From NCBI RefSeq assembly GCF_000337035.1, contig NZ_AOJL01000026.1, positions 62,001 to 126,000 on the forward strand: a stretch of 64,000 nucleotides of DNA, written 5' to 3'. Below are positions 1 to 64,000 of this stretch, piece by piece. This stretch comes from Halorubrum coriense DSM 10284. Its GTDB lineage: Archaea > Halobacteriota > Halobacteria > Halobacteriales > Haloferacaceae. Each line of letters starts with the position of its first letter. The stretch's first letter is position 1. The position numbers and the translations under genes are program-made. The notes beneath the pieces were generated by a model. The model did not search any database and was not told the origin of the DNA. It saw only the letters and a list, made by a program, of their open reading frames with translations.

Positions 1-1004
1 GTATCAAACAGATGCTCCACAACGGCAGGAAGAACCGGCGGCTGATCGTTGTTCTGAAGCTCTTGAACGTGTTTTACGAGCATCTGTGTTGCCGGAAAAG
101 AGAACACGACCCGTCGAGCGACATACGCCCAGTCTGATGCTAACTGGGTTAGTCTCGTCCGCTCCCTCTTCCATGACTTGAACTCTTCTAAAACAGAGTT
201 CAATGACTGCTCGTGTTTTTGTAACCCGAATCGAACCACTTCCTCACCCAAAGGAGATAGGACATCGGAGCCATCTGGTTGTTTCTCTATCAACCCGAGG
301 AATGCAGCACCGTCCCTGGCACTTCTGAAATCCCTCACTACGTACTCTTCGAGAACATTCTCAGTCGGCTCCGGATGATAGACACAGAATGGATATCCGA
401 GATAGTTTTTCGGACGGTTGAGATGAAACGACTGGTCAGCAACACGCTGCGGGCCGGCTTGAAAACGTATCGTCGATGCCTCTCGACCGACCTGTGTGCC
501 AACTACTCGCGGTTTCTCAAGCACATCTACCGACTGATCTTCCGTTACTCCGAGAACACCGATATTTAACTCTCGACCAAGTGCTCGAGTTTCCGACGAG
601 ATAGAACTTCGGGGAGCGGCTAAAAACCCGAGATTCGCTTCTTGTAGCCGGTCATGAGCTTGAACAATTCCCGTCTCCGTGTCGACCTGTCCGGTCGATC
701 CATGTCCCTTCGCTTCAACGACGACCAGAGGCGGCGAATCTAGATCTCCATGGTGACCACGAAACGAGTCACTCGCAATCGAACCGGCACCAACAAGATC
801 CGGATATCCTGAGCCTACACGCACATGATTAAATGGTGCTAACGTTTCAGTTACCTCCTGTGAGATTGGGACACCATTCAACCACTGGTCGGTAGAGAAT
901 TGAGTGTCGACGACTGCGTATCCTGAATCCTGTCTTGGTCTTGAAAACAACTGCTCTTTTGTCGTTGCTAGCACTTCTGGTTCAGTCATTGACAGTGCTT
1001 CCAT
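1..1004 (-). CDS. PD-(D/E)XK nuclease-like protein, C-terminus beyond window
   Basis: The reverse strand is open without a stop from an ATG at 1004 (alternative ATG at 989) to the window edge, giving about 334 residues. Residues 62-100 fit a restriction-endonuclease fold core: YPD at 67-69, then a hydrophobic strand ending in E97-A98-K99, followed by Q115 in a helix. That is the PD-(D/E)XK pattern. The rest (about 130-334) is not recognised. Codon use is AT-richer than the chromosomal core, as elsewhere in this island. The neighbour is a winged-helix regulator on the same strand. Nuclease activity is inferred from the motif only; a defence role is inferred from the surroundings. Confidence 0.7.
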   Translation of the reverse strand, partial: MEALSMTEPEVLATTKEQLFSRPRQDSGYAVVDTQFSTDQWLNGVPISQEVTETLAPFNHVRVGSGYPDLVGAGSIASDSFRGHHGDLDSPPLVVVEAKGHGSTGQVDTETGIVQAHDRLQEANLGFLAAPRSSISSETRALGRELNIGVLGVTEDQSVDVLEKPRVVGTQVGREASTIRFQAGPQRVADQSFHLNRPKNYLGYPFCVYHPEPTENVLEEYVVRDFRSARDGAAFLGLIEKQPDGSDVLSPLGEEVVRFGLQKHEQSLNSVLEEFKSWKRERTRLTQLASDWAYVARRVVFSFPATQMLVKHVQELQNNDQPPVLPAVVEHLFD

Positions 1005-1143
1005 ACACAAGCAGAACTGTTCCTACATGAAATAGGTCCGTAATGGTTCACATCCGTATAAACAGTAACACGGATCGATTTGTGAATGTTCGAGCACAGA
1101 GGTAGCCACTCCACGAAGAGAGCAAGCGAGTTTGAGAGGAGAC

Positions 1144-1356
1144 CTAATCCGATCTGGGGTCTTCAATGAGCTGCCAGAGTGCCGTCGGTTCGTGAACATA
1201 TTCAATAAACTCCGCAGCATGAAGTCTATCTAGCCTTTTTGTAACGGTCGGCCTCGATAAATCTGTGAAATCAACAAGTGCACCTGTTGTGAGATTGCCT
1301 TTGGATACAAACTCATCAATTACTTTCTCAGTATTCTCGTCGATTCTCAGGGGCAT
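1144..1356 (-). CDS. small winged-helix DNA-binding protein
   Basis: The 70-residue product has one winged helix-turn-helix: IDENTEKVIDEF, then GNLTTGALVDFTDLSRPTV and KRLDRLHAAEFIEYV. Small haloarchaeal regulators of this type commonly start a few residues before the ID-NTEK segment, so I chose the ATG at 1356. An in-frame ATG pair at 1398 would add 14 residues. The gene diverges from the RAMP operon, and one TATA-like tract around 1438-1446 could serve both directions, so it is a candidate regulator of that operon. That link is inference from position. Confidence 0.65.
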   Translation of the reverse strand: MPLRIDENTEKVIDEFVSKGNLTTGALVDFTDLSRPTVTKRLDRLHAAEFIEYVHEPTALWQLIEDPRSD

Positions 1357-1437
1357 ACTTACGTTATGTCTTGTCTGGTTCCTATTATCTCTCATCATAC
1401 ATATATGTAAATACTTACCTCCTTTACTATCCGTTAA

Positions 1438-1446
1438 GTATAAATG
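1438..1446 (+). promoter_or_regulatory. TATA element of the RAMP operon, possibly bidirectional
   Basis: The sequence TATAAAT at 1439-1445 is followed by about 110 nt before the first ATG (1557). A start about 26 nt downstream would give a leader from roughly 1467. Read on the other strand the tract is TTTATACTT, suitably placed for the divergent winged-helix gene. No experimental start site is visible. Confidence 0.45.
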
Positions 1447-1466
1447 AGCAAAGATAGTAGAAGAGG

Positions 1467-1556
1467 TTGAACACTCGGTCCCAATGGGGCAGTCGGCTAG
1501 AAAGCCCGCGTGTTGGCGCACGCGGACCGGGTTCCCACCCTAGAAAGTAAGAACCC
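1467..1556 (+). promoter_or_regulatory. structured 5' leader or small RNA upstream of RAMP operon
   Basis: Four hairpins are packed into about 80 nt. They are CCC-AAT-GGG at 1480-1488; GGCT-AGAA-AGCC at 1495-1506; a perfect 7-bp stem CCGCGTG/CACGCGG at 1506-1512 and 1519-1525 (loop TTGGCG); and GGGTTC at 1529-1534 paired with GAACCC at 1551-1556, ending one base before the ATG. The second and third share base 1506, so they may compete. The last could sequester the start region. A small RNA used by the system is an alternative reading. Confidence 0.45.
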
Positions 1557-2147
1557 ATGACAAAGAAGAGCTTCAGCGGCCAAGAGAACGTCGATCAGTT
1601 AGTTGAAGAAATAAGTCAAGTAGAATTTTATGCGCTCGGGGAAGGGCCGGCGGCGTGTCAGGTCTGCGACCGCAAGCTCCGGGAAGGCGACGAGCTGACC
1701 GCGTATGCCTTCCGGGCGGCTGGCAACCCCAGTTTTGAAATCGGATACGTGATGTGCGGGGCGGACGAGCACGCGCATCCGACGGAGTTCATGCGTGGCG
1801 TGGACGAACTCATCATCACGGGCCGAATCGGCCTGTGTACCGACGTGGCGACCCAATCATCGTGGCTGGTGGTTATCGCACCGGAACCAATTGTGGCGAG
1901 CCGACCCAAATCAAGCGATGCCCACACGATCGGTGAGGTGCCGACGCGCGACCTCGACCCCCTTCGCCAGGACATCCCTGAGGACGGTCCGACACTCACG
2001 CTTGAAAAAGCCGACGAGAGGTGGTCGGAACAGGTTGAGTGGACGAGTGAACACACGGCCGATTACTCCCAAGTGGACACGACACACCAGTGCGACCACG
2101 ACGAGGAGGACTATCGATACGCGACCAACCAGGGGGATGACGAGTAA
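1557..2147 (+). CDS. conserved haloarchaeal protein with CxxC motif, first gene of RAMP operon
   Basis: 196 residues. The N-terminal half has a zinc-binding look: CQVC at 37-40, then REGDELTAYAFR, a further Cys in YVMCG and His residues in DEHAHP. The C-terminal third is acidic and low in complexity. I do not recognise a catalytic domain. The stop codon TAA overlaps the ATG of the Cas7-like gene (TAATG), so the two are translationally coupled. Proteins of this type occur in many haloarchaeal accessory regions; a role as adaptor in the RAMP complex is only suggested by gene order. Confidence 0.75.
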   Translation: MTKKSFSGQENVDQLVEEISQVEFYALGEGPAACQVCDRKLREGDELTAYAFRAAGNPSFEIGYVMCGADEHAHPTEFMRGVDELIITGRIGLCTDVATQSSWLVVIAPEPIVASRPKSSDAHTIGEVPTRDLDPLRQDIPEDGPTLTLEKADERWSEQVEWTSEHTADYSQVDTTHQCDHDEEDYRYATNQGDDE

Positions 2148-3064
2148 TGCCGCCGACGTTCGACACGGCGCACCTCGATCACGAGATGTCACTCCCAGAC
2201 GATATCGAGGCGCTCACACTGCCGGACCTGTACGTGGGCCTCGAAATCCCACTGCTCGCACCAGGTGATGGGATCGTCACTGATCGCCAGCACGCCTCTG
2301 CGGATCGGTACGAGGCGGACGACCCACAGAACCAAATCGGCGGGATGGTGTCGCCGTTCCCACTGTCGGGCTGGCTCCGACACGGCTGTGAGCGCGTGAT
2401 ACAGGTAGCGGGCGGGACGGCGTGTCACCCGGGCGAAGCGAACGCGGACTACATGCTCGATGACGTGTACGAGCGCGACCTCGACGCCGGGTACCACGAG
2501 AAAGGCTCGTGTGTCGATGGGGACGCCGGCTGCGTCCTGTACGACCTGTTCGGCGGGTTCAACGACCGGGCGGGACGCCTCGTCCGCCGCCCGATTCGCT
2601 TCTCGCCGATCCGGCGGCAGGTCGACGTCCTCCAAGGAGAGGCGGAAGCGCACTACCGCCAACTGAACACCCAGGTGCGCTCACGCAACAGCGAGGACGA
2701 CGGGCAACCGCTGCGGATGGCGTCCCGAGACGTCGTCGGCAACCTCGTGGGGACGTGGAAACTGTCGCTACGAGAGCTGAAACCGGAGTACGTCGGCCTC
2801 CTCGTCGAGGCCGTCGACTACTTGGACGCCCATAGCGAGGAGTTCGAACTCCAACTGGGCGGCGCGCGGAATTTCGGGGCGGGCATGGTCGATGCGCGCG
2901 TCATCAACCCGCTCTACACCGATGCGGAAATCAAGCGGGTGTACAATCGCGCGCAGGACGCCACCTCAGGGATGACGTACAAAGACGACCTGTGGCGAGA
3001 GTCGGTGCGCCAGCAGTTCGTGAAGCCGCTCCAAGAGCGCGTGAACGGCATGGGGGAGCCCTGA
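2147..3064 (+). CDS. Cas7-like RAMP protein (HRAMP system)
   Basis: 305 residues with the Cas7 (Csm3/Csf2-type) signature order. A first RRM strand YVGLEIPLLAPGDG is at 29-42; PFPLSGWLRHGCE at 70-82 corresponds to the GSSLKG-like helix; GCVLYDLFGG at 128-137 matches the CPxCxLFG segment; a basic strand RLVRRPIRFSPIRR follows; and a glycine-rich loop LQLGGARNFGAGMV is at 235-248. Cas7 proteins form the RNA-binding backbone of class 1 effectors. The fold is well supported by these motifs, and the link to the predicted HRAMP system rests on family knowledge. RNA binding is inferred. It is coupled to both neighbours by 1-nt stop/start overlaps. Confidence 0.85.
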   Translation: MPPTFDTAHLDHEMSLPDDIEALTLPDLYVGLEIPLLAPGDGIVTDRQHASADRYEADDPQNQIGGMVSPFPLSGWLRHGCERVIQVAGGTACHPGEANADYMLDDVYERDLDAGYHEKGSCVDGDAGCVLYDLFGGFNDRAGRLVRRPIRFSPIRRQVDVLQGEAEAHYRQLNTQVRSRNSEDDGQPLRMASRDVVGNLVGTWKLSLRELKPEYVGLLVEAVDYLDAHSEEFELQLGGARNFGAGMVDARVINPLYTDAEIKRVYNRAQDATSGMTYKDDLWRESVRQQFVKPLQERVNGMGEP

Positions 3065-3891
3065 TGCCGATGGCGGAGGCGAGTGACTCAACGAGTGTCG
3101 ATCTCCGGAGAGCGTACCGACACGACGTCCACAAACTGCGCGGCCGCCAGCACGGATCAGGACGTGACGCGTTGTTCGGCGTCCCGGTCAACGACTCAGT
3201 CCCGCTGCAGGCAGATCGAGATGCGGCGTTGCTGAGCCGGCCAGTTGGGGAACCCGAACAGACGGTAGCGAATCACGCGACGCCGGCGCGGCTGTCGTTG
3301 CTCACCGGATCAGTACGTGCCGACGACGCGGTCCCCGTCCAAGATGCCGCGATCAAGCCGTTGATCGATGGAAGCCCCGACGAGCTCCACGCAGCGTGGC
3401 TGACGAGTGAGACGGCGGCACTGGTGAACGAGTCAGTGTATTGCCCGTACTCATCGCTCAAGTACCACGTGTTGCTGGTGGCCGCGTTGCTCGATGCGTA
3501 CCAAGCCGGCCAATCGTTCGGCGAGTTGTATCTGACTGTCGAGCCAGCAGCGGACGCACCACCGCGGAACGCAGATCAAAAAGCGAGACAGCAGGCGGCG
3601 CTCGACGCGGATGCCGTAGACCCACATCGAACCATCCTGTGGACGGAGGCGATGACGATGCGACTGACGGCGTCACCAGACGGACCAGCAGCGTGGCTTG
3701 GCCCGGCCCCGGCTGAATCGTTTGCTGACGTGTGGAATCGGGTGTCTGGGTCGCCCTTGGGCCGTGAAGCGCAGTGGTGGCGTCACGTCGACGCACAACT
3801 CCGCCGAATCAGATCGTGGTCGACAGCGCTACAGTACATCGAGGATGCTGTCGCGGAGGATACGCGCGGCACTGTGGGGGTGAGCGAGTGA
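3064..3891 (+). CDS. uncharacterised protein of the HRAMP operon
   Basis: 275 residues from the ATG at 3064, which overlaps the preceding TGA; an earlier in-frame start at 2992 lies inside the upstream gene. No family is recognised. The middle section (ETAALVNESVYCPYSSLKYH and the helix after it) looks folded; the C-terminal third contains paired tryptophans and an Arg-rich helix. A conserved uncharacterised protein is part of the published HRAMP description, and this gene or the next is the candidate. By position it could replace the large subunit of class 1 effectors, but no motif shows this. Confidence 0.8.
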   Translation: MPMAEASDSTSVDLRRAYRHDVHKLRGRQHGSGRDALFGVPVNDSVPLQADRDAALLSRPVGEPEQTVANHATPARLSLLTGSVRADDAVPVQDAAIKPLIDGSPDELHAAWLTSETAALVNESVYCPYSSLKYHVLLVAALLDAYQAGQSFGELYLTVEPAADAPPRNADQKARQQAALDADAVDPHRTILWTEAMTMRLTASPDGPAAWLGPAPAESFADVWNRVSGSPLGREAQWWRHVDAQLRRIRSWSTALQYIEDAVAEDTRGTVGVSE

Positions 3892-4337
3892 CCCGCCGAC
3901 ACGTTCGTGACTGGCTGGCTACCGACCCCGGCCTACCGATATGGTCAGGCGGTGAGTCCGTTGGGCAGGCTGTTGGTCCGCTTGTGTCGCCAGTAGGTGG
4001 GCGTCGACGGTCGCTGCCCCGCCCGGAAGCGCACGCGCCACTGTCGACTCGACGAAGTCCGCCGACAGGTGGGGGCGCAGATCACCGCACACTCGGGCGA
4101 AGCCAAGCGAACCCACACCCCAGCGCCCCAGCGAAATGGTCGGGCCGTGAATCCGCGGGACGGGCTGCGAGCCAGCATGCCGGACCGGTGCGTGCGTGCC
4201 GATGGCGGGCGACGCCACTGTACGCTTCAACCGATCGTGGGTGCCTGCTGTGGGCGGGTCGATCCACCACAGCCAACGGTCAAGTGGTACGTGAACGTGT
4301 TACAATCTCCACTCGAAGAGAGGGGGGTGTAGCATGA
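3888..4337 (+). CDS. basic repeat-containing protein in HRAMP operon
   Basis: The reading frame starts at a GTG overlapping the previous stop (GTGA) and ends in a TGA overlapping the next ATG, giving 149 residues. The product is highly basic (about 23 Arg/Lys against 9 Asp/Glu by eye), which is odd for a halophile. WSGGESVGQA at 19-28 and WSGRESAGRA at 84-93 form an in-frame 65-residue repeat, with a weaker WAGRS at 122. Mismatches between the two copies fall mainly at third codon positions in this frame, supporting it over the competing +1 frame (3997-4332). A basic RNA-binding subunit is possible; a degenerate gene is the alternative. Confidence 0.5.
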   Translation: MTRRHVRDWLATDPGLPIWSGGESVGQAVGPLVSPVGGRRRSLPRPEAHAPLSTRRSPPTGGGADHRTLGRSQANPHPSAPAKWSGRESAGRAASQHAGPVRACRWRATPLYASTDRGCLLWAGRSTTANGQVVRERVTISTRREGGVA

Positions 4338-5278
4338 CCACGATCCAACAGGTGGTGTTCGAATTGTCGACCCCGTATGCGGGGCGACCATATCACGTGT
4401 CGGGCCACGCGTTGTTTCAGGCGATTGCGGGGGACGTCGACGACCGGACGCGACGCGACCTCCAAGTGAGCCACGGCATCTTCGCGCCGTCAGAGTACGG
4501 CTCCTACCCAGAATCACACTCACAGAAAGGGTATGCCGGCAAACTCGGCGGCTCACTCCCACCGGTTGAGTCGTACGAGGACCTGTTCCTGTTTCGGGAT
4601 GCGGCCCAGCGATGGCTACAGCCCTCTCGGCCGCGCGACGCGCAGAACACGATGGATCGCCAATCACACGGGGGACGGCTGACGGTCGCGCCGGAGTCAT
4701 TCTTTGGCGTCCCCGAACACCAGCGGAATTCAAAACGCCGAGTGAAATGGTACGTCCACGCGTATCTCCACAGCGAGCGCGAGGGCATACTCCCGCTTGA
4801 TGCGACCGTGCTCGATGGGATTCAGCTGGGCGGTGCTCGGAACTACGGGTTTGGGGAAGTCTCGCTCGTGGACTCCCAGGTTGTTGAGCTCGACGCCCTC
4901 TCCTTTGACGGGTTACGCGGGCACGACGCGTACACCATCGAGCTGGTGACACCGTACGTCCTCCAAAGTGAGGCACCGGACGCGGACGCCCAATCGGTAC
5001 CCTGGTGGTGGGATACGTCGGTTACGGGCATGGGAAGCGATGCGCCGACGCGCGACCGCCGATTGCGTCGCCGCGAGGAGCGACTCGCTGGGGAGATCAC
5101 ATATGAACTGGCGACGGTCGATCACGGACAGATGGTCGGCTACGGCGGGAGCGACCCAGTAGAGACGGCAAAGAATGGCGTGTTGCGGCTGGGAACACAC
5201 GCGCGATTCGGCTTCGGTGAGCTGCGAGTGCGGCCGGCCGAACACGATCGTGTGCCAGCGCGGGAGGGGGTGGCCTGA
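4334..5278 (+). CDS. Cas5-like double-RRM RAMP protein (HRAMP system)
   Basis: 314 residues containing two RAMP/RRM units. Each opens with a hydrophobic strand (QQVVFELSTPYAG at 5-17; YTIELVTPYVLQ at 200-211). Each closes with a glycine-rich loop (QLGGARNYGFGE at 164-175; RLGTHARFGFGE at 285-296). Two RRMs with both loops retained resemble Cas5-group proteins of type III/IV (Csm4, Csf3), which hold the 5' end of a guide RNA. No catalytic His or Tyr typical of Cas6 is evident, though Cas6 cannot be excluded. It overlaps both neighbours (ATGA; TGATG). Confidence 0.82.
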   Translation: MTTIQQVVFELSTPYAGRPYHVSGHALFQAIAGDVDDRTRRDLQVSHGIFAPSEYGSYPESHSQKGYAGKLGGSLPPVESYEDLFLFRDAAQRWLQPSRPRDAQNTMDRQSHGGRLTVAPESFFGVPEHQRNSKRRVKWYVHAYLHSEREGILPLDATVLDGIQLGGARNYGFGEVSLVDSQVVELDALSFDGLRGHDAYTIELVTPYVLQSEAPDADAQSVPWWWDTSVTGMGSDAPTRDRRLRRREERLAGEITYELATVDHGQMVGYGGSDPVETAKNGVLRLGTHARFGFGELRVRPAEHDRVPAREGVA

Positions 5279-5940
5279 TGCTCGAGCAGGTGGCGTTCGA
5301 CATTGAGACGACCGGCTTCGACGTCGACGATGAGCTAACGGTCGTCGGGTTTGCGATGCCGATGGGCGTGCGGGTGTTCGTACAGACTGACGGGCGAGAG
5401 GCAGCCAGTATTGAATCCGCTGTCGAGGCGGGTATCTCGGAGACTCTTGTCCGTATCTCGACGCACGCGTCTGAGCATGCGCTGCTAGTCGCGGTGTCCG
5501 AGTTCGTTGCGGAGCGGATCCATGATGGAGAGCAACTGCTCATCGCGTACAACGGCGAGCGATGGAGTGGAGGGTTCGATCTGCCGTTCCTCAGGACGCG
5601 GTACGCGCAGCGTGAGCTGGCGTGGCCGTTCGTGGACGTGCCGTACGCGGACGTGATGCCGCTCGTCACAGATCGGTTCAACACGACGGTTGACGGGACC
5701 GAGCACAGTGGACTCGTGACGGCATACGAGGTGTTGTGTGATGGAACTGACAGCGAGGTGGACCCGTTCGACGACAGCGCAGAAGCGGTGACGGCGTTCG
5801 AGGACGGACAGTTCGCGCCGCTCGTGTTGCATAATGTTGCGGACGTGCTTCGCACACGGGCGCTTGGCCGAGTTGCTGAGCGCTACTGCTCGAAAGCGGA
5901 CTTCAACGTCAAATCACTCTCGCCGACACGGGACGCGTGA
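5278..5940 (+). CDS. RNase H-fold 3'-5' exonuclease-like protein of HRAMP operon
   Basis: 220 residues with the acidic motifs of the RNase_H_2/YprB-type DEDD superfamily. They are D8-I-E10 in FDIETTGF, YN at 91-92 with F100-D101 (GGFDLPFLRTR), D125, and LHNVADVL with D189. The catalytic set is complete, so activity on DNA or RNA 3' ends is plausible. The ATG at 5278 overlaps the stop of the Cas5-like gene, which makes co-translation with the RAMP proteins likely. Class 1 effectors normally cut with Cas3, Cas10 or Cas7, so a dedicated exonuclease subunit would be a distinct solution. Confidence 0.8.
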   Translation: MLEQVAFDIETTGFDVDDELTVVGFAMPMGVRVFVQTDGREAASIESAVEAGISETLVRISTHASEHALLVAVSEFVAERIHDGEQLLIAYNGERWSGGFDLPFLRTRYAQRELAWPFVDVPYADVMPLVTDRFNTTVDGTEHSGLVTAYEVLCDGTDSEVDPFDDSAEAVTAFEDGQFAPLVLHNVADVLRTRALGRVAERYCSKADFNVKSLSPTRDA

Positions 5941-5974
5941 GTCTGGCTCGGTGAGCGGTCGCGGCGCGTGTAGT

Positions 5975-5987
5975 CCCCACAGCGGGG
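5975..5987 (+). terminator. small GC hairpin after the HRAMP operon
   Basis: CCCC at 5975-5978 pairs with GGGG at 5984-5987 around an ACAGC loop, 35 nt after the exonuclease stop and before the HNH gene. No oligo-T follows, so this may be a processing or attenuation structure rather than a terminator. Confidence 0.25.
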
Positions 5988-6070
5988 GTGCCGATTTGAA
6001 GTGATACACCACAGGGAGGAGCGATGCTGCCGGTCGCAGTGCGTGCGACAGCGAACACAGAGCGATATCC

Positions 6071-7168
6071 ATGAGCAATTCAGACGACGAGAAGACGGTT
6101 GACGGAACAGATACTGAGAAGACCGCGGGCGAGGAGGGTGCCGACGGCGACGCCCCGTCGGACCAGTTAGAGACGGCGTCGATGAACCCAAGCGCGGAAC
6201 GAAACGAGACGGTTGATCCGTCGACCCAAAAGAAGGTACTTGAACGCGATCGGTATCGCTGTCGGGCCTGTAACGCGAAAGCGCCAGCCGCTGGCGGCCT
6301 GGCAGACCTCGAGGTCCACCACGCCGATCGGGACCCGGACGATGTTGGTGAACACGACCTAGCGAACCTCCTCACGTTGTGCCGGAGTTGCCACTCGTGG
6401 CATCACAAGCGGGGCAAGTCAAGCGATGTACCCATCCGGCTGACGGAGGCCGATGACAAAGAGTTGCTGTCCCACGATTACGAGATTCTGCGGATCCTCA
6501 ATGACAACGGCCCGCTCCGCACGGGGGCGATTGCCGAGCGATTAACAGCCGAGATGTCACTCATGGCGGTTCGAGAGCGGTTGTGGCATTTAGGCGGCCT
6601 CGATAACAAGGTACCTGAGCGAACAGAGCCGCTCGTGACCAAAGACATCGCTTCGCAGGAGTGGGGACTCCTCGATGATATCGTGACGGGTGCTCGTGGC
6701 CACATTCCTGATGATCACAAATTGCTTGTGCAACGGACAGAAGACGAGCTCGTACGGCGAGCGCTTGACCGTGGGTGTGACCGACAGACGGTGATGGAGG
6801 TGTTCGACGTCTCGCGGCGGGGGACGATCTACAAAGAGAAGCGTTCGAAAATGTATGATTTCCCGATTGACGCGTTCAGTCGCGGCGGGCGGCCACGGGT
6901 CTCCAAGGAGGCGTCAAGTAAGGGGGACTCGTCGACAGCGGCGAGAGGGCCGGAGGAAGCAGAGGCGATACGGAATGCGGCGGTGCGGGCGAGCGAGGTG
7001 ACTGCTGATGGGGGCGAGGACCCAGCCGCGGAGATCGTGTCAGATACAGGTGAGCCAGTTGGCGAGGTGGATCAAGAGGATGCGGTTGACGAGGCGACTG
7101 ATGCGGAGAGCGTCCAACAGCTGTTAGAGGAGGCGCTCGACGCGTTGCGGGACGATACCGAGGAGTAG
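6071..7168 (+). CDS. HNH endonuclease with winged-helix domain
   Basis: 365 residues. An acidic disordered N-terminus (1-50) precedes an HNH domain at about 52-113: CxxC at 64-67, the VHH motif (H83-H84), N99, CxxC at 104-107 and final His residues 108-112, so the zinc and catalytic positions look intact. A winged-helix segment follows (LSHDYEILRILNDNGPLRTG, about 143-185), then another possible HTH (RQTVMEVFDVSRRGTIYKEK) and an acidic C-terminal tail. It lies 130 nt after the HRAMP operon on the same strand. HRAMP loci are reported to carry varied nucleases, and this is the best candidate DNA-cutting partner; separate regulation is possible. Confidence 0.82.
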   Translation: MSNSDDEKTVDGTDTEKTAGEEGADGDAPSDQLETASMNPSAERNETVDPSTQKKVLERDRYRCRACNAKAPAAGGLADLEVHHADRDPDDVGEHDLANLLTLCRSCHSWHHKRGKSSDVPIRLTEADDKELLSHDYEILRILNDNGPLRTGAIAERLTAEMSLMAVRERLWHLGGLDNKVPERTEPLVTKDIASQEWGLLDDIVTGARGHIPDDHKLLVQRTEDELVRRALDRGCDRQTVMEVFDVSRRGTIYKEKRSKMYDFPIDAFSRGGRPRVSKEASSKGDSSTAARGPEEAEAIRNAAVRASEVTADGGEDPAAEIVSDTGEPVGEVDQEDAVDEATDAESVQQLLEEALDALRDDTEE

Positions 7169-7192
7169 TCCGCGTTCAGGCGGATTTTTTTG
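7169..7192 (+). terminator. oligo-T terminator after HNH gene
   Basis: A run of seven T at 7185-7191 lies 17 nt past the HNH stop. Oligo-T tracts without a strong hairpin are the usual archaeal termination signal. Confidence 0.55.
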
Positions 7193-7379
7193 TGGTGTGG
7201 TCGTGATAACGCGGGGGGACTTGTGTGTGCCGTGTTTGAGGGATACCGTACTGTTGGAACCAATTGAGGCAGACAGGGACCGGTTACTGAATAAGCTGTG
7301 TCGCTACGACTACATTAGAAGATTCTACAAACAGCTCTCAATGACCGGATGTTTCAGGCGAGGGTATATCTGAGGGAGA

Positions 7380-7395
7380 GGATTTCAACAGAGCC
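7380..7395. repeat. 16-bp transposon-end-like sequence, copy 1
   Basis: GGATTTCAACAGAGCC is the exact reverse complement of positions 19151-19166, and near-copies occur at 19493-19508 and 22358-22373. It lies in the gene-free gap between the HNH gene and the convergent nuclease gene. No transposase is present nearby, so this would be a remnant end. Confidence 0.5.
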
Positions 7396-7404
7396 AGAGA
7401 TCAG

Positions 7405-8580
7405 CTATTGCGTCTGGTGGTCGGCCACGATATCAGTGAGAGATGGCTCCACGATCTGGCGGAACGAATGGAGCGTTTGGATGGCATTCCGAATTGAGTC
7501 ATCTGGCTGCTCCGTGTCTAATGGGACAGACTTGGCGAAGTATGCGTAACTGCTATCGACGATCTCCCAGCCATTATTCTCTAGACGGTCCAATTCATTT
7601 TCGTTGAGTTTGGTGTGGAGTTGCTGTCGAATCTGCTGTTTGTCTCCACGTTCAATGTCAAGTCGGAGGCGGATGTCTGGGTGGTCACGGTTGAGATGGA
7701 CGTGGAGTTCATATTCGATTGTCACGCTGCCTGCAACGTTACCCCAGTCTTTTTTAGCGAAGTTGATATACGTATTAGGCCGGTTGTTGACGGTCCATTC
7801 CTCATGATCACCATCTAATTCACCGAAGAACGCTGTTTCGAGGCGATTGAACACCTTATTTTTATCATCTTCGTATGCTTGGACTAGGCGGTCGATAGTG
7901 TCTGCGTATTCAGTGTAGAGTTTCGTCTCGTCGGAGATGGTGGTGAAGTCGTCCATGTTGAGTGTCTGTTGGATTGTATCGAGATAATCAGCGAACTGTG
8001 CGTAGCTTTTCGATGGGTACTGCCCATGGCTCGTTCGTAATACGTCCTCAAAGTAGGGAACGACAGACTCCCAAGAGATATCGACGAACGTCTCTGATTT
8101 TGATGAACGCGCATTCCCGGGAGCGAGATACACATACTCACTCACACCATCGTGTTGGCTGACATCGAGATCGCCAAGCTCAGTTGCTTGGGCATATCGT
8201 CTCGTTTGGACCCCTGTTTCTGCTGCATCGACTTTCAGTTCGATAACGACATACCACGCATCCTCACACCACAACAGGATGTCAAAGACGCCGTCTTCTG
8301 TCGGGACCTGGGAGTGGACCTCAATTTGCCCGAGATCAGATCGCGTCGACGAGAGTGACGTACTGTCATGGGCTGTAATTGCGTTCAAGAAGGCCTGAAG
8401 TACATCTGATCCAAACCCGTGAGGATTACTCGAATCTAGAAAGTAAACCAGCAAGTCCTCCCAGTACCGTTCGCGTTTAGCTTCTCCGAGAATATCTAAT
8501 GTCGTTGTCGGAGGACGATCAACACCAGCTAACCGCTCCTCGATATCTTGGAGGTGAGTCTCTAGCGTTGTTTCTGACAC
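7405..8580 (-). CDS. PD-(D/E)XK nuclease-family protein
   Basis: 391 residues starting at a GTG. The N-terminal third is a PD-(D/E)XK domain of the PDDEXK_4 type: E41 in RYWEDLLVYFLD, D100 in VFDILLW, E114-L-K116 in VVIELKVDA, and Q125 in the following helix. The C-terminal half (about 200-391) is mixed alpha/beta and unrecognised. It has its own TATA-like tracts just upstream, so it may be transcribed apart from the helicase gene 60 nt away. Its G+C is well below the core chromosome. A defence or repair role with the helicase is inferred. Confidence 0.8.
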   Translation of the reverse strand: MSETTLETHLQDIEERLAGVDRPPTTTLDILGEAKRERYWEDLLVYFLDSSNPHGFGSDVLQAFLNAITAHDSTSLSSTRSDLGQIEVHSQVPTEDGVFDILLWCEDAWYVVIELKVDAAETGVQTRRYAQATELGDLDVSQHDGVSEYVYLAPGNARSSKSETFVDISWESVVPYFEDVLRTSHGQYPSKSYAQFADYLDTIQQTLNMDDFTTISDETKLYTEYADTIDRLVQAYEDDKNKVFNRLETAFFGELDGDHEEWTVNNRPNTYINFAKKDWGNVAGSVTIEYELHVHLNRDHPDIRLRLDIERGDKQQIRQQLHTKLNENELDRLENNGWEIVDSSYAYFAKSVPLDTEQPDDSIRNAIQTLHSFRQIVEPSLTDIVADHQTQ

Positions 8581-8640
8581 AGATATATAATATTACAGAT
8601 CACATAAAGTACCAGTGGACTGGGCCGGCGAAGATTCTCT

Positions 8641-11600
8641 TCACTCCTCCTCAGTTGCTTTCAGCTCGGTAGGGGTATCACCTGAAGAATCGTCCTGAGA
8701 CAATTGATAGTGAATTGTTTCGACATCCACTCGCGCATCCTCGGGCTCAATCTCAGTTAGTTCACTGAATCCGTTGATCACTACCTGCGGATCACCTTTG
8801 TACTCGTTAACGCTGATATTCTCGAACCGATACCAAGTATCGCTCTCTACTGTGGGTGGGTCAGCACTTGCCCAGGAGACGACTTTGACTGAATCAGTGT
8901 GGTCCTCAAGTACACCGCCTTGATGTTTCTTCGCGTGTGTGTCGTCCCAGAGATGGGCGACTCGGGCTTGGAGCGTGTTTTGATTCCCCGTGGGATCAAG
9001 CGACACAATACGGTCGGCATTTGTCGCTGTATCGACGTACTGGTCGATCTCGTCGATAAAGCGTGATTGGTCCTCTTGATTCGACTTCGTGATGACATCA
9101 AGCGTCCGTGCGCTCCGGGTGATGGCAACGTAAAAGAGGCGACGCTCTTCGGAAAGCGTATTCATATCGACCTCTCGAACGGGTTCAAGTAACTCTGAGT
9201 TCCGATCAGTGGCAGGAAAGCCCATGCCATCTTCAGAGGCGTGGGTCACGATGACGTGATCCGCCTCACGGCCTTTCGCTTGGTGGACAGAACAAACAGT
9301 GACACCGTCCTGCTGGTCGCTACCGCTTGTATATGGAATTGACCGGTCATGAAGTCGCTTGCGGACAGCATCAAGGTGGCTAACGGCGTCGTCATACCGG
9401 CAGAGCACCATAATCTCGTTTGGATCACAACCACTGTCTATGTAATCGGCGACGAGGTGGGCCACGAGCTCGGCAGTGTACTTTACGTAGTCATACTCGC
9501 GGTAGCCACCCAGAAGGTGTTTGACGACGGCGGCAGGGGCGTCTGAAGCCGCAGTCGTCTGCTTGACAAGTTGATTCTCGTTTTGTTCGATCAGCTCAAC
9601 ACTCGCTTTGACGAGTTGTGAGGGGGATCGGTAATTTGTATCGAGTGTAGTAGTGGCAGTGTACTCGAACCGCTCTTCAAAATTAATGAAGAGGTCGACA
9701 ACAGCACCTTGGAACGAGTAGATACTCTGCCAGTCATCACCGACCGCAAATAGCTGCGCATTATCTGGCCCAGATAGCTGTGCGATAAGCTGTAATTGGT
9801 CTTGGCCGATGTCTTGAAACTCGTCGACAAGAACGTGTTCATAGCCAGGAGTAGCGGGGTCTGCTCCGGTTGAGAGTAGTGATGCTGCTTCGTAGATCAT
9901 ATCGGTAAAATCGATATTCCCTGATTCTCTCAACCGAGTTTCGTACGCGTTCAACAAGAGCCCCCCACACATGCCGAAATAATACTGGGAGGATTGATCT
10001 ATCGAGAGGCGGGACGGGATTTCCGAAGGCTCAATTTCGAACGTTCGAGCAAGTTCAATAAATCGGGTGAACATCTGCTGAATTGGGATATTGCGGTTGT
10101 GAATCTCGTATGTCTCATTCACGAGTTCTTCATGAGACCGTCGATCGAGTGAGACATGATGATGTGTGAGTCGGTGCGTGAGAGCTTGGCGTAACCGGCC
10201 CGTATCAAATTCAAACTGATACGTTTCGAGGAGAACGGCGTCACGGTCATCGAACACCTCTCGAGCCCAGTGGATTTTCTCGATGTATTCTTCGCTTGAT
10301 TGCGTAAACCAATCTGCGACCTGGCCATCTTCGTCAATACCGTAATGTTCGATCCAAATCTCGGCTTCTGGGAGGTAGAAATCAGGCCGATATGCGCTGA
10401 TTTCCGTAGGCCTATCAGCGTCGGAGTCTGTAGATTCCGAATCAGTCCCTGTCTGGTCTCCCTGTGAATGTGACTGATCTAGGTCTGCCCGATATTCGTA
10501 CTTGTAGTCGATTTGATGGACATATAGAAAGTCGGCAATGAGCTTCTCAGCGCGCGATTTGACCTTCTCACCACGTAATGTTTCATACTCCTCGCGTCGG
10601 AGGTGTTCAACAAACTCCTCTTTTGTCTCAAAATCTGTCTCGCTAACGGTGGGTAACTCACTTTGGAGAAGAAAATTCGAGAAGTGCTCATAGAACGTCT
10701 CCGGGACGAGTTCTGTACGTTGCTCAAGAACATCATCGACGAGATGCTCCAGGTCATCACCATCAAACACGTCTGGTCTTCCACCAGTTGTATTCGTAAT
10801 AACTGAGTAACCGAAGGAGTGTAGCGTTGAGGCCTTGATCCCCGTAATATCGAACTCTTCACGTAGTCGCCGTTGCAATTCTTCGGCAGCCTCGTTGAGA
10901 AACGTCACGACGAGAATATCTGCGGGGTCTACATCCTGATATTTGACAAGGTACGCAACACGAGTCGTCAGTACAAGCGTTTTGCCGGTCCCAGCGCCAG
11001 CAATAACACGGTTGTATGAATCATTTCGAATAACTGCTTCCCGCTGATCCCGATCAAGTGTCGTCTCATCCTGTCCAACAGCATCAAAAAATGATTGCCT
11101 CCGTCTGAGTTCACTCTCGACGAAGCGGTCGTTGTACCTGTCGCGGTTCGTGAGTAACTGACCAACTTCTGCAAGATTACGTTCAAATCCCCGGATCAGT
11201 GGGTGTGCGGTTGCGATCCCAGTGGTCTCTTCGACCGATGACCGAAGCGCTCCCAACTCCGCCTGTAGCGTGGCAGATCTTGACGTTAATGTCTCTTGAT
11301 CATGCCCGGTTAGGTATGACTCCGTGTCAAGATAGGGTTGCATACGATTGAGAAGGTTCAACAGACGGTCCTCAAACTGATCGCACATTTCGTGAAACCG
11401 CTTCTCACGGGCGCTCGTTACCACAGAGTCCCGTTTGTGAAGGTACACGGCAGAGCCGATAATAGGGATTCCAACAGCCAACGCGGCCCATCGGGTGGCA
11501 GACATGTCCCAGTGGGTTTCGTCACTGATTGCCTGTGCGTCTGCAACCACAGTTTTCCAGATCAGAACCGCCGTCAGAACAATCAGCGATCCACTCCAAA

Positions 11601-11760
11601 TCCAAGATGGTTCGTTGGCGAATGAGAATCCACTGATAAATACGCTAATCGCAATAACAGATGGGAGGGTAGCGACAAACAGAATTGCTCCGATTCTCCG
11701 AATGGGGCGTATGTTTCTGATAGGAAGAGAGTCATACGATAGAGTAGAATCAGTCATCAA
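8641..11760 (-). CDS. membrane-anchored helicase IV/UvrD-family protein
   Basis: 1039 residues. Three hydrophobic segments (about 24-45, 53-70, 90-107) precede an SF1A helicase. Walker A is AGAGTGKT, the UvrD Walker B is VLVDEFQDI, motif III is VGDDWQSIYSFQG, and the C-terminal motifs include VCSVHQAKGREAD and LFYVAITRS. An insertion with YRPDFYLPEAEIWIEHYGI is characteristic of helicase IV (HelD) and resembles a nuclease-fold module. A membrane anchor is unusual for this family. The ATG pair at 11760 follows a TATAAA-type element (11790-11795 on the other strand). It probably acts with the adjacent nuclease. Confidence 0.85.
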   Translation of the reverse strand: MMTDSTLSYDSLPIRNIRPIRRIGAILFVATLPSVIAISVFISGFSFANEPSWIWSGSLIVLTAVLIWKTVVADAQAISDETHWDMSATRWAALAVGIPIIGSAVYLHKRDSVVTSAREKRFHEMCDQFEDRLLNLLNRMQPYLDTESYLTGHDQETLTSRSATLQAELGALRSSVEETTGIATAHPLIRGFERNLAEVGQLLTNRDRYNDRFVESELRRRQSFFDAVGQDETTLDRDQREAVIRNDSYNRVIAGAGTGKTLVLTTRVAYLVKYQDVDPADILVVTFLNEAAEELQRRLREEFDITGIKASTLHSFGYSVITNTTGGRPDVFDGDDLEHLVDDVLEQRTELVPETFYEHFSNFLLQSELPTVSETDFETKEEFVEHLRREEYETLRGEKVKSRAEKLIADFLYVHQIDYKYEYRADLDQSHSQGDQTGTDSESTDSDADRPTEISAYRPDFYLPEAEIWIEHYGIDEDGQVADWFTQSSEEYIEKIHWAREVFDDRDAVLLETYQFEFDTGRLRQALTHRLTHHHVSLDRRSHEELVNETYEIHNRNIPIQQMFTRFIELARTFEIEPSEIPSRLSIDQSSQYYFGMCGGLLLNAYETRLRESGNIDFTDMIYEAASLLSTGADPATPGYEHVLVDEFQDIGQDQLQLIAQLSGPDNAQLFAVGDDWQSIYSFQGAVVDLFINFEERFEYTATTTLDTNYRSPSQLVKASVELIEQNENQLVKQTTAASDAPAAVVKHLLGGYREYDYVKYTAELVAHLVADYIDSGCDPNEIMVLCRYDDAVSHLDAVRKRLHDRSIPYTSGSDQQDGVTVCSVHQAKGREADHVIVTHASEDGMGFPATDRNSELLEPVREVDMNTLSEERRLFYVAITRSARTLDVITKSNQEDQSRFIDEIDQYVDTATNADRIVSLDPTGNQNTLQARVAHLWDDTHAKKHQGGVLEDHTDSVKVVSWASADPPTVESDTWYRFENISVNEYKGDPQVVINGFSELTEIEPEDARVDVETIHYQLSQDDSSGDTPTELKATEEE

Positions 11761-12118
11761 TCATGAATTGTTGATGATGATCACATGACTATAAACTGTT
11801 TGCTTCCAGATCATTATCTCCTCAAAGGTGGTTCGAGCTCTTTGAGACAGATTTCACAACCGATCAATCCTTTTCCTCAACCGCTAAGGTTTCGCGTTCT
11901 TTGGGTAAACCAGCTTAGGATATGATCTCGAAAAGGGTAGTGAGGATGCTCCGATCTGCCGAGTGCCCCCACAGCAACTCACGACGCCGAGAATGTCTTT
12001 CCGCCGCCGACTGCACCGAATCTCGACGCTCAGCATATACGGCTGCGAGCCTAACTGATGGTAGATGCGGTGGGATCCACGACCCGCGCTCCGGCGACTT
12101 TCGAGGCTGGTGACTTCA
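11761..12118. other. gene-free interval with helicase promoter
   Basis: The first 40 bases hold the promoter of the helicase gene (TATA-type element at 11790-11795 read on the minus strand). No convincing coding frame, tRNA or repeat was seen in the remainder; the short open frames there have poor codon structure. Confidence 0.5.
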
Positions 12119-12742
12119 ATGACGCTCACACAAACACAGATACGCGAGTACGACCGCCGTGCGATGGATAGTGCGGAGACTGCCACGGCGACGTTCGGAA
12201 TCGGCTGTTTCTGGGGGCCTGATGCCCAGTTCGGTGCGATGGACGGCGTCGTTCGCACCCGGGTCGGCTACGCCGGCGGTACAAAGCACGATCCGACGTA
12301 TCACGCGTTAGGCGACCACACGGAAGTGGTCCAAGTTGAGTTCGATCCCGACACGGTAGCGTATCGAGACCTTCTGAATCGGGTGTTCGAGTCGCACAAC
12401 CCACAGCACCAGAGCAGAAAAACACAGTATCAGAATGTCGTGTTTGCTGGGACGGAAGACCAACGAGCAGTCCTCGACGAATTTCTCGCTACGCGAGGGC
12501 TCACTGCCGATGGGATCGGAACACGCATCGAGCAGCTCTCACGCTTCTACCCCGCTGAGGAGTACCATCAGAAGTACAAACTCCGGTCCGTCTCCTCGCT
12601 CATGGACGCGTTTGAGGCGGCGGGATACGGCGACGATGAGTTGCGGGAATCGCCAATCGCTGCCAAGCTGAACGGGTACGCCGCCGGGCATGATGTTGGC
12701 ATTGACGAGGAACTCCAGGCACCCGATCGCGGGAGAGTATAG
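12119..12742 (+). CDS. msrA: peptide-methionine (S)-S-oxide reductase
   Basis: 207 residues from the ATG at 12119; a second in-frame ATG at 12164 would also give a complete enzyme. The catalytic GCFWG motif is present (FGIGCFWGPDAQFG), followed by VVRTRVGYAGG, the YHALGDHTEVVQVEFDP segment and the C-terminal FYPAEEYHQKY. MsrA reduces methionine-S-sulfoxide in damaged proteins, using a cytoplasmic reductant. It stands alone on the plus strand within the island, so oxidative-stress repair was probably brought in as cargo or lies between inserted segments. Confidence 0.92.
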   Translation: MTLTQTQIREYDRRAMDSAETATATFGIGCFWGPDAQFGAMDGVVRTRVGYAGGTKHDPTYHALGDHTEVVQVEFDPDTVAYRDLLNRVFESHNPQHQSRKTQYQNVVFAGTEDQRAVLDEFLATRGLTADGIGTRIEQLSRFYPAEEYHQKYKLRSVSSLMDAFEAAGYGDDELRESPIAAKLNGYAAGHDVGIDEELQAPDRGRV

Positions 12743-12971
12743 ACACCAGTAGTTTGGTGGCGACGGACAGCGTCGTCGACAGGGGCTAGTCAAGTGGATA
12801 ACGCGGATCTCCGACGGCGGCGGTTCCGACATGATTACCCTTACGCCGCTTGATTGAGACCCCCTCGCACCGTAGATACCACGTCCCGGAGTGAATCGGC
12901 AACCGCCACGGGAAGCCTCGCGGCTTCGATGGACCCGTAGGCTTTCACCTGTCACGCAGTAACGGACTAGT

Positions 12972-14114
12972 GTGTCCACCGACCAGTCCCATCAGTCTGT
13001 GTCCGGTCTCGATGTACTCATCTCCGGTGGATCGATGGGCGGGCTCTTCACCGGGATTTCTCTCGCACGATCGGGCCACAGTCCAACGATCTACGAGCGG
13101 TCGGCAGGGGCGCTCAAAAGCCGCGGCGGCGGGATCGTCGCCCAACAGAACATCCGTCGATTTCTCAGCGACCACGACATCGTTGACCCGGATGAGATCA
13201 CGACGCGGTCTCACGAGCGTCGGTTTCTCACGGAGGGCGGCGGCGTCGAACGCGCCGTGTCCGAAACGATGGTGTTCACGTCGTGGGACGCGCTCTATCG
13301 ACAGCTCCGCAACGCCTTCCCCGACGAGCAGTACCGAACTGGGACAACGGTCACAGGCGTGACGCCCGAGACGGCCACGGCCACGACCGATGACGGGACA
13401 GAACGGTCGGCGGACGTGGTTGTCGCCGCCGAGGGTGGTCAGTCCGCGACACGCGCACAACTACATCCCGACGTGGAACCGGAGTTCGCGTCCTACGTCG
13501 CATGGCGTGGCGTCGTCGACGAAGCGACCCTCCCAGCTGTATGTGTCGAGGCGTTCGACGAGATGTTCACGTTCTACCAGGGGGCCGATCAGCTCATTCT
13601 CGCGTACTTCATTCCGGGCCCGGACGGCGAGACTGAGCCGGGCTCGCGTCGGCTCAACTGGGTGTGGTACGATACCCTCGACGGACGGGACCGAGGTGCG
13701 ATATTCACAGACACGAGCGATACCGAACAACGGTTCTCCGTCTCACCGGGTCAGTTGCGCGAACCGGTTCGTCACCGACAGCGCGATCGCGCAGCGAAGC
13801 TCCCGCCCGTGTTCGAGACACTCGTTAGTGAGACACCAGACCTCTTCGTACAGGCGATTTACGACCTGACGGTCCCATCGATGGTCACAGGTCGAGTGTG
13901 TCTACTCGGAGATGGTGCGTTCGTTGCCCGCCCGCATACGGCAGCGGGGACCGCGAAGGCAGCTGGTGATGCAACCGCGCTCGCCGAAGCTCTTGCGAGT
14001 CACGGATCGATCAACGAGGCGCTCGCGGCATGGGATCAAGCACGCACTGAGTACGGTACCACACTCGTCGCCCGTGGGAAGCAGATGGGTGACGTGCGGC
14101 TGAATCTAGACTGA
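12972..14114 (+). CDS. FAD-dependent monooxygenase
   Basis: 380 residues from a GTG at 12972. The N-terminal Rossmann motif is a slightly altered GxGxxG (SGGSMGGLFTGISLARSG, about 18-35). The second FAD-binding element CLLGDGAFVARPHTAAGTAKA is near 310-330, with the family's GD dipeptide. Overall layout matches class A flavin monooxygenases such as dihydroxypyridine or salicylate hydroxylases. The substrate cannot be read from sequence. No pathway partners are adjacent. Confidence 0.82.
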   Translation: MSTDQSHQSVSGLDVLISGGSMGGLFTGISLARSGHSPTIYERSAGALKSRGGGIVAQQNIRRFLSDHDIVDPDEITTRSHERRFLTEGGGVERAVSETMVFTSWDALYRQLRNAFPDEQYRTGTTVTGVTPETATATTDDGTERSADVVVAAEGGQSATRAQLHPDVEPEFASYVAWRGVVDEATLPAVCVEAFDEMFTFYQGADQLILAYFIPGPDGETEPGSRRLNWVWYDTLDGRDRGAIFTDTSDTEQRFSVSPGQLREPVRHRQRDRAAKLPPVFETLVSETPDLFVQAIYDLTVPSMVTGRVCLLGDGAFVARPHTAAGTAKAAGDATALAEALASHGSINEALAAWDQARTEYGTTLVARGKQMGDVRLNLD

Positions 14115-14341
14115 TAGGGTTCGAAGTGACTGCTTGAACGCGTGTTGCGTGTCGCGGCCTCGAGCAGGTCAGTTACCGCTGTCGATACAGTGGTGAGTAC
14201 TGGCGGGTGGTCATCAACATCAGCGTAGCAAACCTAACGCAGGACATCTGAGAGAGATTTGGGTTAACAAATAAGCGAGACCCTGTCGTGGTATACGCCC
14301 TCGAAGTGCGGTTATTAGTAGTTTGTTACCATAGCACATCT

Positions 14342-15199
14342 ATGCGAGTTCTCACGTGGAACGTCAAGGGTGCGTTCCCATACCAAGCAGAGGAGGACAT
14401 CGAGGCGCAGTTCGAGTATCTCAACGACCTAACACAGAAGCCGGATTTGTTGCTGCTGAATGAGGTGAATCAGTACAGACGGGAACTGATCCGCGACCTC
14501 GTCACCGATACGTTGGGATACGATGGTGTTGTCGACACACTCTCGTGGGCGAACGAGCTGCGTGAGAGTGAAATCCCCCCACATCACGATATCGGGCATA
14601 CGAACGGCAATCTGACGGCCGTTCGTGATAGTAGTTGTATCGAACACTCTCCATTGGAACTCTTTGATGAAGTCTACGATGATGAGGATATCAAGCACCT
14701 CACTACGCACTATCCTGAGAAAATTCTCGTCACGACGTGTGAACTCGCTGGGGTAGAAATCGAGGTTTGGAATGTACGTGCCGTTCCAGGGGGCATGAAG
14801 GGTGAAGAAAAAATCAAGATCTTCGAGACGGTGTTCCAGCGGATCATCAATGGCGAGGAGAAACTTCGAATTCTCGCAGGCGATTTCAACTCTCCGGATG
14901 AGGAGTTACCCGATGGGCAGGCTGTCTTCCACATTGATGATAAGGATCCAAAGATCCGTGACCGGTGGCGAAATGCAGCGCTAAACATCCTCAAGGGACT
15001 AGGCCACGTCGGGATGGTAGACGTATTCCGGTATCAATGGGGATACGGAGATGTTGATACGCTAGACGAGAGCTTCGGAAACAGTCGTTTCGACCATATT
15101 ATTGCATCCGAGGAGTTGACTCCGACCGATTGCTATTACGACGCTGAGTCACTCGATTACAGTGACCACGCTGCACTCATCGCTGACTTCAAAATCTGA
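14342..15199 (+). CDS. endonuclease/exonuclease/phosphatase-fold protein
   Basis: 285 residues, starting at the ATG at 14342 because LTWNVKG is the canonical first strand; an upstream in-frame start at 14288 adds an unlikely hydrophobic stretch. EEP motifs are in order: WNVKGAFPY, LLLNEVNQY (catalytic Glu), the LAGDFNSPDEE motif and the C-terminal SDHAALIADF His. The family cleaves phosphodiester bonds (DNase, APE1 or sphingomyelinase types). The small size and the island setting favour a nuclease, but the substrate is unknown. Confidence 0.8.
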   Translation: MRVLTWNVKGAFPYQAEEDIEAQFEYLNDLTQKPDLLLLNEVNQYRRELIRDLVTDTLGYDGVVDTLSWANELRESEIPPHHDIGHTNGNLTAVRDSSCIEHSPLELFDEVYDDEDIKHLTTHYPEKILVTTCELAGVEIEVWNVRAVPGGMKGEEKIKIFETVFQRIINGEEKLRILAGDFNSPDEELPDGQAVFHIDDKDPKIRDRWRNAALNILKGLGHVGMVDVFRYQWGYGDVDTLDESFGNSRFDHIIASEELTPTDCYYDAESLDYSDHAALIADFKI

Positions 15200-15276
15200 A
15201 CGCTAGCACGACAAACCATAATCAAAGCGGCAACTCGCAACAGACACTTTCCGTCGGGACTTGTGTTGTGTGACGT

Positions 15277-16185
15277 ATGGATATCGATCGAGCTCGTGGT
15301 GTTCTCTGTGGAATCGCTTGTGGGGACGCGCTTGGCCGGCCGGTTGAGTTTATGTCTGCGTCCGAGATTCGGGCTGAGTACGGGCGGCTCGACGAGATGA
15401 TCGGACACGGAACGTGGAACCAGCCCGCTGGGACGATCACGGACGACACCGAGCAAGCGCTGTGTATCGCACGGAGCCTCGCCGAGCAACACAAGTTCGA
15501 TCCGGCGGACATTGCCGACCGGTTCGTCGCGTGGTATGACAGTGGCCCATTCGATATTGGGGGGATGACGAGGCGGTCGTTGAGCCGACTCAAACACGGT
15601 GACGAGTGGGACGAAGCAGGCCAGCACGTGTGGGAGCAGAGCAGAGAAGGCCAGAACGCGGGGAACGGGAGTGTGATGCGATGCGCACCGCTTGCCATTC
15701 CGTACGCGACAGACCGGCAACGACTTGTGGGGGTGAGTCGGCAGTCCTCGCAGATCACGCACGCTGACCCGCGGTGTACGTACGGCTGCGCAGTGCTGAA
15801 CCTCACGGTGGCGGGCCTCCTCGACGACGTGGACACGCCGCTACAGGACGCGCTTGACAGCGTCGGCTCAGACGCGACTGGTGAGCTTGTGACGGCGCTT
15901 CAACCGCTCGCTCGTGGCGAGTCACCAGACACGTTAGAAACGTCAGGATACGTCGTCCACTCCCTACAGACGGCACTCCACGATGGGCTGTTCACTGAGA
16001 GTGCCGAGGAGGCGATCGTGACTGCGGTCAATCGCGGTGGAGATACCGACACGATCGGGGCGATTGCGGGTGCGGTCGCAGGTGCGCGGTTCGGCGCATC
16101 GGCGCTTCCTGATCGGTGGCTTGATGCGATTGACGAGGCTGGCGAACTCAAATCGATAGCAGACCAACTCGTGGAGCTGGCATGA
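15277..16185 (+). CDS. ADP-ribosylglycohydrolase (DraG family)
   Basis: 302 residues of the DraG/ADP-ribosyl-hydrolase fold. Key metal-binding segments are visible: GDALGRPVEF near the N-terminus, TDDTEQALCIARSL, the GNGSVMRCAPLAI motif and RGGDTDTIGAIAGAVAGA near the C-terminus. All acidic metal ligands expected for the family appear present. It would remove ADP-ribose from proteins or nucleic acids. Its last 294 bp are repeated, ungapped and about 83 percent identical, at 24113-24406. Such enzymes can oppose ADP-ribosyltransferase toxins, but no partner toxin is recognised here. Confidence 0.88.
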   Translation: MDIDRARGVLCGIACGDALGRPVEFMSASEIRAEYGRLDEMIGHGTWNQPAGTITDDTEQALCIARSLAEQHKFDPADIADRFVAWYDSGPFDIGGMTRRSLSRLKHGDEWDEAGQHVWEQSREGQNAGNGSVMRCAPLAIPYATDRQRLVGVSRQSSQITHADPRCTYGCAVLNLTVAGLLDDVDTPLQDALDSVGSDATGELVTALQPLARGESPDTLETSGYVVHSLQTALHDGLFTESAEEAIVTAVNRGGDTDTIGAIAGAVAGARFGASALPDRWLDAIDEAGELKSIADQLVELA

Positions 16186-16335
16186 CGAACGCACGCTTCT
16201 ACAACCTCTCTTGAACATCATTACTGACTGGCACACAAGACCCGGTCCCAGTCAGATTAGTCGGAGCTACAATTGGTTGTTAAGAGTGTGCTATCCTGGC
16301 AAGCAGTTTTATAATTTCGTTGAGTCTGTCGGGTT

Positions 16336-17412
16336 GTGAGCAGCGACGTTGAGCCGAGCGACTGGGCACGTCTTGATCCGTGGTTTGAGGCGTACCTCGG
16401 CTCCGGAAGCGGTGCGGGGACGCATCGGTCTGACCGGGAGAGAGTGCTACGGGCACCGAAACAAGAGTGGGGAGCGATTGATGTAGTGGCCCAAGCCGGA
16501 TTGAACTCGAAGCCCACGCGGTTCTGTAGTCCACCCCTACAAGTCACGAACAAAGACCAATTGACCGAGTGGTGGACCGAGCTCGATTCCTGGTGGGATG
16601 CCTTCAGTAAAGCAGGCCACCAGAAGGCAATCGAGATCGCTGACCTACTTGAACAATCCAACGAGTGGTGGGCAACATCCGCAGTTCCCTTCGAGACGGA
16701 CCCGTTGGCTGCGGACATAACGGGGACGCGAACGCTTAGGGGGCCAGTACGACCGAGCGGTGAACTAGACTGGTCACAGTGGCTCGCGCAGTTACTTGAA
16801 CCATCTGCGGCGCTCGTCAGAGAATTGTTTGGCGTTCCAAGTGACGACCCACCGAACGAAGTACTCCGTGAGGCTCGACTCCCGAAAGAGGACGGTGGGC
16901 GACGCCGGGCAGATATTCTGGTTCGGCATCCCGACTACGGAGTCTCAATCGAAGTGAAACTCGGCGATGAGAACTATCGGAAAACTCCGGAGACGGCGCG
17001 ACTCATCGAACGGCACTACGATGACGTGGGATGGAACCACGCCCTCCTGTTACCGAAGCGGCAGCGTGGTCGTCTCAACGCAGTTGTGTCGCCAAGTATC
17101 GATGAGCAAGCGGACGGGACGCGTGAGATCGTGTGGGACGAATCGGGACCAATTACCGTCCTGTACTGGCAGGACGTCGCTGCAGCGGTTCGAGCGGTAC
17201 TACAGCGAGGTGATGTCGTCGACGATCACTGGGCAGCAAACGCGTATCTCTTCTGTGCGGCGGTTGAACAGCACATCGCAGGCTTCCAACCGCAGCCTGT
17301 GATCGACCGGATGGTCGACCCATCAGGTGTCGTTGAGACGGTGCGACCGATCGTTGTCTCAGACGCACTCGACGAACAGTTAACATATCTCCGGTCGAGA
17401 CTCGACTTATGA
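16336..17412 (+). CDS. PD-(D/E)XK nuclease-like protein of a two-gene cassette
   Basis: 358 residues from a GTG at 16336. The central part carries a PD-(D/E)XK core: D193 in RRRADILV and E206-V-K208 in VSIEVKLGDENY. The N-terminal 120 residues are rich in tryptophan pairs (WWTELDSWWDAF, EWWATSAV). It overlaps the downstream gene by ATGA, so the two proteins are probably made together in fixed ratio. No helicase domain is present. A restriction-like defence function or a toxin-immunity pair is inferred from the layout. Confidence 0.72.
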   Translation: MSSDVEPSDWARLDPWFEAYLGSGSGAGTHRSDRERVLRAPKQEWGAIDVVAQAGLNSKPTRFCSPPLQVTNKDQLTEWWTELDSWWDAFSKAGHQKAIEIADLLEQSNEWWATSAVPFETDPLAADITGTRTLRGPVRPSGELDWSQWLAQLLEPSAALVRELFGVPSDDPPNEVLREARLPKEDGGRRRADILVRHPDYGVSIEVKLGDENYRKTPETARLIERHYDDVGWNHALLLPKRQRGRLNAVVSPSIDEQADGTREIVWDESGPITVLYWQDVAAAVRAVLQRGDVVDDHWAANAYLFCAAVEQHIAGFQPQPVIDRMVDPSGVVETVRPIVVSDALDEQLTYLRSRLDL

Positions 17413-17957
17413 CCGACGAGTTTCTGACCGAGGGGTTGCGTTCGGATCGCTACCTGAAGGCACTCCAACTGATTTCGCAGTTTGAAGACGAGATCGAGGC
17501 ACGCCTCCGCGTGTTCGACCAAGCGTTGGTCGACGAACAGCCGGAACTTTTCGACCCGGGGACGGATATTAGCGTGAAGACCAATCGAAGCACCGGGTCG
17601 GCGCTCACGATCCATCGCATTAATCACGAGATGGAGGGGCCGAAGGCACCGGCGGATCGCAGGCAGCGACTGAATGTACACCTGTATTGGATGTCCCCGA
17701 CGGAATACGATCGGACCGATGTCGACGGTGCGTTGCGAGCGTTCGGCTACAAAGTCAAAGGTGCTGACGAAGCTGTTGACCAAGCGGTTGTTGACCGCAC
17801 GAGAGCGGAAGACTGGTCGCTTTCAACCTCCGACAACCCCTATGACTCGAACGCAGTTTTCTACAAACATATCGGATCAGTCGACGAACTTGAGGCGGCG
17901 CAGGCAGAGCTCGTTGACCACTTCGCTACATTTGGTGGACGGTACAGCGGGGACTGA
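17409..17957 (+). CDS. uncharacterised partner of the PD-(D/E)XK protein
   Basis: 182 residues, start fixed by the ATGA overlap with the upstream gene. The sequence is acidic with an N-terminal helix (YLKALQLISQFEDEIEARLR) and beta-rich centre (LTIHRINHEMEG, LNVHLYWMSP). No known family is recognised. Translational coupling suggests it is a subunit, specificity factor or inhibitor of the nuclease. Confidence 0.75.
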   Translation: MTDEFLTEGLRSDRYLKALQLISQFEDEIEARLRVFDQALVDEQPELFDPGTDISVKTNRSTGSALTIHRINHEMEGPKAPADRRQRLNVHLYWMSPTEYDRTDVDGALRAFGYKVKGADEAVDQAVVDRTRAEDWSLSTSDNPYDSNAVFYKHIGSVDELEAAQAELVDHFATFGGRYSGD

Positions 17958-18063
17958 AGCCGGGCAGTTTACCGTTGATCATGACTTCGGGCGAAACAAG
18001 CTCAATTAGGGTAATCAGTCACAAACATATTATATGTGAACTGGTCAGTTAGCATAACAGTCG

Positions 18064-19143
18064 ATGTCCCTCCAATATGACGGTGGAGATCGAATCCGAA
18101 ATCCGGACCGTACTGATTACCAGGTGGGGAACCGATTCAAAAAGATTCTAGAGACACTCCCAGATTCGACGGTCCCGAAAGCGTTGGTGATAGTCGGGAT
18201 TCTGACTCGTGAGCTAACCCCTGTCGATGTCGATCCGTCAGCGCATCGGGACAAAGCAGCGACGATTACAGACCCACCGTCTGCTGAGGTACCCGTTGAG
18301 ACGGTTCAGCGAACTCTCTGGTTGCTCAGCGAGGTTCGGGGATCACTATCTACGGAGCGTAAACAAGCGGTCGGAACGATACTCTCCGCTTCGGGTTTGA
18401 ACACGCCAGAAGGGTCTGAGTCCGAGAGGGCCCAAACGAGCGAGACGGGCGAGAGTGTCGACTCGAACGTCGATAGTTCGAACCCGACTACGGGGGACAT
18501 ACACGAAGACGAAGGCGGGCAAAACAATCTTGAGAAAAACTACGAGTGTGAGTTTTGTGCGGAGCCATTTGCTAGGGAGCGTGAGTTGATGTCTCATCTA
18601 ACGTCGTGTACTGAGCGGCCCGATGGTGCTCGCTTCGGGTGCGACCACTGTGACCGCACATACCACTCTCAGCACGCAGTCGACCGCCACGTCGAACGCA
18701 CTCATGATCCGGAGCCAGAGGAGAAAACAGTGCATCGCTGCGCTGACTGTGGCAATGAGTTCGATGCGCCGATGGATCTCCTCAGGCACAGGGCGAGTCA
18801 CACGGGACACTCGAACGATACCGCTGACACGGACGATTCCTCAGCACCAACTGGTGGACAGCAGCTGAACGACGAATTCGTGGCTCGAGACGATGTTGGT
18901 GTTGTTGACCACTCTAATCCGGAGGATGGCTATGGGTTCATTTCGACAAGTGAGGTGACTGATGATGTCTTCTTCCACGTGAGCAACGTTGCAGGTCGAT
19001 TCCCCACAGAGGATGACCTACTACAGTATGATATCCGTGAGACCGATCGTGGGTACGAAGCGGTCGATATCGAGCACAAAAAACGAGCAGAGTCAGTAAC
19101 CGACCCATTCGCCAGTACACGTACGCGCTGGGGAGGGAATTGA
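18064..19143 (+). CDS. C2H2 zinc-finger and cold-shock-domain fusion protein
   Basis: 359 residues. After an unrecognised N-terminal region (1-115) and an acidic linker come three fingers: C162/C165/H178/C183 (the fourth ligand is Cys), C193/C196/H209/H214 and C226/C229/H242/H246. A cold-shock domain follows at about 278-337, with the RNA-binding motifs YGFIS and VFFHV. This combination would bind single-stranded nucleic acid, RNA in particular. An AT-rich upstream tract (ACATATTATATGT) suggests its own promoter. Arrays of C2H2 fingers joined to a CSD are unusual in archaea. Function beyond nucleic-acid binding is unknown. Confidence 0.8.
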   Translation: MSLQYDGGDRIRNPDRTDYQVGNRFKKILETLPDSTVPKALVIVGILTRELTPVDVDPSAHRDKAATITDPPSAEVPVETVQRTLWLLSEVRGSLSTERKQAVGTILSASGLNTPEGSESERAQTSETGESVDSNVDSSNPTTGDIHEDEGGQNNLEKNYECEFCAEPFARERELMSHLTSCTERPDGARFGCDHCDRTYHSQHAVDRHVERTHDPEPEEKTVHRCADCGNEFDAPMDLLRHRASHTGHSNDTADTDDSSAPTGGQQLNDEFVARDDVGVVDHSNPEDGYGFISTSEVTDDVFFHVSNVAGRFPTEDDLLQYDIRETDRGYEAVDIEHKKRAESVTDPFASTRTRWGGN

Positions 19144-19150
19144 TTTCAGA

Positions 19151-19166
19151 GGCTCTGTTGAAATCC
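19151..19166. repeat. 16-bp transposon-end-like sequence, copy 2 (inverted)
   Basis: GGCTCTGTTGAAATCC is the exact reverse complement of the copy at 7380-7395 and the imperfect inverted partner of 19493-19508. Confidence 0.5.
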
Positions 19167-19275
19167 TATTTTCAGACATAAATTGCGATGAAACACCCGG
19201 TCGCTGAAGGGTGCGTGCTGACCGGATCTACCATCCCATCATAAGTATTATCGTTACTACTCTTCATCCGTATGT

Positions 19276-19446
19276 ATGAGTACACTTACTGATCGACGGT
19301 TCCTCCTATTCTGTGCTATTTCTGCTTTTATTGGCGTTCCTGCTGCGGTTTGGCAATTTCCTAACGACGGAATAATGATGCTCATCGTTCCGATTGTCAT
19401 ATTAATCATCTTGATGTTTGCCGATGGATATGCAACTTCAACTTGA
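19276..19446 (+). CDS. 56-residue protein with two membrane segments
   Basis: ATG at 19276, TGA at 19444-19446. After a short polar start (MSTLTDRR) come two hydrophobic segments, about residues 9-27 and 33-48, separated by a FPNDG turn. TATA-like AT-rich sequence lies 20-35 bp upstream, consistent with a leaderless or short-leader transcript. No family is recognised. It sits within the interval bounded by inverted 16-bp repeats. Small two-TM proteins in defence islands can be toxins, but nothing here shows toxicity. Confidence 0.55.
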   Translation: MSTLTDRRFLLFCAISAFIGVPAAVWQFPNDGIMMLIVPIVILIILMFADGYATST

Positions 19447-19872
19447 GTCCCCTGTACTGACGACACTCCGGTCAGAATGTATCACATCCTAAGGGTTTCA
19501 ACAGACCCGATAGAGTGTGATTCAGACCTATCAAAACGAATCCGCTAGGGATAGCTTGAGTCGCCTGCTTACAACCATTTACACTCGGGACACCCCCTCC
19601 CCCCCTCCCCCTAGGAGACAATCGTTGGAGGAGAGATTCAGTTCGAACGCGATCAGTACCAGTTTCGAGCATCATCTCCATCAGAACTCTACCAAAATGA
19701 GACCTTGTTCAGGTCGATGATGATATGCGACTTTTCGATGGCTAGTTACGTTTTCTCAGGTCGCTTAACTGCTCTCTACAGACCTTCCTGATTTTGTCGA
19801 GGTGCCTTTGGGGGACCGAAGATACTCTACTACCACTCCACGGCACGGGTTTATTCGTCGCAGACGGATGGC
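19447..19872. other. gene-free interval upstream of PLD-ATPase
   Basis: It contains the repeat end at 19493-19508 and a C-rich tract around 19592-19612. The last 60 bases before the ATG carry no clear TATA box that I can defend. The open frames in it have poor coding character. Confidence 0.45.
19493..19508. repeat. 16-bp transposon-end-like sequence, copy 3
   Basis: GGGTTTCAACAGACCC differs by one base from 22358-22373; the pair lies as direct repeats on either side of the PLD-ATPase gene. Confidence 0.5.
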
Positions 19873-22155
19873 ATGTTTATGGACGAACTGACGGCGAACA
19901 TCTCGTTTGATCGGTTCGCAGATATGCCAGAATTCTACGGGTCAGGTGCGGCGAAGTACCGGTTAGCGATGGTGAAAAGCCGTGATGACTTCTTAGAGTT
20001 GTTCGAAGGCGCAGACCACGTGGACGCAGTGACGTACGCGGAGACGCCTGAACTGATGGTGCAGATGCTGACCGAGTACGGTATCGGGTCGCTCGACGTG
20101 CTCATCGGAAACGCCGACGATTACGCCGATCAGGTGAACGAAGTGGCGACGGCCCGGTCATTGGTACAGCTCCGGCAGGACGACCGGCTCGTCGTGCGTC
20201 TGAAGAATCGGAAGACGGTACACTCGAAGATCTACCGGATCGTCATGCCGGACGACACGGTGAAACTCGTTCAAGGGTCGGCGAATCTGTCGCGGAATTC
20301 GTGGGAGTACCACACAAATCAGATCTCGGTGATGACGACGGAACTCGGCACGGAGTTGGACGAGTCGTTCGAACGGTTCATCGATCAATACCGAGAGGGG
20401 TACAGTAGCCAGACGCTGCTCGAGGGACTGGTCGAAGCGCTCGAAGACGCGGATTCTCCCGAAGAGCGTGAAAATCGGATCGAGTACTGGGTCGGAGCCG
20501 GCGACCTTGACGTGAGTGACACGGCCGCGCTGAATCAGGACGCCGTGGAGGATCTGAAAGCGGTCGCGGATCACGTCACGGCGGTCGTTGATGACCCTGA
20601 CGAGGCCGATGAAACAGTTGCGTTCGTCGAAGATCCGGACACCGCTGATCGAACCGTCGTCGAACCAGAGGAGACCGAAGGAGAGGAGTCCGACGAACCC
20701 GCCGGCGAGGAGACGGAACCGGACGTGGGGCTCGTCGAATCAGAGCACGAAACCGGGCTGACGGACACGCTCGATCGTCCTCGTGTCAGGACGCCTGACG
20801 AGCGGATACGGATGGGGACGAGCAAGGTCGATAAGGACACGGCGGACGAGTTCGGGGCGAGTCTCCGGGATCGCGGCGCAACCATTGAGGATCACAGCAT
20901 CACCGCGCCGCTCAGCGCGTACAACACACAGGTGAAGGAATCGACGGCGATTCCGACGATGACGGTGTTGCCGGACGCGGAGCAAGTCGTGATCGGTGAG
21001 CAAGACGAGATGATCCTCGTCGCTACCGAGGAACCGACTCCTGCGGTGTTGGATCACTGCCTCGAAACGATCGAGGACTACATCGAGACCGTCGAAAACC
21101 ACGGTCACACGCAGTCCGAGACGGCGGTGATGGCACAGATGTACGAAGCGTTTCTCTACGGATTCTGGGCCCCGTTCGCAAACCAGTACGCCGAAGCCAT
21201 GTCATCGCCATCCCGTACACTCGATAACGTACTCCAACACCTGTACATCGAAGGGAAGAGCGACGCCGGGAAGGACAAACTCACCGAGTACATCCTCCGA
21301 CTGGTCTCAGACAACACCGTGATTTCCGGGGTGGACGCCGACGACGTCGGCGTCAAAGAGATCCGCGGGATTCGAGAGTGGAACACGAGCTTCCCGTACG
21401 CCATCATCGACGCGGAGAAAGAGAAGATACAGCGGTGGAGCCCGATCCGGAACTACTGGGGCGATTGGACGCCGACGAGCGTCGATCAGCCGTGCCTGAT
21501 TTTCACGACGAACGATGCGCTCCCGAAATCTGAGTTCCGGAACAGAATGAAGATTCTCAGCATGGACGTGTCGTTCCCGTCAAACCCAGAGGATCCGGGA
21601 TTCCGCGAGGCGCAAGAAGACCTCGCAGACGTACTCGAACGGCAGAATCCTATCTTCAGTTACGTCGCGCGACGCATGCTCACCGACAAGCCGTGGACTG
21701 ACGGGAACGGTACGATCGAAGACGTCCGTGGTATCGTTCGGGAGTTCTACAAAGAGGCCGGAAGAGAGCAACCGGAGTACTTCCCTGCCGACGAACCTGC
21801 TGAGAAAACGTACGACACGGGGCGGCTCAAATGGCAACGCGACATTCAGGGCGGTCGAGTCACGTTCGAATCAGAGCCCGACGCGATCACGGCTGATTTC
21901 GACCGCGAGGAGTACGAGGTGTACGACTACGAGAAGCGACTCCCCAAGCGGTTCATGTCGGAGAAGTCCTCTACGAGCGTGTACATCGGCGCACCGGACG
22001 AATTCGCAGAGTGGATCGGGTACTCCGTCGAAGATCTCCTCGGGAATCCCGCGGAGACCGAGACGCGGCCAGAACCCCAAGCAGAAAACGAAACTGACGC
22101 CAGTAACGCCGACGAGTCAAGCGGGTTCCTCTCCCGGCTTCTCGGCAGGTCATAG
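19873..22155 (+). CDS. PLD-family nuclease fused to a P-loop ATPase-like domain
   Basis: 760 residues. The N-terminal 180 residues are phospholipase D-like: H117-S-K119 followed by GSANLSRN at 135-142, the HKD-type nuclease motif found in several restriction and defence nucleases. An acidic linker (about 235-310) leads to a helical region. A P-loop-like sequence GKSDAGKD is at 461-468, with Asp where Ser/Thr is usual. IIDAEKEK and CLIFTTND follow, as in AAA+/SF3-type ATPases. The C-terminus is acidic. One HKD motif suggests it dimerises. ATP-driven DNA or RNA restriction is inferred. Confidence 0.75.
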   Translation: MFMDELTANISFDRFADMPEFYGSGAAKYRLAMVKSRDDFLELFEGADHVDAVTYAETPELMVQMLTEYGIGSLDVLIGNADDYADQVNEVATARSLVQLRQDDRLVVRLKNRKTVHSKIYRIVMPDDTVKLVQGSANLSRNSWEYHTNQISVMTTELGTELDESFERFIDQYREGYSSQTLLEGLVEALEDADSPEERENRIEYWVGAGDLDVSDTAALNQDAVEDLKAVADHVTAVVDDPDEADETVAFVEDPDTADRTVVEPEETEGEESDEPAGEETEPDVGLVESEHETGLTDTLDRPRVRTPDERIRMGTSKVDKDTADEFGASLRDRGATIEDHSITAPLSAYNTQVKESTAIPTMTVLPDAEQVVIGEQDEMILVATEEPTPAVLDHCLETIEDYIETVENHGHTQSETAVMAQMYEAFLYGFWAPFANQYAEAMSSPSRTLDNVLQHLYIEGKSDAGKDKLTEYILRLVSDNTVISGVDADDVGVKEIRGIREWNTSFPYAIIDAEKEKIQRWSPIRNYWGDWTPTSVDQPCLIFTTNDALPKSEFRNRMKILSMDVSFPSNPEDPGFREAQEDLADVLERQNPIFSYVARRMLTDKPWTDGNGTIEDVRGIVREFYKEAGREQPEYFPADEPAEKTYDTGRLKWQRDIQGGRVTFESEPDAITADFDREEYEVYDYEKRLPKRFMSEKSSTSVYIGAPDEFAEWIGYSVEDLLGNPAETETRPEPQAENETDASNADESSGFLSRLLGRS

Positions 22156-22280
22156 CGACCGCAGCGTCGGAGCGTTTCGGGAGGTTTCCGTCAGAATACC
22201 TCGAACTCGGCACGATACACGCACACGCTTCTCTGTCCGCCAACCGTGGGACCTCATATTGGTCCTAAAATCGGAACGGT

Positions 22281-22321
22281 ATTTCAGAAATGACGATTTC
22301 AGAAATCGTCGTTTCCGAAAC
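22281..22321. promoter_or_regulatory. three phased TTTCNGAAA palindromes
   Basis: ATTTCAGAAAT (22281-22291), GACGATTTCAGAAATCGTC (perfect 9-bp arms, wider span 22292-22310) and GTTTCCGAAAC (22311-22321) have centres at 22286, 22301 and 22316, exactly 15 bp apart. They lie 88-128 bp before the Mrr-like gene and after the PLD gene. Regular spacing suggests a cooperative operator; the protein is unknown. Confidence 0.55.
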
Positions 22322-22357
22322 TGGGAACTCCATCTGTGAGGGCGTGTTACTTGGAGA

Positions 22358-22373
22358 GGGTTTCAATAGACCC
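22358..22373. repeat. 16-bp transposon-end-like sequence, copy 4
   Basis: GGGTTTCAATAGACCC matches 19493-19508 except at one base and lies 36 bp upstream of the Mrr-like gene. Confidence 0.5.
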
Positions 22374-22408
22374 TTTACAGCGGAACTGACACAATTGGAG
22401 TACGCTAG

Positions 22409-23773
22409 ATGCCCGTCTTAGATGATCTCTCCGGATTCGAGTTCGAGGACGTGATGGAGGACGTCTTCCGGAACCTCGGGTACGAGAACGTCCGGCAGGC
22501 GGAACGGACCGCCGACGAGGGGCGCGATATCCTGATGGAAGAGGTCGTTGACGGGACTCGGCGCGGTGTCGTCGTCGAGTGTAAGCACACGGGAACCGTC
22601 GGGCGACCGGTCGTACAGAAGCTACACTCCGCGATTGCGACCTTCGAGTTCGACGGGCCGAAACGCGGGATGGTGGCAACGACCGGTCGATTCACCGGCC
22701 CGGCCATCGAGTACGCCCAGCGGCTTCGGCGGAACGACGACCCGTACCCAATCGAACTGATCGACGGCGAGGACCTGCGTGAGATCGCTGACGAGATCGG
22801 GTTGGACCTGTACAACGGTCGGATAGAAATCCTGTGCGACGAGACGCTCCGGCCGTACGATCCGGCGACGTCGGTGACGGCACCGGTCGAGGAAGCGTTC
22901 CACGACATCGAAAACATCGAGTCAGCGGACCTTCCCGCGCCGCACTCTCACGTCACCTTCCGGCCGGTCGTTGCTGTGACAGCGGACACGAACGGGGTCT
23001 TCGAAACGTCGGTCGGCGTGATTCATCGGGTCAACGACCGGTCTCGGTTCGTTGTCCACGCCGAACGCGGCCACCCGAAAACCGCTGCGGGTGATGTCTC
23101 GAACCTCGTGTTGGAGAACCTCCACGCGACCGTCGATCTCGACGCGGAGCAGTTCGAAGATCAATTCGATGTGGTCGAAGAGCGCCGATTCGGGCAGACA
23201 CAGACCGAGTACAAAGACTGGGCCGTCGACCGGGTCAGAGAACGCCACACGACGACGGTCTCCTACACGGGAGACAACAACGTCACGTACACGAAAACGT
23301 GCGAACCGAAGCGCTCCGACATTTCGGTACAGTCGATCGAACCGGTGTACCTCCCAGAGATTCGGCAGACGACTGAACTACGGGAATACACGTATCCGTA
23401 CGAGTACTTCACAGCCGGACCGTCACGCGTCACGAGCGAAGATGGGATTCATCGATGCGTTCACTGCGATACAGCTGGCACTGATAACGACTACACGTAC
23501 TGCGCGAACTGCGGGAGTATCAACTGCGACTCGCATATCAAGACCGAACGGTTGGAGGGAACTCCCGTCTGTACCGGGTGCGCGGTGACCGAGCGCTTCG
23601 CGTTCAAGACCAAGTACTTCTACGACGCGGAGAATCGAGACGCGTTCCGCGAAGAGTACGAATCGATGCCGTTCTACGAGAAAGCGATGGAGAACACACC
23701 GCTCGCCGTCGGCACGGCCGCCGTAGTCGTACTCGTCTTACTCGGAGTCCTGATCAGTCTCGGGGGGATATAA
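22409..23773 (+). CDS. Mrr-like restriction endonuclease with zinc ribbon and C-terminal membrane anchor
   Basis: 454 residues. The N-terminus is an Mrr-type PD-(D/E)XK domain: FEFEDVMEDVFRNLGYENV, D40 in DEGRDILM, and E57-C-K59 in GVVVECKH, with the GTVGRPVVQKLHSAI helix typical of Mrr. The middle (about 150-340) is beta-rich and unrecognised. Paired CxxC motifs around 349-390 form a zinc ribbon or two. The last 25 residues are a hydrophobic transmembrane segment, so the nuclease would be held at the membrane. Mrr enzymes cut modified or stressed DNA. Together with the upstream PLD-ATPase it may form one defence locus. Confidence 0.8.
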   Translation: MPVLDDLSGFEFEDVMEDVFRNLGYENVRQAERTADEGRDILMEEVVDGTRRGVVVECKHTGTVGRPVVQKLHSAIATFEFDGPKRGMVATTGRFTGPAIEYAQRLRRNDDPYPIELIDGEDLREIADEIGLDLYNGRIEILCDETLRPYDPATSVTAPVEEAFHDIENIESADLPAPHSHVTFRPVVAVTADTNGVFETSVGVIHRVNDRSRFVVHAERGHPKTAAGDVSNLVLENLHATVDLDAEQFEDQFDVVEERRFGQTQTEYKDWAVDRVRERHTTTVSYTGDNNVTYTKTCEPKRSDISVQSIEPVYLPEIRQTTELREYTYPYEYFTAGPSRVTSEDGIHRCVHCDTAGTDNDYTYCANCGSINCDSHIKTERLEGTPVCTGCAVTERFAFKTKYFYDAENRDAFREEYESMPFYEKAMENTPLAVGTAAVVVLVLLGVLISLGGI

Positions 23774-24112
23774 CCCGGTTAGCCCGCGTGTAGTTTCGTT
23801 TATAAGTGCAATCGGCAATTCGTTATTGGAACAGGGGTGGGCACCGAATACAACCCGTCGCTTATATAAACGGACGACGGAATCGCCGAAACCGGATCGT
23901 TGCCCGTCGTTGTCTCGACGGGCAGTCACGCGGGTCGCCCATCCCCCGGTCAGAAATCGATCCGCCGAGTCGAATATTACTCTAGGGCAATTACCTGGGT
24001 CCCTCTTTAACCTGCAGACCATATGGTTGCTCACACGACGAAAAAACGGAGTTTCAGACGTCGGATCTGAACGAGGGGGGATCAATGCCGCACAGGCAAA
24101 GGTAGCCCTCTC
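23774..24112. other. gene-free junction region
   Basis: No gene, tRNA or clear repeat was recognised. TATA-like tracts (TTTATAAGT near 23799 and TTATATAAA near 23863) are present without a following gene. Similarity to the ADP-ribosylglycohydrolase begins abruptly at 24113, so this looks like a rearrangement junction. Confidence 0.45.
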
Positions 24113-24406
24113 ACGGCGCTTCAACCCCTCGTTCGTGGCGATTCACCAGACACGTTGGAGACGTCGGGATACGTCGTTCACTCGCTACAAACGGCGCTCC
24201 ACGATGGGCTGTTCACTGAGAGTGTTGAGGAAGCAATCGTGACTGCGGTCAATCGCGGCGGAGACACCGATACGATTGGGGCGATTGCGGGTACGGCCGC
24301 AGGTGCGCGGTTCGGGGCGTCACAGCTTCCGGAGCGGTGGATGAGTGCCATCGATGAAGTTGGGGAACTCGAATCGGTGGCAACACAGCTTGTGGAAGCA
24401 GAGTGA
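24113..24406 (+). pseudogene. truncated ADP-ribosylglycohydrolase, C-terminal fragment
   Basis: These 294 bases align without gaps to 15892-16185, the last 97 codons of the intact gene; I count about 51 mismatches, most at third codon positions. The fragment keeps the RGGDTDTIGAIAG metal motif and the stop, but the N-terminal two thirds are absent and no proper start exists. The synonymous-rich divergence means the copy came from a once-functional homologue, not from a recent local duplication. Confidence 0.85.
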
Positions 24407-24720
24407 ATTCTGGGTAGGTATCAGCGAGTCGGATATCAAACACCTATCTCAATGAGCTAGTGGTAGCTGCCGAGAAAAGAAGGGTAGTTCACTCTGTGTC
24501 GGTGTGTACTTCCGGGAGATGTGGCGCTATTCAAAGGATTTTGTGTTGAGACTACATCTCGGGTGAGCGGAGCGAAGTTACAAGTACATCGGAAGCTGGG
24601 GCGCGAGCATCTGACATCGACTCAAGGGTGACCAAACGTCGTGGATTACAAAAGAAAGTTCTGCTCGGAGTTTTCTAGTGGTTAGAGAACCGGCTACATA
24701 TCGGCTCTATAGCGGGAATG
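24407..24720. other. gene-free right border of the island
   Basis: No coding frame or RNA gene is supported here. Composition is intermediate between the AT-richer island and the GC-rich core that starts at the ferredoxin gene. No direct repeat or tRNA marks an attachment site. Confidence 0.4.
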
Positions 24721-24760
24721 TCGCGGATGCGGAATCAAAGCTGATTCCGAAGAGCCGCGA
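24721..24760 (-). terminator. two-tier hairpin downstream of ferredoxin gene
   Basis: An inner perfect stem GGAATCA/TGATTCC (24731-24737, 24742-24748, loop AAGC) is enclosed by an outer stem TCGCGG/CCGCGA (24721-24726, 24755-24760). It lies 29-68 nt past the ferredoxin stop. Termination or 3'-end stabilisation of this highly expressed gene is inferred. Confidence 0.45.
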
Positions 24761-24788
24761 TTGTTTAACGAGGGTTTTACGCTGCTGC

Positions 24789-25178
24789 TTAGATGACGCG
24801 GTTCTGCAGGTAGTCGAGGTGTTTCGCGTTGTAGACGATCTTGACCTCGTCGGTGGCCGGGCTGCCGATACAGGTGAGACGGACGTTCTTCTCTTCGACT
24901 TCCTCGTCGGAGAGGATCTGCTGCATGTCCATCTCGATGTCGCCTTCCTTGACGATGGAGGCGCAGTTCGCGCACGCGCCGGCGCGGCACGAGAAGGGCC
25001 AGTCGTAGCCCTGGGCCTCGGCCGATTCGAGGATGTATTCGCCCTGGTTCACTTCGAGGGTACCGTAGTCCTCTCCGTCGAGGCCGGCGTCGGCGGCCTC
25101 CTCGAAGAGGTCGTCGTCGTCCATCGACCAGCCGTGGTCGTCGAGCACTTCGTAGTTGAGGTATTCTACTGTGGGCAT
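24789..25178 (-). CDS. fdx: 2Fe-2S ferredoxin, haloarchaeal plant-type
   Basis: 129 residues, start at [10 protein letters not shown] as in other haloarchaeal ferredoxins; the longer upstream frame is not needed. The cluster ligands are in CRAGACANC and the later LTCIG. The acidic N-terminal extension ([20 protein letters not shown]) is the halophile-specific insertion. It is the main one-electron carrier for the 2-oxoacid:ferredoxin oxidoreductases in these organisms. It sits at the right border of the accessory island and is core chromosome. Confidence 0.95.
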
Positions 25179-25419
25179 CACCAGATGGTTTGAAGCCCAC
25201 GTCATTAGGCTTTGCTGTTCCATGGCCGGTGCCCCCCGAGAGAGCGCGGCGCGACCGAACACGTTCGTCTCGGTTCGGCGTCGAAATCGGCCGTCTGACG
25301 GCCCGTTTCGGCCGCGCTCGTCTGACGGAGTCGCCCGCGGCGATTCGGGTGACAACCGGTTATCACGACTGATACGCCGTGAGTAATAATAAATACCGTA
25401 CGGTGCTCAGGACGTATCG

Positions 25420-26289
25420 ATGGGAGAGTCCGTCGTCGCCGACTTCGTCGGCCGCGTCCATGCGGCGAGTCTGGGGTCCGACGAGCCGGCGACCGGTCGC
25501 GTTCTGTTGAGCCAGCGACGGCTCGTCCTCGCGACGGACGACGGGAAGGAGACGGTCCCGCTCTCGCGGGTGTTCGACGTCGTCGTCGGGAGCGTTCCCG
25601 GCGAACTGCGCTCGTTTTTCAACGACAGCGTCACGATCGCGTACGAGCGCGACGGGTCGCGCCGGTCGGCGCTCGTGGAGGGCGAACCGGACGACATGGA
25701 CAAGTTCGTCAGGCTGCTGTTCACGGCCCTGTTGCGGAACGTCACCGTCACGGTGCGGCACCCGGCGAAGGTCGGCGGTCGCGTCACGGACGCGACCGAT
25801 CACCGCGCCTCGGTGTCGGTGTCGCCGGGCGAGATCCGGTTCGACGACTGTCCGGACCCCTTCACCGTCGACCTCTCGTCGGTGATCGACTACGAGCGCA
25901 CCGACCGCACCGTCGGCGGAAAGAAGCGGCCCGCGCTCGTCTTCCGGCACGTCGCCGACGAGCGGACGGTCACGTCGATCACGACCGTGCCGAACGAGCG
26001 CGCGCTCAACATCCTCGGCCGGTACATCAAGATCGAGTACGACGAGGCGATGGAAGAGTTGGACTCGTTCGACCCGACCGAAGAGCAGATGGAGATCCTC
26101 GTCTCCATCTACTCGGCCGGCGGCGAGGCGAACATCGCCGACGTCGTCACCGGCGACGTCACGCAGACGTCGATGATCCTCGACACGCTCCGAGACGAGA
26201 ACCTCGTCGCCGACGGCGACAGCGGGGCCGCGCTCACCCGCAAGGGACAGATGATCGTGAGCTCGTACCTCGAGTCCGTCAACGCCTGA
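25420..26289 (+). CDS. CheF-like archaellum/taxis protein
   Basis: 289 residues. The opening (a short region, then TGRVLLSQRRLVLATDDGKETVPLSRVFDV) is the pattern of archaeal CheF, which links the Che system to the archaellum motor. The C-terminal 80 residues form a winged helix (PTEEQMEILVSIYSAGGEAN and SMILDTLRDENLV). No che or arl gene is adjacent, so this may be a stand-alone paralogue. The divergent neighbour is ferredoxin. Family assignment is by resemblance only. Confidence 0.7.
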   Translation: MGESVVADFVGRVHAASLGSDEPATGRVLLSQRRLVLATDDGKETVPLSRVFDVVVGSVPGELRSFFNDSVTIAYERDGSRRSALVEGEPDDMDKFVRLLFTALLRNVTVTVRHPAKVGGRVTDATDHRASVSVSPGEIRFDDCPDPFTVDLSSVIDYERTDRTVGGKKRPALVFRHVADERTVTSITTVPNERALNILGRYIKIEYDEAMEELDSFDPTEEQMEILVSIYSAGGEANIADVVTGDVTQTSMILDTLRDENLVADGDSGAALTRKGQMIVSSYLESVNA

Positions 26290-26371
26290 GCGTCGAACGC
26301 GCGGTTCGGGGCTGGACGCGACGCCACCGCTCGGGGGAAGTTTCATAGTCGTGTACCCGTAGATATCTTTC

Positions 26372-27286
26372 ATGCGAGACAGCAACCACCCCGGCGGCGA
26401 CTCGGCGCTCGACGCCGCCGTCCGCGACCGGGGACTCGACGCGCCCGGCGGAGTGGGAGAACCCGGCTCGCCCGAGTGCGAGACGCCTCCCGGCGACGCC
26501 GGCGGTCCGGGACCGCGGGTCGCCCGCGTCCCGGAGGACCACGCCCACGACACGTTCTCCGTCGAGGGGATCGACACCGACCGACGCGAGGGGTTACTGG
26601 AGGCGGTCCTGCGCGACGTCGACGGCGTCAGCGCCGCCTCGGCGACGCGACGCAACGGGACGGTCGGCGTTCACCACGACCCGTCGCTCTCGCGGGACGC
26701 GCTCCGCGAGGTGCTGACGGAGTGCGGCCTGGTCGTCGCCTCCGGCGACGAGGCGTTCGAGTCGCGGCGCGCCTCACAGTTCGCGTCGGCGCGCGTCGCG
26801 GTCGCGACCCTGTTCGGCCTGATGGTCGCGACGCCGTACATCGCGGTGCTGTACCCGACCCGCGTCGAGTGGCTGTTCTACGACCCCGTGACGGTCCAGT
26901 ACCTCCAGTCGATCCTCGACTCGCAGATGACGACGCACTTCTTCATCAACCTCGGCGCGCTCTCCGGGCTCGCGTTCCTCGTCGCCTGCGGCCCCACGAT
27001 CCGGCGCGCGGCCGCGGCGGTGCGCGACGGCGAGTTCACCAACGAGGTCGCGTTCGTCGGGGGCGTCGCCGCCCTCTACGGATACAGCACGCTCACCGCG
27101 TTCACCGGTCTGGAGGGCGCGGTCCACTACGATCTGGTCGCGTACGCCGTCGTCGTCGCGACCTTCTGGACGCAGTTCGGCGTCACGGACACCGCGGTCG
27201 ACCCCGCGTCGCGCGGCGAGTCCGCGGCGGAGCCGGCCGACGCCGACGCGGACGAACCGGTCGCGATGACCGACGGCGGGCGCTGA
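26372..27286 (+). CDS. HMA-like domain protein with four membrane segments
   Basis: 304 residues. After a Gly/Pro-rich N-terminus (1-55) a ferredoxin-like fold similar to heavy-metal-associated domains is seen (DTFSVEGIDTDRREGLLEAVL ... VHHDPSLSRDALREVLTECG), but the CxxC metal site is missing. Four hydrophobic segments follow between about 140 and 270. The order resembles the front part of a CPx-type P-type ATPase without the ATPase core. The C-terminus is acidic. Transport or metal sensing is inferred; the missing cysteines argue against direct copper binding. Confidence 0.6.
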   Translation: MRDSNHPGGDSALDAAVRDRGLDAPGGVGEPGSPECETPPGDAGGPGPRVARVPEDHAHDTFSVEGIDTDRREGLLEAVLRDVDGVSAASATRRNGTVGVHHDPSLSRDALREVLTECGLVVASGDEAFESRRASQFASARVAVATLFGLMVATPYIAVLYPTRVEWLFYDPVTVQYLQSILDSQMTTHFFINLGALSGLAFLVACGPTIRRAAAAVRDGEFTNEVAFVGGVAALYGYSTLTAFTGLEGAVHYDLVAYAVVVATFWTQFGVTDTAVDPASRGESAAEPADADADEPVAMTDGGR

Positions 27287-27356
27287 CGCGGTCGCCGTCT
27301 CGGCGCGCGCATCTCCCCGCTCTGTTCTTCGCCGCTCGCTCGCCGCGCCCGACCGA

Positions 27357-28259
27357 TCACTCCGCCGCGTCCCCGCCCGCGACGGGCGTCCCGCTCTCGT
27401 CGACGGCCACGACGCCGTCGACGGTGACCTCGTCGCCGACGGCGAGGACGTCCCCCCACGAGCGCTCCGCGACGACGGTGTTGACCATCAGTCGGAAGTC
27501 GTGGTCGAAGCGGTCGCTCCCGGTCCACTCGGGCAGCGTCTCGCGGCGCTTCCGGACGAACCGCTCGCGGAACCCCTCGATCGTCGCGCCGGTGTCCGGG
27601 TCGCGAGAGGGGACGACGCAGCGCTGACACGGGTTGACGCCGATCAGTTCCGTGCCGCCGACCGCGACGCGGACCCCCTCCCCGTGGTCGGCGAACAGCC
27701 GGTCCTCGAAGAACGCGGGACAGTCGTCGAGGACGACGTTCGGGCGCAGCCGTCGCCGCATCTCCGTCGCGTCCGCCACGTCGTCGAACCACGACGCGAC
27801 GGTCTCCAGCGTCGCCCACGAGACCACCGTCGGCCCGTGGGCGGCGCGGTCGTCGGGGAAGCCGCCCGCGTCGTCCCGCACGAGGTCGACCGCGTACCCG
27901 AGGTACTTGCCGACCCAGTCGGCCAGGGCGTCGCCCTCCTCGGGGAGCACGAACGTGCGCTCGTCGGCCGGGGCGCGCTCGGTCGCCGGGCGCGAGAGCG
28001 TCACGGCCGTCGGGGTGGCGTCGGTTGGGCCGGCGAGGTCGTACTCGGCGCGGAGCCCGTGGATCGCCGGCTCGCTCTTCCCGTTGACGTAGCCGCCGCC
28101 ACCGCCGACGGAGGCGCGTTCCGGGTCGACGCCGGCCTCGACGAGCGCGTACGAACGGTCGCCGCGGAGCGCGCCCTCCGGACCGATCGCGGCGCGGTCG
28201 ACGGCGACGCCGTCACAGGACTTCAGGGGATAGGCGAGGAGTTCGGCGACGCGTGTCAT
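27357..28259 (-). CDS. MOSC-domain protein
   Basis: 300 residues. MOSC_N segment first (VAELLAYPLKSCDGVAVDRAAIG), then the MOSC domain with the conserved cysteine region LIGVNPCQRCVVPSRDP, followed by FRERFVRKRRETLP. MOSC proteins transfer sulfur or handle molybdenum cofactor-bound substrates, for example mARC-type N-hydroxylated compound reduction. No partner reductase is adjacent. Start at ATG 28259, as upstream in-frame sequence is not conserved-looking. Confidence 0.85.
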   Translation of the reverse strand: MTRVAELLAYPLKSCDGVAVDRAAIGPEGALRGDRSYALVEAGVDPERASVGGGGGYVNGKSEPAIHGLRAEYDLAGPTDATPTAVTLSRPATERAPADERTFVLPEEGDALADWVGKYLGYAVDLVRDDAGGFPDDRAAHGPTVVSWATLETVASWFDDVADATEMRRRLRPNVVLDDCPAFFEDRLFADHGEGVRVAVGGTELIGVNPCQRCVVPSRDPDTGATIEGFRERFVRKRRETLPEWTGSDRFDHDFRLMVNTVVAERSWGDVLAVGDEVTVDGVVAVDESGTPVAGGDAAE

Positions 28260-28392
28260 ATCCGGGGTTCGGCGGGCCGAATCAAAAGCGATCGGCCGAC
28301 GGTCCGGGCGGAGGCGGGTGTGGCGATCGGTGGTATCGAACTGCTGATCGGCATGACGAGCCTCTTGTACTCGCGGGATCCACGACGAGGCG

Positions 28393-28788
28393 ATGCGAAC
28401 GAGCGTCAATCTCCCCGACGAACTGGTCGACGAGTTCGATCGGGCGCGGCGAGAGGAGGGGATCGAGAACCGGTCGCGGGCGGTCCGCGAGGCGATGCGC
28501 GAGTTCGTCGAGGCGCACTCGCGGCTCGAAGACACGACCGGCGAGGTGGTCGCGCTGGTGGGCTTCGACTACCGACACCACGAGGTCATCCGCGAGCTCC
28601 ACGGCGCGCAACACGAGTATCAGGACGTCATCCTCAACACGAGCCACACCCATCAGGGCGAGTGGTGTCTCGAATCGCTGTTCTGCCGCGGCGACGCCGA
28701 GCGCGTCCGGGAGCTCACCTACCGGCTCCGCGACTTCGACGCCGTTCGCCGAGTGAAGGTGATGCTGATCCGAGACGGGGCGGAGTAG
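28393..28788 (+). CDS. NikR-type nickel-responsive regulator
   Basis: 131 residues. N-terminal ribbon-helix-helix (MRTSVNLPDELVDEFDRAR ... SRAVREAMREFV) and C-terminal ACT-like domain carrying the NikR nickel ligands in order: the HHEV His, HTH in TSHTHQGE, and the Cys in WCLES. NikR represses nickel transporter genes when nickel is plentiful. No nickel transporter is nearby, so its targets are elsewhere or it controls the divergent MOSC gene; the latter is only positional inference. Confidence 0.88.
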   Translation: MRTSVNLPDELVDEFDRARREEGIENRSRAVREAMREFVEAHSRLEDTTGEVVALVGFDYRHHEVIRELHGAQHEYQDVILNTSHTHQGEWCLESLFCRGDAERVRELTYRLRDFDAVRRVKVMLIRDGAE

Positions 28789-28829
28789 GGCGACGAGGCG
28801 CTCGGGGAGGGCCTCGGGCCGAGCGACTC

Positions 28830-29123
28830 CTAACGGCTCTCTCGCTGCTCGACCTTGTTCAGCTCGATCAGCAGCCGGAAGATGGCCTTCACGAGGTTCG
28901 CGTCCACGTCGAAGCGCTCGGCGTTCTGGCCGGCGCGCTCCATCACGCGCTCCTCCTGCCCCTCGTCGGTGGTCGGGAGGTCGCGCTCGTCTTTCACGGC
29001 CGCGACCGTGTCGGCGACGTACGTTCGGCGCGCGATCAGCTCGACTATCTCGCGGTCGATGTCCTCTATCTCGTGTCGCAGTTCGTCGAGGCTCCGGTCG
29101 TCCGCGTTGGGTGTGTCGCTCAT
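28830..29123 (-). CDS. chorismate mutase (AroQ class)
   Basis: 97 residues of the all-helical AroQ fold: LDELRHEIEDIDREIVELIARR, then YVADTVAAVKDERDLP, ER, and the C-terminal helix VKAIFRLLIELNKVEQRE. It converts chorismate to prephenate for Phe/Tyr synthesis. It follows the shikimate kinase gene by 32 nt on the same strand, so the pair is probably co-transcribed. Confidence 0.9.
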   Translation of the reverse strand: MSDTPNADDRSLDELRHEIEDIDREIVELIARRTYVADTVAAVKDERDLPTTDEGQEERVMERAGQNAERFDVDANLVKAIFRLLIELNKVEQRESR

Positions 29124-29155
29124 TGGTAGTGTGGTGAGTGGTGTGTCGCGGGCGC

Positions 29156-30049
29156 TCACTCGACGGTCGCGCCGTCGGCTCTCGTCGTCGTTCGTCGCAG
29201 CGTTCCGGGGCGGTCGGTCCACGCGTCGGCGACCGCGTCGAGGTCGGTCTCGGGGTCTTCGGGGTCCGCGACGGCGACGACGCTCGGTCCCGTCCCCGAC
29301 AGCGACACCGCGGCGGCGTGCGGCATCGCCTCGACCGCGGGGCCGGCGTCGAACCCGAGCGCGGCCGAGAACGCCAGCCCGTTCACCGTCATCGCCTCGC
29401 CGTACCGGCCGTCGAGCGCGAGGTCGGCGACGAGGTCCGCCATCGGCGCGACGGCCTCGCAGCGCGCCACGTCGGCGTCGGCGCTGTAGGCGCGTTCGGG
29501 CGGCGTCCAGACGAGGACGTCCCAGTCGACGGTCTCGCGGACGCGGAGTTCGTCGGCGTCGTTGTCCGTGACGGTGACGCCGCCGAGCATCGACGCGGTC
29601 GCGTCGTCGAACGCCCCGGTGACCGTGACGCCGGCCTCGCGGGCGGCGCGGACGCCCAGCCGACAGGCCTCCAGGCGGGTGACGTCGACCGCGGGGGCGT
29701 CGGGGTCGTCGCCCACGCCGAGCCCGAGGGCGTCGCAGGTCGCGAGGACGGTCGCGTTGGCGGCCGCGCTGGAGCTCTTCAGCCCGGCGGCGAGCGGCAC
29801 GTCGCTGTCGGTCCGGACGCGACCGCCTTCGCCGTCGCCCCAGCGCTCGGTCGCGAGCGCGGCGCAGCGCTCGATCAGGTCGGTGTCGGCGTCGGCGTCC
29901 TCGGCGATCTCGCCCTCGACGCCGTCGGCCGCGGGGTCGAGTTCGACCGTCGCGCGCGTCTCGATGTCGATGCCGAAGGCCGCGCCCGTACCGGTCGCGA
30001 GCGCGTTCAACACGGTTCCGGCTCCGAGCGCCGCGGCCCGTCCCTCCAT
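29156..30049 (-). CDS. aroK: shikimate kinase, archaeal GHMP type
   Basis: 297 residues. The GHMP-kinase ATP loop is present (PLAAGLKSSSAAANA), with the N-terminal substrate strand GAGTVLNALATGTGAAFGI and the C-terminal LSGTGPSVVAV motif. Archaea use this GHMP enzyme in place of the bacterial AroK. Start chosen at MEGRAA because the extra upstream residues lie in the promoter area. It is upstream of chorismate mutase in the same direction. Confidence 0.92.
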   Translation of the reverse strand: MEGRAAALGAGTVLNALATGTGAAFGIDIETRATVELDPAADGVEGEIAEDADADTDLIERCAALATERWGDGEGGRVRTDSDVPLAAGLKSSSAAANATVLATCDALGLGVGDDPDAPAVDVTRLEACRLGVRAAREAGVTVTGAFDDATASMLGGVTVTDNDADELRVRETVDWDVLVWTPPERAYSADADVARCEAVAPMADLVADLALDGRYGEAMTVNGLAFSAALGFDAGPAVEAMPHAAAVSLSGTGPSVVAVADPEDPETDLDAVADAWTDRPGTLRRTTTRADGATVE

Positions 30050-30168
30050 AGGATCACGGCTCGCGAGCGCGGACAAAGAGGTAGCGATAACGGCGAGTCT
30101 CTCGGCGGGCGGACCGCGACTGGCCGCCCCGAAGCGGAACCGCCGCGGAGACCCGAGCCGGCGGCGTC

Positions 30169-30780
30169 TCAGAGCGGCTCGGCGCGCCTGACCGCCGCGT
30201 CGACGGCGTACCGGTCCGGGTCGGACCGAGCGCCCGTCCGTCGGCTCGGGAACGTGACCTCGACGGTGAACCGTCGGGACCGCGAGCCGTCGAAGCGATC
30301 GTCGCGCGGGAACCGGCGCGAGACGTAGTCGTATCCGACGGCCTCGCGCGCGTCCGACCCCGCCGGCGTGGCGTACGCGTCGACGCGGAACTCGACCGTC
30401 CCGTACTCGAACCGGCCGGCGTTTTCGACCGTCAAACGGGCGCTGATCGTCGTCCGCCCACCGCCTTCGCTCACGCGCAGCACCGAGGCGTCGGTGACGA
30501 CGAGCCCGGAGCCGTCCGGTCCGACCTCGTCCGGGGTCGTTTCGCCGTCGGCGTCCGTCTCGTCGTCGTCCGTCCCGTCGTCGTTGTCGTCTCCCGCTCC
30601 GCCGCCCGATCCGTCGTCGCCGTCGCCGCTCGTTCCGTCGTCCGTCTGTCGGGTGGTCGAATCCCTTTCTTCGGAAGTCACGAGACAGCCGGCGAGCAGC
30701 CCGGCGGCACCGACCGCGAGGACCCCGCGGCGCGACGCGAGCCGGAGCGGGCGGTCTCCGCCGCCTCGGTCTGCGGTCAT
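30169..30780 (-). CDS. Tat-type lipoprotein with beta-sandwich-like domain
   Basis: 203 residues. RPLRLASRRGVLAVGAAG followed by the lipobox LAGC marks a haloarchaeal exported lipoprotein. A long Asp/Gly/Thr-rich linker then leads to a beta-rich domain (LVVTDASVLRVSEGGG ... ISARLTVENAGRFEYGTVEF) resembling FxLYD-type extracellular domains. Its ATG overlaps the stop of the membrane-protein gene (ATGA), making it third in a three-gene operon. Function unknown; likely a cell-surface assembly with its operon partners. Confidence 0.8.
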   Translation of the reverse strand: MTADRGGGDRPLRLASRRGVLAVGAAGLLAGCLVTSEERDSTTRQTDDGTSGDGDDGSGGGAGDDNDDGTDDDETDADGETTPDEVGPDGSGLVVTDASVLRVSEGGGRTTISARLTVENAGRFEYGTVEFRVDAYATPAGSDAREAVGYDYVSRRFPRDDRFDGSRSRRFTVEVTFPSRRTGARSDPDRYAVDAAVRRAEPL

Positions 30781-31238
30781 CGCATCACCGTCCCGAGGAC
30801 GCCGGTGGACGCGCCGACGGCGCCGGAGACGAACGCCGTCGCGAGCGTCGGCACGAGCGCGTCGACGATGCCGTGCGCCTGCGCGGCGGCGTCGCCCTGC
30901 GAGACGACGATCACCGTGACCGCGACGAGGCCGTACGCCAGCGCGCCGAGCCCGGTCCCGAGGCCGCAGGTCGTCGCCGCGGAGACGACGCCGCGGGCCC
31001 GCGAGCCGACGAGGACGCCCAAGACGCCGGAGAGCGGGACGGCGCCGACGAGGACGGTCGCGGTCGCGGCGAGGTAGGACTGCGCGACGAACACCGGACC
31101 GAACCGCGCCGTCTCGCCGGTCGCGGCGGTCGCCAGCGCCGCCTCGGCCCACCCCGTCGCGGCCGCGCCGACGATGCCCGCGCCGACGCCGACGAGCGCG
31201 AACGCCGCGGCCACGAGCCCGACCTGGTTCGCGTTCAC
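30777..31238 (-). CDS. four-helix membrane protein in lipoprotein operon
   Basis: 153 residues from a GTG at 31238 that overlaps the upstream stop (GTGA). Four hydrophobic segments with short loops fill the protein, separated by Gly/Ala-rich turns. A much longer reading of this frame extends upstream but is Arg-rich noise opposite the lipoprotein gene. No family recognised. Flanked on both sides by lipoprotein genes with overlapping codons. Confidence 0.78.
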   Translation of the reverse strand: MNANQVGLVAAAFALVGVGAGIVGAAATGWAEAALATAATGETARFGPVFVAQSYLAATATVLVGAVPLSGVLGVLVGSRARGVVSAATTCGLGTGLGALAYGLVAVTVIVVSQGDAAAQAHGIVDALVPTLATAFVSGAVGASTGVLGTVMR

Positions 31239-32593
31239 GCGCCGGTCACCCACCCGTGCCGTAGTCGGCCGTGCCAGCCGGCCCGCTCCTCCCACGCGTC
31301 GCCGGAGAAGCCGGCCGCCAGCAGGAACTCGTCGGCCCGGACGACGTAGCCGTACTGGACCCCGGCGTGCTCGTCGAAGCCGTACCGCTCGCCCTCTGCC
31401 TCGCGGTGGTAGAAGCGGTGCCAGGGAGTCGGTCCGACGTCGGTCTCGGCGTCCGCCTCGGACGCGTTGCCGTCGGCGGACGCGTTTCCGTCGGCGGACG
31501 CGTTCCCGCTGAAGTCGGAGCCGGCGAGCGTCGCCTCGGGGTCGATGGACGCGCGGCCGTCGGTCGAGCCCCCGTCGAGCGCCGTCGAGAGCCGCGATTC
31601 GGCGGTCTCGGCGTCCGGGTAGCGCTGGACGTACACCGGGACGCCGTCGAGCTCGCGGGCCCAGCCGCGGAACGTCTCGCTGGGTCGGTTCCCCGCCGGA
31701 GGGCGCTCCGCGAAGGCGACGAACACCTCTTCGACGCGGTCCGCCGGCTGCGGGATCGGGCCGAGCCGAGCGCGCAGTTCGCGCCGGCGCTCGGGCGGAA
31801 AGGCGTCCCCGTAGATGCGCGGGACCCGGTCGCGGTCGAGCGTATCGCGGTCGTACGGCCGGTGCGCGAACGTCGAGAAGTCCCGGCTCGCGACGGCGAG
31901 CTCGACGAGCGTGCCGTTCGTGACCCGGCCCCGCTCGCGGTCGTCGGTCGGCAGCGGCGCGAGCAGCCGCCGGAACAGTCGGTTGTGGATTGGGTCCCGA
32001 GAGAACTCCGCCTCGACGTAGAGCGCGGTCCCGATGCTCGCGAGTCCGGTCCGGATGCGGTCGAGTTCTTCGAGGGCGCGGTCGACGTCGCCGCGGGGCG
32101 CGAACGTCCGCAGCGTCTCGACGTGGCGGTCGACGCGGCTGCGGATCCGCGGCCCGGGCGAGAAGTGCGGTTCGAGGGCCCCGCTCGCGCGGTCGATCGC
32201 CGTTCGGGTCGCGGCCGCGACCGCGTCGACCTGCGCGGCCGTGATCGCCGCCTCCTCGTCGACGGTCGCGCGGATCGACCGGACGGTCGCGACCGCCTCG
32301 GCGATCGCGTCGCGGTAGGTCGCCACGGCGTCCGGGTACTCGGTCGCGAACCACACCGCGTCGTCGACGACCTCGCGGGTCGCGGCCGCCAGCGCGGCGT
32401 TCGTCACCGGCGGGTCGGCGTCGGCGTCGCCCGCGTCGTCCGGCGGGTCGTCTCCGCCGGGGTCGTCGCCGTCGCCCGGCGGGTCGGCGTCCGCGGCGGC
32501 GTCGGGGTACTCGACGCCTCGAACGCCGAGACACCCGGCGGTCCCGACGAGGGCCGCGCCGACGCCCAGCAGGGACCGTCGCGTCCGTTGCAT
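31235..32593 (-). CDS. large Tat-type lipoprotein, unknown function
   Basis: 452 residues. RTRRSLLGVGAALVGTAGC gives a twin-arginine signal with a lipobox Cys, followed by an Asp/Gly-rich linker. The body is helical and acidic, with segments such as RSRVDRHVETLRTFAPRGDV and WARELDGVPVYVQRYPDAE. Three near-identical NASADG/NASEAD repeats (about 373-390) form a possible N-glycosylated spacer. First gene of the three-gene surface operon. Not recognised beyond haloarchaea. Confidence 0.8.
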   Translation of the reverse strand: MQRTRRSLLGVGAALVGTAGCLGVRGVEYPDAAADADPPGDGDDPGGDDPPDDAGDADADPPVTNAALAAATREVVDDAVWFATEYPDAVATYRDAIAEAVATVRSIRATVDEEAAITAAQVDAVAAATRTAIDRASGALEPHFSPGPRIRSRVDRHVETLRTFAPRGDVDRALEELDRIRTGLASIGTALYVEAEFSRDPIHNRLFRRLLAPLPTDDRERGRVTNGTLVELAVASRDFSTFAHRPYDRDTLDRDRVPRIYGDAFPPERRRELRARLGPIPQPADRVEEVFVAFAERPPAGNRPSETFRGWARELDGVPVYVQRYPDAETAESRLSTALDGGSTDGRASIDPEATLAGSDFSGNASADGNASADGNASEADAETDVGPTPWHRFYHREAEGERYGFDEHAGVQYGYVVRADEFLLAAGFSGDAWEERAGWHGRLRHGWVTGA

Positions 32594-32750
32594 GACACGC
32601 ACTCCCCGCGGCAGGAACTTAAATGTGGTACGCCGATTCTCGCGGCTGAATTCGCCCCGGTCGCTCAGCGGTCCGGCGGTCGGCGGTCCGAACCGCTCCG
32701 CGCGAGGCCCGAGCGCGTCCCTTTTGAGGCCGGCACTCCGAGCCTCGCGT

Positions 32751-33209
32751 ATGTCCGCGCCATCACGCAGCGACGTGCCGCCGACCTCGATCGGCGTCGA
32801 CCTCCGCGAGGAGGGCGTCGTCGTCGAGTACCTCGACGGCCGGACGACCCTCTACCGGGGCGTCCCCGAGTCGGCCGAGGGATCGGTGACCGCCGGTCCC
32901 GGCAAGGAGACCCACGTCCTCGTCACCGACCCCACCGAGACGGAGGGCGTGATGACGTACGTGAACGACTACAAGACCGACGACGAGATCCTCGAGGAGT
33001 CCGGCGTCGGCCGCGTCATCGTCGAGGACGGCGACCGCGACGAGGTGTTCCCCGGCGTGATCGTCGGCCGCGACGGCCAGCGCAACGAGGTCGTGGCGGA
33101 CCCTGAGGTCGCCGGCGGGCGCGTGTTCGTCTTCGTCGAGGACGGCTGGACCGAGGGGAGCTACGAGATCGTCGAGGGCCCGGAAGACGGGCTCGACGCG
33201 CACCGGTGA
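32751..33209 (+). CDS. conserved haloarchaeal protein (DUF5796-like)
   Basis: 152 residues from the ATG at 32751, preceded by a TTTTGAG element about 30 bp upstream. Acidic beta-rich protein with GVDLREEGVVVEYLDGRTTLYRGVP and VMTYVNDYKTDDEILEESG. I associate it with a haloarchaea-only family, DUF5796 from memory. No catalytic motif. Same direction as the next two short genes. Confidence 0.78.
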   Translation: MSAPSRSDVPPTSIGVDLREEGVVVEYLDGRTTLYRGVPESAEGSVTAGPGKETHVLVTDPTETEGVMTYVNDYKTDDEILEESGVGRVIVEDGDRDEVFPGVIVGRDGQRNEVVADPEVAGGRVFVFVEDGWTEGSYEIVEGPEDGLDAHR

Positions 33210-33234
33210 ACCCGACGCCGACGGGACCGTTCCG

Positions 33235-33474
33235 ATGAGCCTCGCGAAACCGTGGCGCGACCTCGACCGGTCGACGGTGGGGAGCGCGCCGGACCGCTAC
33301 GGGCTGTACGAGCTCGGCGACGCCGACGGCGACACGATCGGCTTCGGCGCGGGCGTCCTCCGCGACGAGCTGAAGGAGGCGCTCGCCTACGGCGACGCGG
33401 CGAAGGTGCGCTGGGAGCCGGCCGACTCGCTCGACCACGCCGAGCGGCTGCTCGCGGAACACGCGGACGGCTGA
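33235..33474 (+). CDS. small protein with degenerate GIY-YIG-like fold
   Basis: 79 residues. The segment DRYGLYELGDADGDTIGFGAG resembles the start of GIY-YIG nucleases with GLY and GFG replacing GIY and YIG, followed by a helix (LRDELKEALAYG). The catalytic Arg and Glu are not evident, so it is probably not a nuclease. It follows the previous gene by 25 nt. Confidence 0.65.
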   Translation: MSLAKPWRDLDRSTVGSAPDRYGLYELGDADGDTIGFGAGVLRDELKEALAYGDAAKVRWEPADSLDHAERLLAEHADG

Positions 33475-33583
33475 CGGCGCGGCCGTTCGGGGGGACCGAT
33501 TCGCCCCCGCGAGCCGACCCGCGCGTCCCGACCGAACGGGAACGACCGACAGAGGAAAGGTCGGCGGCCGCCGAGGGGGCGAT

Positions 33584-33940
33584 ATGAGCGACGAGGTCGA
33601 GGCCGACGGCGGCGACGAGGTGCTTCGCGCCAGCGACATCGGCGGCGAGGGGCCGCCGATCGAGGAGAAGCCCTACAAGATCGTCTTCGAGGCGAACAAG
33701 TGCTTCGGAGCGGGGAAGTGCGCCGAGGTCGCGGACAACTGGGTGATGGACGTCGTGAGCGGGATGGCGAAGCCGGAGGCGTACTACATCGGCGAGGAGG
33801 ACTTGGACGAGAACGTCCGCGCGGCCGAGGCGTGTCCCGCAAAGAAGGACGCCGGCGTGATCCACGTCGTCGACCGGCGGACGGACGAGGAGATCGCGCC
33901 AGATCCGCACGGCGACGGAACGCTCTCGGTCGACTGGTAG
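33584..33940 (+). CDS. single-cluster ferredoxin-like protein
   Basis: 118 residues. The pattern KCFGAGKCAEVADN followed by ACPAKK is that of short ferredoxins carrying one 3Fe-4S or 4Fe-4S cluster, the second CxxC half being reduced. Haloarchaeal acidic N- and C-terminal extensions are present. The likely role is electron transfer, possibly to a P450 or similar oxygenase; no partner is adjacent. Confidence 0.75.
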   Translation: MSDEVEADGGDEVLRASDIGGEGPPIEEKPYKIVFEANKCFGAGKCAEVADNWVMDVVSGMAKPEAYYIGEEDLDENVRAAEACPAKKDAGVIHVVDRRTDEEIAPDPHGDGTLSVDW

Positions 33941-33995
33941 GGTTCGGTCGAACTTCCGAAAGGGGTTTCACCGCGCCGCGGGTAGCCCGACTCGC

Positions 33996-34080
33996 GCGGG
34001 GGTGGCTGAGCCTGGCCAAAAGCGGCGGACTTAAGATCCGCTCCTGTAGAGGTTCGAGGGTTCGAATCCCTTCCCCCGCA
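33996..34080 (+). tRNA. tRNA-Leu (anticodon UAA)
   Basis: The acceptor stem GCGGGGG (33996-34002) pairs with CCCCCGC (34073-34079), discriminator A at 34080. The anticodon loop CTTAAGA is closed by GCGGA/TCCGC. A long variable arm and the T-arm GTTCGAATC follow, as expected for a class II leucine tRNA. No intron; CCA is not encoded. Two extra copies of its 3' end follow downstream. Confidence 0.95.
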
Positions 34081-34377
34081 CTCCTGCGGCGAGCACTTCG
34101 CGAGCCGCAGGTGTAGCGAAAGGAGGGTTCGAATCCAGAAAGTCGCAGCCCGGACCGGCGAGCGAAGCGAGCCGCATGCCCGGACCGTCTTTCATTGGTT
34201 CGAATCCCTTCCCCCGCATGCTGTCGCGAACACATCGTGAGCGACAGCAATCAGACAATAGGGATTCGAGCCAAGGAGCGGGAGGTGAGCGAGCCGCGAC
34301 GCGGCGAGCGAACGGGAGCGACTGGGGTTCGAATCCCTTCCCCCGCATGCTGTCGCGAACACACCGTGAGCGATAGC
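34056..34377 (+). repeat. tandem copies of the tRNA-Leu 3' end, each with a hairpin
   Basis: The last 22 bases of the tRNA recur exactly at 34197-34218 and 34326-34347, about 130-140 bp apart. Each is followed by a stem-loop with a 13-nt loop: CTGCGGC/GCCGCAG (34084-34090, 34104-34110), GCTGTCGC/GCGACAGC (34220-34227, 34241-34248) and GCTGTCGC/GCGATAGC (34349-34356, 34370-34377). Stems differ but still pair. Degenerate TTCGAA copies lie between. Likely attachment-site scars of elements that integrated at the tRNA; no integrase is present. Confidence 0.8.
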
Positions 34378-34561
34378 GCTCGGAACAGAAAGGATTCGAA
34401 ACAGGGAATGGAGCGAGCGCCGCAACGCCGGCGAGGAGCCCCGCGCCCGTCGCGTGTCCCGGAACGTGACGCTCGACTCGACGCCACCGGGTCATATCAG
34501 CCGCGCGACGCTCGCGTACATAACGGAGCGCATCGGGCGGGCGGGACCGAGTGGACGCCGC
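34378..34561. other. non-coding tail of the tRNA-Leu repeat region
   Basis: The stretch 34081-34561 holds no gene. Beyond the repeat array it contains a last degenerate copy of the TTCGAA motif near 34392 and REP-like GCGAGC-rich sequence, then nothing I can identify before the convergent CBS gene. Confidence 0.45.
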
Positions 34562-35005
34562 TCAGTCGCGGAGCCGGTCGGAGCGCTCCGACCATCCCGT
34601 GGCGTCCGTCGCGAGGTCGCGGACCTCCTTCCGGATCCCCGCGTAGTTGTCGACGATGTCCTGCGTGGTGACGATCCCCTCCGGCGTCATCCCGTCGACG
34701 ACGACGAGCTTCTTGACGCCCTCCGACCGCATCCGCTCCGTCGCCGTCCGGAGCGTCGCGCTCGGTCGGACCGTGACGAGCGGGGCGCTGGCCGCCTTCC
34801 GGACCGGAATCGCCGACAGCGGGTCGTCGGTGGCGTAGCCGGCGCGGAGCACGTCGCTCTCGGTGAGGATCCCGGCCGGGGTCCCGTCGTCGGTGACGAC
34901 GACGCTGCCGACCCGGTTTTGGAGCATCAGCTCCGTGGCGTCTCGGACCGCGGCGTCGACGTCGCAGGTCACGAGGTCCGTCGTCATCACCTCCTCGACG
35001 AGCAT
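34562..35005 (-). CDS. two-CBS-domain protein
   Basis: 147 residues consisting of a tandem CBS pair: VEEVMTTDLVTCDVDAAVRDA ... VGSVVVTDDGTPAGILTESDVLR and APLVTVRPSATLRTATERM ... KKLVVVDGMTPEGIVTTQDIV. Such proteins bind adenine nucleotides and act as regulatory sensors. Start at MLVEE; the longer upstream frame is Arg-rich noise. It lies 44 nt downstream of menB on the same strand. Confidence 0.88.
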   Translation of the reverse strand: MLVEEVMTTDLVTCDVDAAVRDATELMLQNRVGSVVVTDDGTPAGILTESDVLRAGYATDDPLSAIPVRKAASAPLVTVRPSATLRTATERMRSEGVKKLVVVDGMTPEGIVTTQDIVDNYAGIRKEVRDLATDATGWSERSDRLRD

Positions 35006-35049
35006 GGGAGCGAGTATCGCCCCGGCGTACTTGTAGGTGTCTCCGCCGT

Positions 35050-35961
35050 TCAGTAGTGCCAGGGATACTCGCGGAACTGCGGCTCGCGGCCCTCCAAGAA
35101 CGCGTCGCGGCCCTCCTGGGCCTCCTCCGTCATGTACGCGAGCCGCGTCGCCTCGCCCGCGAACACCTGCTGGCCGACCATCCCGTCGTCGGCCATGTTG
35201 AACGCGTACTTCAGCATCCGCATCGCCGTCGGCGACTTCCGCGTCATCTCGTCGGCCCACTCCAGGGCCACGTCCTCCAGTTCGTCGTGCGGGACGACCT
35301 CGTTCACCATCCCCATGTCCGCGGCCTCTTCGGCGGAGTAGGTCTTCCCGCGGAAGAACACCTCACGCGCCTTCTTCTGGCCGATCTGCTTCGCGAGGTA
35401 GGCGGAGCCGAACCCGCCGTCGAACGAGCCCACGTCGGGGTCGGTCTGGAGGAACTTCCCGTGCTCCTCGCTGGCGAGCGTCATGTCGCAGACGACGTGG
35501 AGCGAGTGGCCGCCGCCGACCGCCCAGCCGGGGACGACCGCGACGACGGGCTTCGGCATGAACCGGATCAGCCGCTGGAATTCGAGGACGTGGAGCCGCC
35601 CCGCCCGCGCCTCGCGGACGAGGTCGTCGTCGTCGTCGCCCGCCTCGTCGTCGTCGCGGTACTCGTAGCCGGAACCGCCCCGGACGGACTGGTCGCCGCC
35701 GGAGCAGAACGCCCAGCCGCCGTCCTTCTCGGAGGGACCGTTCCCGGTGAGGAGGACGCAGCCGACCTCGGCCTGCTTTCGCGCGTGGTCGAGCGCGGCG
35801 TACAGCTCGTCGACCGTGCCCGGCCGGAAGGCGTTGCGGACCGCGGGGCGATCGAAGGCGATCCGGACCGCGGGGACGTCGACGGCCCGGTGGTAGGTGA
35901 TGTCGTCGAACTCGTCGGTGACGGGCTCCCACGCGTCGGGATCGAAGATCTCCGAGACCAT
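35050..35961 (-). CDS. menB: 1,4-dihydroxy-2-naphthoyl-CoA synthase
   Basis: 303 residues of the crotonase fold with MenB hallmarks: the N-terminal VRIAFDRPAVRNAFRPGTVDEL, WAFCSGGDQSVRG oxyanion loop, VVPGWAVGGGHSLHVVCDMTLAS, TDPDVGSFDGGFGSAYLA and the C-terminal FLEGREPQFREYPWHY. An acidic insertion (YRDDDEAGDDDDD) is a halophile feature. It closes the naphthoquinone ring in menaquinone synthesis. Other men genes are not in the window. Confidence 0.93.
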   Translation of the reverse strand: MVSEIFDPDAWEPVTDEFDDITYHRAVDVPAVRIAFDRPAVRNAFRPGTVDELYAALDHARKQAEVGCVLLTGNGPSEKDGGWAFCSGGDQSVRGGSGYEYRDDDEAGDDDDDLVREARAGRLHVLEFQRLIRFMPKPVVAVVPGWAVGGGHSLHVVCDMTLASEEHGKFLQTDPDVGSFDGGFGSAYLAKQIGQKKAREVFFRGKTYSAEEAADMGMVNEVVPHDELEDVALEWADEMTRKSPTAMRMLKYAFNMADDGMVGQQVFAGEATRLAYMTEEAQEGRDAFLEGREPQFREYPWHY

Positions 35962-36158
35962 ACCGGCCCGTACGCCCGGGCCGTTGATAAACGGCGTCGG
36001 ATCGACGGGCGGAGAAAGCGACCGCGCCCGGATCGAGGGGGAAGAGAAGACGATCGGTTCAGAGCGGTGCGCGCTCGGTGCGCCGCACGACGAGGACGGG
36101 GAGCCGGGGTCAGCGTCTGGGGCGGACGCGGGTGTCGCGGCTGGCCCGTCGAGGCCGG

Positions 36159-36398
36159 TCAGTCGTTCTGCGCGTACGCACCTTTCGGATGGCCCTTGTG
36201 CTGGAGGTTGCGGTTGTCGCGCTTCCGCGTCGCGGTCGCGGGGATGACCTCGCGGCCGGGCCCGATCTCCGACCGCGGCATCCCGGTGTACCCGTGGTCC
36301 GGATGTTCGGAGCAGTGTGCCATCGCGTCGTGCGAGCCCTCCCACGGGCCCTCGTCACAGCCGTCCGCCGTACAGACGAACACTATCTCCTCTGACAT
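36159..36398 (-). CDS. small zinc-binding-like haloarchaeal protein
   Basis: 79 residues. VFVCTADGCDEGPWEG and AHCSEHPDHGYTGMPRSEI give a Cys/His pattern that could hold one zinc ion. The C-terminus is basic (ATRKRDNRNLQHKGHPKG), which is uncommon in halophiles and may mean nucleic-acid or ribosome contact. TATA-like sequence lies about 25 bp upstream (GGTGTATAAAAATC region on the other strand). Function unknown. Confidence 0.7.
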   Translation of the reverse strand: MSEEIVFVCTADGCDEGPWEGSHDAMAHCSEHPDHGYTGMPRSEIGPGREVIPATATRKRDNRNLQHKGHPKGAYAQND

Positions 36399-36502
36399 GC
36401 TAACCGGCAGTTCCCGACCGGTGTATAAAAATCCCGCACCGAGATTATCAGATATGATTCCCTGCGCGCCGAGCGATTTCGACCGACGGCGCCGGGAACC
36501 GA

Positions 36503-37285
36503 TCAGTCGCTCGCGGCGGGCGCGCCGAACAGCTCGACGCTCGTCCCGTCGTGCCGGCAGTCCTCGAGGGCGTGCTTGGCGGCGAAGCCGGCCTCGTGGG
36601 CGGACGCGCCGCGACCGACGCCAACCTGAAGTTCGATGTCGACGTCGGCCTCGACGTGCGAGACCGCGGACGAGAACGCCGACTCGGGGAGGTCCGGGCA
36701 GACCGCCACGACGTTGTCGCCGCCGACGAAGAAGGAGAGCGCGCCGTGCGCCTCGCGGAGGTGGCGCATCAGCGAGCCGAACGCCCGCTCGATGTTGATG
36801 AACGTGTCGAACTCGTTGAGTCGGTCGGTGTACTTGCCGGTCGCGTTGACCACGTCGAAGTGCGCGATCTGGAGGTCCGAGCGGTCCGTCTCGGAGAGGT
36901 ACTCGCCGGCGAGCACCTCGGTCCGACTCTCGTCTTGGGCGCTACCCGCGGTCTGGAGCCGTCGGTTCGCCGCTTCGAGGGCGTCGACGGGGCGTTCGGC
37001 GACGGCCGTGCCGAGGCTGACGCTGACCGGGTAGCGGTTGCCGATCGACTCCTGGAGGGTCGCGTGGGCCGCGCCGTCGACACCGTTCGTCACCGCGATC
37101 ATGTTGTCGAAGCGCGTGAAGAAGACGTAGGCGTCGCGGTGCCCGAGAAACTGGGCCACGTCCGCGAAGAGCCGCGACTGGAGCGTCTGGAGATCCATCT
37201 CGCGGCGCGGCTCCGGCGTCGTCGTCCACGGCCCGTAGTTGTCGATCTGGACGAGGGTCACCTGGGTCGTCGTCACAGTGGACAT
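36503..37285 (-). CDS. gch3: GTP cyclohydrolase III (IIa)
   Basis: 260 residues with the archaeal GCH III layout: N-terminal TQVTLVQIDNYGPWTTTPEPRREMDLQTLQ, FFTRFDNMIAV and the second palm-like motif LSFFVGGDNVVAVCP. The enzyme opens GTP to a formylaminopyrimidine in archaeal riboflavin and F420 synthesis. Divergent from the HAD-phosphatase gene, with about 150 bp between. Confidence 0.93.
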   Translation of the reverse strand: MSTVTTTQVTLVQIDNYGPWTTTPEPRREMDLQTLQSRLFADVAQFLGHRDAYVFFTRFDNMIAVTNGVDGAAHATLQESIGNRYPVSVSLGTAVAERPVDALEAANRRLQTAGSAQDESRTEVLAGEYLSETDRSDLQIAHFDVVNATGKYTDRLNEFDTFINIERAFGSLMRHLREAHGALSFFVGGDNVVAVCPDLPESAFSSAVSHVEADVDIELQVGVGRGASAHEAGFAAKHALEDCRHDGTSVELFGAPAASD

Positions 37286-37437
37286 CGGTACGCAGCGCTG
37301 CGGTTTTACCCTTCCGTTATCTCGAAGGTGAAAACCGTCCCGTATTCGTGATTCGGAGCGCGGTCGACGACGACCCCCTCGCGGTCCCCCGTGTCCCCGG
37401 GCGCAACCACTAGGGCCGTGGCGCTCGCACGTCGCGT

Positions 37438-38217
37438 ATGGAATTCAGCGGGGCCGTCATCGACGTCGACGGCACGGTCGTGCGCGGCGACGATCCGATC
37501 CCGGGCGCTCCGGCGGGGTACCGACGGCTCCGGGCGGCCGGGATCGAGACGCTGTTCGTCTCGAACAACCCGACGAAGGCGCCGCCGGCGTACGTCGACC
37601 GCCTCGGGGCGGCGGGGTACGACGTCGACGCCGACCGCGTCTTCACCGCCGGCAGCGTCACCACGCGGTACCTGCGGGAACGCCACCGCGACGACGACCT
37701 GCTCTGTATCGGCGAGGCGGGGCTGCTCGACCAGTTCGCGGACGCGGGCCTCTCGACGACCGACGACGTCGACGCCGCCGACGCCCTCGTCGCGTCCATC
37801 GACCGCGAGTTCGACTACGACGACCTCTGTACGGCGCTGTGGGCGTTAGAGCGCGACATCCCGTTCATCGGCACCGACCCCGACGTGGTGATCCCGGCCC
37901 CCGAGCGCGACGTGCCCGGATCGGGCGCCGTGATCAGCGCCGTCGCGGGCGTCGCGGAGCGCGAGCCCGACGCCGTCCTCGGCAAGCCGTCCGACACCGC
38001 GATCGAGATGGTGCGCGAGCGGCTCCCCTATCCCCCCGAAGAGTGTCTCGTGGTCGGCGACCGACTCGACACGGACATCGCGCTGGGCGAGCGCGCCGGG
38101 ATGACCACCGTCCTCGTCCGCTCCGGCGTCACCGACGAGGCCGTCCTCGAATCGTCCGACGTCGAGCCGGACCACGTCCTCGACCACCTCGGCGAGATCG
38201 ACCGCGTCATCGGCTGA
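37438..38217 (+). CDS. HAD-superfamily phosphatase, NagD-like
   Basis: 259 residues with subclass IIA HAD motifs: motif I AVIDVDGTVVRGD, motif II LFVSNNPTKAP, the central cap domain, Lys in VLGKPSDTAIEM and motif IV CLVVGDRLDTDIALGERAGM. Such enzymes dephosphorylate small sugar phosphates or nucleotides; the true substrate is not known. Confidence 0.9.
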   Translation: MEFSGAVIDVDGTVVRGDDPIPGAPAGYRRLRAAGIETLFVSNNPTKAPPAYVDRLGAAGYDVDADRVFTAGSVTTRYLRERHRDDDLLCIGEAGLLDQFADAGLSTTDDVDAADALVASIDREFDYDDLCTALWALERDIPFIGTDPDVVIPAPERDVPGSGAVISAVAGVAEREPDAVLGKPSDTAIEMVRERLPYPPEECLVVGDRLDTDIALGERAGMTTVLVRSGVTDEAVLESSDVEPDHVLDHLGEIDRVIG

Positions 38218-38261
38218 GCGTCGCCCAAAGCGGAGGTATAACCTTCACCGCGTGGACAATA

Positions 38262-38269
38262 TTTATATA
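38262..38269 (+). promoter_or_regulatory. TATA box of a leaderless small gene
   Basis: TTTATATA at 38262-38269 is centred about 26 bp before the ATG at 38292, the spacing expected for a leaderless haloarchaeal transcript. Confidence 0.6.
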
Positions 38270-38291
38270 CGAGCGAGTGTACCGCTCTCAT

Positions 38292-38405
38292 ATGAGAGGG
38301 GTTGACTCACACGAAGACCGGACCGGGGACGACGAGGAGGATCCGGAGGAGTCCGTGCGCGTGCTGGAGGGGCACGCGGTCCAGTTCAACGAGTACCGGT
38401 ACTGA
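38292..38405 (+). CDS. 37-residue acidic small protein
   Basis: MRGVDSHEDRTGDDEEDPEE, then SVRVLEGHAVQFNEYRY and stop. A strong TATA box at the leaderless distance supports expression. The C-terminal half looks conserved in style, the N-terminal half is acidic filler. No function can be assigned. Just downstream, GGGAAGCGAGTACCGCCGCTGA and a near-copy form a short direct repeat (about 38406-38450). Confidence 0.6.
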   Translation: MRGVDSHEDRTGDDEEDPEESVRVLEGHAVQFNEYRY

Positions 38406-38548
38406 GGGAAGCGAGTACCGCCGCTGACGGGAGCGAGTACTGCCGCCGAGGGGCCGTCGTCGCGGAGGTGCCGAACCCCGCGCGACTCGCGGCCGACCAC
38501 CCGACGGCTGTCGGGACCGTTAAGTGGGCGTCGCGGGTAGCCGAGGGT

Positions 38549-39883
38549 GTGATACGGAGGCTCCGACGTGCGGGTATCTTCGCCGCGGTCGCCGCCATCG
38601 CGGTCCTCGCGCCGGCGCTCGACGTCGCCGCGGCAGTGCCGTTTTTCGCCGTCGCCGGGGTGGCGTTCTTCGGCGTCCGCGACGGCGAGTGGTTCGAGAC
38701 GCTCGCGCTTCCCGGCGACCGCGAAGAAGAACGCCTCTACGGGTTGGTCTCCTTCGCGCTCGCCGGCGCGGGCCTCGCGCTGTTCGCGTCGCTGCCGCGC
38801 GCGCCGCTGCCGTACGAGGCGTTCGCGGCCGCGGCGCTCGCCGTCGGCGTCGGCCGCCTCGGTCGGACGCTCGTCTCCCGCCGGACCGAAGACGAGTTCC
38901 CCCTCGTCGCCGGTTACGTCGCGGCCGGGACGGCCGGCGCGCTCGTCGGACAGATCGCGGTCCGGCTCCAGACCGGTGCCCCGGTCGACGGGACGACGGT
39001 CCCCCTGCTCACGTTCCTCGCGGCCGCGGCCGCGCTGACGGCCGCGCTCGTCCGCTCGCTGGTGTTCTCCCGGGACGCGCACATCACGACGATACTCGTC
39101 GCGTTCGTGACCTGGGGGTTCATGTCCCTCGAGCCGACCGTCGACGCCCCCCTCATCGTCGTCGGCCTCGCGGTGACCGGCGCGCTCGGCTACGTCTCCT
39201 TCGCTATCGGCACCGCGTCGGTCGCGGGGATGCTCACCGGCGTCGTCTCGGCGCTGCTCGCCGTCGTCCTCGGCGGCGTGGGGTGGTTCCTCACCCTCAT
39301 GTCTTTCTACGCGTTCGGGGGGCTCGCCTCGAAGTACCGGTTCGACGAGAAGGCGGCCCGCGGGGTCGCTCAGGAGAACGAGGGGGCCCGCGGCACGGGC
39401 AACGTGCTGGCGAACTCGGCGGTCGCGCTCGCGGCGGTGGTCGGTTACGCGGTCGCGCCGCACCTCGCCGTCCCGGCCGCGCCGCTCGGGTTCGCCTTCG
39501 CGGGCGCGACCGCGACCGCGATGGCCGACACGCTCTCCTCGGAGATCGGCGGCCTCTACGACGGGCCGCGGCTCGTGACGACCCTCCGGCGCGTCGAGCC
39601 GGGCACGGACGGCGCGATCACCTGGCAGGGCGAGCTCGCCGGCCTCTCCGGCGCGCTGCTCGTCGGCGTCTTGGCCGCGGGCGGCGCGCCGCTCCTCGAC
39701 CCGGTCGTCCCCGGCGGCGTCGCCGCGGGCGGCGCGGTCGTCGCCGCGGGCGTCGCCGGAATGACCCTCGACAGCCTCCTCGGCGCGCTGATCGAGGGGG
39801 ACCGGATCGGCAACCAGACAGTGAACTTCCTCGCGACGCTCGGCGGCGCAGTCGTCGCCGTCGCGCTCTGGGCGGTGGTGTGA
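38549..39883 (+). CDS. DUF92/TMEM19-family membrane protein
   Basis: 444 residues from a GTG at 38549; an in-frame start at 38468 would add 27 residues that do not look like membrane protein. Ten or more hydrophobic segments. Family features are the KYRFDEKAARGVAQENEGARG loop, ATATAMADTLSSEIG and SLLGALIEGDRIGNQTVNFLA. Homologues include plant and archaeal phytyl-phosphate kinase-like proteins, but function in haloarchaea is not settled. Confidence 0.82.
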   Translation: MIRRLRRAGIFAAVAAIAVLAPALDVAAAVPFFAVAGVAFFGVRDGEWFETLALPGDREEERLYGLVSFALAGAGLALFASLPRAPLPYEAFAAAALAVGVGRLGRTLVSRRTEDEFPLVAGYVAAGTAGALVGQIAVRLQTGAPVDGTTVPLLTFLAAAAALTAALVRSLVFSRDAHITTILVAFVTWGFMSLEPTVDAPLIVVGLAVTGALGYVSFAIGTASVAGMLTGVVSALLAVVLGGVGWFLTLMSFYAFGGLASKYRFDEKAARGVAQENEGARGTGNVLANSAVALAAVVGYAVAPHLAVPAAPLGFAFAGATATAMADTLSSEIGGLYDGPRLVTTLRRVEPGTDGAITWQGELAGLSGALLVGVLAAGGAPLLDPVVPGGVAAGGAVVAAGVAGMTLDSLLGALIEGDRIGNQTVNFLATLGGAVVAVALWAVV

Positions 39884-39884
39884 G

Positions 39885-40376
39885 ATGCCCGGCGAGAACG
39901 CGTCCGACGCCGGGGACGACGGACCCGACGGCGACGGACCGGACGCCGACGAACGGGACGGCCCCGACCCCCGAGTCCGTCCGGGGCGCACCGCCGACGC
40001 CGACCGGATCCGCGAGCTCCAGTCGCACCTCCGCCAGCCGAGCCCGGACCTCTTGGAGTACGGGCTGGCGGTGGGAGCCGCCCGCGTGAGCGTCGCCGAG
40101 GGGCGCGTCGTCGGCTACCTGCTCCCCGTGGACGCGCCGAACCGGCCGGGCGTCCACGTCGCGGAGCTCGTCGTCGCGCCCGGGTTCCGACGCGAGGGGC
40201 GCGCCCGCGGGCTCCTCCGCGCCGCGATCGCGGACGCCGACGGGCCGGTGACGCTCCAGGCGCACCCGGAGAACGACGCCGCCCTCGCGTTGTACGAGTC
40301 GCTCGGCTTCGAGGTCGTCGAGCGGCGGCCGGACGCGTACGCCGACGGCGACGCGCTCGTGTTGCGGCGCGGGTAG
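39885..40376 (+). CDS. GNAT-family N-acetyltransferase
   Basis: 163 residues. After a 40-residue acidic N-terminus comes the GNAT fold, with motif [24 protein letters not shown] (acetyl-CoA pyrophosphate loop RxxGxA) and motif [18 protein letters not shown]. Resembles RimI-like protein N-terminal acetyltransferases, but the substrate is not known. It starts 1 nt after the previous stop codon, so it is likely co-transcribed. Confidence 0.85.
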
Positions 40377-40419
40377 CGCAGGCACAAGGACTATTCGAGC
40401 GCCACGCCTCCGGACAGCC

Positions 40420-40803
40420 ATGAGTGACGCCGACGCGGAGGCCGAGTCGATCGAGGTCGACTTCGGCGAGGACGGGCTGGTGCCGGCGATCGCCCAAGAC
40501 GCCGACTCCGGCGAGGTGTTGATGCTCGCGTACGTCTCGCCCGAGGCGCTTTCGCGCACCCGCGAGACCGGGGAGGCCCACTACTACTCCCGGTCGCGCG
40601 AGGAGCTGTGGCACAAGGGCGGCTCCTCGGGCCACACCCAGACGGTCCGCGAGGTCCGGGTCGACTGCGACGCCGACACGCTGCTGTACCTCGTCGACCA
40701 GGAGGGCGGGGCCTGCCACACCGGCCACCGGTCGTGTTTCCACCGGACGGTCGACGGCGAGCACGTCGGCGAGCGCGTCTTCGACCCCGACGAGGTGTAC
40801 TGA
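40420..40803 (+). CDS. hisI: phosphoribosyl-AMP cyclohydrolase
   Basis: 127 residues with the HisI signature: [42 protein letters not shown], the metal-binding [15 protein letters not shown] and CHTGHRSCF. It opens the purine ring of PR-AMP in histidine synthesis. No other his genes adjacent, as usual in haloarchaea where his genes are scattered. Confidence 0.95.
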
Positions 40804-40806
40804 CCG

Positions 40807-41985
40807 ATGGTCGAGAGCGCCGGCGGAACCGCGCGGCGAGGCGGCGCGGGCGACGGAGACGACCCGGTTCACGAGGCCGGGGAGGCGGCGGCGCGGCTCC
40901 GCGAGCGCTACGACGAGCTCCGCCGGATCGAGTCGCGGATCGACGGCCACGGGCGCGACCGCGTCGAGGCGGTGGCCGACGCGTACCGCCGCGCGCACCG
41001 GATCCTCGACCGGTACGAGGAGGACGCGGTCGGCTCCGGCGACTTCGAGTCGTACGTCCGCTTCCGCGGCGAGTTCGGCGAGGCGGTCGACGTCGACGAC
41101 GACCTCCCCGCCGGCGAGGCCTTCGAGGCGGCCGACGACGCGGTCGACAAGCGCCGCCTCTCCGACGAGGACTTCGCGTCCGCCCGCGAGGCGCTGGAGC
41201 CGGCGGGGGAGTTCGTCGACCTCTTGGAGGCGTACGACGACGCGGTCGACGACTACCGAGCGAGCCGGAAGGCGGCCCGCGAGGCCCTGAAGCGCCTCGA
41301 TTCGCGGCTCGACGAGCTCCGCGAGGTCGCCGAGATGGCCGACGCCGACCTCGACGCCGACCTCGGTCGCCTCCGCGAGCCGATCGAGTCGTACGACGAG
41401 GCGGTGCTGGAGGCGTTCCGGGAGCTCTTCAAGTCGGCGTCCGCCCGCGAGGTGTTCGACTTCCTCGACCGCGCCGACGGGACCCCCTTCGTGGACGTCG
41501 ACGTGCCGCCGACGGACCTCGCGGAGTACGTCGAGACACACGCGGCCGGCGAGGAGCCGCCCGCCACGCTGCTGGAGTACGCCGACTACACGAACTCCAA
41601 ACTCGACCACTACGTCGACGACCCGGGCGCGCTCCGGACCGCGGTCGCGGTCCATCGGACGTACCTCGAACGCCTCGACGGCGAGCCGCTGACGCTCGAC
41701 TGGCCGCCGAAGCCCGGCGACGAGCTCGCCTACGAGATCGACGAACTCGTCCCGCTCGTCGGGCGGATCGCCGACGACGACGCGGTCGCGACCCTGCGGT
41801 CGGTCCGCGAGCTCGCGCGGACCGACGAGTACGAGCGCCTCCGCCGCGCGGCCGAGGTGCGCCACGCGCTCGACGGCGACGACCTCGCCCTGATCGAGCG
41901 CGGCGAGGCCGACGACCGGCTCGCCGAGGCCGAGCGCACGCGCTCGGTCGTCGACGACGTGCTGAGCGAGACGGAGCGGGAGTAG
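40807..41985 (+). CDS. helical, coiled-coil-rich haloarchaeal protein
   Basis: 392 residues, almost entirely acidic helices; heptad-like stretches occur around 25-65, 95-200 and 320-385. No enzymatic motif. It starts 3 nt after hisI, so it is probably in the same transcript. Coiled-coil shape suggests a structural or SMC-kleisin-like helper role, which is inference. Confidence 0.78.
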   Translation: MVESAGGTARRGGAGDGDDPVHEAGEAAARLRERYDELRRIESRIDGHGRDRVEAVADAYRRAHRILDRYEEDAVGSGDFESYVRFRGEFGEAVDVDDDLPAGEAFEAADDAVDKRRLSDEDFASAREALEPAGEFVDLLEAYDDAVDDYRASRKAAREALKRLDSRLDELREVAEMADADLDADLGRLREPIESYDEAVLEAFRELFKSASAREVFDFLDRADGTPFVDVDVPPTDLAEYVETHAAGEEPPATLLEYADYTNSKLDHYVDDPGALRTAVAVHRTYLERLDGEPLTLDWPPKPGDELAYEIDELVPLVGRIADDDAVATLRSVRELARTDEYERLRRAAEVRHALDGDDLALIERGEADDRLAEAERTRSVVDDVLSETERE

Positions 41986-42050
41986 GGTCGGCTCGAACCG
42001 CGCGGCGGCGGAGTCCGGATTTTTAAGCCCCGTCGTAGCGGAGCGAGGGT

Positions 42051-42449
42051 ATGACCCGATTCGACGCCGCGACGGGGGACGAGCGCCTGAAGCTGTTCGC
42101 CGACGCCGCGGCCGCGCACCGCGCGCGCTCCGGCGACGTGATGACCGTCGACGTCGACCCCGACAGCGACGACACCGAGGGCGGCGAGGTCCCGCCGTGG
42201 ATCCAGCTCGCGGGCACGGAGCTAATCCTCGACTGTACCGACGCGGAGCTGGACCGGCTGAAGGCGCTCCTCTCCGAGTTCCCCGAGTTCCGCATCGACG
42301 AGCTCGTCAGCCCGGAGGAGGCCGAGGGGACGAACGCGGTCGTCACCGCGCGGTCGGACGCGAACCGCGTCGCCGGGTTCGTCGAGCGCGCCTTCCGGGA
42401 GGTGTACGAGCTCGACGACGAGTACCGCGCGTGGGTGACGGCGATCTGA
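42051..42449 (+). CDS. conserved haloarchaeal protein, unknown function
   Basis: 132 residues. The middle and C-terminal parts (IQLAGTELILDCTDAELDRL, FRIDELVSPEEAEGTNAVVTARS, ANRVAGFVERAFREVYEL) look like a compact alpha/beta fold. TTTTTAAG about 28 bp upstream is a plausible TATA element for a leaderless or short-leader mRNA. No family recognised. Confidence 0.75.
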   Translation: MTRFDAATGDERLKLFADAAAAHRARSGDVMTVDVDPDSDDTEGGEVPPWIQLAGTELILDCTDAELDRLKALLSEFPEFRIDELVSPEEAEGTNAVVTARSDANRVAGFVERAFREVYELDDEYRAWVTAI

Positions 42450-42503
42450 CGCGGGCGGTCCACCGGGACGTCACCGAGCGGCCCGGGCGTCACCGGTCAC
42501 CGG

Positions 42504-42671
42504 TCACTTCGCGAAGTAGCTCGTGAAGTAGCCCGAGAGGAAGGAGCTGATCGCGACCGCGACGAGGAGATCGGTCGTGTCGTGGTCCCCGTCGTCGGCC
42601 GCGAACCAAGTGACTGCGACGCCGATACCGAGCGATATCAGACCGTTCACCGTGTCTTCTTTGACTCCCAT
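42504..42671 (-). CDS. 55-residue membrane protein
   Basis: MGVKEDTVNGLISLGIGVAV, an acidic DDGDHDTTD turn and a second segment LLVAVAISSFLSGYFTSYFA, giving two transmembrane helices. Normal haloarchaeal codon use. Function unknown. Confidence 0.7.
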   Translation of the reverse strand: MGVKEDTVNGLISLGIGVAVTWFAADDGDHDTTDLLVAVAISSFLSGYFTSYFAK

Positions 42672-42757
42672 GCGCCCCGTTGGCGTCGGAGCGACAAAAC
42701 CGATGGGGCGGGTCCGACATGGCTTGGCCCGCCGCGGCGGCGCGGTCCCGCCGCCGC

Positions 42758-43309
42758 TCAGTGGAAGCCGCGGTCGACGTCGTCGTCCTCGATCAGGTCG
42801 TCGAGCTCGCTGGTGAGCAGCTCCTCGGCCTCCTCGAAGGTGTCGGACAGCTCGTCGAGCTCGTCGGGTCGCCCGTCGAACTCGTAGTCCATCGGGCCGA
42901 ACGCGGGCGACTCGACGGCCTCCATCACGTCCTCGAAGAGGTGGTCCGGGTCGGTCGGCGCCTCGGCGTGGACCCGCAGCGTCTCGGTGAGCCGGGTCGC
43001 CATCTCCTCGGCGTGGTCCTCGTCCTCCGGGGCCGACCGGACCGCGAACCGGCCGTCGCTGTCGGCGTCCGGGAGGAGCGGGTCGATTCCGTCGTCGACC
43101 TTCCGGGCGATCTGCGCCCCGACCCCGCGGAGGTCGCGGGGGTTCTTGGCGTACGTCTTCAGGTGGTAGAGACCGACGCTCGGGTGGCCGAAGTAGAGGT
43201 CTTCGCCGAGGCCGCCGCGGCGGGAGCCCGCGACCGCGCGCCAGCCGTCGGGGTCGGTCGAGTCGCTCGCGACGTCCGCGAGGATGTCGTCCCAGTCTCG
43301 TACGCGCAT
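42758..43309 (-). CDS. conserved haloarchaeal protein, unknown function
   Basis: 183 residues starting at MRVRDWDDIL. The N-terminal half (GWRAVAGSRRGGLGEDLYFGHPSVGLYHLKTYAKNP) looks conserved; the C-terminus is a long acidic helix region. No known domain. Divergent from the Dna2-like gene, so the two may share a promoter region. Confidence 0.75.
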   Translation of the reverse strand: MRVRDWDDILADVASDSTDPDGWRAVAGSRRGGLGEDLYFGHPSVGLYHLKTYAKNPRDLRGVGAQIARKVDDGIDPLLPDADSDGRFAVRSAPEDEDHAEEMATRLTETLRVHAEAPTDPDHLFEDVMEAVESPAFGPMDYEFDGRPDELDELSDTFEEAEELLTSELDDLIEDDDVDRGFH

Positions 43310-43457
43310 GTCGGTCGACAGTTCGGAAACGCGGGCGCAAGAGCGTGTCGGTGGCGGCGGGCCTGACGGGCGTTCGCCCCTCGACTCGTCGGCGTCGTGC
43401 GCCGGCCGCCACCGGTCCCACCGACAGCGTTTTTCGGTGTCGCCGCCCAGCGGGGAC

Positions 43458-46154
43458 GTGAACGTTCGGGGGCCGATCCTCTCCGTCGGGGAGGCGCGGA
43501 CGGTGTCGACGTCGTACGGCGAGCGCGACCTCCGCGAGGTGCGGATCCGGCCCGACCGCGGCGCGGGCGACCCGGTTGACGTGACGCTGTGGGGCAAGTG
43601 GACGGAGACGGCCGAGCACGCCGAGCCGGGGATGGAGCTGCTCGTCACCGACCCCGAGGAGGACGAGTACCGCGGGGAGACGGGGTACGCGACGAGCGAC
43701 GAGTCGTGGGTCGTCCTCGAACCCGACTTCCTCGTCGACGTGACGGGGATCCGGTCGTGGGTCCAGTGCCCGCGGATGTACTATTTAAATAAGCTCTCGG
43801 GGATCCCGCTCAACTACCCGGTCGTCAAGGGGACCATCGTCCACGAGGTGTTCGGCGACCTGCTCCGCGGGATGGAGCTGGAGGCGTCCGTCGAGGAGCG
43901 CGTCGCGGAGGCCGGCCTCGAACTCGGACTGCTCGGCTACGAGACCGCGGAGGTCGAAGACGAGGTGCGGCGCAACGCCGCCGCGGTCGAGGGGTGGCTC
44001 GCGCAGGGGACGCTCGCCGACGAGGACACGTGGCGCTCGGAGTTCTCCCTCATCTCGCCCACGTTCGGGTTAAAGGGCCGCGCGGACGCCCTCCGACGCG
44101 GCACGCCGGTCGAACTGAAGACGGGAAAGAACACCAAGCGGGAGCCGCGGTTCCACGACAAGGTTCAGGCGGCGTGCTACGCGCTCATGCTCGACGAGCG
44201 CGGCGTCGACCCCGACATCGGGACGCTGCTGTACACGAAGAACACCGCCCTCGACCGCAACGAGGAGTCCGGCGACTTAGCGCCGGCCAAGGAGTTCACG
44301 GTCGGGCGCGGCTTCCTCGAGTTCGTCGTCCGCGAGCGCAACGCCCTCGCCGCGATGGAGTGGCGCGCGCTCGACGACCCCGGCGAGCGCCCCACGGTGC
44401 CGACGGGGTACGAGGCCGACGCGACCTGTAGCTACTGCTTCGAGCAGGACGCCTGTATGGTCGTCTCCGGCCGGCTCGACCAGGAGTCGAAGGCCGGCCA
44501 GATCGGGACGCCGATCCCGGACGCGGAGCGCGACTACTTCGACCGCTTCTACGTCGCCCTCGAAGAGGAGCGCCGCGAGACCCACGCGGAGTACCGGAAG
44601 CTGTGGGAGCAGACCCCGGAGGAGCGCGCGGCCGACGACCGCGCGCTGATCGGCTTGGAGCCGGTCGCGCAGACCGAGATCGACGACGCCCGGTGGGAGC
44701 TCCGCGCCCGGAAACCGGGCGACGCCGTCTCGAAGCTCCGCGAGGGCGACGTGGCGCTCGCGAGCGACGGCGACCCGGTCGCCGGCCACGCCGAGCTCGG
44801 CCGGATCACCGCGCTCGGGGGCGACGAGGTCGTCGTCGAGACGGACGAGCCCGTCGAGCTGCGGCGGCTCGACGTCTACCCCTCCGAGATATCCGTCGAC
44901 CGCTCGCTGACCGCGCTCCACGACGCCGTGCTGAAGGGCGACCCCGACCGCAAGGACGTGGTCTTCGGTCGGCGGGACCCGGAGTTCCGAGACCCGGCGG
45001 ACCGACCCGTCGACGCTCCGGAGACGTACATCGACAACAACGCGGCGCAGAACGAGGCCGTCTCGCTCGCGGTCGACGCCGAGGACTGCGCGCTGATCCA
45101 CGGCCCGCCGGGAACCGGGAAGACGTACACCATCGCCCGGACGATCCGGGCGCTCGTCGCGGAGGGCAACCGGGTGCTGCTCTCCGCGTTCACCAACCGC
45201 GCGGTCGACAACGCGCTGGAGGCCCTGCGGGATCAGGGGTTCGACGACGTGCTCCGAGTCGGGACGGAGACCGGCGTGCGCGACGACATGCGGGACGTGC
45301 GCCTCGTCCAGCGCGGCGAGCCGAACGCGAAGGCCGCCGAGCTGCGGGACGCGCCGGTCGTCGCCGCGACGACGGCGGCCTGCGGATCCCGAGTCATGCG
45401 CGAGTGCGAGTTCGACGTGGCCTTGGTCGACGAGGCCTCTCAGCTCACAGAGCCGGGGACTCACGCCGCGATCAACCTCGCGGACCGGTTCGTCCTCGTC
45501 GGCGACCACGAGCAGCTCCCGCCGGTCGTCCGCGCGGAGAACGACCTCACGACCTCGCTCTTCCAGCGGCTCATCGAGGCGTACCCCGACGCGAGCGTCA
45601 TGCTCGACCGCCAGTACCGGATGAGCCAGCGGATTCAGGCGTTCGCCTCCGCGGAGTTCTACGACGGCGCGCTCCGGCCCGCGACCCCCGAGGTGGCCGG
45701 GCAGACGCTCGCCGACCTCGGCGTCGATCCCGACGCGCTCGCCCCCGACCTGACCGGCGGCGTCGGGTTCGTCGACCCGGGCGGCGAGCGCGACGGCAAC
45801 CGGAACGTCCGCGAGGCCGAGCGCGTCGCCGCGATCGTCGACGCCTACGTCGCCGCCGGCGTCGACCCCGACGACATCGGCGTGATCGCCCCCTTCCGCG
45901 CGCAGGTCGCTGAGATCGGCCGCCGGACCGACGCGACGGTCGACACCGTCGACCGCTTCCAGGGCTCCTCGAAGGAGGTGATCGTCGTGTCCCTCGTCGC
46001 GACCGGCGACCTCGACGGCCCCATCTTCGAGGACCACCGGCGGATGAACGTCGCGCTCACACGGGCCAAGAAGCAGCTGACGCTGGTGGGCGACGCCGAC
46101 GCGCTCGGCACGGACCCCTTCTACGCGCGGATGCTCGACTGGGCGCGGCGGTGA
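43458..46154 (+). CDS. Dna2-like helicase-nuclease
   Basis: 898 residues, start at the GTG before NVRGPI; earlier in-frame sequence is Arg/Ser-rich noise. The N-terminal half holds a RecB/Cas4-type nuclease with iron-sulfur cysteines (WVQCPRMYYLN, then TCSYCFEQDAC) and ELKTGKN. The C-terminal half is an SF1B helicase with GPPGTGKT, LVDEASQLTEP, VGDHEQLPPV, LDRQYRM and NVALTRAKKQ. Eukaryotic Dna2 has the same order and processes Okazaki flaps and resected ends. Probably acts in replication and repair. Confidence 0.9.
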   Translation: MNVRGPILSVGEARTVSTSYGERDLREVRIRPDRGAGDPVDVTLWGKWTETAEHAEPGMELLVTDPEEDEYRGETGYATSDESWVVLEPDFLVDVTGIRSWVQCPRMYYLNKLSGIPLNYPVVKGTIVHEVFGDLLRGMELEASVEERVAEAGLELGLLGYETAEVEDEVRRNAAAVEGWLAQGTLADEDTWRSEFSLISPTFGLKGRADALRRGTPVELKTGKNTKREPRFHDKVQAACYALMLDERGVDPDIGTLLYTKNTALDRNEESGDLAPAKEFTVGRGFLEFVVRERNALAAMEWRALDDPGERPTVPTGYEADATCSYCFEQDACMVVSGRLDQESKAGQIGTPIPDAERDYFDRFYVALEEERRETHAEYRKLWEQTPEERAADDRALIGLEPVAQTEIDDARWELRARKPGDAVSKLREGDVALASDGDPVAGHAELGRITALGGDEVVVETDEPVELRRLDVYPSEISVDRSLTALHDAVLKGDPDRKDVVFGRRDPEFRDPADRPVDAPETYIDNNAAQNEAVSLAVDAEDCALIHGPPGTGKTYTIARTIRALVAEGNRVLLSAFTNRAVDNALEALRDQGFDDVLRVGTETGVRDDMRDVRLVQRGEPNAKAAELRDAPVVAATTAACGSRVMRECEFDVALVDEASQLTEPGTHAAINLADRFVLVGDHEQLPPVVRAENDLTTSLFQRLIEAYPDASVMLDRQYRMSQRIQAFASAEFYDGALRPATPEVAGQTLADLGVDPDALAPDLTGGVGFVDPGGERDGNRNVREAERVAAIVDAYVAAGVDPDDIGVIAPFRAQVAEIGRRTDATVDTVDRFQGSSKEVIVVSLVATGDLDGPIFEDHRRMNVALTRAKKQLTLVGDADALGTDPFYARMLDWARR

Positions 46155-46170
46155 GCGGGCGGAGGGCGGC

Positions 46171-46875
46171 CTACGACTCGTCCGCGTCCGTGACGATCCC
46201 CGGCTCCTTGCTCGCGATCACGACGATCCGGTCGGTGAGGTCCTCGATCGTGTTCGCGAGCTCGTCCAGCAGGATCGCGAGCTCGCGGTGGACGAGCGGC
46301 TGGTCGATCGACTCGTCGGCGAAGGCGGTATCGATGGCGTCGTTTCGGAGGTCGTCGCACTCGCTTTCGAGCGCGCGGATCGCCTCGATCCCCTCGGCGA
46401 GCGTCTCGGTGGCGTCGGCGCGCGCGAGCCCCCTGACGAACCCCTCGACGACGTCGCCGAGGACCGCGGTCATCTCGGCGATCCGCGTCGCCATCTCCCG
46501 CATGTCGGCGAACGGTTCGACGTCCGCGTCGGGGCGCATCATCGCCACCTCTTCGACGATCCGTTCGGTGTGGTTCGCGACCACGTCGAGCTCGTTGTAG
46601 AAGTCGAGGAGCGCGGACTCGTTGAAGTTGATCCGCGTGTTCAACAGGCCGATGTCGTCGGGTCCGGCGTCGGTGATGAGCGCCGTGAGCCCGCGGACGA
46701 GGTCGTCGCACTCGCTCTCGACGGCGGCTATCTCGGCGACCGTCTCGTCGTACGCGCCGTCGCTCGCGTACTCGTCGAGCGCCCGCGGGAGGAGGGCGAC
46801 GCAGTCGTCGATCCGGTCGAGGTACGCGACGGTCTGAGATTCGAGGCGCTCCCCGAAATTCGCGTCGGTGGACAT
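46171..46875 (-). CDS. DUF47/PhoU-like protein
   Basis: 234 residues, all helical, resembling DUF47 proteins (TIGR00153 type, PhoU fold): VAYLDRIDDCVALLPRALDEY, ESECDDLVRGLTAL, RINFNESALLDFYNELDVVAN and a second ESECDD segment. Such proteins usually accompany phosphate permeases of the Pit family; none is adjacent here. Confidence 0.82.
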   Translation of the reverse strand: MSTDANFGERLESQTVAYLDRIDDCVALLPRALDEYASDGAYDETVAEIAAVESECDDLVRGLTALITDAGPDDIGLLNTRINFNESALLDFYNELDVVANHTERIVEEVAMMRPDADVEPFADMREMATRIAEMTAVLGDVVEGFVRGLARADATETLAEGIEAIRALESECDDLRNDAIDTAFADESIDQPLVHRELAILLDELANTIEDLTDRIVVIASKEPGIVTDADES

Positions 46876-46970
46876 GCGCGAATCCACGCGCGTCGGCGGT
46901 AAAGAGGTTCCCTCGCGTGTCGTCGATCGTGATGATTCGACGGTCGCTTTCCCCGATTCTCGGGACCGCC

Positions 46971-48038
46971 CTACAGGGCGTCGACCGCGTCGAGCGCCGC
47001 CTCGACGTCGGGTACGTCGAACCACTCGCGGTCGGTGTACGCGTTCGTCCCGGCCGCGTACAGCGCCGAGACCGCGTCGACGACCGCCGGCGGGAGCGGG
47101 TCGGGGTCGGGCTCGCAGAGCTCGCGCCAGTCGTCGATGTCGCGGTCGGCGACCGCGGTCTTCGCCGTCTTCACAGCCTCGACCCAGTCGGTGTCGTTCG
47201 CCTTGTACCACTGGCGGACGACCTCCTTCGAGATGCCGCGGCCCCCGTAGGAGAACCGGTTCTCGTCGAAGGTGCCGACCACGTCCGCGACCCGGAGCTC
47301 GCCGTCGACGTAGAGGCACTCGATCTTGCCGTCCTCGTGGACGAACCCGGCCGCCTCGGCGCGCTCGGTGACGACGCGGTTCACGTCGCGCGCGAGGGCC
47401 TCGAGGGCGTCGACGTCGGCGGCCCCCGCGATCCCGTCGGCCTCGGCCCGGGCGAGGTAGCGGTCCTGCTGTTCGTACTTCGTCGAGAACTCCACGACCG
47501 GCTCCGGGAGGTCGACCGGCTCGTCGGGCCACTCGCCGTCGGGCCCGCCGAGGTCGTCGAGGCCGAGTTCGGCGGGTTCCGCGCGCGTCCGCAGGCTGGA
47601 CCCGATCGGGACCCGGTTGCGGAAGACGACCTCCAGCGGGACGAGGTAGTTCTCCCCGCCCGCGGCGTGGAAGGCGTCGTAGTCGTAGCCGGCGTGGAGG
47701 CCCTCGTACGGCAGGTCGGGGACCTGCGTCAGGTCGATGGCCATCTCCGTCGGCGGCGCGGTCGCCTCGGCGAGGGGGACGGGGTCCGGCTCGGCTCGGT
47801 CGTCCGCCGCGGCACCCGGGTCCGCGACCCCGCGGTAGTGGGTCGGAACGCCGGCGTCCTCCAGCAGTTCGAAGTTGAACGCGCCCATCGCGCAGAGGCT
47901 CGCCCCCTTGTGCGGGATCGCGTCGGGCATCTGCCCCCAGTCGAACACCGAGTAGGCGTCCGTGAAGGCGAACCGCCCCCGACCGAGTCCGTCGGCGGTC
48001 GCCGGCTCGTCGACGCGGAACTCCTTGACGCTCGTCAT
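46971..48038 (-). CDS. purC: phosphoribosylaminoimidazole-succinocarboxamide synthase
   Basis: 355 residues. SAICAR synthase features: the N-terminal [73 protein letters not shown] and [18 protein letters not shown]. Joins aspartate to CAIR in purine synthesis. Haloarchaeal acidic insertions lengthen it beyond the bacterial form. Divergent from the Trm56 gene. Confidence 0.92.
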
Positions 48039-48206
48039 GCGTCACACCGCGACCGCCTCCCACATGAAGCTTTCAGTTACGTGGTCACATCCATCCGTTT
48101 ATTCTCTCTTTGATCCATAGATACGGATCAGATCGAGGAGAACGAGACCGCAGGGCCGCGCGCTCGCATCGAAAGCGACACCCGACTCGCCCCCGCAGTC
48201 GGTGGC

Positions 48207-48854
48207 ATGAACGATGCGCGCGAGGTCGTCGTCCTCCGGTACGGCCACCGGCCGGGGCGCGACGACCGCATGACGACGCACGTCGGGCTCACGGCCCGGG
48301 CGCTCGGGGCCGACCGAGTGATCTTCCCCGACAACGCCGGACAGTCGGCGGAGACGGTCCGCGACATCACCGGCCGGTTCGGCGGGCCGTTCGCGGTCGA
48401 ACTGCGCGAGGACCAGAAGGCGATCGTCCGGAACTGGGACGGGGTCGTGGTCCACCTCACGATGTACGGCGAACGCGTTCAGGACGTGGAGGGAGCGATC
48501 CGCGAGGCGGTCGGCCTCGACGAGCCGGACGCGCTCGGGGAGGCGTCGCCGCCGCGCGACCTCCTCGTCGTGGTCGGCGGCGAGAAGGTGCCGTGGGCGC
48601 TGTACGAGCGCGCCGACTTCAACGTGGGCGTGACGAACCAGCCGCACTCGGAGGTCGCGGGGCTCGCCGTCTTCCTCGACCGCCTGTTCGACGGCGAGGA
48701 GTTGGATCGGGAGTGGGCCGACGCTGACCGCCGCGTCGTGCCGGAGGCGACCGGCAAGACGGTGGTCGACGCGGACGGGGCGGAGGGAGGCGAGCGCGGC
48801 GACGATGATCGCGGTGACGGCCCGGGTGACGACGACCCCACCGAAGACGAGTGA
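48207..48854 (+). CDS. trm56: tRNA (cytidine-56-2'-O)-methyltransferase
   Basis: 215 residues of the archaeal Trm56 SPOUT family: VVVLRYGHRPGRDDRMTTHVGLTARALGA, NWDGVVVHLTMYGE, LLVVVGGEKVPWALYERADFNVGVTNQPHSEVAGLAVFLDR with the knotted SAM site. It methylates C56 of the T-loop in tRNA. The last 45 residues are an acidic tail. Confidence 0.93.
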   Translation: MNDAREVVVLRYGHRPGRDDRMTTHVGLTARALGADRVIFPDNAGQSAETVRDITGRFGGPFAVELREDQKAIVRNWDGVVVHLTMYGERVQDVEGAIREAVGLDEPDALGEASPPRDLLVVVGGEKVPWALYERADFNVGVTNQPHSEVAGLAVFLDRLFDGEELDREWADADRRVVPEATGKTVVDADGAEGGERGDDDRGDGPGDDDPTEDE

Positions 48855-48887
48855 GGTGACGGTCCGAGCGCCGCGACCGACCCTCGC

Positions 48888-50378
48888 TTACTCGTCGCTA
48901 TCGCCGGGCCCTTCTACCTGCCCCGCGTCCCGCTCGACGACCTCCGGGGTCCCGCTCAGGATGCCGCGGAGGCCGGACATCGGCTCGCCGACGGTGATCC
49001 CGTGTTCCGTGATCTTGAACTCGCGGATGGTCCGCTCGAAGTCGCTCGTGCGCTTCTTCAACACGCCGATGGCCTTCCGGAGCTCGCCGCCGACCTCCAG
49101 GTGCCGGAGGAAGACGATGTTGTCGGCGAGGTAGCTGATGTTCTCCATCGTCGCGTGGAACTCCCCGGTGACGTTCCGCGTCTCGTCGATGAAGACGCCG
49201 GTGACGCCCGCGTTCTTGAGGTAGCGGCCGAGCGCGTGCATCTGCTGGAGCATCTGCTCCTCCTCGCCACGCAGCGTCAGCCGATAGCCGGCGATACCGT
49301 CGATCATGACGATGTCGGCCCCCTCGCCTTCGACCTCGTCGCGGACCATCCGCGCGAACTCCTGTGGCGACCGCTCTAGCGCCTCCACCTCTATCACCTG
49401 AAGCGTCCCCTTCGCCAGCATCTCGTCGACCGGGATGTCGACCGCCCGCGACCGAGCGAGGAACGTCTCCCGGTTCTCCTCGAACAGGTAGATCACGGAG
49501 CGCTCTCCCCGCCCCGCCGCCTCCTTCATGAACTGGGTGCTGAGAGTCGTCTTCCCCACGCCGGTCGGGCCGCTCACGATGGTGACGGTGCCGCGCTCGA
49601 TCCCGCCGTGGAGCAGCTCGTCGATCTCGGGGATCCCCGACGACACCTGCTCGAACGCGAGGTCCTCGTCGCGCGTCCCGGGCTGGAGCGCGGGGAACAC
49701 CTCCATCCCCGCGTCGGTGATCCGGTAGGCGTGGTCGCCGCTCTGCGTCGCCGACCCGCGGAACTTCGGGACGCCGACCGTCTTCCCGTACGGCCCCGCG
49801 TCGAGCCGGATCGTCCCGTCCGTGACGAACTCGAGGTCGTCGGTCGGTAGCGACGGCGTGTTCTGGACGGTGAACAGCACCGTCGCCCCGCGGTCTTTCA
49901 GGAAGCGCATGAACCCGACCACCTGCTTCCGGAACTGGTAGTCGTCGGAGAGGAGGAACCGGAGCTGCGTCAGGGGGTCGACCACCACCCGGTCGGGGTC
50001 GACCGCCGTCACGCCCTCGACGATCCGGTCGGTCAGCGGCTCCCGCTCGACCTCCGACGGCGCGAACACCTCGTACGACTCGTCCTCGACGAAGGCGTCC
50101 GCGCCCGGGCTCAGGTCGAGGAACTCGATCGCGTCCGCGTCGAAGCCCAGCGCGGCCGCGTTCGCCTTCAGGTCGCGGAGGTCCTCTTCGAGGTTGACGA
50201 ACAGCGCCGTCTCCCCCTCGTCGACGCCCTGCTGGAGGAAGTGGAACCCCAGGATGGTCTTCCCGCTCCCGGCCTGTCCGCGGACCATGTAGCTCCGCGT
50301 CGGGACGAGCCCGCCCGACAGCACTTCGTCGAGGCCGGCGACGCCGGTCGACGCCCGTTCGGATAGCGACGGTGTCAT
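48888..50378 (-). CDS. KaiC-like two-domain RecA-family ATPase
   Basis: 496 residues with two KaiC/RecA domains. CI has GQAGSGKTILGFHFL near 35-48 and VVVDPLTQLRFLL; CII has SGPTGVGKTTLSTQF near 270 and IVMIDGIAGYRLTL. Archaeal KaiC homologues act in signalling and not as a KaiABC clock (kaiA and kaiB are not seen here). Divergently transcribed from a LOV histidine kinase with only 73 bp between starts, suggesting shared regulation. Confidence 0.88.
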   Translation of the reverse strand: MTPSLSERASTGVAGLDEVLSGGLVPTRSYMVRGQAGSGKTILGFHFLQQGVDEGETALFVNLEEDLRDLKANAAALGFDADAIEFLDLSPGADAFVEDESYEVFAPSEVEREPLTDRIVEGVTAVDPDRVVVDPLTQLRFLLSDDYQFRKQVVGFMRFLKDRGATVLFTVQNTPSLPTDDLEFVTDGTIRLDAGPYGKTVGVPKFRGSATQSGDHAYRITDAGMEVFPALQPGTRDEDLAFEQVSSGIPEIDELLHGGIERGTVTIVSGPTGVGKTTLSTQFMKEAAGRGERSVIYLFEENRETFLARSRAVDIPVDEMLAKGTLQVIEVEALERSPQEFARMVRDEVEGEGADIVMIDGIAGYRLTLRGEEEQMLQQMHALGRYLKNAGVTGVFIDETRNVTGEFHATMENISYLADNIVFLRHLEVGGELRKAIGVLKKRTSDFERTIREFKITEHGITVGEPMSGLRGILSGTPEVVERDAGQVEGPGDSDE

Positions 50379-50451
50379 ATCGTGGTACTCGACGGCGACC
50401 GTGATATATATGGGGTAGTTCTTAGTGGTTCCCCGCCTCAGCTACGGTGAG
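50379..50451. promoter_or_regulatory. divergent promoter between KaiC-like and LOV kinase genes
   Basis: The 73-bp spacer contains the AT-rich tract GTGATATATATGG (about 50401-50413), which can serve as TATA element in either direction. Confidence 0.45.
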
Positions 50452-51984
50452 ATGGACTCGAAGTCGGACCCGGGGTCCGGGGCGGGCGACGGCAGCGAGG
50501 CCGCGGGCCGTCCCGACGAGGAGGCGTCCGCGGACCGCGCTGCGGGCGACGACACCGCCCCCGCCGTCGGCCGAGAGCCCGGCCGCGACCGCGCGACGGT
50601 CCTCCTCCTGATGGACGCCGACCGCGACCGCGGGCTCCTGTCCGAGGCCCTGTCCGAGCGGTACGCCGTCCGGACCGCCGAGTCGCCGGACGCGCTGGCG
50701 GGCGAGTTCGACTGCTGCCTCCTCGACGCCGGTGCCTTCGAGGCCGCCGCGGACGCGGTCGACGCCCGACGCGAGCGCGCCGACCCCGCGTTCCTCCCGT
50801 TCGCGCTGCTGGTGAGCGAGGGGTCGCGGGCGGGGCTCGGTCACGCCGCGTGGGAGCGCGTCGACGACGTCGTCGAACTCCCGGTCGGGCGCCGCGCGCT
50901 CGTGACGCGCGTCTCGAACCTGATCCAGCGGCGGCGGACGTCGCTCCGGTTCCGGCGGACCGTCGCGGACCTGCGGCGCAAAGAGCAGGCGATGGACGAG
51001 GCCCCGCTCGGGATCACCCTCGCGCGGGCGACCGACGGCGACGACAATCCCCTTGTGTACTGTAACCGGCAGTTCGAGGAGCTGACCGGCTACGGCGACG
51101 AGGTGCTCGGCGAGGACTGCCGGTTCCTCCAAGGCCCGGACACCGGCGAGGAGTCGCCGGCCGAGATACGGGCGGCGCTCGACGAGGAGCGCCCGGTGGA
51201 GGTCGACATCCTCAACTACCGGGCGAACGGGCAGAAGTTCTGGAACCGGCTCTCCATCGCGCCGCTGCGCGACGCGACGGGCGAGGTGACGAGCTACGTC
51301 GGGTTCCAGTCCGACATCACCGAACGGAAGATCCGGGAGCGGCGGCTGGAGGTGATGGCCCGGGTGCTCAACCACAACCTCCGGAACAAGATGAACCTCA
51401 TCGAGGGGTACGCGGACCTCCTCCGGGACGACCCCGACGAGGAGTCGCGGCGTCGGTCGCTGGACGTCATCACCGAGACGGCCGCGGACCTCACCGGTAT
51501 CGCGGGCGCCGTCCAGACCGTCGACGAGACGGTCTCCGCGCCCGGGCTCGACGAGCCGATACACCTCCGCGACGAGCTGGTCGAGCTCCGAGACCGGATC
51601 CGCAGCCGCTACCCGGACGCGTCGGTGACCCTGTCGCTGCCCGGCGACGGACCGATCGAGACGACGGCCGTCGGCCTGCCCGTCGCCGTCTCCGAGGCGA
51701 CCGAGAACGCGGTGAAACACAACGAGAGGGAGACGCCGTCGGTCGAGGTGCGCGTCGAGCGCCGTCCGCAGGGGTGGATCGCGATCGAGGTCGAAGACGA
51801 CGGCCCCGGGATCCCGGACCACGAGACGCAGGTGCTGGAGGCGGGCGAGACCTCGCTGACCCACGCGGACCGCCTCGGCATCTGGCTCATGTACTGGGTC
51901 GTGGCGAAGGCGGGCGGCGAGTTCGACATCGAAACGGGAGAGGACGGGACGACGATCCGCCTCGAGGTCCCGGCGCGGCCCTGA
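50452..51984 (+). CDS. LOV/PAS-domain sensor histidine kinase
   Basis: 510 residues from the ATG at 50452. A receiver-like region without a clear phospho-acceptor (about 50-160) is followed by a PAS domain carrying the LOV photosensor hallmark GEDCRFLQGPDT; the candidate flavin-adduct cysteine is C223. The kinase core has H308 in LNHNLRNKMN and the ATPase boxes ATENAVKHNE, DDGPGIP and LGIWLMYWV. It probably senses blue light or redox through flavin and phosphorylates an unlinked response regulator. No membrane segment is present, so it is cytoplasmic. Confidence 0.85.
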   Translation: MDSKSDPGSGAGDGSEAAGRPDEEASADRAAGDDTAPAVGREPGRDRATVLLLMDADRDRGLLSEALSERYAVRTAESPDALAGEFDCCLLDAGAFEAAADAVDARRERADPAFLPFALLVSEGSRAGLGHAAWERVDDVVELPVGRRALVTRVSNLIQRRRTSLRFRRTVADLRRKEQAMDEAPLGITLARATDGDDNPLVYCNRQFEELTGYGDEVLGEDCRFLQGPDTGEESPAEIRAALDEERPVEVDILNYRANGQKFWNRLSIAPLRDATGEVTSYVGFQSDITERKIRERRLEVMARVLNHNLRNKMNLIEGYADLLRDDPDEESRRRSLDVITETAADLTGIAGAVQTVDETVSAPGLDEPIHLRDELVELRDRIRSRYPDASVTLSLPGDGPIETTAVGLPVAVSEATENAVKHNERETPSVEVRVERRPQGWIAIEVEDDGPGIPDHETQVLEAGETSLTHADRLGIWLMYWVVAKAGGEFDIETGEDGTTIRLEVPARP

Positions 51985-52014
51985 GCGACCCGAGGGCGTC
52001 CGGACGCCCGCCGC

Positions 52015-52980
52015 CTACAGCGTCCGCTTCGAGCGGAGCCGCGCGAGCCGCGTCCGCGCCTCTTGCCGGCTCGTCCCCCGCACCCGCCCCGTCTCGGCGT
52101 CGGCCATCGAGACGAGTGAGAGCCGGTCGAGGAGGGGCGGCCAGTCGCCGGCACCCGCGGCGTCGCTGGCGAACGCGACCGCGTTCCCGAGCCCGACTCG
52201 CCGCTCGGTCCCGGCCCGCGCGACCACCGCGTCCGCGGCGCGGCGGCCCCCGGCGACGCCGAGCCGATCCCCGACCGTCGCGGGGACCCACGCCGGCAGG
52301 AGGACCGCCCAGAGCAGGACGCCGGCGGCCGCGTACGCCCACGACGGGACGCGCTCGCGGTCCGGCTCGTACCCGTGGATCCGGTTGACCCGGCGGTCCG
52401 CGGCGGTGCGGTCCCCGCGGCGTCCCACGAGCAGGGTCGCGAGCAGCGCCGCGGTCTCGACGGCCGCCAGCGCCGGGAGCGTCGCGGTCGCGAGCAGCGC
52501 CTGCCGCGACCGGAGCCTGACGAGCGCGTGGCGCAGCGCGGCGTCGCGGTCGGCCTTCGGGAGGGCGAGCAGCCGCGTCGACACCACCAGCCGCGAGCCG
52601 CGGTAGCCGTCCGCGACGGCGACGTTCGCGGCGTCGACGCGGACCGCGGTGACCGCCGGGGCGTCGACGCCGACCTCGGCCGCGAGGGCCTCGACGCGGT
52701 CGGCGACGAAGTCGGCGCGGCGGTCGTCCAGGTCGGCGTCCGGGAGGCGCTCGACCCGTCGCTCGACGAGGACCGGACCGAGCAGCGCGGAGAGCGCGGG
52801 GCCGACGACGAGGGCCGCGAGCAGCCCGGCCGGCGCGCCGAGCGGGACTAATCCGAGCCCGTCGGGGCCGAGCAGCGCGGCGAGCGGGACCAGCGGGACC
52901 GCCGCCAGCACCGCCGGGACCGCGAGGAGCGCGAGGGTCCCCAGCGCGCGTCGGCCCCGGCCGTCGACCGAGTCAGTCAT
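52015..52980 (-). CDS. M48/HtpX-like membrane protein lacking the HExxH motif
   Basis: 321 residues. N-terminal and central membrane segments and the region DAANVAVADGYRGSRLVVSTRLLALPKADRDAALRHAL follow the HtpX/M48 layout (NAFA..G ... L..LS.dEl.aVLaHEl). At the catalytic position the sequence is RHALVRLRSRQ in place of HELxHxxxRD, so both zinc histidines and the Glu are gone. Likely a pseudo-protease. Confidence 0.65.
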   Translation of the reverse strand: MTDSVDGRGRRALGTLALLAVPAVLAAVPLVPLAALLGPDGLGLVPLGAPAGLLAALVVGPALSALLGPVLVERRVERLPDADLDDRRADFVADRVEALAAEVGVDAPAVTAVRVDAANVAVADGYRGSRLVVSTRLLALPKADRDAALRHALVRLRSRQALLATATLPALAAVETAALLATLLVGRRGDRTAADRRVNRIHGYEPDRERVPSWAYAAAGVLLWAVLLPAWVPATVGDRLGVAGGRRAADAVVARAGTERRVGLGNAVAFASDAAGAGDWPPLLDRLSLVSMADAETGRVRGTSRQEARTRLARLRSKRTL

Positions 52981-53129
52981 ACGGGCGAGTGTGAGCCACG
53001 GCGCGTAAAGCTCTGCCGGACCCGCGGGTCGGTCGCGAGCGGTTCGGGGCCCGATTTCCGGCCGGACGGGACGCGTCGCGACCGCGCCTTTCGGAGGTTT
53101 TAACCCGATTCCACTACCAGATTCTCGTA

Positions 53130-53654
53130 ATGGCTTTTGAGGATCTACTGAACGACCCCGTCATCCAGAAGTACCTCCACGAGCTGGTGGGGCCGACGGG
53201 GATGCCGGTCGCGGCCGCGCCGCCCGACGGCGAGGTCACCGACGAGGAGCTGGCCGAGGAGCTCGGCTTGGAGCTCAACGACGTGCGGCGCGCGCTGTTC
53301 ATCCTGTACGAGAACGACCTGGCGACGTACCGCCGCGTCCGCGACGAGGACTCCGGGTGGCTCACGTACCTGTGGACGTTCCACTACGACAACATCCCGG
53401 AGAACCTCCAAGAGGAGATGTACCGGCTGCTCGACGCCTTAGAGGAGCGCGAGGAGTACGAGCGCACCCACGAATTCTACCTCTGTGAGGTGTGTTCCAT
53501 CCGGTTCGAGTTCGGCGAGGCGATGGACTTCGGCTTCGAGTGCCCCGAGTGCGGCTCGCCGCTGGAGGCGATGGACAACGACCGGCTCCGCGAGGCGATG
53601 GACCAGCGCATCGAGGAGCTGCGCGACGAGCTCAACGCGGACGTGACCGCCTGA
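53130..53654 (+). CDS. tfe: transcription initiation factor TFE (alpha)
   Basis: 174 residues. N-terminal extended winged helix (VTDEELAEELGLELNDVRRALFILYENDLATYRRVRDE) and C-terminal zinc ribbon (YLCEVCSIRFEF ... FECPECGSPLE). TFE stabilises the open complex of archaeal RNA polymerase, as TFIIE-alpha does. GTTTTAA about 30 bp upstream is its probable TATA box. Its stop overlaps the start of the next gene. Confidence 0.95.
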   Translation: MAFEDLLNDPVIQKYLHELVGPTGMPVAAAPPDGEVTDEELAEELGLELNDVRRALFILYENDLATYRRVRDEDSGWLTYLWTFHYDNIPENLQEEMYRLLDALEEREEYERTHEFYLCEVCSIRFEFGEAMDFGFECPECGSPLEAMDNDRLREAMDQRIEELRDELNADVTA

Positions 53655-54349
53655 TGGTCGTCCTCGCAACGAAGTGCTACGTCGAGGGCGACGCCCGCGA
53701 CCGCGCGCTCGACGGCATGACCTCGCTCGTCGCCAACGACGTCGGCGAGCTCGACGTCGACTGGCAGGTCGGCGTCCGCGACGACGACTTCGTCCAGGTG
53801 GACGTGACGGGCGAGGACGCCCCGGTCGCGCGCAACGTCCTCGCGGAGACGTGGGGCGAGATCGTCGCCCACGACGGCGGCCTCGAAGCGGGCGAGACGT
53901 ACGTCGGCACCCTCGAATCGTGGGACGACGTGGGTATCACCCTCGACGCCGGCGTCGACGTGTTCGTCCCCGCCGACGAGCTGGGGCTCGGCGTCGGCTC
54001 GCCGGAGCAGGTCGTCGAGCGGTTCGGCCTCGTCCAACACCTCCCGATGCGGTTCGTCTACGGGGGCGACGCCGGCGACCCGGACGCGGAGCCGACCCGA
54101 CTCGCCGACGCCGAGCGCGACCGCCTGTACGACTGGCAGCGCGGCGACGGCCGGGTGAACGTCAACTCGGCGACCCGCGGCGAGACGCGCGCGACGGTGA
54201 ACCGCGCGGGCCACGCGCAGGACATCGTCACCGTCGATCGGCTGGGGCTGTTGGAGCAGAGCATCGTCTGCGCGGAAGGGACCGACCCGCCGGGGCTGCT
54301 CGCGGCCATCGGCTCGTACCTCCCGGCGGAGATGCGCTGCGTCGTTTGA
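53654..54349 (+). CDS. DUF2110-family protein
   Basis: 231 residues, start fixed by TGATG overlap with tfe. DUF2110 proteins are archaeal and usually found next to tfe; features here include ATKCYVEGDARDRALDGM and YDWQRGDGRVNVNSATRGE. The central part (GETYVGTLESWDDVGITLDAGVDVFVP) resembles an S1/OB-like strand pattern, hinting at RNA or polymerase contact. Confidence 0.82.
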   Translation: MVVLATKCYVEGDARDRALDGMTSLVANDVGELDVDWQVGVRDDDFVQVDVTGEDAPVARNVLAETWGEIVAHDGGLEAGETYVGTLESWDDVGITLDAGVDVFVPADELGLGVGSPEQVVERFGLVQHLPMRFVYGGDAGDPDAEPTRLADAERDRLYDWQRGDGRVNVNSATRGETRATVNRAGHAQDIVTVDRLGLLEQSIVCAEGTDPPGLLAAIGSYLPAEMRCVV

Positions 54350-54362
54350 ACGGAGAACATAC

Positions 54363-55139
54363 GTGAACAGACGCTTCGCGCTCGCGGTGGCGACGGTCGC
54401 GCTCCTCGCTGTCAGCGCCGGCTGTCTCGGCTACGCGACCGGCGGCGGCGAGGTGACCAACGAGACCCTCGACGCCGAGCCGCCGCACGCGTACGACTTC
54501 GACACGAACCGCGACGCCGCGTTCAACCTCACCACCGACGCGACGTACACCGTCGTGTACGCGGTGGGCGACGGGGAGGAGATCCGGCTGTACCGACAGA
54601 CGCCGTACGCCGGCGACCAGCCGCTGGAGTTCGAGGCGTTCCGCTACCAGTACCCCGACGGCGAGGTGATCACGGGCAGCGAGTTCCGCGAGCGCGGCGG
54701 CGAGATCGAGCGCACGACCGACGAGACGTGGATCCGCTTCGCGGACGACATGAGCGGCGGGAAGGCGGCGTTCTCGGGCGCCGGGTCGCCCCGTCGGTTC
54801 AGCATGCGCGCGTACGTCGACGGGTCGTACGCGGTGACGCTGCCGCCGGACTTCAGCACCGAGGTGCCGATCGTCGGGCACGTGTCGCCGCGCGACCACA
54901 CGGTCGAGACGGTCGGCGACCGCGACCGGATCGTCTGGGACGAGGTGACGGGCGGGTCGATCGTCGTCCAGTCGTACCGCGAGGGCGACCTCGTTGTGTT
55001 CGGCGTCATCCTCGTCATCGCCGCCGTCGCCGCGGTCGCGGGGACGCTCTACTTCCGCCGCCAGCTGGAGGCGCTCAGGGAGCGCCGGCGCGACCTCGGC
55101 CTCGGCGTCAACGAGGACGACGACGACGGCCTGCTCTGA
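54363..55139 (+). CDS. lipoprotein with C-terminal membrane anchor (DUF5803-like)
   Basis: 258 residues from a GTG. The signal peptide RFALAVATVALLAVSAGC ends in a lipobox. A beta-rich extracellular domain follows, then a transmembrane helix (LVVFGVILVIAAVAAVAGTLYF) and a basic-acidic cytoplasmic tail. Third gene in the tfe cluster, 13 nt after DUF2110. A haloarchaea-specific family, DUF5803 from memory; role unknown. Confidence 0.8.
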   Translation: MNRRFALAVATVALLAVSAGCLGYATGGGEVTNETLDAEPPHAYDFDTNRDAAFNLTTDATYTVVYAVGDGEEIRLYRQTPYAGDQPLEFEAFRYQYPDGEVITGSEFRERGGEIERTTDETWIRFADDMSGGKAAFSGAGSPRRFSMRAYVDGSYAVTLPPDFSTEVPIVGHVSPRDHTVETVGDRDRIVWDEVTGGSIVVQSYREGDLVVFGVILVIAAVAAVAGTLYFRRQLEALRERRRDLGLGVNEDDDDGLL

Positions 55140-55217
55140 CGGGCGCGCCCGGTCGCCGTCGCCGCTCCCCCCGCCCGCGCCGCGGTCCTTTTCTACCGCG
55201 CCCCGCTTGAGTCGGGT

Positions 55218-55973
55218 ATGAACGCCGCCGTCGTCACCGTCGGGGACGAGCTCCTCGTCGGGGACACCGAGAACACGAACGCCACGTGGCTCTGCGACCG
55301 CCTCGACGCCCGCGGGGTCGCCGTCAGGCGGGTGACCGTCGTCCCGGACGAGGTCGCCGAGATCGCGCGCGTCGTCAACGAGTATCACGCCGAGTACGAC
55401 GCGGTGATCGTCACCGGCGGCCTCGGCCCGACGCACGACGACGTGACGATGGAGGCCGTCGCGGCCGCGTTCGGCCGCGACTTGGCCGAGAACGCGGAGG
55501 CCGCCGCGTGGCTCGCCGAGCGCGGGTACAGCGGCGGCGACCTCGCGGCGGAGACGACGCACCTCCCCGCCGACTGCCGGCCGCTGCCGAACGAGGCCGG
55601 AGTCGCCCCTGGCGCGGTCGTCGAGTCCGTCTACGTCCTCCCCGGGGTACCGGGGGAGATGAAGGCGATGTTCGAACTGGTCGAAGACGAGTTCGCGGGG
55701 ACGCTGACCCACGTGCTCACGGTCGATGTCGACGAGCCGGAGAGCGAACTGCTCGACCGGTTCGCGTCGCTCCGGGAGCGCTTCGACGTGCGCGTCGGCT
55801 CCTACCCGGGGGAGGTCGTCAGCGTGAAGATCACCGCCGAGAGGGAGGCGGAAGCGGAGCGCGCCGCGGCGTGGGTCCGCGAGCACACAGACGCGGTCGA
55901 GCCGAGGCCGGTCGGAGAAGGGTCGGGGTCGGTCGAGGACCGGGCCGAAGACGTCGGAGACGAGACGGACTGA
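55218..55973 (+). CDS. CinA-like molybdopterin-binding-domain protein
   Basis: 251 residues of the MoCF-binding/CinA N-terminal type: AVVTVGDELLVGDTENTNATWL, VIVTGGLGPTHDDVTMEAVA, YVLPGVPGEMKAMF. The nicotinamide deamidase C-terminal domain of full CinA is absent. Related enzymes hydrolyse FAD or ADP-ribose. The last 30 residues are acidic and low in complexity. Confidence 0.88.
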   Translation: MNAAVVTVGDELLVGDTENTNATWLCDRLDARGVAVRRVTVVPDEVAEIARVVNEYHAEYDAVIVTGGLGPTHDDVTMEAVAAAFGRDLAENAEAAAWLAERGYSGGDLAAETTHLPADCRPLPNEAGVAPGAVVESVYVLPGVPGEMKAMFELVEDEFAGTLTHVLTVDVDEPESELLDRFASLRERFDVRVGSYPGEVVSVKITAEREAEAERAAAWVREHTDAVEPRPVGEGSGSVEDRAEDVGDETD

Positions 55974-55988
55974 CGGCCGCCGGCTCGG

Positions 55989-56102
55989 TCAGCGGTACAG
56001 GTACGCGACCCACACGGCGACGAGCGCGAGGCTCGCGAGCAGGACCGCGCCCGCGGTCGCGCTGATCGGCAGCGGCTCCGTCACGGCGGCTTCGAGTATC
56101 AT
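55989..56102 (-). CDS. 37-residue single-pass membrane protein
   Basis: MILEAAVTEPLPISATAG followed by one hydrophobic helix (AVLLASLALVAVWVAYLY) and a terminal Arg. The frame runs from ATG 56102 to TGA 55989-55991. Codon use is normal for the core chromosome and an AT-rich tract precedes the start. Function unknown; convergent with the CinA-like gene. Confidence 0.55.
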   Translation of the reverse strand: MILEAAVTEPLPISATAGAVLLASLALVAVWVAYLYR

Positions 56103-56432
56103 ATCTCGGAGTTTTCCCGGGGCGTATTAAGCGTTGATTCTCGGCGGGCCGGCGCGCCGTCGCGGTCGGGCCGTACGGGCGCGAAAACGGGACCGGAAGA
56201 CGTGGGCGTGGGGCGGCTACCGCGGGAGGGATCCAGTCCCGATGAGACGAGCAGGTCGCCGATGGCGGGCTCGTTCCACCGGCGCTCACACCTACGAGCG
56301 GACACCGGTTGGTTCCCGTGTCCCGTTGTTGCGGGGCTTTATGAGTCGATCCGGCGAGCCGCCGGTCTCGGGAGCCGCCGCGCCGCGGCCGGACGCGTCT
56401 GTCTTAAGGGGCCGGCGCGGCGAACGTCTGTC

Positions 56433-57584
56433 ATGCACGTGGGGATCGCGGTGAACCCGGTCGCCGGGATGGGTGGCCGCGTCGGACTGAAGGGAACCGA
56501 CGGCAAGGTGGCCGAGGCGGTCGAGCGGGGCGCGGAGCCGCGGGCACCGGACCGCGCGCGGCGGATGCTCGACCGGTTGGCCGCGGTCGCGCCCGACGCG
56601 ACCGTCTCCGTGGCGGCCGACCCGATGGGCGAGTCGGCCGTCCGCGACGCCGGCTTCGACCCGGTCAGCGTCGTCGACCCGTTCGGGGGCGAGACGCCCG
56701 ACCCGACGGCGACGACCGCGGCGCACACCGCGGCGGCCGTGCGGGCGTTCGCGGACGTGGACGACGGCGGGGCGGATGTCGGTGACGAGGCGAGCGACGG
56801 CGACGAGCCCGCCGCCGCCGACCCCGTCGACCTCGTCCTGTTCGTCGGCGGCGACGGGACCGCCAGCGACGTGGCGGCGGCGCTGGAGGGGACCGACGTG
56901 CCGATGCTCGGCGTCCCGGCCGGGGTGAAGGTGTACTCGTCGGTGTTCGCGGTGTCGCCGGAGGACGCCGCGGAGGTCGCCGCCTCGTTCTCGCGGACCG
57001 AGCGCAGGGAGGTGATGGACATCGACGAGGACGCCTACCGCGAGGGCGAGGTCCACCCGGAGCTGCGCGGGGTCGCGCACGTGCCGGTGGCCGACGACCT
57101 CCAGTCGTCGAAGCAGACGGCGAGCGGGACCGTCGAGTCGCTGGCGGAGGGCGTCGCGGCGGACGTCCGCGAGCGCGACGGCGAGGGGATCACCTTCGTC
57201 CTCGGTCCCGGCTCGACCGTCGGCGCGATCAAGGACGAACTCGGCTTCGAGCCGTCCCCGATCGGCGTCGACGTCTGGCGCGACGGCGAGGTGGTCGTCC
57301 GCGACGCGACGGAGGCGGAGATACTCGACGCGCTCGGCGAGGAGAACGTCATCGTCGTCTCGCCCATCGGCGGGCAGGGGTTCGTCTTCGGGCGCGGCAA
57401 CCCGCAGATCTCGCCGGCCGTGATCCGGCGCTGCGACCTCCGAGTCGTCGCGTCGCGCGCCAAACTCGACGACGTGCGCGCGCTCCGCGTCGACACCGAC
57501 GACCCGGACCTCGACGACGAGCTGGCGGGGTGGGTCCGCGTCCGCGTCGGGAAGTTCGAGACGCGGATGATGAAGATCGTCTGA
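56433..57584 (+). CDS. ATP-NAD kinase family protein
   Basis: 383 residues, start at MHVGIAVNPVAGMGG, the phosphate-binding first strand; the longer upstream frame is not protein-like. The NAD-kinase nucleotide motif is LVLFVGGDGTASDVA, followed by LGVPAGVKVYSSVFAVSP, and FVLGPGSTVGAIKDELG. It belongs to the AcoX-like branch. An acidic insertion (about 110-130) is present. A metabolite or NAD kinase; substrate unproven. Confidence 0.85.
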   Translation: MHVGIAVNPVAGMGGRVGLKGTDGKVAEAVERGAEPRAPDRARRMLDRLAAVAPDATVSVAADPMGESAVRDAGFDPVSVVDPFGGETPDPTATTAAHTAAAVRAFADVDDGGADVGDEASDGDEPAAADPVDLVLFVGGDGTASDVAAALEGTDVPMLGVPAGVKVYSSVFAVSPEDAAEVAASFSRTERREVMDIDEDAYREGEVHPELRGVAHVPVADDLQSSKQTASGTVESLAEGVAADVRERDGEGITFVLGPGSTVGAIKDELGFEPSPIGVDVWRDGEVVVRDATEAEILDALGEENVIVVSPIGGQGFVFGRGNPQISPAVIRRCDLRVVASRAKLDDVRALRVDTDDPDLDDELAGWVRVRVGKFETRMMKIV

Positions 57585-57679
57585 CGCGGCCGGTCGTTCG
57601 CGCGGGTCGAAGACGTAGATGCGAAGCGGATGTCGGAACGCAGCCGGTGGGCAGAAAGGAGTCAGCGGGCGATGTCGAT

Positions 57680-59458
57680 TCAGGTACCTACCGCCGCGAA
57701 TGCGAACACGAGCGCGAGGTACGCAGCGACGATGACAACCGCCAGCACCGGGACCAGCGTGAAGTGGTCGTGACTTCCGTTGTTGCCGTCGACCTCACCG
57801 CGTTCGATGGCGTCAACGTCGACCTCGCCGGATTCGATGGCGTCGGCAGACGGCATCACTTCGGGGAGCCCCTTGCGTCTGGCGTCGAACTTATTCAGCG
57901 CGAACACTAGGACCGTCGTCAGAACAAGCGCTAGTGGCAGAGCGATGTAGGCCGTCTGGAGACCCAGACCGTATAGTATGAGCACGAACACCGTGACTAC
58001 CGCGGCAGTTCCCGCGAACGGTATCTGGGTATTTACGTGGTCGATGTGATCAGAGCCCGAGAAGATCGACGACATGACGGTCGTGTCGCTAATTGGCGAG
58101 CTGTGATCACCGTAGATGGCGCCGCCGAACAGCACTCCAACGAGTACGGGGAGAATAGAGGGACCGACCAGTTCATACCCCAGCGGGATTGCTAGCGGAG
58201 TCAGGATGGCCATGGTTCCCCAGGAAGTGCCGGTCGTGAAGGCGACGAACATCGCCGCGAGGAAGATAATTACTGGAAGGAAGCTCCCGGGGACGCCGCT
58301 GCCGACCATCGCATCGACGATAACCTGGGCGGTGCCGACCTCCTCGGCAGCCAAACCGATCGACCACGCCAACACGATGATCGCGATGGCGATGTTCATC
58401 GTTTTGAATCCCTGGATGATGGTGTCGCTGGCCGTTTCGAGGTCCATTGTCCGGTAGCCGAGCGCGCCGATAAAGCCCGACATCATGAACGCGAAGGAAC
58501 CGTACAGAAGACCGAGAGCCACGTCAGTCTCTTGGAACGCCTTCGAGATGCTGACGCCAGGGTTGTGGCCGCCACCGAGCCACCACATGGAGACCAGGCT
58601 AACAACGAGCAACACCAGGATAGGGCCGAAGAAATTCACGAGCGTCGGATTCGTATCGCTGGGTTCGCCGACGTCCTGCGAGACGTCCGACAGCGGCGTC
58701 GCGTCCTCCCGAATAGTCCGACCGGTGGAACGCGCCCGCCACTCGGCGTCGAGCATCGGGCCGAAGAACCGCTGGGTGATCGCGATGAACCCGACCATGA
58801 AGAACGCCATGAAACAGTAAATGTTCCACGGGATGCTTTGGAGGAACAGTCCAAAGGGGGTCATCCCGAGTTCCGAGGCGGTGACCGTGGCGGCCTCGAA
58901 GCCGGCGATAATCATCGATACCTGGTAGCCGATCCAGGATGACACCGGCCCGAACGTCGCCACGGGCGAAGTCGTCGAGTCGAGTGCGTAGGCGTGCATC
59001 TCTCGGGAGGAGCGGTTCTCCTGAGCGAGATCCCGTGTGGCGTTGCCCGTGACAATCGTGCTGGTGTATGAGCTGAAGAAGATGAATACCCCGATAAGCC
59101 AGGTGAGGATCTGCGACTCGCGAGCGCTGTCGACTCGGTCGCCGATCCATTGCTCTAGTGCCAGTATGCCGCCGGAGCGGTGAATGAACGCCGCGCCCGC
59201 TCCCATGAACATGATGAGGATGATAAACTTCGTGTTGAACGGTGTCCGAAATACCTCGACAAGCCAGTCCATGGTGAGTGATGTCGCAGCGATGGGATTC
59301 CAGCCCGCCACAATCATCGCGCCGATCCAGACGCCGGCGAACAAGGAGACTAACACCTGCCGTGTCGTCATCGCCAGTACGATCGCCAGAAGCGGCGGTG
59401 CCAATGCCAAGAGACCGTAAGTTGTGGTGGTCACAGACAGGATTGAATATTGGTCCAT
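57680..59458 (-). CDS. NhaC-family Na+/H+ antiporter
   Basis: 592 residues with about twelve hydrophobic segments. Family features include FAGVWIGAMIVAGW, GAGAAFIHRSGGILALEQW, SSYTSTIVTGNATRDLA, FTTGTSWGTMAILTPLAIPLG and GDHSSPISDTTVMSS. It exchanges Na+ for H+ or serves as a related carrier (malate-lactate or amino-acid type). G+C is lower than in flanking genes, as in the LysE gene beside it, so both may have been acquired together. Confidence 0.88.
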   Translation of the reverse strand: MDQYSILSVTTTTYGLLALAPPLLAIVLAMTTRQVLVSLFAGVWIGAMIVAGWNPIAATSLTMDWLVEVFRTPFNTKFIILIMFMGAGAAFIHRSGGILALEQWIGDRVDSARESQILTWLIGVFIFFSSYTSTIVTGNATRDLAQENRSSREMHAYALDSTTSPVATFGPVSSWIGYQVSMIIAGFEAATVTASELGMTPFGLFLQSIPWNIYCFMAFFMVGFIAITQRFFGPMLDAEWRARSTGRTIREDATPLSDVSQDVGEPSDTNPTLVNFFGPILVLLVVSLVSMWWLGGGHNPGVSISKAFQETDVALGLLYGSFAFMMSGFIGALGYRTMDLETASDTIIQGFKTMNIAIAIIVLAWSIGLAAEEVGTAQVIVDAMVGSGVPGSFLPVIIFLAAMFVAFTTGTSWGTMAILTPLAIPLGYELVGPSILPVLVGVLFGGAIYGDHSSPISDTTVMSSIFSGSDHIDHVNTQIPFAGTAAVVTVFVLILYGLGLQTAYIALPLALVLTTVLVFALNKFDARRKGLPEVMPSADAIESGEVDVDAIERGEVDGNNGSHDHFTLVPVLAVVIVAAYLALVFAFAAVGT

Positions 59459-59728
59459 GAAAAATATTCGTATATATCTACAACGGCTTCCGTGTGATTC
59501 CGGAATATCCTGAACTCTCTCCGGTCGAAGTAAATCATGAAGAATGTTTCCTAAACAGCCATATTAGTCATGTATTCTACAGGTGATATGTATATCGCTC
59601 TGTGGACACGTCCACATCGTGTGTGGTGTTTCTACCAATAATCCGCCGTTCGCTCTGGCCGTGTGAGAGACAGAGCGTGGGTCTCGCGCGCTAGCGCCGT
59701 GCGAATAGGATTATCACGATTTTCGGGG
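59459..59728. other. AT-rich spacer between antiporter and LysE genes
   Basis: The antiporter promoter lies at its left end (ATATTCGTATATATC read on the minus strand). Nothing else is recognised. Confidence 0.4.
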
Positions 59729-60379
59729 TTACGCACCAGGCTGCTTCTCGGTTACGAACTTTAACCCGAAACCGATCAGTACGCTACCGCTCGCGTACTG
59801 TATGAATCTGGAAATTCTCTTGGAGTCCACGATAACGTGTCGTACCCGACTGGCGAATGCCACCACGATCAGGAGGTACAAGACGCTAAGAGCGGCGTAG
59901 GTCACACCCAGGATCGAAATTTGGAGAGATACGCTTGCGGTTTGTGAGATGAACTGTGGGAAAAAGGCCAAGACGAAGACGGCAACCTTGGGATTGGAGA
60001 CATTGATCGTCACTGCTTGCCTGTATGACCGTCTGAGTGAGGTGTTGTTTTCAGAGAGTGTACTCCGAATCTCGAAGTCCTCGTCGTGTCGGAATCTCTG
60101 AACGCCGAGGTAGACGAGATAGGCGGCGCCGAGGTACTTCACGACGGTGTAGGCGAGCGCCGACGTTCGGAGAACCGCAGCTAAGCCGAGTACCGCTGCT
60201 GTCGTATGAACGAGAACACCTGTTGCCGTTCCACACGCGGCGGCCGCTCCAGCATAGTGCCCGTGACGGAGGCTCTCCGTCAAGGTGTATATCGTATCGG
60301 GACCGGGAGAGATAATGACCACCATCGCCGCCGAAACAAACGTGACAAGGGTCGTGTGGTCAAAAACGAGTACGTTCAT
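59729..60379 (-). CDS. LysE/RhtB-family amino-acid exporter
   Basis: 216 residues with six hydrophobic segments. The N-terminal ISPGPDTIYTLTESLRHGHYAGAAAACGTATG is the RhtB/LysE signature (SPGP near the first loop). It exports amino acids or related small molecules. Composition is AT-richer than the core, matching the antiporter gene. Confidence 0.9.
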   Translation of the reverse strand: MNVLVFDHTTLVTFVSAAMVVIISPGPDTIYTLTESLRHGHYAGAAAACGTATGVLVHTTAAVLGLAAVLRTSALAYTVVKYLGAAYLVYLGVQRFRHDEDFEIRSTLSENNTSLRRSYRQAVTINVSNPKVAVFVLAFFPQFISQTASVSLQISILGVTYAALSVLYLLIVVAFASRVRHVIVDSKRISRFIQYASGSVLIGFGLKFVTEKQPGA

Positions 60380-60800
60380 TTAAAAGAGGCTGTTGCGGGA
60401 TCTTCAGCCCGGCAATACGGGATGGTTTCCTGTCAAAACGGTCAACTGGGGGTGAGGATCTGTATTCAGCACAGATATTCTATCAGCTACCGCGGATTTC
60501 AGCGAAGCCAAATAAAAAGGGCTTGATCCTCTCACGATCCATGGGAGCAGTCTGCTCTATTGGTTCCGAGGACGACTCGGCAATCGCGGTCTCTGAGGGA
60601 GTGATTGTTCGTGTCTCGGTCGTTGAAGTATACACTGATCAGTTCGGTGGCCCCGAACTTCGTGTCTCCCTGCTGAGACTCCGTCACGAGATTGCGGTAG
60701 ATCATAAATATCGGCCGGCGACACGCGACTCAATTTATAAATTCCGACCGTTGACGCCGCCGACGGACAGCTCTTTGTCGGTTGCCGCGCCGGGAGTCGT
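60380..60800. other. gene-free interval at the edge of the low-GC patch
   Basis: No convincing gene. An open frame runs from 60523 into the next gene out of frame but becomes Ser/Arg/Thr-rich, as wrong frames do. TTTATAAATT at 60734-60743 is a promoter candidate for the acetyltransferase gene, about 60 bp upstream of its ATG. Confidence 0.45.
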
Positions 60801-61373
60801 ATGGGACGCGAGAAGGAGCGGATGCTGGCCGGCGAAGCGTACGACCCGTCCGCGCCCGAGCTGGCCGCCGACCGCCAACGCGCGCGGGACCGCTGCCGCC
60901 GGTACAACGCCACCGCCCCGACGGAGACCGAGCGCCGCGAGCGACTCCTCCGGGAGCTGTTCGGCGAGATCCGCGGCGACGCGACCGTCGTGCCCCCGTT
61001 CCGCTGCGACTACGGGTACAACGTCGGGGTCGGCGACGACTTCTTCGCGAACTGCGGTTGCGTCCTCCTCGACGTCGCGCCGGTCTCGTTCGGCGAGAAC
61101 TGCCTGCTCGGCCCGGGCGTCCACGTCTACACCGCGACGCACCCGATCGACCCCGACGAGCGCGCGGCCGGCCGCGAGTTCGGCGACCCCGTCGCGGTCG
61201 GTGACGACGTGTGGATCGGCGGGCGGGCGGTGATCGCGCCCGGCGTCTCTGTCGGCGACGGCGCGGTCGTCGCGGCCGGTGCCGTGGTGGTCGACGACGT
61301 GCCGGCGCGGACGGTGGTCGGCGGCAACCCGGCCGAGGCGATCCGGCGCGTCGACGGAGAGAAAGGGGAGTAG
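60801..61373 (+). CDS. maltose/galactoside-type O-acetyltransferase
   Basis: 190 residues of the LacA/Maa group. N-terminal helical lid (KERMLAGEAYDPSAPELAADRQRAR ... YNATAPTE), then the left-handed beta-helix with FRCDYGYNVGVGDDFFANCGCVLLDV, the catalytic TATHPIDPDERAAG His, and VWIGGRAVIAPGVSVGDGAVVAAGAVV. Transfers acetyl from acetyl-CoA to sugars. Substrate unknown. Confidence 0.9.
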   Translation: MGREKERMLAGEAYDPSAPELAADRQRARDRCRRYNATAPTETERRERLLRELFGEIRGDATVVPPFRCDYGYNVGVGDDFFANCGCVLLDVAPVSFGENCLLGPGVHVYTATHPIDPDERAAGREFGDPVAVGDDVWIGGRAVIAPGVSVGDGAVVAAGAVVVDDVPARTVVGGNPAEAIRRVDGEKGE

Positions 61374-61383
61374 TCGCGCGGCG

Positions 61384-62238
61384 TCAGTCCAGCGCGTCGG
61401 CCAGCGCCGGCGCGACGCTGACGACGCTACAGCCCCGCTCGACGGTGTCGCTGCCGAGGATCCGGTCGACGCCGGCGGCGCGGAGCTTCGTCACCGCGTT
61501 GGCCACGAGCACCGGGTGGACGCAGGCGGTCAGCACCCGCGCCGCGCCGCGGTCGGCGAGGACGGCGACCGACTCGCTCATCGTCGACCCGGTCGCGATG
61601 ATGTCGTCGACGACGACCACGTCCCGGTCCGCGACGGTCGCGTCGGAGGGCGACACCGCGACGGCCCCGGTCTCGCGGTCGCGGTGCTTCTCGAAGAAGT
61701 CCGTCTCGCCGGCGCCGTACGCGTCGCGGACGGTCGCGGCCACGTCGATGGCCCCCTCATCGGGGGAGAGGAAGAGCGGGTCGGCGAGGTCCGTCGGGAG
61801 CGGGTCGGCGAGGGCGGCCGCGGCGTCGACCGCCTCGACGGGGACGTCGAAGAAGTCGGCGACGCTCGCCTCGTGGGGGTTGACGAGGCGGACGCGGTCG
61901 GTCCCGGTCGAGACGGCCCTCGCCATCGCGCGGGCGGAGACCGGCTCGCCGTCGCCGAACGACGCGTCCTGTCGCGCGTAGCCCATGTACGGGATCACGG
62001 TCGTCACGTCGGTCGCGCCGGCCTCGCGGACGGCGTCTTGGATCTGGAGCAGTTCGACCCACGCCTCGTCGGAGTCGGTCGTGGCGACGATCACGGCCTC
62101 GTCGGCGTCGAAGTCGGGCACCGCCGCGAGCCGCTCCCCGTCCGGGAACCGGTCGTAGGTCGGCGTCGCGAGCGCCCGGCCCGCCTCCGCCGCGAGCGCG
62201 GCGGCGAGCTGCTGTGAGCTGGACCCGGGTACGATCAT
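61384..62238 (-). CDS. prs: ribose-phosphate pyrophosphokinase
   Basis: 284 residues. PRPP synthetase features: MIVPGSSSQQLAAALA start, YDRFPDGE, PYMGYARQDASFGDGEPVSA and the PRPP-binding loop VVVVDDIIATGSTM. It makes PRPP for nucleotides, His and Trp. Length is that of the short archaeal class. Convergent with the acetyltransferase gene. Confidence 0.93.
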   Translation of the reverse strand: MIVPGSSSQQLAAALAAEAGRALATPTYDRFPDGERLAAVPDFDADEAVIVATTDSDEAWVELLQIQDAVREAGATDVTTVIPYMGYARQDASFGDGEPVSARAMARAVSTGTDRVRLVNPHEASVADFFDVPVEAVDAAAALADPLPTDLADPLFLSPDEGAIDVAATVRDAYGAGETDFFEKHRDRETGAVAVSPSDATVADRDVVVVDDIIATGSTMSESVAVLADRGAARVLTACVHPVLVANAVTKLRAAGVDRILGSDTVERGCSVVSVAPALADALD

Positions 62239-62367
62239 GGGCGACCGTTCCGCGGACTCCGGTAAACCAGTTTCCTTACCGCGCCGGCCGCCGAGCGCCA
62301 CGCGAGCGCGGCCCACACCGACCGCACAGGGGCGGATATTTACGGACGCGGCGGATACGACCGCCTA

Positions 62368-63024
62368 ATGAGCGACACCGAAGCCGGCGCGCGCGTCGGG
62401 CTCCCCTGCCCGTCGTGTTCGCCCGCCGAGCCGACCGTCCACGAGGTCCTCAGCCCGGGCGGGCAGGCCACCGTGCGCTGTACCGAGTGCGACCACACCC
62501 ACAAGACCGAGATCCCCGAGGAGGAGACCGTCGCCGTGACGATCGTCGTCTCGCAGGACGGCGACTCGTTCACGACGACGATGGACGTGCCCGCCGAGGG
62601 GGACGTGGGCACCGGCGAGGAGTTCGTCGTCGACACCGACGAGGCGCTGATGCAGGTGCGGATCACGGGGATCGAACTCGGTCCCGAGAACCGCGTCGAG
62701 GAGGCGGACATCACCGACGTGGAGACGCTGTGGACCCGCGCGGTCGACAACGTCGCGGTCCCGGTCACGCTCCACCCGAAGGACGGCGACGCGGACCAGA
62801 CCCGGTCGCTGCGCGTGAACGTCCCCGGCGACTACGAGTTCACCGTCGACGAGACGGTGGAGTTCGGCGGGGAGGAGTTCACCGTCGAGGGGCTCCACAT
62901 CCGCGAGGACGCGCCCGAGTACCGCCACGAGAAGCTCGACCACCCCGGCGACCTCGCCTACGCGAAGGACCTCAAGCGGGTGTACGCCCGCGACGAGACG
63001 CTGACCGCGTGGTCGGCCTGGTAG
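62368..63024 (+). CDS. HVO_0476-family zinc-ribbon protein
   Basis: 218 residues. N-terminal zinc ribbon (LPCPSCSP ... VRCTECDHTHKTEI) followed by an OB-like or beta-barrel region (VTIVVSQDGDSFTTTMDVPAE) and EVEEADITDVETLW-like segments. This matches a conserved haloarchaeal zinc-finger family known by the locus HVO_0476. RNA binding is a guess. Confidence 0.8.
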   Translation: MSDTEAGARVGLPCPSCSPAEPTVHEVLSPGGQATVRCTECDHTHKTEIPEEETVAVTIVVSQDGDSFTTTMDVPAEGDVGTGEEFVVDTDEALMQVRITGIELGPENRVEEADITDVETLWTRAVDNVAVPVTLHPKDGDADQTRSLRVNVPGDYEFTVDETVEFGGEEFTVEGLHIREDAPEYRHEKLDHPGDLAYAKDLKRVYARDETLTAWSAW

Positions 63025-63601
63025 GAGCCCCTCCCCGCGGCGATCCTCATACCAACATAAACAATTATGAAGGATACGCACGTTGTGTGTGACGTGCCGC
63101 CCGTAGTACACGACTGACGCACGCTCGACGGCGGGGACGACCGGTCCCGGCGGTCCGAGCACGCGCGAGGCGACGCGGACCGAACAGCCCACCGACCGAT
63201 CGGGTCCATCCACGGAATCGGCCGCGAGCGACGCGCCGGACGACCTTCCGACCGCCGCGGAGGCGGTCGCGCAGGCGGCGGCGACGTTCGGCCCGTCGGA
63301 CACTCGACGGATCGGGAACGGGACCGACCGCTGGAACGAGTACGCCGGTTCGTCGCACTGACCGCGCGGCCGGATCCTTTTATCCTCCGGCGCGACTACC
63401 GACGAGCGGCCGATGACGAACCACCGCTCCGAGCCGGACTCGGCACCCGGCGACGACGAGCCCTATGAGTACCGAGGCCGTCGCTTTTCATCCGCACCCC
63501 CGTGAGGAAGGGTGCCCGTTCGTCGCCCGAGAGCGACGGGAGGTATCACGCCGGGAGCGGCCGGACGTCTATGTAGCTCCGGCCGTATCCACAGGTAGAG
63601 G
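63025..63601. other. interval without large genes; two possible small frames
   Basis: An AT-rich promoter-like tract (ATAAACAATTATG, about 63056-63069) precedes a 16-codon frame (63067-63117). A frame shifted by +1 is then open to 63361 and ends in a protein-like segment (GNGTDRWNEYAGSSH) but has no start codon. A separate 30-codon frame is given at 63413. The rest is unassigned. Confidence 0.4.
63413..63505 (+). CDS. possible 30-residue small protein
   Basis: MTNHRSEPDSAPGDDEPYEY then RGRRFSSAPP and stop. CTTTTAT at about 63376 is a TATA candidate roughly 35 bp upstream. Composition is core-like. It is too short for any family call and could be spurious. Confidence 0.3.
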   Translation: MTNHRSEPDSAPGDDEPYEYRGRRFSSAPP

Positions 63602-64000
63602 ATGTCGAACCGGAGCGCGGTCGACGGGAGCGTGAGCGTCGTCCTCCCGACCCGGCGGTGGACGACGGCCTGCGACGAACTGGTCGAACAGGTGGCCCGG
63701 GACGACGAGTTCATTCTCGCGTGCGACGGGCCCGACGATCCGGTGGTCGAGGACGCGGCGGGCACCCCCGCGGAGGTAGTCGTCGCCGGCGAGCCGGAAG
63801 GGTGTTCCGCGAAGTGTAACGCGCTCGCCGCGGCCCTCGAGCGGGCGACGGGCGAGCACATCGTCTGTACGGACGCCGACTTCGAACACGGCCCGGAGTG
63901 GCTCCAGCGGGTCCTGCGCCACCTCGCCGATGCTCCGCCGGACCGCGTCGTCTCGACCGCTCCCGTCCCGATCAGCGACGGCCCGCTGCTGAAGCCGTTG
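63602..64000 (+). CDS. glycosyltransferase family 2 protein, 3' end beyond window
   Basis: 133 codons from ATG 63602 to the window edge, no stop. The GT2 fold start VSVVLPTRRWTTACDELVEQ, the nucleotide segment FILACDGPDD, the CNALAAALERATGEHIVCTDADF with the DxD-type metal motif (DAD) and HGPEWLQRVL are all present. It likely adds sugar from a nucleotide donor onto a lipid or protein at the inner membrane face. Confidence 0.82.
   Translation, partial: MSNRSAVDGSVSVVLPTRRWTTACDELVEQVARDDEFILACDGPDDPVVEDAAGTPAEVVVAGEPEGCSAKCNALAAALERATGEHIVCTDADFEHGPEWLQRVLRHLADAPPDRVVSTAPVPISDGPLLKPL

Follow-up and report, generated by a model that had tools for sequence, protein, structure and literature searches.

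Haloarchaea are thought to use mainly leaderless mRNAs, and, according to a genome-wide study of their start sites, structured leaders are not a typical means of translational control in this group (PMC4983044). As of 2021, the fluoride (crcB) riboswitch of Thermococcus was the only natural archaeal riboswitch that had been experimentally determined (PMC8241225). In Haloferax volcanii, a synthetic riboswitch that acts by masking the start region is functional (PMC8241225), which makes the kind of mechanism proposed below plausible. The S15 r-leader of Halobacteria is a ribosomal protein leader that serves ribosomal genes (PMC7247131).

The leader described here precedes the first gene of an HRAMP operon in Halorubrum coriense DSM 10284 and is best read as a copy of an RNA switch that had not been catalogued before and is present in about half of the haloarchaeal species searched. 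We put the probability that it is a cis-acting, riboswitch-like translational switch at about 0.72; such a switch probably exposes or hides the start codon of the following gene. The closest form appears to be that of translational riboswitches in which two states compete for one switching strand. As a candidate for this class, the element resembles them in its junction, in the reuse of the 3′ strand of P1 in a start-codon hairpin, and in having two exclusive states with diverse arms and a more constant junction. Unlike them, it has downstream genes without a common metabolic theme and reaches about 37 nt into the open reading frame (ORF). With the Thermococcus riboswitch it shares its place in an archaeal 5′ leader and a presumed effect on translation, whereas its architecture and gene context differ and it has no Rfam match at the seven loci searched. 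Like the S15 r-leader, it is a structured, covarying leader of Halobacteria whose likely partner is a trans factor, but it serves a dispersed multi-gene set rather than one operon and, here too, has no match in Rfam.

The window, meaning the whole stretch of DNA analyzed, is 64,000 nucleotides long (contig NZ_AOJL01000026.1, positions 62,001 to 126,000). Its operon fits the definition of HRAMP, with diverged Cas5 and Cas7 homologues, nucleases, no array, and a haloarchaeal host:

1557..2147, plus strand: first HRAMP gene (196 aa), the ORF behind the leader
2147..3064, plus strand: Cas7-like RAMP gene of HRAMP (Pfam RAMPs, weak, E 0.076)
4334..5278, plus strand: Cas5/Cmr3-like gene of HRAMP (PADLOC Cmr3, E 2.6e-5)
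5278..5940, plus strand: RNase H-like/DEDDh exonuclease gene (Pfam RNase_H_2, E 1.5e-5; PADLOC DEDDh, E 8.6e-6)
6071..7168, plus strand: HNH nuclease gene (Pfam HNH, E 1.6e-6)

HRAMP is array-less according to the literature (PMC12669027, PMC8730458), and the same statement in the initial annotation agrees with what is seen here, as no CRISPR array was found near the operon within positions 1-14000 of the window. A profile of the Cas7-like protein found no relative in the PDB. Of the 391 genomes sampled from the class, 101 have a homologue of this protein, and homologues are also found at 22 loci in named genomes, which include Halorubrum, Halopenitus, Halosimplex, and Natronococcus.

Several other features of the operon and its surroundings can be recorded. 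The HNH protein (6071-7168) is weakly similar to the HNH region of IscB (NCBIfam E 3.8e-7, far below the cut-off) and also to DpdF and ZorE (PADLOC). Between operon genes three and four, about 440 nt (3891-4334) show no convincing ORF in the frame of the operon. At another locus, the first HRAMP gene is fused to an HNH nuclease with HTH domains (L186:1868-3184, 439 aa). The operon is adjoined on the minus strand by a PD-(D/E)XK nuclease (7405-8580, Pfam PDDEXK_4, E 2e-12) and by a 1039-aa protein (8641-11760) that reads as a UvrD-like helicase, a neighborhood that suggests a defense island.

Leader structure and two alternative pairings

The leader reads TTGAACACTCGGTCCCAATGGGGCAGTCGGCTAGAAAGCCCGCGTGTTGGCGCACGCGGACCGGGTTCCCACCCTAGAAAGTAAGAACCC, followed by the ATG at 1557, and the true extent of the element is about 1468 to about 1593. 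Its plan is a three-way junction of P1, P2, and P3, followed by a hairpin, P4, that runs up to the start codon. The parts are as follows:

1471..1476, plus strand: arm A, the 5′ arm (A:B pairing above shuffles, 0/5000; covariation)
1477..1481, plus strand: P1 core, 5′ strand (partner 1524-1528; 5/5 pairs changed on both sides)
1487..1507, plus strand: P2 hairpin (1487-1490 with 1504-1507)
1508..1523, plus strand: P3 hairpin (1508-1513 with 1518-1523; alternative perfect 7-bp reading 1506-1512/1519-1525)
1524..1528, plus strand: P1 core, 3′ strand (covariation, 89 distinct leaders)
1529..1534, plus strand: arm B, the strand in common (partner is A, 1471-1476, or A′, 1551-1556)
1529..1556, plus strand: P4 hairpin, closing against the start codon (6 bp; 5/6 pairs changed on both sides, family-wide)
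1551..1556, plus strand: arm A′, GAACCC directly 5′ of the ATG (B:A′ pairing above shuffles, 0/5000)

The stems that the initial annotation had described are real and lie where it placed them, including the perfect 7-bp hairpin, CCGCGTG (1506-1512) with CACGCGG (1519-1525). One detail needs correction: the last stem, GGGTTC (1529-1534) with GAACCC (1551-1556), had been said to stop one base short of the ATG, and there is in fact no gap. In P2, the unpaired 3′ side is purine-rich (RRAA) and conserved, and the whole hairpin is missing from a few members. P3 has 99.3% of its cells paired and covariation in four of five pairs (89 distinct leaders), and a tally of its loop gives the consensus YURGRA. 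Arm A of the window forms four pairs with B (1473-1476 with 1529-1532). P4 carries mismatches in some members, with column 79 unpaired in 20 of 89.

Folded alone, the leader of the window is slightly better than chance (minimum free energy -33.2 kcal/mol, z -1.5, with 12 of 200 shuffles equally stable). A modest result of this kind is weak evidence and proves little by itself; the strong evidence comes from comparison. The covariation at other HRAMP loci that the initial annotation had named as a check is present, since an alignment of 21 HRAMP leaders has 34 cells changed on both sides of a pair compared to 9.4 in shuffles (0/500) and 94.4% of cells paired compared to 22-52% with slid partners. 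These conserved, covarying stems support one of the roles it had suggested, that of a control RNA of the operon.

Arm B is complementary both to arm A, as an extension of P1, and to arm A′, as P4. Among 89 distinct leaders, the P4 structure shows 200 double-sided changes versus 61 and a covariation score of 0.394 versus 0.165 (0/500 shuffles), and the A:B structure scores 0.429 versus 0.219 (0/500). The two pairings also fit best within one and the same sequence. For 41 non-redundant members, A and B form 5.17 of 6 pairs within a sequence compared to 4.86 +/- 0.07 between sequences, and B and A′ form 5.71 of 6 compared to 5.33 +/- 0.06, with 0/5000 shuffles in each case. As an example of change in all three strands, column 78 of B has U for G in ten sequences, and the matching A is seen in the A and A′ columns in ten. 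Exchange of A or A′ between members destabilizes the member's own state by a mean of 3.1 or 2.8 kcal/mol, respectively. Among subfamilies, the arms are wholly different and the plan is kept (A/B/A′: GAACYC/GGGUUC/GAACCC, CAGACC/GGUCUG/CAGACC, GAAGC/GCUUC/GAAGC, GAGGAG/CUUCUC/GAGAAG); at the extreme, L152:8113-8202 has one hexamer, CAGACC, as both arm A and arm A′. Since A:B and B:A′ both covary, the leader has the look of a translation switch with two states: a conserved secondary structure with compensatory changes, capable of two mutually exclusive folds, one of which would occlude the start region.

The energies of the two states can be estimated at 37 °C, in a calculation that ignores molar salt. 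Over 131 members, the A:B state is favored (ddG +3.1 +/- 3.4 kcal/mol), the leader of the window favors the P4 state by 2.6 kcal/mol (-34.4 versus -31.8), and the balance differs widely across members. In many of them, the two states are far apart, as might be expected of a constitutive leader that does not switch, in which the junction would be a 5′-end protection or a standby site and P4 would merely tune initiation. However, compensatory change keeps A:B as well as B:A′, including the joint changes in three strands, and one fixed structure needs neither, which makes a constitutive leader unlikely.

Distribution among haloarchaea

First-gene leaders of other HRAMP operons have the same plan in a changed sequence (the junction of P1, P2, and P3, then P4 up to the ATG). 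A covariance model, R1, was built from the set of 21 HRAMP leaders and finds the element at nearly all HRAMP loci examined that have a close Cas7-like protein. About 20 of the loci detected are outside the training set (E 1e-4 to 1e-15, where the E-values of R1 and of a further model, R2, come from a short calibration and are rough). R1 also matches several loci of a more distant HRAMP group; other leaders of that group are barely seen by it and keep the plan, such as those of Halobacterium plasmids (GAAGC...GCUUC...GAAGC-ATG) and Natronococcus (GAGGAG...CUUCUC...GAGAAG).

The element is by no means confined to HRAMP. Matches to R1 are found in 212 of 391 genomes of the haloarchaeal class (E <= 0.01) and matches to R2 in 198 of 391 (E <= 0.001). 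A single genome has up to about 10 copies. By a hand comparison of two lists, with one Cas7-like query standing for the presence of HRAMP, the element is in about 81 of the 101 genomes with an HRAMP cas7 and in about 131 genomes without a detectable homologue of it. All inspected copies except one are directly before an ATG, an adjacency that is partly selected for since both models contain the ATG. The ORFs behind the copies include those for SWIM zinc-finger proteins, small CxxC proteins, and the HNH fusion of the first HRAMP gene, as well as very short ones; no copy among those inspected is before a ribosomal protein gene. Some copies are plasmid-borne, and the virus HJTV-4 (OP374082) has one (L173:3973-4054) before a small zinc-ribbon-like ORF (ORF35), which may be viral use of a host-type switch or the reverse.

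The genome of the window has a second clear copy (G000:C32:70586-70668, L216), before a 148-aa SWIM-like zinc protein, and a likely third (G000:C26:174900-175002, L217), which is weak (E 0.28) and precedes a PadR-like protein of 122 aa. A plain DNA search of this genome had given short chance matches only, and the further copies were found later by the structure models. In three loci (L151, L152, L153), three SWIM-type or related genes form a tandem array with one element per gene, each with its own matching arms. Outside Halobacteria, no match was found in other classes among 148 genomes sampled sparsely from the phylum. Rfam 15, searched at permissive thresholds with positions 1000-7400 of the window, has nothing on the leader and one chance-level match elsewhere (MIR167 at 4275, far below gathering), and six other member loci have no match up to E 0.5; at these seven loci, the element corresponds to no known Rfam family. 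An earlier description of such an element was not found in the open literature.

This distribution bears on the other role considered in the initial annotation, that of a guide RNA. The leader could be processed to a small RNA and loaded into the HRAMP Cas5/Cas7-like complex as a guide or scaffold, and HRAMP does lack an array and has the RNA at essentially every group-1 operon examined. As a hairpin RNA beside a nuclease-bearing RAMP operon, it also resembles CRISPR crRNA, tracrRNA, or OMEGA guide RNAs. Unlike these, it has no repeat-spacer unit, and inspection of close relatives revealed no variable guide or hypervariable, spacer-like segment. Nor does it occur only or mainly with HRAMP proteins: in about 131 of the 212 genomes that carry the RNA, no HRAMP cas7 homologue is detectable, and copies also lie before ORFs for SWIM zinc-finger and other proteins. 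Moreover, it abuts the ATG and extends into the ORF. A guide is thus a very unlikely function for it.

RAMP proteins bind RNA hairpins. This, and the position of the leader before a RAMP operon, gives some appeal to autoregulation, the idea that the RAMP proteins of HRAMP bind their own leader and repress translation, as had also been proposed at the outset. As a general mechanism it does not hold, since the same architecture is found before non-RAMP genes in genomes without detectable HRAMP, and the general trigger must be something other than RAMP proteins. We regard it as highly improbable, and what survives of it is that bound leader RNA may have a role specific to HRAMP. Finally, the copies might act in trans, each serving as a decoy for the others or regulating them by antisense, or giving rise to a small RNA that acts elsewhere, and the number of copies per genome and the very short ORFs behind some of them would fit this, but the arms differ among copies of one genome, each fitting its own partners (L151, L152), and the coupling to the ATG is tight, so there is little to recommend it; the occurrence of copies before unrelated ORFs argues for a role in cis.

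Coding motif and divergent regulator gene

The element does not end at the start codon. Its last part is inside the first gene:

1581..1593 (+25 to +37), plus strand: intragenic part, CAAGAGAACGTCG (codon-9 third-base bias; motif in weak matches)

Conservation past the ATG peaks at +26 to +30 and at +36/+37 in a set of 83 non-redundant members (A29 in 79/83, C36 in 73/83, G37 in 80/83). Codon 9 ends in A or T in 82 of the 83, compared to a background of 33% in the same genes. When this codon is for glutamine, it is CAA 38 times and never CAG, against a background of 100 CAA to 163 CAG. The peptides encoded at the motif vary (for example, SGQES, AGLQDSG, and PRHKRLA), so the constraint there acts on the RNA. 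Because the coding motif is outside the covariance models, it also serves as an independent check on their matches, and 19 of 21 weak matches (E 5e-7 to 0.07) show all four motif positions.

A pairing partner for the motif was sought in the P2 loop, the P3 loop, and the segment between B and A′, with no signal beyond swapped partners; in the best case, P2 with +4 to +23, 20 of 300 shuffles were equally high. A fifth hairpin, P5, within the ORF (+20 to +38) is clear in a few members and weak family-wide (z 1.8-2.4), and it is not claimed. One subfamily (L228, L230, L232, L233, L234) has several copies in one genome before very short ORFs (consensus PRHKRLAR), and in these copies the coding motif is a strong hairpin, CGAGAC-AUAAAC-GUCUCG, with compensatory variants. 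They are possibly stand-alone or decoy RNAs.

Upstream of the leader are a promoter and, in the opposite direction, a small regulator gene:

about 1434-1444, plus strand: TATA-like promoter box (sequence; position of the box in other copies)
1144..1398, minus strand: small winged-helix (MarR/HTH_24-like) regulator gene, 84 aa (Pfam MarR_2, E 2.5e-6; HTH_24, E 2.7e-6)

In most copies, the TATA-like box starts 30-37 nt 5′ of arm A. Since the mode is 32-35 nt, the transcript should start within a few bases of arm A, and in the window the inferred start is at about 1463-1470, a few bases before 1471. Of 131 copies, 115 have a small regulator gene in divergent orientation no more than 250 nt away (a winged-helix gene in 96 and a member of a second small family in 19), as do all 56 group-1 HRAMP loci tested. 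Short inverted repeats flank the TATA box (1398-1471 in the window, and upstream of L014-L083). They differ between loci (for example, CCATTAC/GTAATGG and CCATTATGAG/CTCATAATGG) and are presumably the operators of the divergent winged-helix proteins; the repeats vary across loci and the RNA plan is constant.

Proposed switch and its meaning

The two-state translational switch can be pictured as follows. The mRNA would start just 5′ of arm A, and the three-way junction of P1, P2, and P3 would fold during transcription. In the presumed ON state, arm A extends P1 by pairing with arm B, and A′ and the AUG would be left open. In the presumed OFF state, B pairs with A′ to form P4, which ends at the AUG, and initiation would be hindered. 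Arm A′ was considered as a Shine-Dalgarno sequence and rejected, as GAACCC, CAGACC, and GAAGC do not qualify; the block of initiation by P4 is therefore an assumption. The balance between ON and OFF would be shifted by a trans-acting signal, which would recognize the junction together with the loop of P3, the purine-rich 3′ side of P2, and the coding motif (+26 to +37). A second layer of control, at the level of transcription, probably comes from the winged-helix protein of the divergent gene, in which case the expression of HRAMP would be doubly locked.

One could go further and consider the element a haloarchaea-specific, new class of natural RNA switch, in which one dedicated signal (a metabolite, an ion, or a protein, perhaps linked to infection or mobile elements) controls dispersed accessory genes, including those of HRAMP, plasmids, and viruses, together with a divergent winged-helix regulator. 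This wider reading is tentative, a possibility to which we give somewhat less than even odds.

A covarying, switch-like leader in about half of 391 sampled species would overturn the view that structured leaders are not typical of haloarchaea, and archaea would gain a widespread natural RNA switch, compared to the one that had been experimentally determined as of 2021. An array-less CRISPR derivative would share a regulon with other genes about which little is known, and these can now be listed. For controlling genes in halophiles, the leader would also be a natural building block.

Follow-up and report, generated by a model that had tools for sequence, protein, structure and literature searches.

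The first of two adjacent genes in a 64,000-nt stretch of Halorubrum coriense DNA (hereafter the window) encodes a protein, ORF1, that by sequence belongs to the AgaP family of Argonaute-associated PLD proteins. We put a probability of roughly 0.6 on ORF1 being a defence nuclease directed against extrachromosomal DNA, an orphan, Argonaute-free AgaP with a hexameric-helicase-like AAA+ domain. We favour this reading because of the homology to AgaP, the action of AgaP against a plasmid and a virus, the invariant residues and the folds, and because Argonaute lies near distant relatives but is missing here, resection genes and an accessory HerA recur as neighbours, and the Mrr gene that follows ORF1 mostly occurs alone. 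The PLD-AAA+ family is recurrently accompanied by DNA end-resection genes, which is a new observation. The features of the locus are as follows.

19828..23766, + strand: two-gene block common to the window and loci L064 and L065, with differing flanks (blastn, 88% over the block only)
19879..22155, + strand: ORF1, AgaP-family PLD nuclease-AAA+ protein, 758 aa (homology, domain and fold comparisons)
19879..20433, + strand: PLD nuclease domain, residues 1-185, with H115, K117, G133, S134 and N136 (fold match, residue invariance)
20776..22044, + strand: helicase-like AAA+ region, residues 300-722, with G464, K465, D511, N545 and R556, and D466 in Walker A (predicted model, fold comparison)
22282..22320, no strand assigned: array of three TTTCNGAAA units at 15-bp spacing, before ORF2 (repeat search, shuffles)
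22409..23773, + strand: ORF2, Mrr-type endonuclease with a Cys-rich region and a C-terminal membrane tail, 454 aa (Mrr_cat match, alignment)

Domain Architecture of ORF1

The reading frame of ORF1 is already open at 19873, and the ATG at 19879 matches the start of its relatives; with this start, the residues that the initial annotation numbered H117 and K119 become H115 and K117. In Pfam, residues 43-168 match PLD and NgoFVII, in each case below the curated cut-off (NgoFVII, 21.1 versus 23.8 bits; PLDc_2, 21.2 versus 27 bits). The fold of the N-terminal domain matches SauUSI (Z 12.7), NgoAVII R (11.5), Nuc (11.2) and BfiI (9.0), as well as NucT, all of which have this PLD nuclease fold. The HxK and GSxN residues of the active site are invariant in 40/40 alignment rows and stand 15 residues apart in ORF1, while the Asp of the canonical superfamily motif HxK(x)4D is a Val (HSKIYRIV). 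Unlike NgoAVII R, SauUSI, BfiI and Nuc, ORF1 has its PLD domain joined to a replicative-helicase-like AAA+ domain. PbeA of the DndCDEA-PbeABCD system, another defence protein of haloarchaea, likewise combines a PLD domain with an ATPase part, but PbeA is described as having type III Res and DEAD-helicase domains (PMC6459918).

In the predicted model of the AAA+ region, the source of the scores that follow, the fold is closest to Cch (Z 12.3), SaPIBov1 Rep (Z 11.6) and MCM (about 10; 10.2), and it is common to SCCmec Cch, the SaPI replication helicases, MCM and D5. ORF1 differs from these in its fusion to a nuclease and in its Walker A motif, GKSDAGKDK. The residue after the GK is Asp or Gly and never Ser or Thr in 63/63 ORF1 relatives checked; none of these has the GK[S/T] of hexameric replicative helicases. 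The AAA+ residues are invariant in the alignment, as the PLD residues are. The domain can probably still bind ATP, judging from the retention of K465, D511, N545 and R556, and would do so without the usual Mg-coordinating Ser/Thr. The fusion of an HKD nuclease to a P-loop ATPase with Lys-Asp in place of Lys-Ser/Thr, proposed in the initial annotation, is thus borne out. We count against our reading that a Foldseek comparison of the AAA+ domain with solved structures gave weak E-values (best, 1.2e-3). Pfam did not recognise the domain, and a sequence search of the PDB returned nothing useful.

The kinship of the AAA+ fold with the replication helicases of mobile elements, and also with phage replication proteins, would suit a replication or mobilisation protein that combines a PLD nicking enzyme with a replicative helicase and has the repeat array as its binding site. 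The gene is indeed patchy in distribution and mobile, and the array does lie beside ORF1. We nevertheless consider this reading very improbable: the loci have no element in common, the genes that recur around them belong to defence and resection, most relatives lack the array, and the AgaP relative acts against a plasmid (PMC11442185). There is no element of the SCCmec/SaPI kind in the window, and no transposon-like ends were seen in the flanks of the 42 most similar loci. A phage or viral origin was rejected, as 50,697 phage records gave zero matches for ORF1 or ORF2 and viral contigs gave no confirmed ORF1 relative. Spread beyond the haloarchaea was likewise rejected: a contig scan with one peptide pattern, which may miss distant relatives, located 53 loci; one of them (L211) is on a MAG contig labelled Bacteroidetes, a title that is not haloarchaeal.

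Kinship with AgaP

ORF1 is homologous almost from end to end to AgaP of Natrinema pellirubrum, with 222/729 positions identical (30%, E 9e-92, residues 31-718). AgaP is the PLD protein that accompanies a long-A Argonaute in the haloarchaeal APAP system; restriction of a plasmid and a virus has been shown experimentally for a relative, and in the published host AgaP is toxic without its Argonaute (PMC11442185). The published H105 and G157 could be located in the N. pellirubrum sequence. The two proteins have the HxK and GSxN residues in common, and both contain the AAA+ region (GK-G in AgaP, GK-D in ORF1), although the main text of PMC11442185 nowhere mentions an ATPase. ORF1 lacks the acidic insert that AgaP has between HxK and GSxN. 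The same paper treats a separation of about 50 residues, the "split" active site, as a mark of AgaPs; among the relatives we examined, only 6/63 have such a separation (47-61 residues), which is therefore a subclade insert rather than a defining feature of the family. Membership of the AgaP family, together with the relative that restricts a plasmid and a virus, lends good support to ORF1 having a role in defence.

Where AgaP has Argonaute as its direct neighbour, ORF1 has Mrr. Piwi (PF02171) has no match anywhere in the H. coriense genome, for which reason we regard ORF1 as an orphan AgaP and do not file the locus as an APAP system. Argonaute lies within 1 kb of the PLD gene in 24/46 distant relatives, and 28/42 genomes of the ORF1 clade are free of Argonaute, in counts over hand-compiled sets of 94 PLD loci (several of them partial rows) and 53 Argonaute loci from which short fragments, matches interrupted by several stops, unlisted rows and Argonaute matches that were very weak or confined to the OB-fold had been excluded. 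The Mrr genes compiled alongside them (27 places) were a subset. The Argonaute tree groups were chosen after the tree was seen, and both trees were built quickly and carry warnings of long branches. Genome G052 may, from the look of the protein N-terminus, be Natronobacterium gregoryi, with NgAgo as its Argonaute.

These absences, the published toxicity of AgaP without Argonaute (PMC11442185) and a few split or truncated clade members would also fit an ORF1 left over from an APAP system that has lost its Argonaute, and now decaying or silenced. We think this improbable, since the majority of the clade is full length, with 78-98% identity between haloarchaeal families, the active-site residues are invariant, and the gene is still spreading together with its promoter region. 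The upstream block is kept in only part of 37 aligned loci, and a single operator for the whole clade was rejected. The toxicity does weigh against the orphan-nuclease reading, because without Argonaute the branch would have to be held in check in another way.

End-Resection Genes as Recurrent Neighbours

Genes for Mre11-Rad50-NurA-HerA lie near 15/37 loci of the window clade and near 2/38 Mrr control loci, the latter mostly plasmid-borne and not matched to the PLD loci. With tblastn the count is slightly higher (16/37 for the window clade, 1/5 and 6/20 for two other groups, 2/38 for controls), L292 being set aside as the contig breaks off within its PLD gene. Nine loci, from separate clades, have these genes on the same strand, and in 11/18 genomes with an accessory HerA a window-clade PLD gene is at most 9 kb away. 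An AddA-like helicase-nuclease set accompanies 14/14 loci of one Argonaute-linked subclade; by tblastn it is found at 4/20 distant loci, 0/37 window-clade loci and 3/38 controls. In those three control loci the set stands directly before the Mrr gene. Against our reading, the fetched flanks of 22/37 clade loci and the window itself contain no Mre11-Rad50-NurA-HerA gene, and the UvrD-type gene of the window (8641-11550) is distant (31%) and not adjacent to ORF1.

In bacteria, resection enzymes are a source of Argonaute guides. In loci that combine Argonaute with Mre11-Rad50-NurA-HerA or the AddA-like set, resection would feed single strands to both Argonaute and AgaP. A ring of AAA+ domains would load onto extrachromosomal DNA during its replication, at ends or where it is single-stranded, and position the PLD site, leading to nicking or degradation. 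The initial annotation did not recognise the gene pair as a named system, and PADLOC-DB models gave none for ORF1 (only Avs2, E 0.021 over 35 residues), nor did NCBIfam return anything for ORF1 or ORF2. The initial annotation missed the Argonaute link, the known AgaP family name and the end-resection partners.

The Membrane-Tailed Mrr and the Two-Gene Block

ORF2 matches Mrr_cat with E 1.7e-24 (86.6 bits; cut-off, 21) and, like other Mrr-type restriction endonucleases, has the catalytic residues D40 and E57 (invariant in 47/47 family members) and K59 (46/47). It differs from them in its Cys-rich region, with three CxxC motifs (350, 365, 388), and in the hydrophobic C-terminal tail found in 47/47 proteins of the family. 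The Mrr endonuclease with a C-terminal anchor that was first described therefore stands, as do the common direction of the genes (both +) and the repeat array in the 253-bp gap between them. None of 100 shuffles gave the TTTCNGAAA array (0 expected), and it has no second copy elsewhere in the genome.

These features could suggest a true two-component defence, in which PLD-AAA+ senses or opens DNA, the membrane-bound Mrr is the effector and the array provides joint control. Four Halorubrum loci have both genes within one exact 3.9-kb block in unrelated flanks, and among 46 Mrr upstream regions only the four with an ORF1 relative before Mrr contain the array. In two loci of a distant, Argonaute-linked clade (L107 and L115), moreover, a gene row that opens with Argonaute and the PLD protein closes with an 83-86% identical Mrr. 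The neighbourhood counts (62/94 PLD loci, those with flanking sequence) are less favourable: Mrr is directly 3' of the PLD gene in only 4/37 window-clade loci, all Halorubrum; the Mrr family occurs in 207/391 genomes, mostly without a PLD gene; one locus (L063) has ORF1 at 96% without ORF2, and two (L101, L102) have ORF2 without ORF1; and the gap itself separates the genes. We therefore rejected the pair as a generally conserved system and regard a true two-component system as unlikely. Of the candidate defence system first proposed, the defence role of ORF1 survives and the general pairing does not, homologues having proved adjacent only rarely. The pairing stays alive because of the four-locus block with its unrelated flanks and the Mrr of the two Argonaute rows.

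With ORF1 as an orphan defence nuclease, the 3.9-kb block would have arisen by joining the Argonaute-free gene to a membrane-tethered Mrr, solitary in other loci. The Mrr in the window is probably not an obligatory subunit; more likely it cuts incoming DNA a second time, independently of ORF1 and at the membrane.

Implications

Tentatively, and at less than even odds, PLD-AAA+ (AgaP) may be the hub of a haloarchaeal interference pathway, with a dedicated resection machine (Mre11-Rad50-NurA-HerA or the AddA-like set) reducing invading DNA to single strands for the PLD nuclease and a long-A Argonaute; the window would then be an Argonaute-free form, in which AgaP is re-wired to a membrane-anchored Mrr. 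Haloarchaeal Argonautes have been studied for genome editing, and our findings touch on the source of their guides and on their need for a PLD protein. If AgaP has a helicase-like AAA+ domain and if several separate clades place it in one row with a complete resection machine, single-stranded DNA would have a source open to testing, and there would be a reason why AgaP could act on plasmids without the catalytic site of Argonaute itself. The Argonaute-free clade allows the PLD-AAA+ part to be studied alone, and it raises the question of what restrains a protein that is toxic elsewhere.

Two Movable Genes, for PLD–AAA+ and Mrr Proteins, Form One Block

The initial annotation described a PLD-ATPase gene followed by an Mrr gene, and both frames are present as described, on the same strand:

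19879-22155, + strand, ORF1, the PLD nuclease-AAA+ protein
22409-23773, + strand, ORF2, the membrane-tailed Mrr-type endonuclease

The window belongs to contig 26 of the 3.65 Mb H. coriense genome. Bases 1 to ~24,500 form an island of 48-64% G+C that holds many accessory genes, and the DNA to the right is ~70% G+C. A shared two-gene block runs from 51 bp upstream of the ORF1 start to 7 bp before the last base of ORF2, and its flanks differ in the related loci L064 and L065. ORF1 relatives also occur without an ORF2 relative (L063), and the converse is seen at L101 and L102. Because the block is shared between differing flanks and each gene is found without the other, we conclude that ORF1 and ORF2 can each move and were joined into a single block within the genus. 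The pairing proposed initially is real but local: Mrr lies directly 3′ of the ORF1 relative in 4 of 37 loci of the window clade (PLD relatives with at least 75% identity to ORF1), all four in the window's genus.

The Mrr family of ORF2 occurs in 207 of 391 genomes, with up to four copies among the matches listed, and 84 plasmid records carry this type of Mrr; family members keep the catalytic residues and the membrane tail. The repeat array between the genes (three units at 15-bp spacing, 22282-22320) is unique in the H. coriense genome, and in this two-gene block alone does it precede the Mrr gene.

A 284-bp direct repeat (84% identity) occurs at 15892-16175 and 24113-24396. The left copy lies within a full-length ADP-ribosylglycohydrolase gene at 15277-16185, left of the block. 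The right copy is a fragment of a second copy of that gene, on the other side of the block, and the homology of the window to locus L062 stops there (24117). Since this gene is repeated on both sides, the PLD/Mrr segment may have been acquired by recombination at it. The same island encodes a UvrD-type helicase (969 aa) and then a PDDEXK_4 nuclease (391 aa) at 7405-11550 on the − strand; the best PADLOC match of the nuclease is PDC-S26, a candidate defence model. Also in the island, upstream of ORF1, the product of 18064-19143 (+) unusually combines C2H2-type zinc fingers with a cold-shock domain at its C terminus.

ORF1 Belongs to the AgaP Family

Of the 391 Halobacteria genomes, 94 carry a relative of ORF1, and distant family members adjoin Piwi (Argonaute domain) genes. 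Cheng et al. (2024) named the PLD partners of haloarchaeal long-A Argonautes AgaP, and the system APAP; in the text of that paper, AgaP is toxic without its Argonaute, action against a plasmid requires the AgaP PLD site, and action against an ssDNA virus requires the site of the Argonaute (PMC11442185). The N. pellirubrum AgaP locus (L248:8899-11097) is one open frame of 733 codons, and the published residues H105 and G157 fall at their exact positions in its product (PMC11442185). The current plasmid record annotates this gene in pieces on both strands despite the long open frame. ORF1 aligns with N. pellirubrum AgaP at 30% identity over residues 31-718. This places ORF1 in a known family; our literature searches found no published description of the Argonaute-free branch to which it belongs.

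Pfam returns only sub-threshold PLD and NgoFVII matches to ORF1 (residues 43-168). In a full-length AlphaFold2 model (mean pLDDT 75.3), a predicted PLD nuclease domain at ~1-185 resembles SauUSI (Z 12.7) as well as NgoAVII R, NucT, and Nuc (Z 11-12), and a second domain at ~359-652 resembles SCCmec Cch (Z 12.6) and SaPIBov1 Rep (Z 11.8). Residues 300-722 modelled alone (pLDDT 83.8, pTM 0.82) match Cch (Z 12.3), SaPIBov1 Rep (11.6), MCM (about 10), and D5 and BrxL (about 8). Foldseek E-values for this domain are weak against solved structures (best 1.2e-3) and better against predicted viral proteins (best 4.7e-8), where the named matches include helicases and primases. A word search of the main text of PMC11442185 found none of "ATPase", "P-loop", or "AAA".

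All 40 aligned rows share H115, K117, G133, S134, N136, G464, K465, D511, N545, and R556 (ORF1 numbering). The Lys-Asp reported initially in place of Lys-Ser/Thr in the P-loop is borne out; D or G follows GK in 63 of 63 family proteins, so Lys-Asp characterizes one branch of the family and is not a local defect. The text of PMC11442185 gives a ~50-residue gap between HxK and GSxN as a mark of AgaPs. This spacing is 15 residues in 56 of 63 members, 14 in one, and 47-61 in six, and the longer gap is an acidic insert of some members only.

Argonaute Linkage

We counted linkage over 94 PLD loci (46 distant, six intermediate, and 42 window-clade at ≥75% identity, 4 of them partial). An Argonaute lies within 1 kb in 24 of the 46 distant loci and in none of the six intermediate ones; in the window clade it lies within 1 kb in two and at 7.9-30.4 kb in eight. 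An Argonaute anywhere in the genome is found in 14 of 42 window-clade genomes versus 53 of 391 overall, and no Piwi domain was found anywhere in the H. coriense genome. A tree was built from 50 of the 53 Argonautes. Two groups in it mostly lack a neighboring AgaP, and 11 of their 24 rows come from genomes that carry a window-clade PLD gene; in the group where AgaP is mostly adjacent, such genomes account for 1 of 26 rows. D630, E666, D700, and D824 are kept in all eight Argonautes linked to the PLD family, and we take the last three to complete a catalytic tetrad with D630. The catalytic role of D630 is given in the text of PMC11442185.

At L217:2762-17054, AgaP sits in a different kind of row, one that includes an enzyme of ubiquitin-like-pathway type: genes for Piwi, a YdjM-type membrane protein, AgaP, two small products, a ThiF/JAB-type protein, an RNase_H_2/HHH protein, and a DEAD helicase run in one direction.

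End-Resection Genes Recur near PLD Genes

Relatives of Mre11, Rad50, HerA, or NurA occur in the fetched flanks of 15/37 window-clade, 1/5 intermediate, and 5/20 distant PLD loci, compared with 2/38 control Mrr loci that have no PLD gene (Fisher 2.7e-4 for 15/37 versus 2/38). At nine of 62 PLD loci, spread over separate clades, these genes share the PLD strand, no gap exceeds 300 bp, and the gene order varies.

Gene orders at PLD loci, all on the same strand
L093-L095: Mre11-Rad50-NurA-x-HerA-PLD
L148: Rad50-NurA-HerA-PLD
L150: PLD-Mre11-Rad50-NurA
L144: Piwi-PLD-Mre11-Rad50-NurA
L154: Rad50-NurA-HerA-PLD-x-Piwi

The HerA near PLD genes is an accessory type: at a cut-off of E 1e-100 it is found in 40 of 391 genomes, and at ≥80% identity in 18; in 11 of these 18, a window-clade PLD gene lies 97 bp to 8.7 kb away. 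Another PLD subclade has 14 loci on long enough contigs, and every one of them reads PLD, a 685-aa protein, a PD-(D/E)XK nuclease, and a UvrD helicase with a PD-(D/E)XK domain (an AddA-like set). An Argonaute, of which genome G290 has just pieces, precedes the PLD gene there, and two of the loci continue into ATPase_2 and Mrr. Among window-clade loci, L249 is the only intact one that has an Argonaute next to the PLD gene, and PD-(D/E)XK and UvrD genes come after. The Mrr gene nearest the window's type repeatedly ends an AddA-like helicase-nuclease row, with or without ATPase_2 between (L106, L111, L112, L107, and L115). Among the titles listed by our literature searches, none links Argonaute to NurA/HerA or Mre11/Rad50 in haloarchaeal defence.

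Proposed Mechanism

For ORF1, homology, residues, neighbors, and folds are shown, the folds by prediction. In the mechanism we propose, resection would supply single strands, the AAA+ ring of ORF1 would load on DNA, the window-clade PLD proteins would cut DNA, and ORF1 and Mrr would divide the labor. Restraint on toxicity is its weakest point because AgaP, in the text of PMC11442185, needed its Argonaute and the window clade is mostly without one. Toxicity might be limited by the altered Walker A, by substrate choice, or by expression, low or induced, driven from the conserved upstream element. The wider neighborhood of the PLD genes points to a resection-coupled interference pathway, for which our literature searches found no published account.
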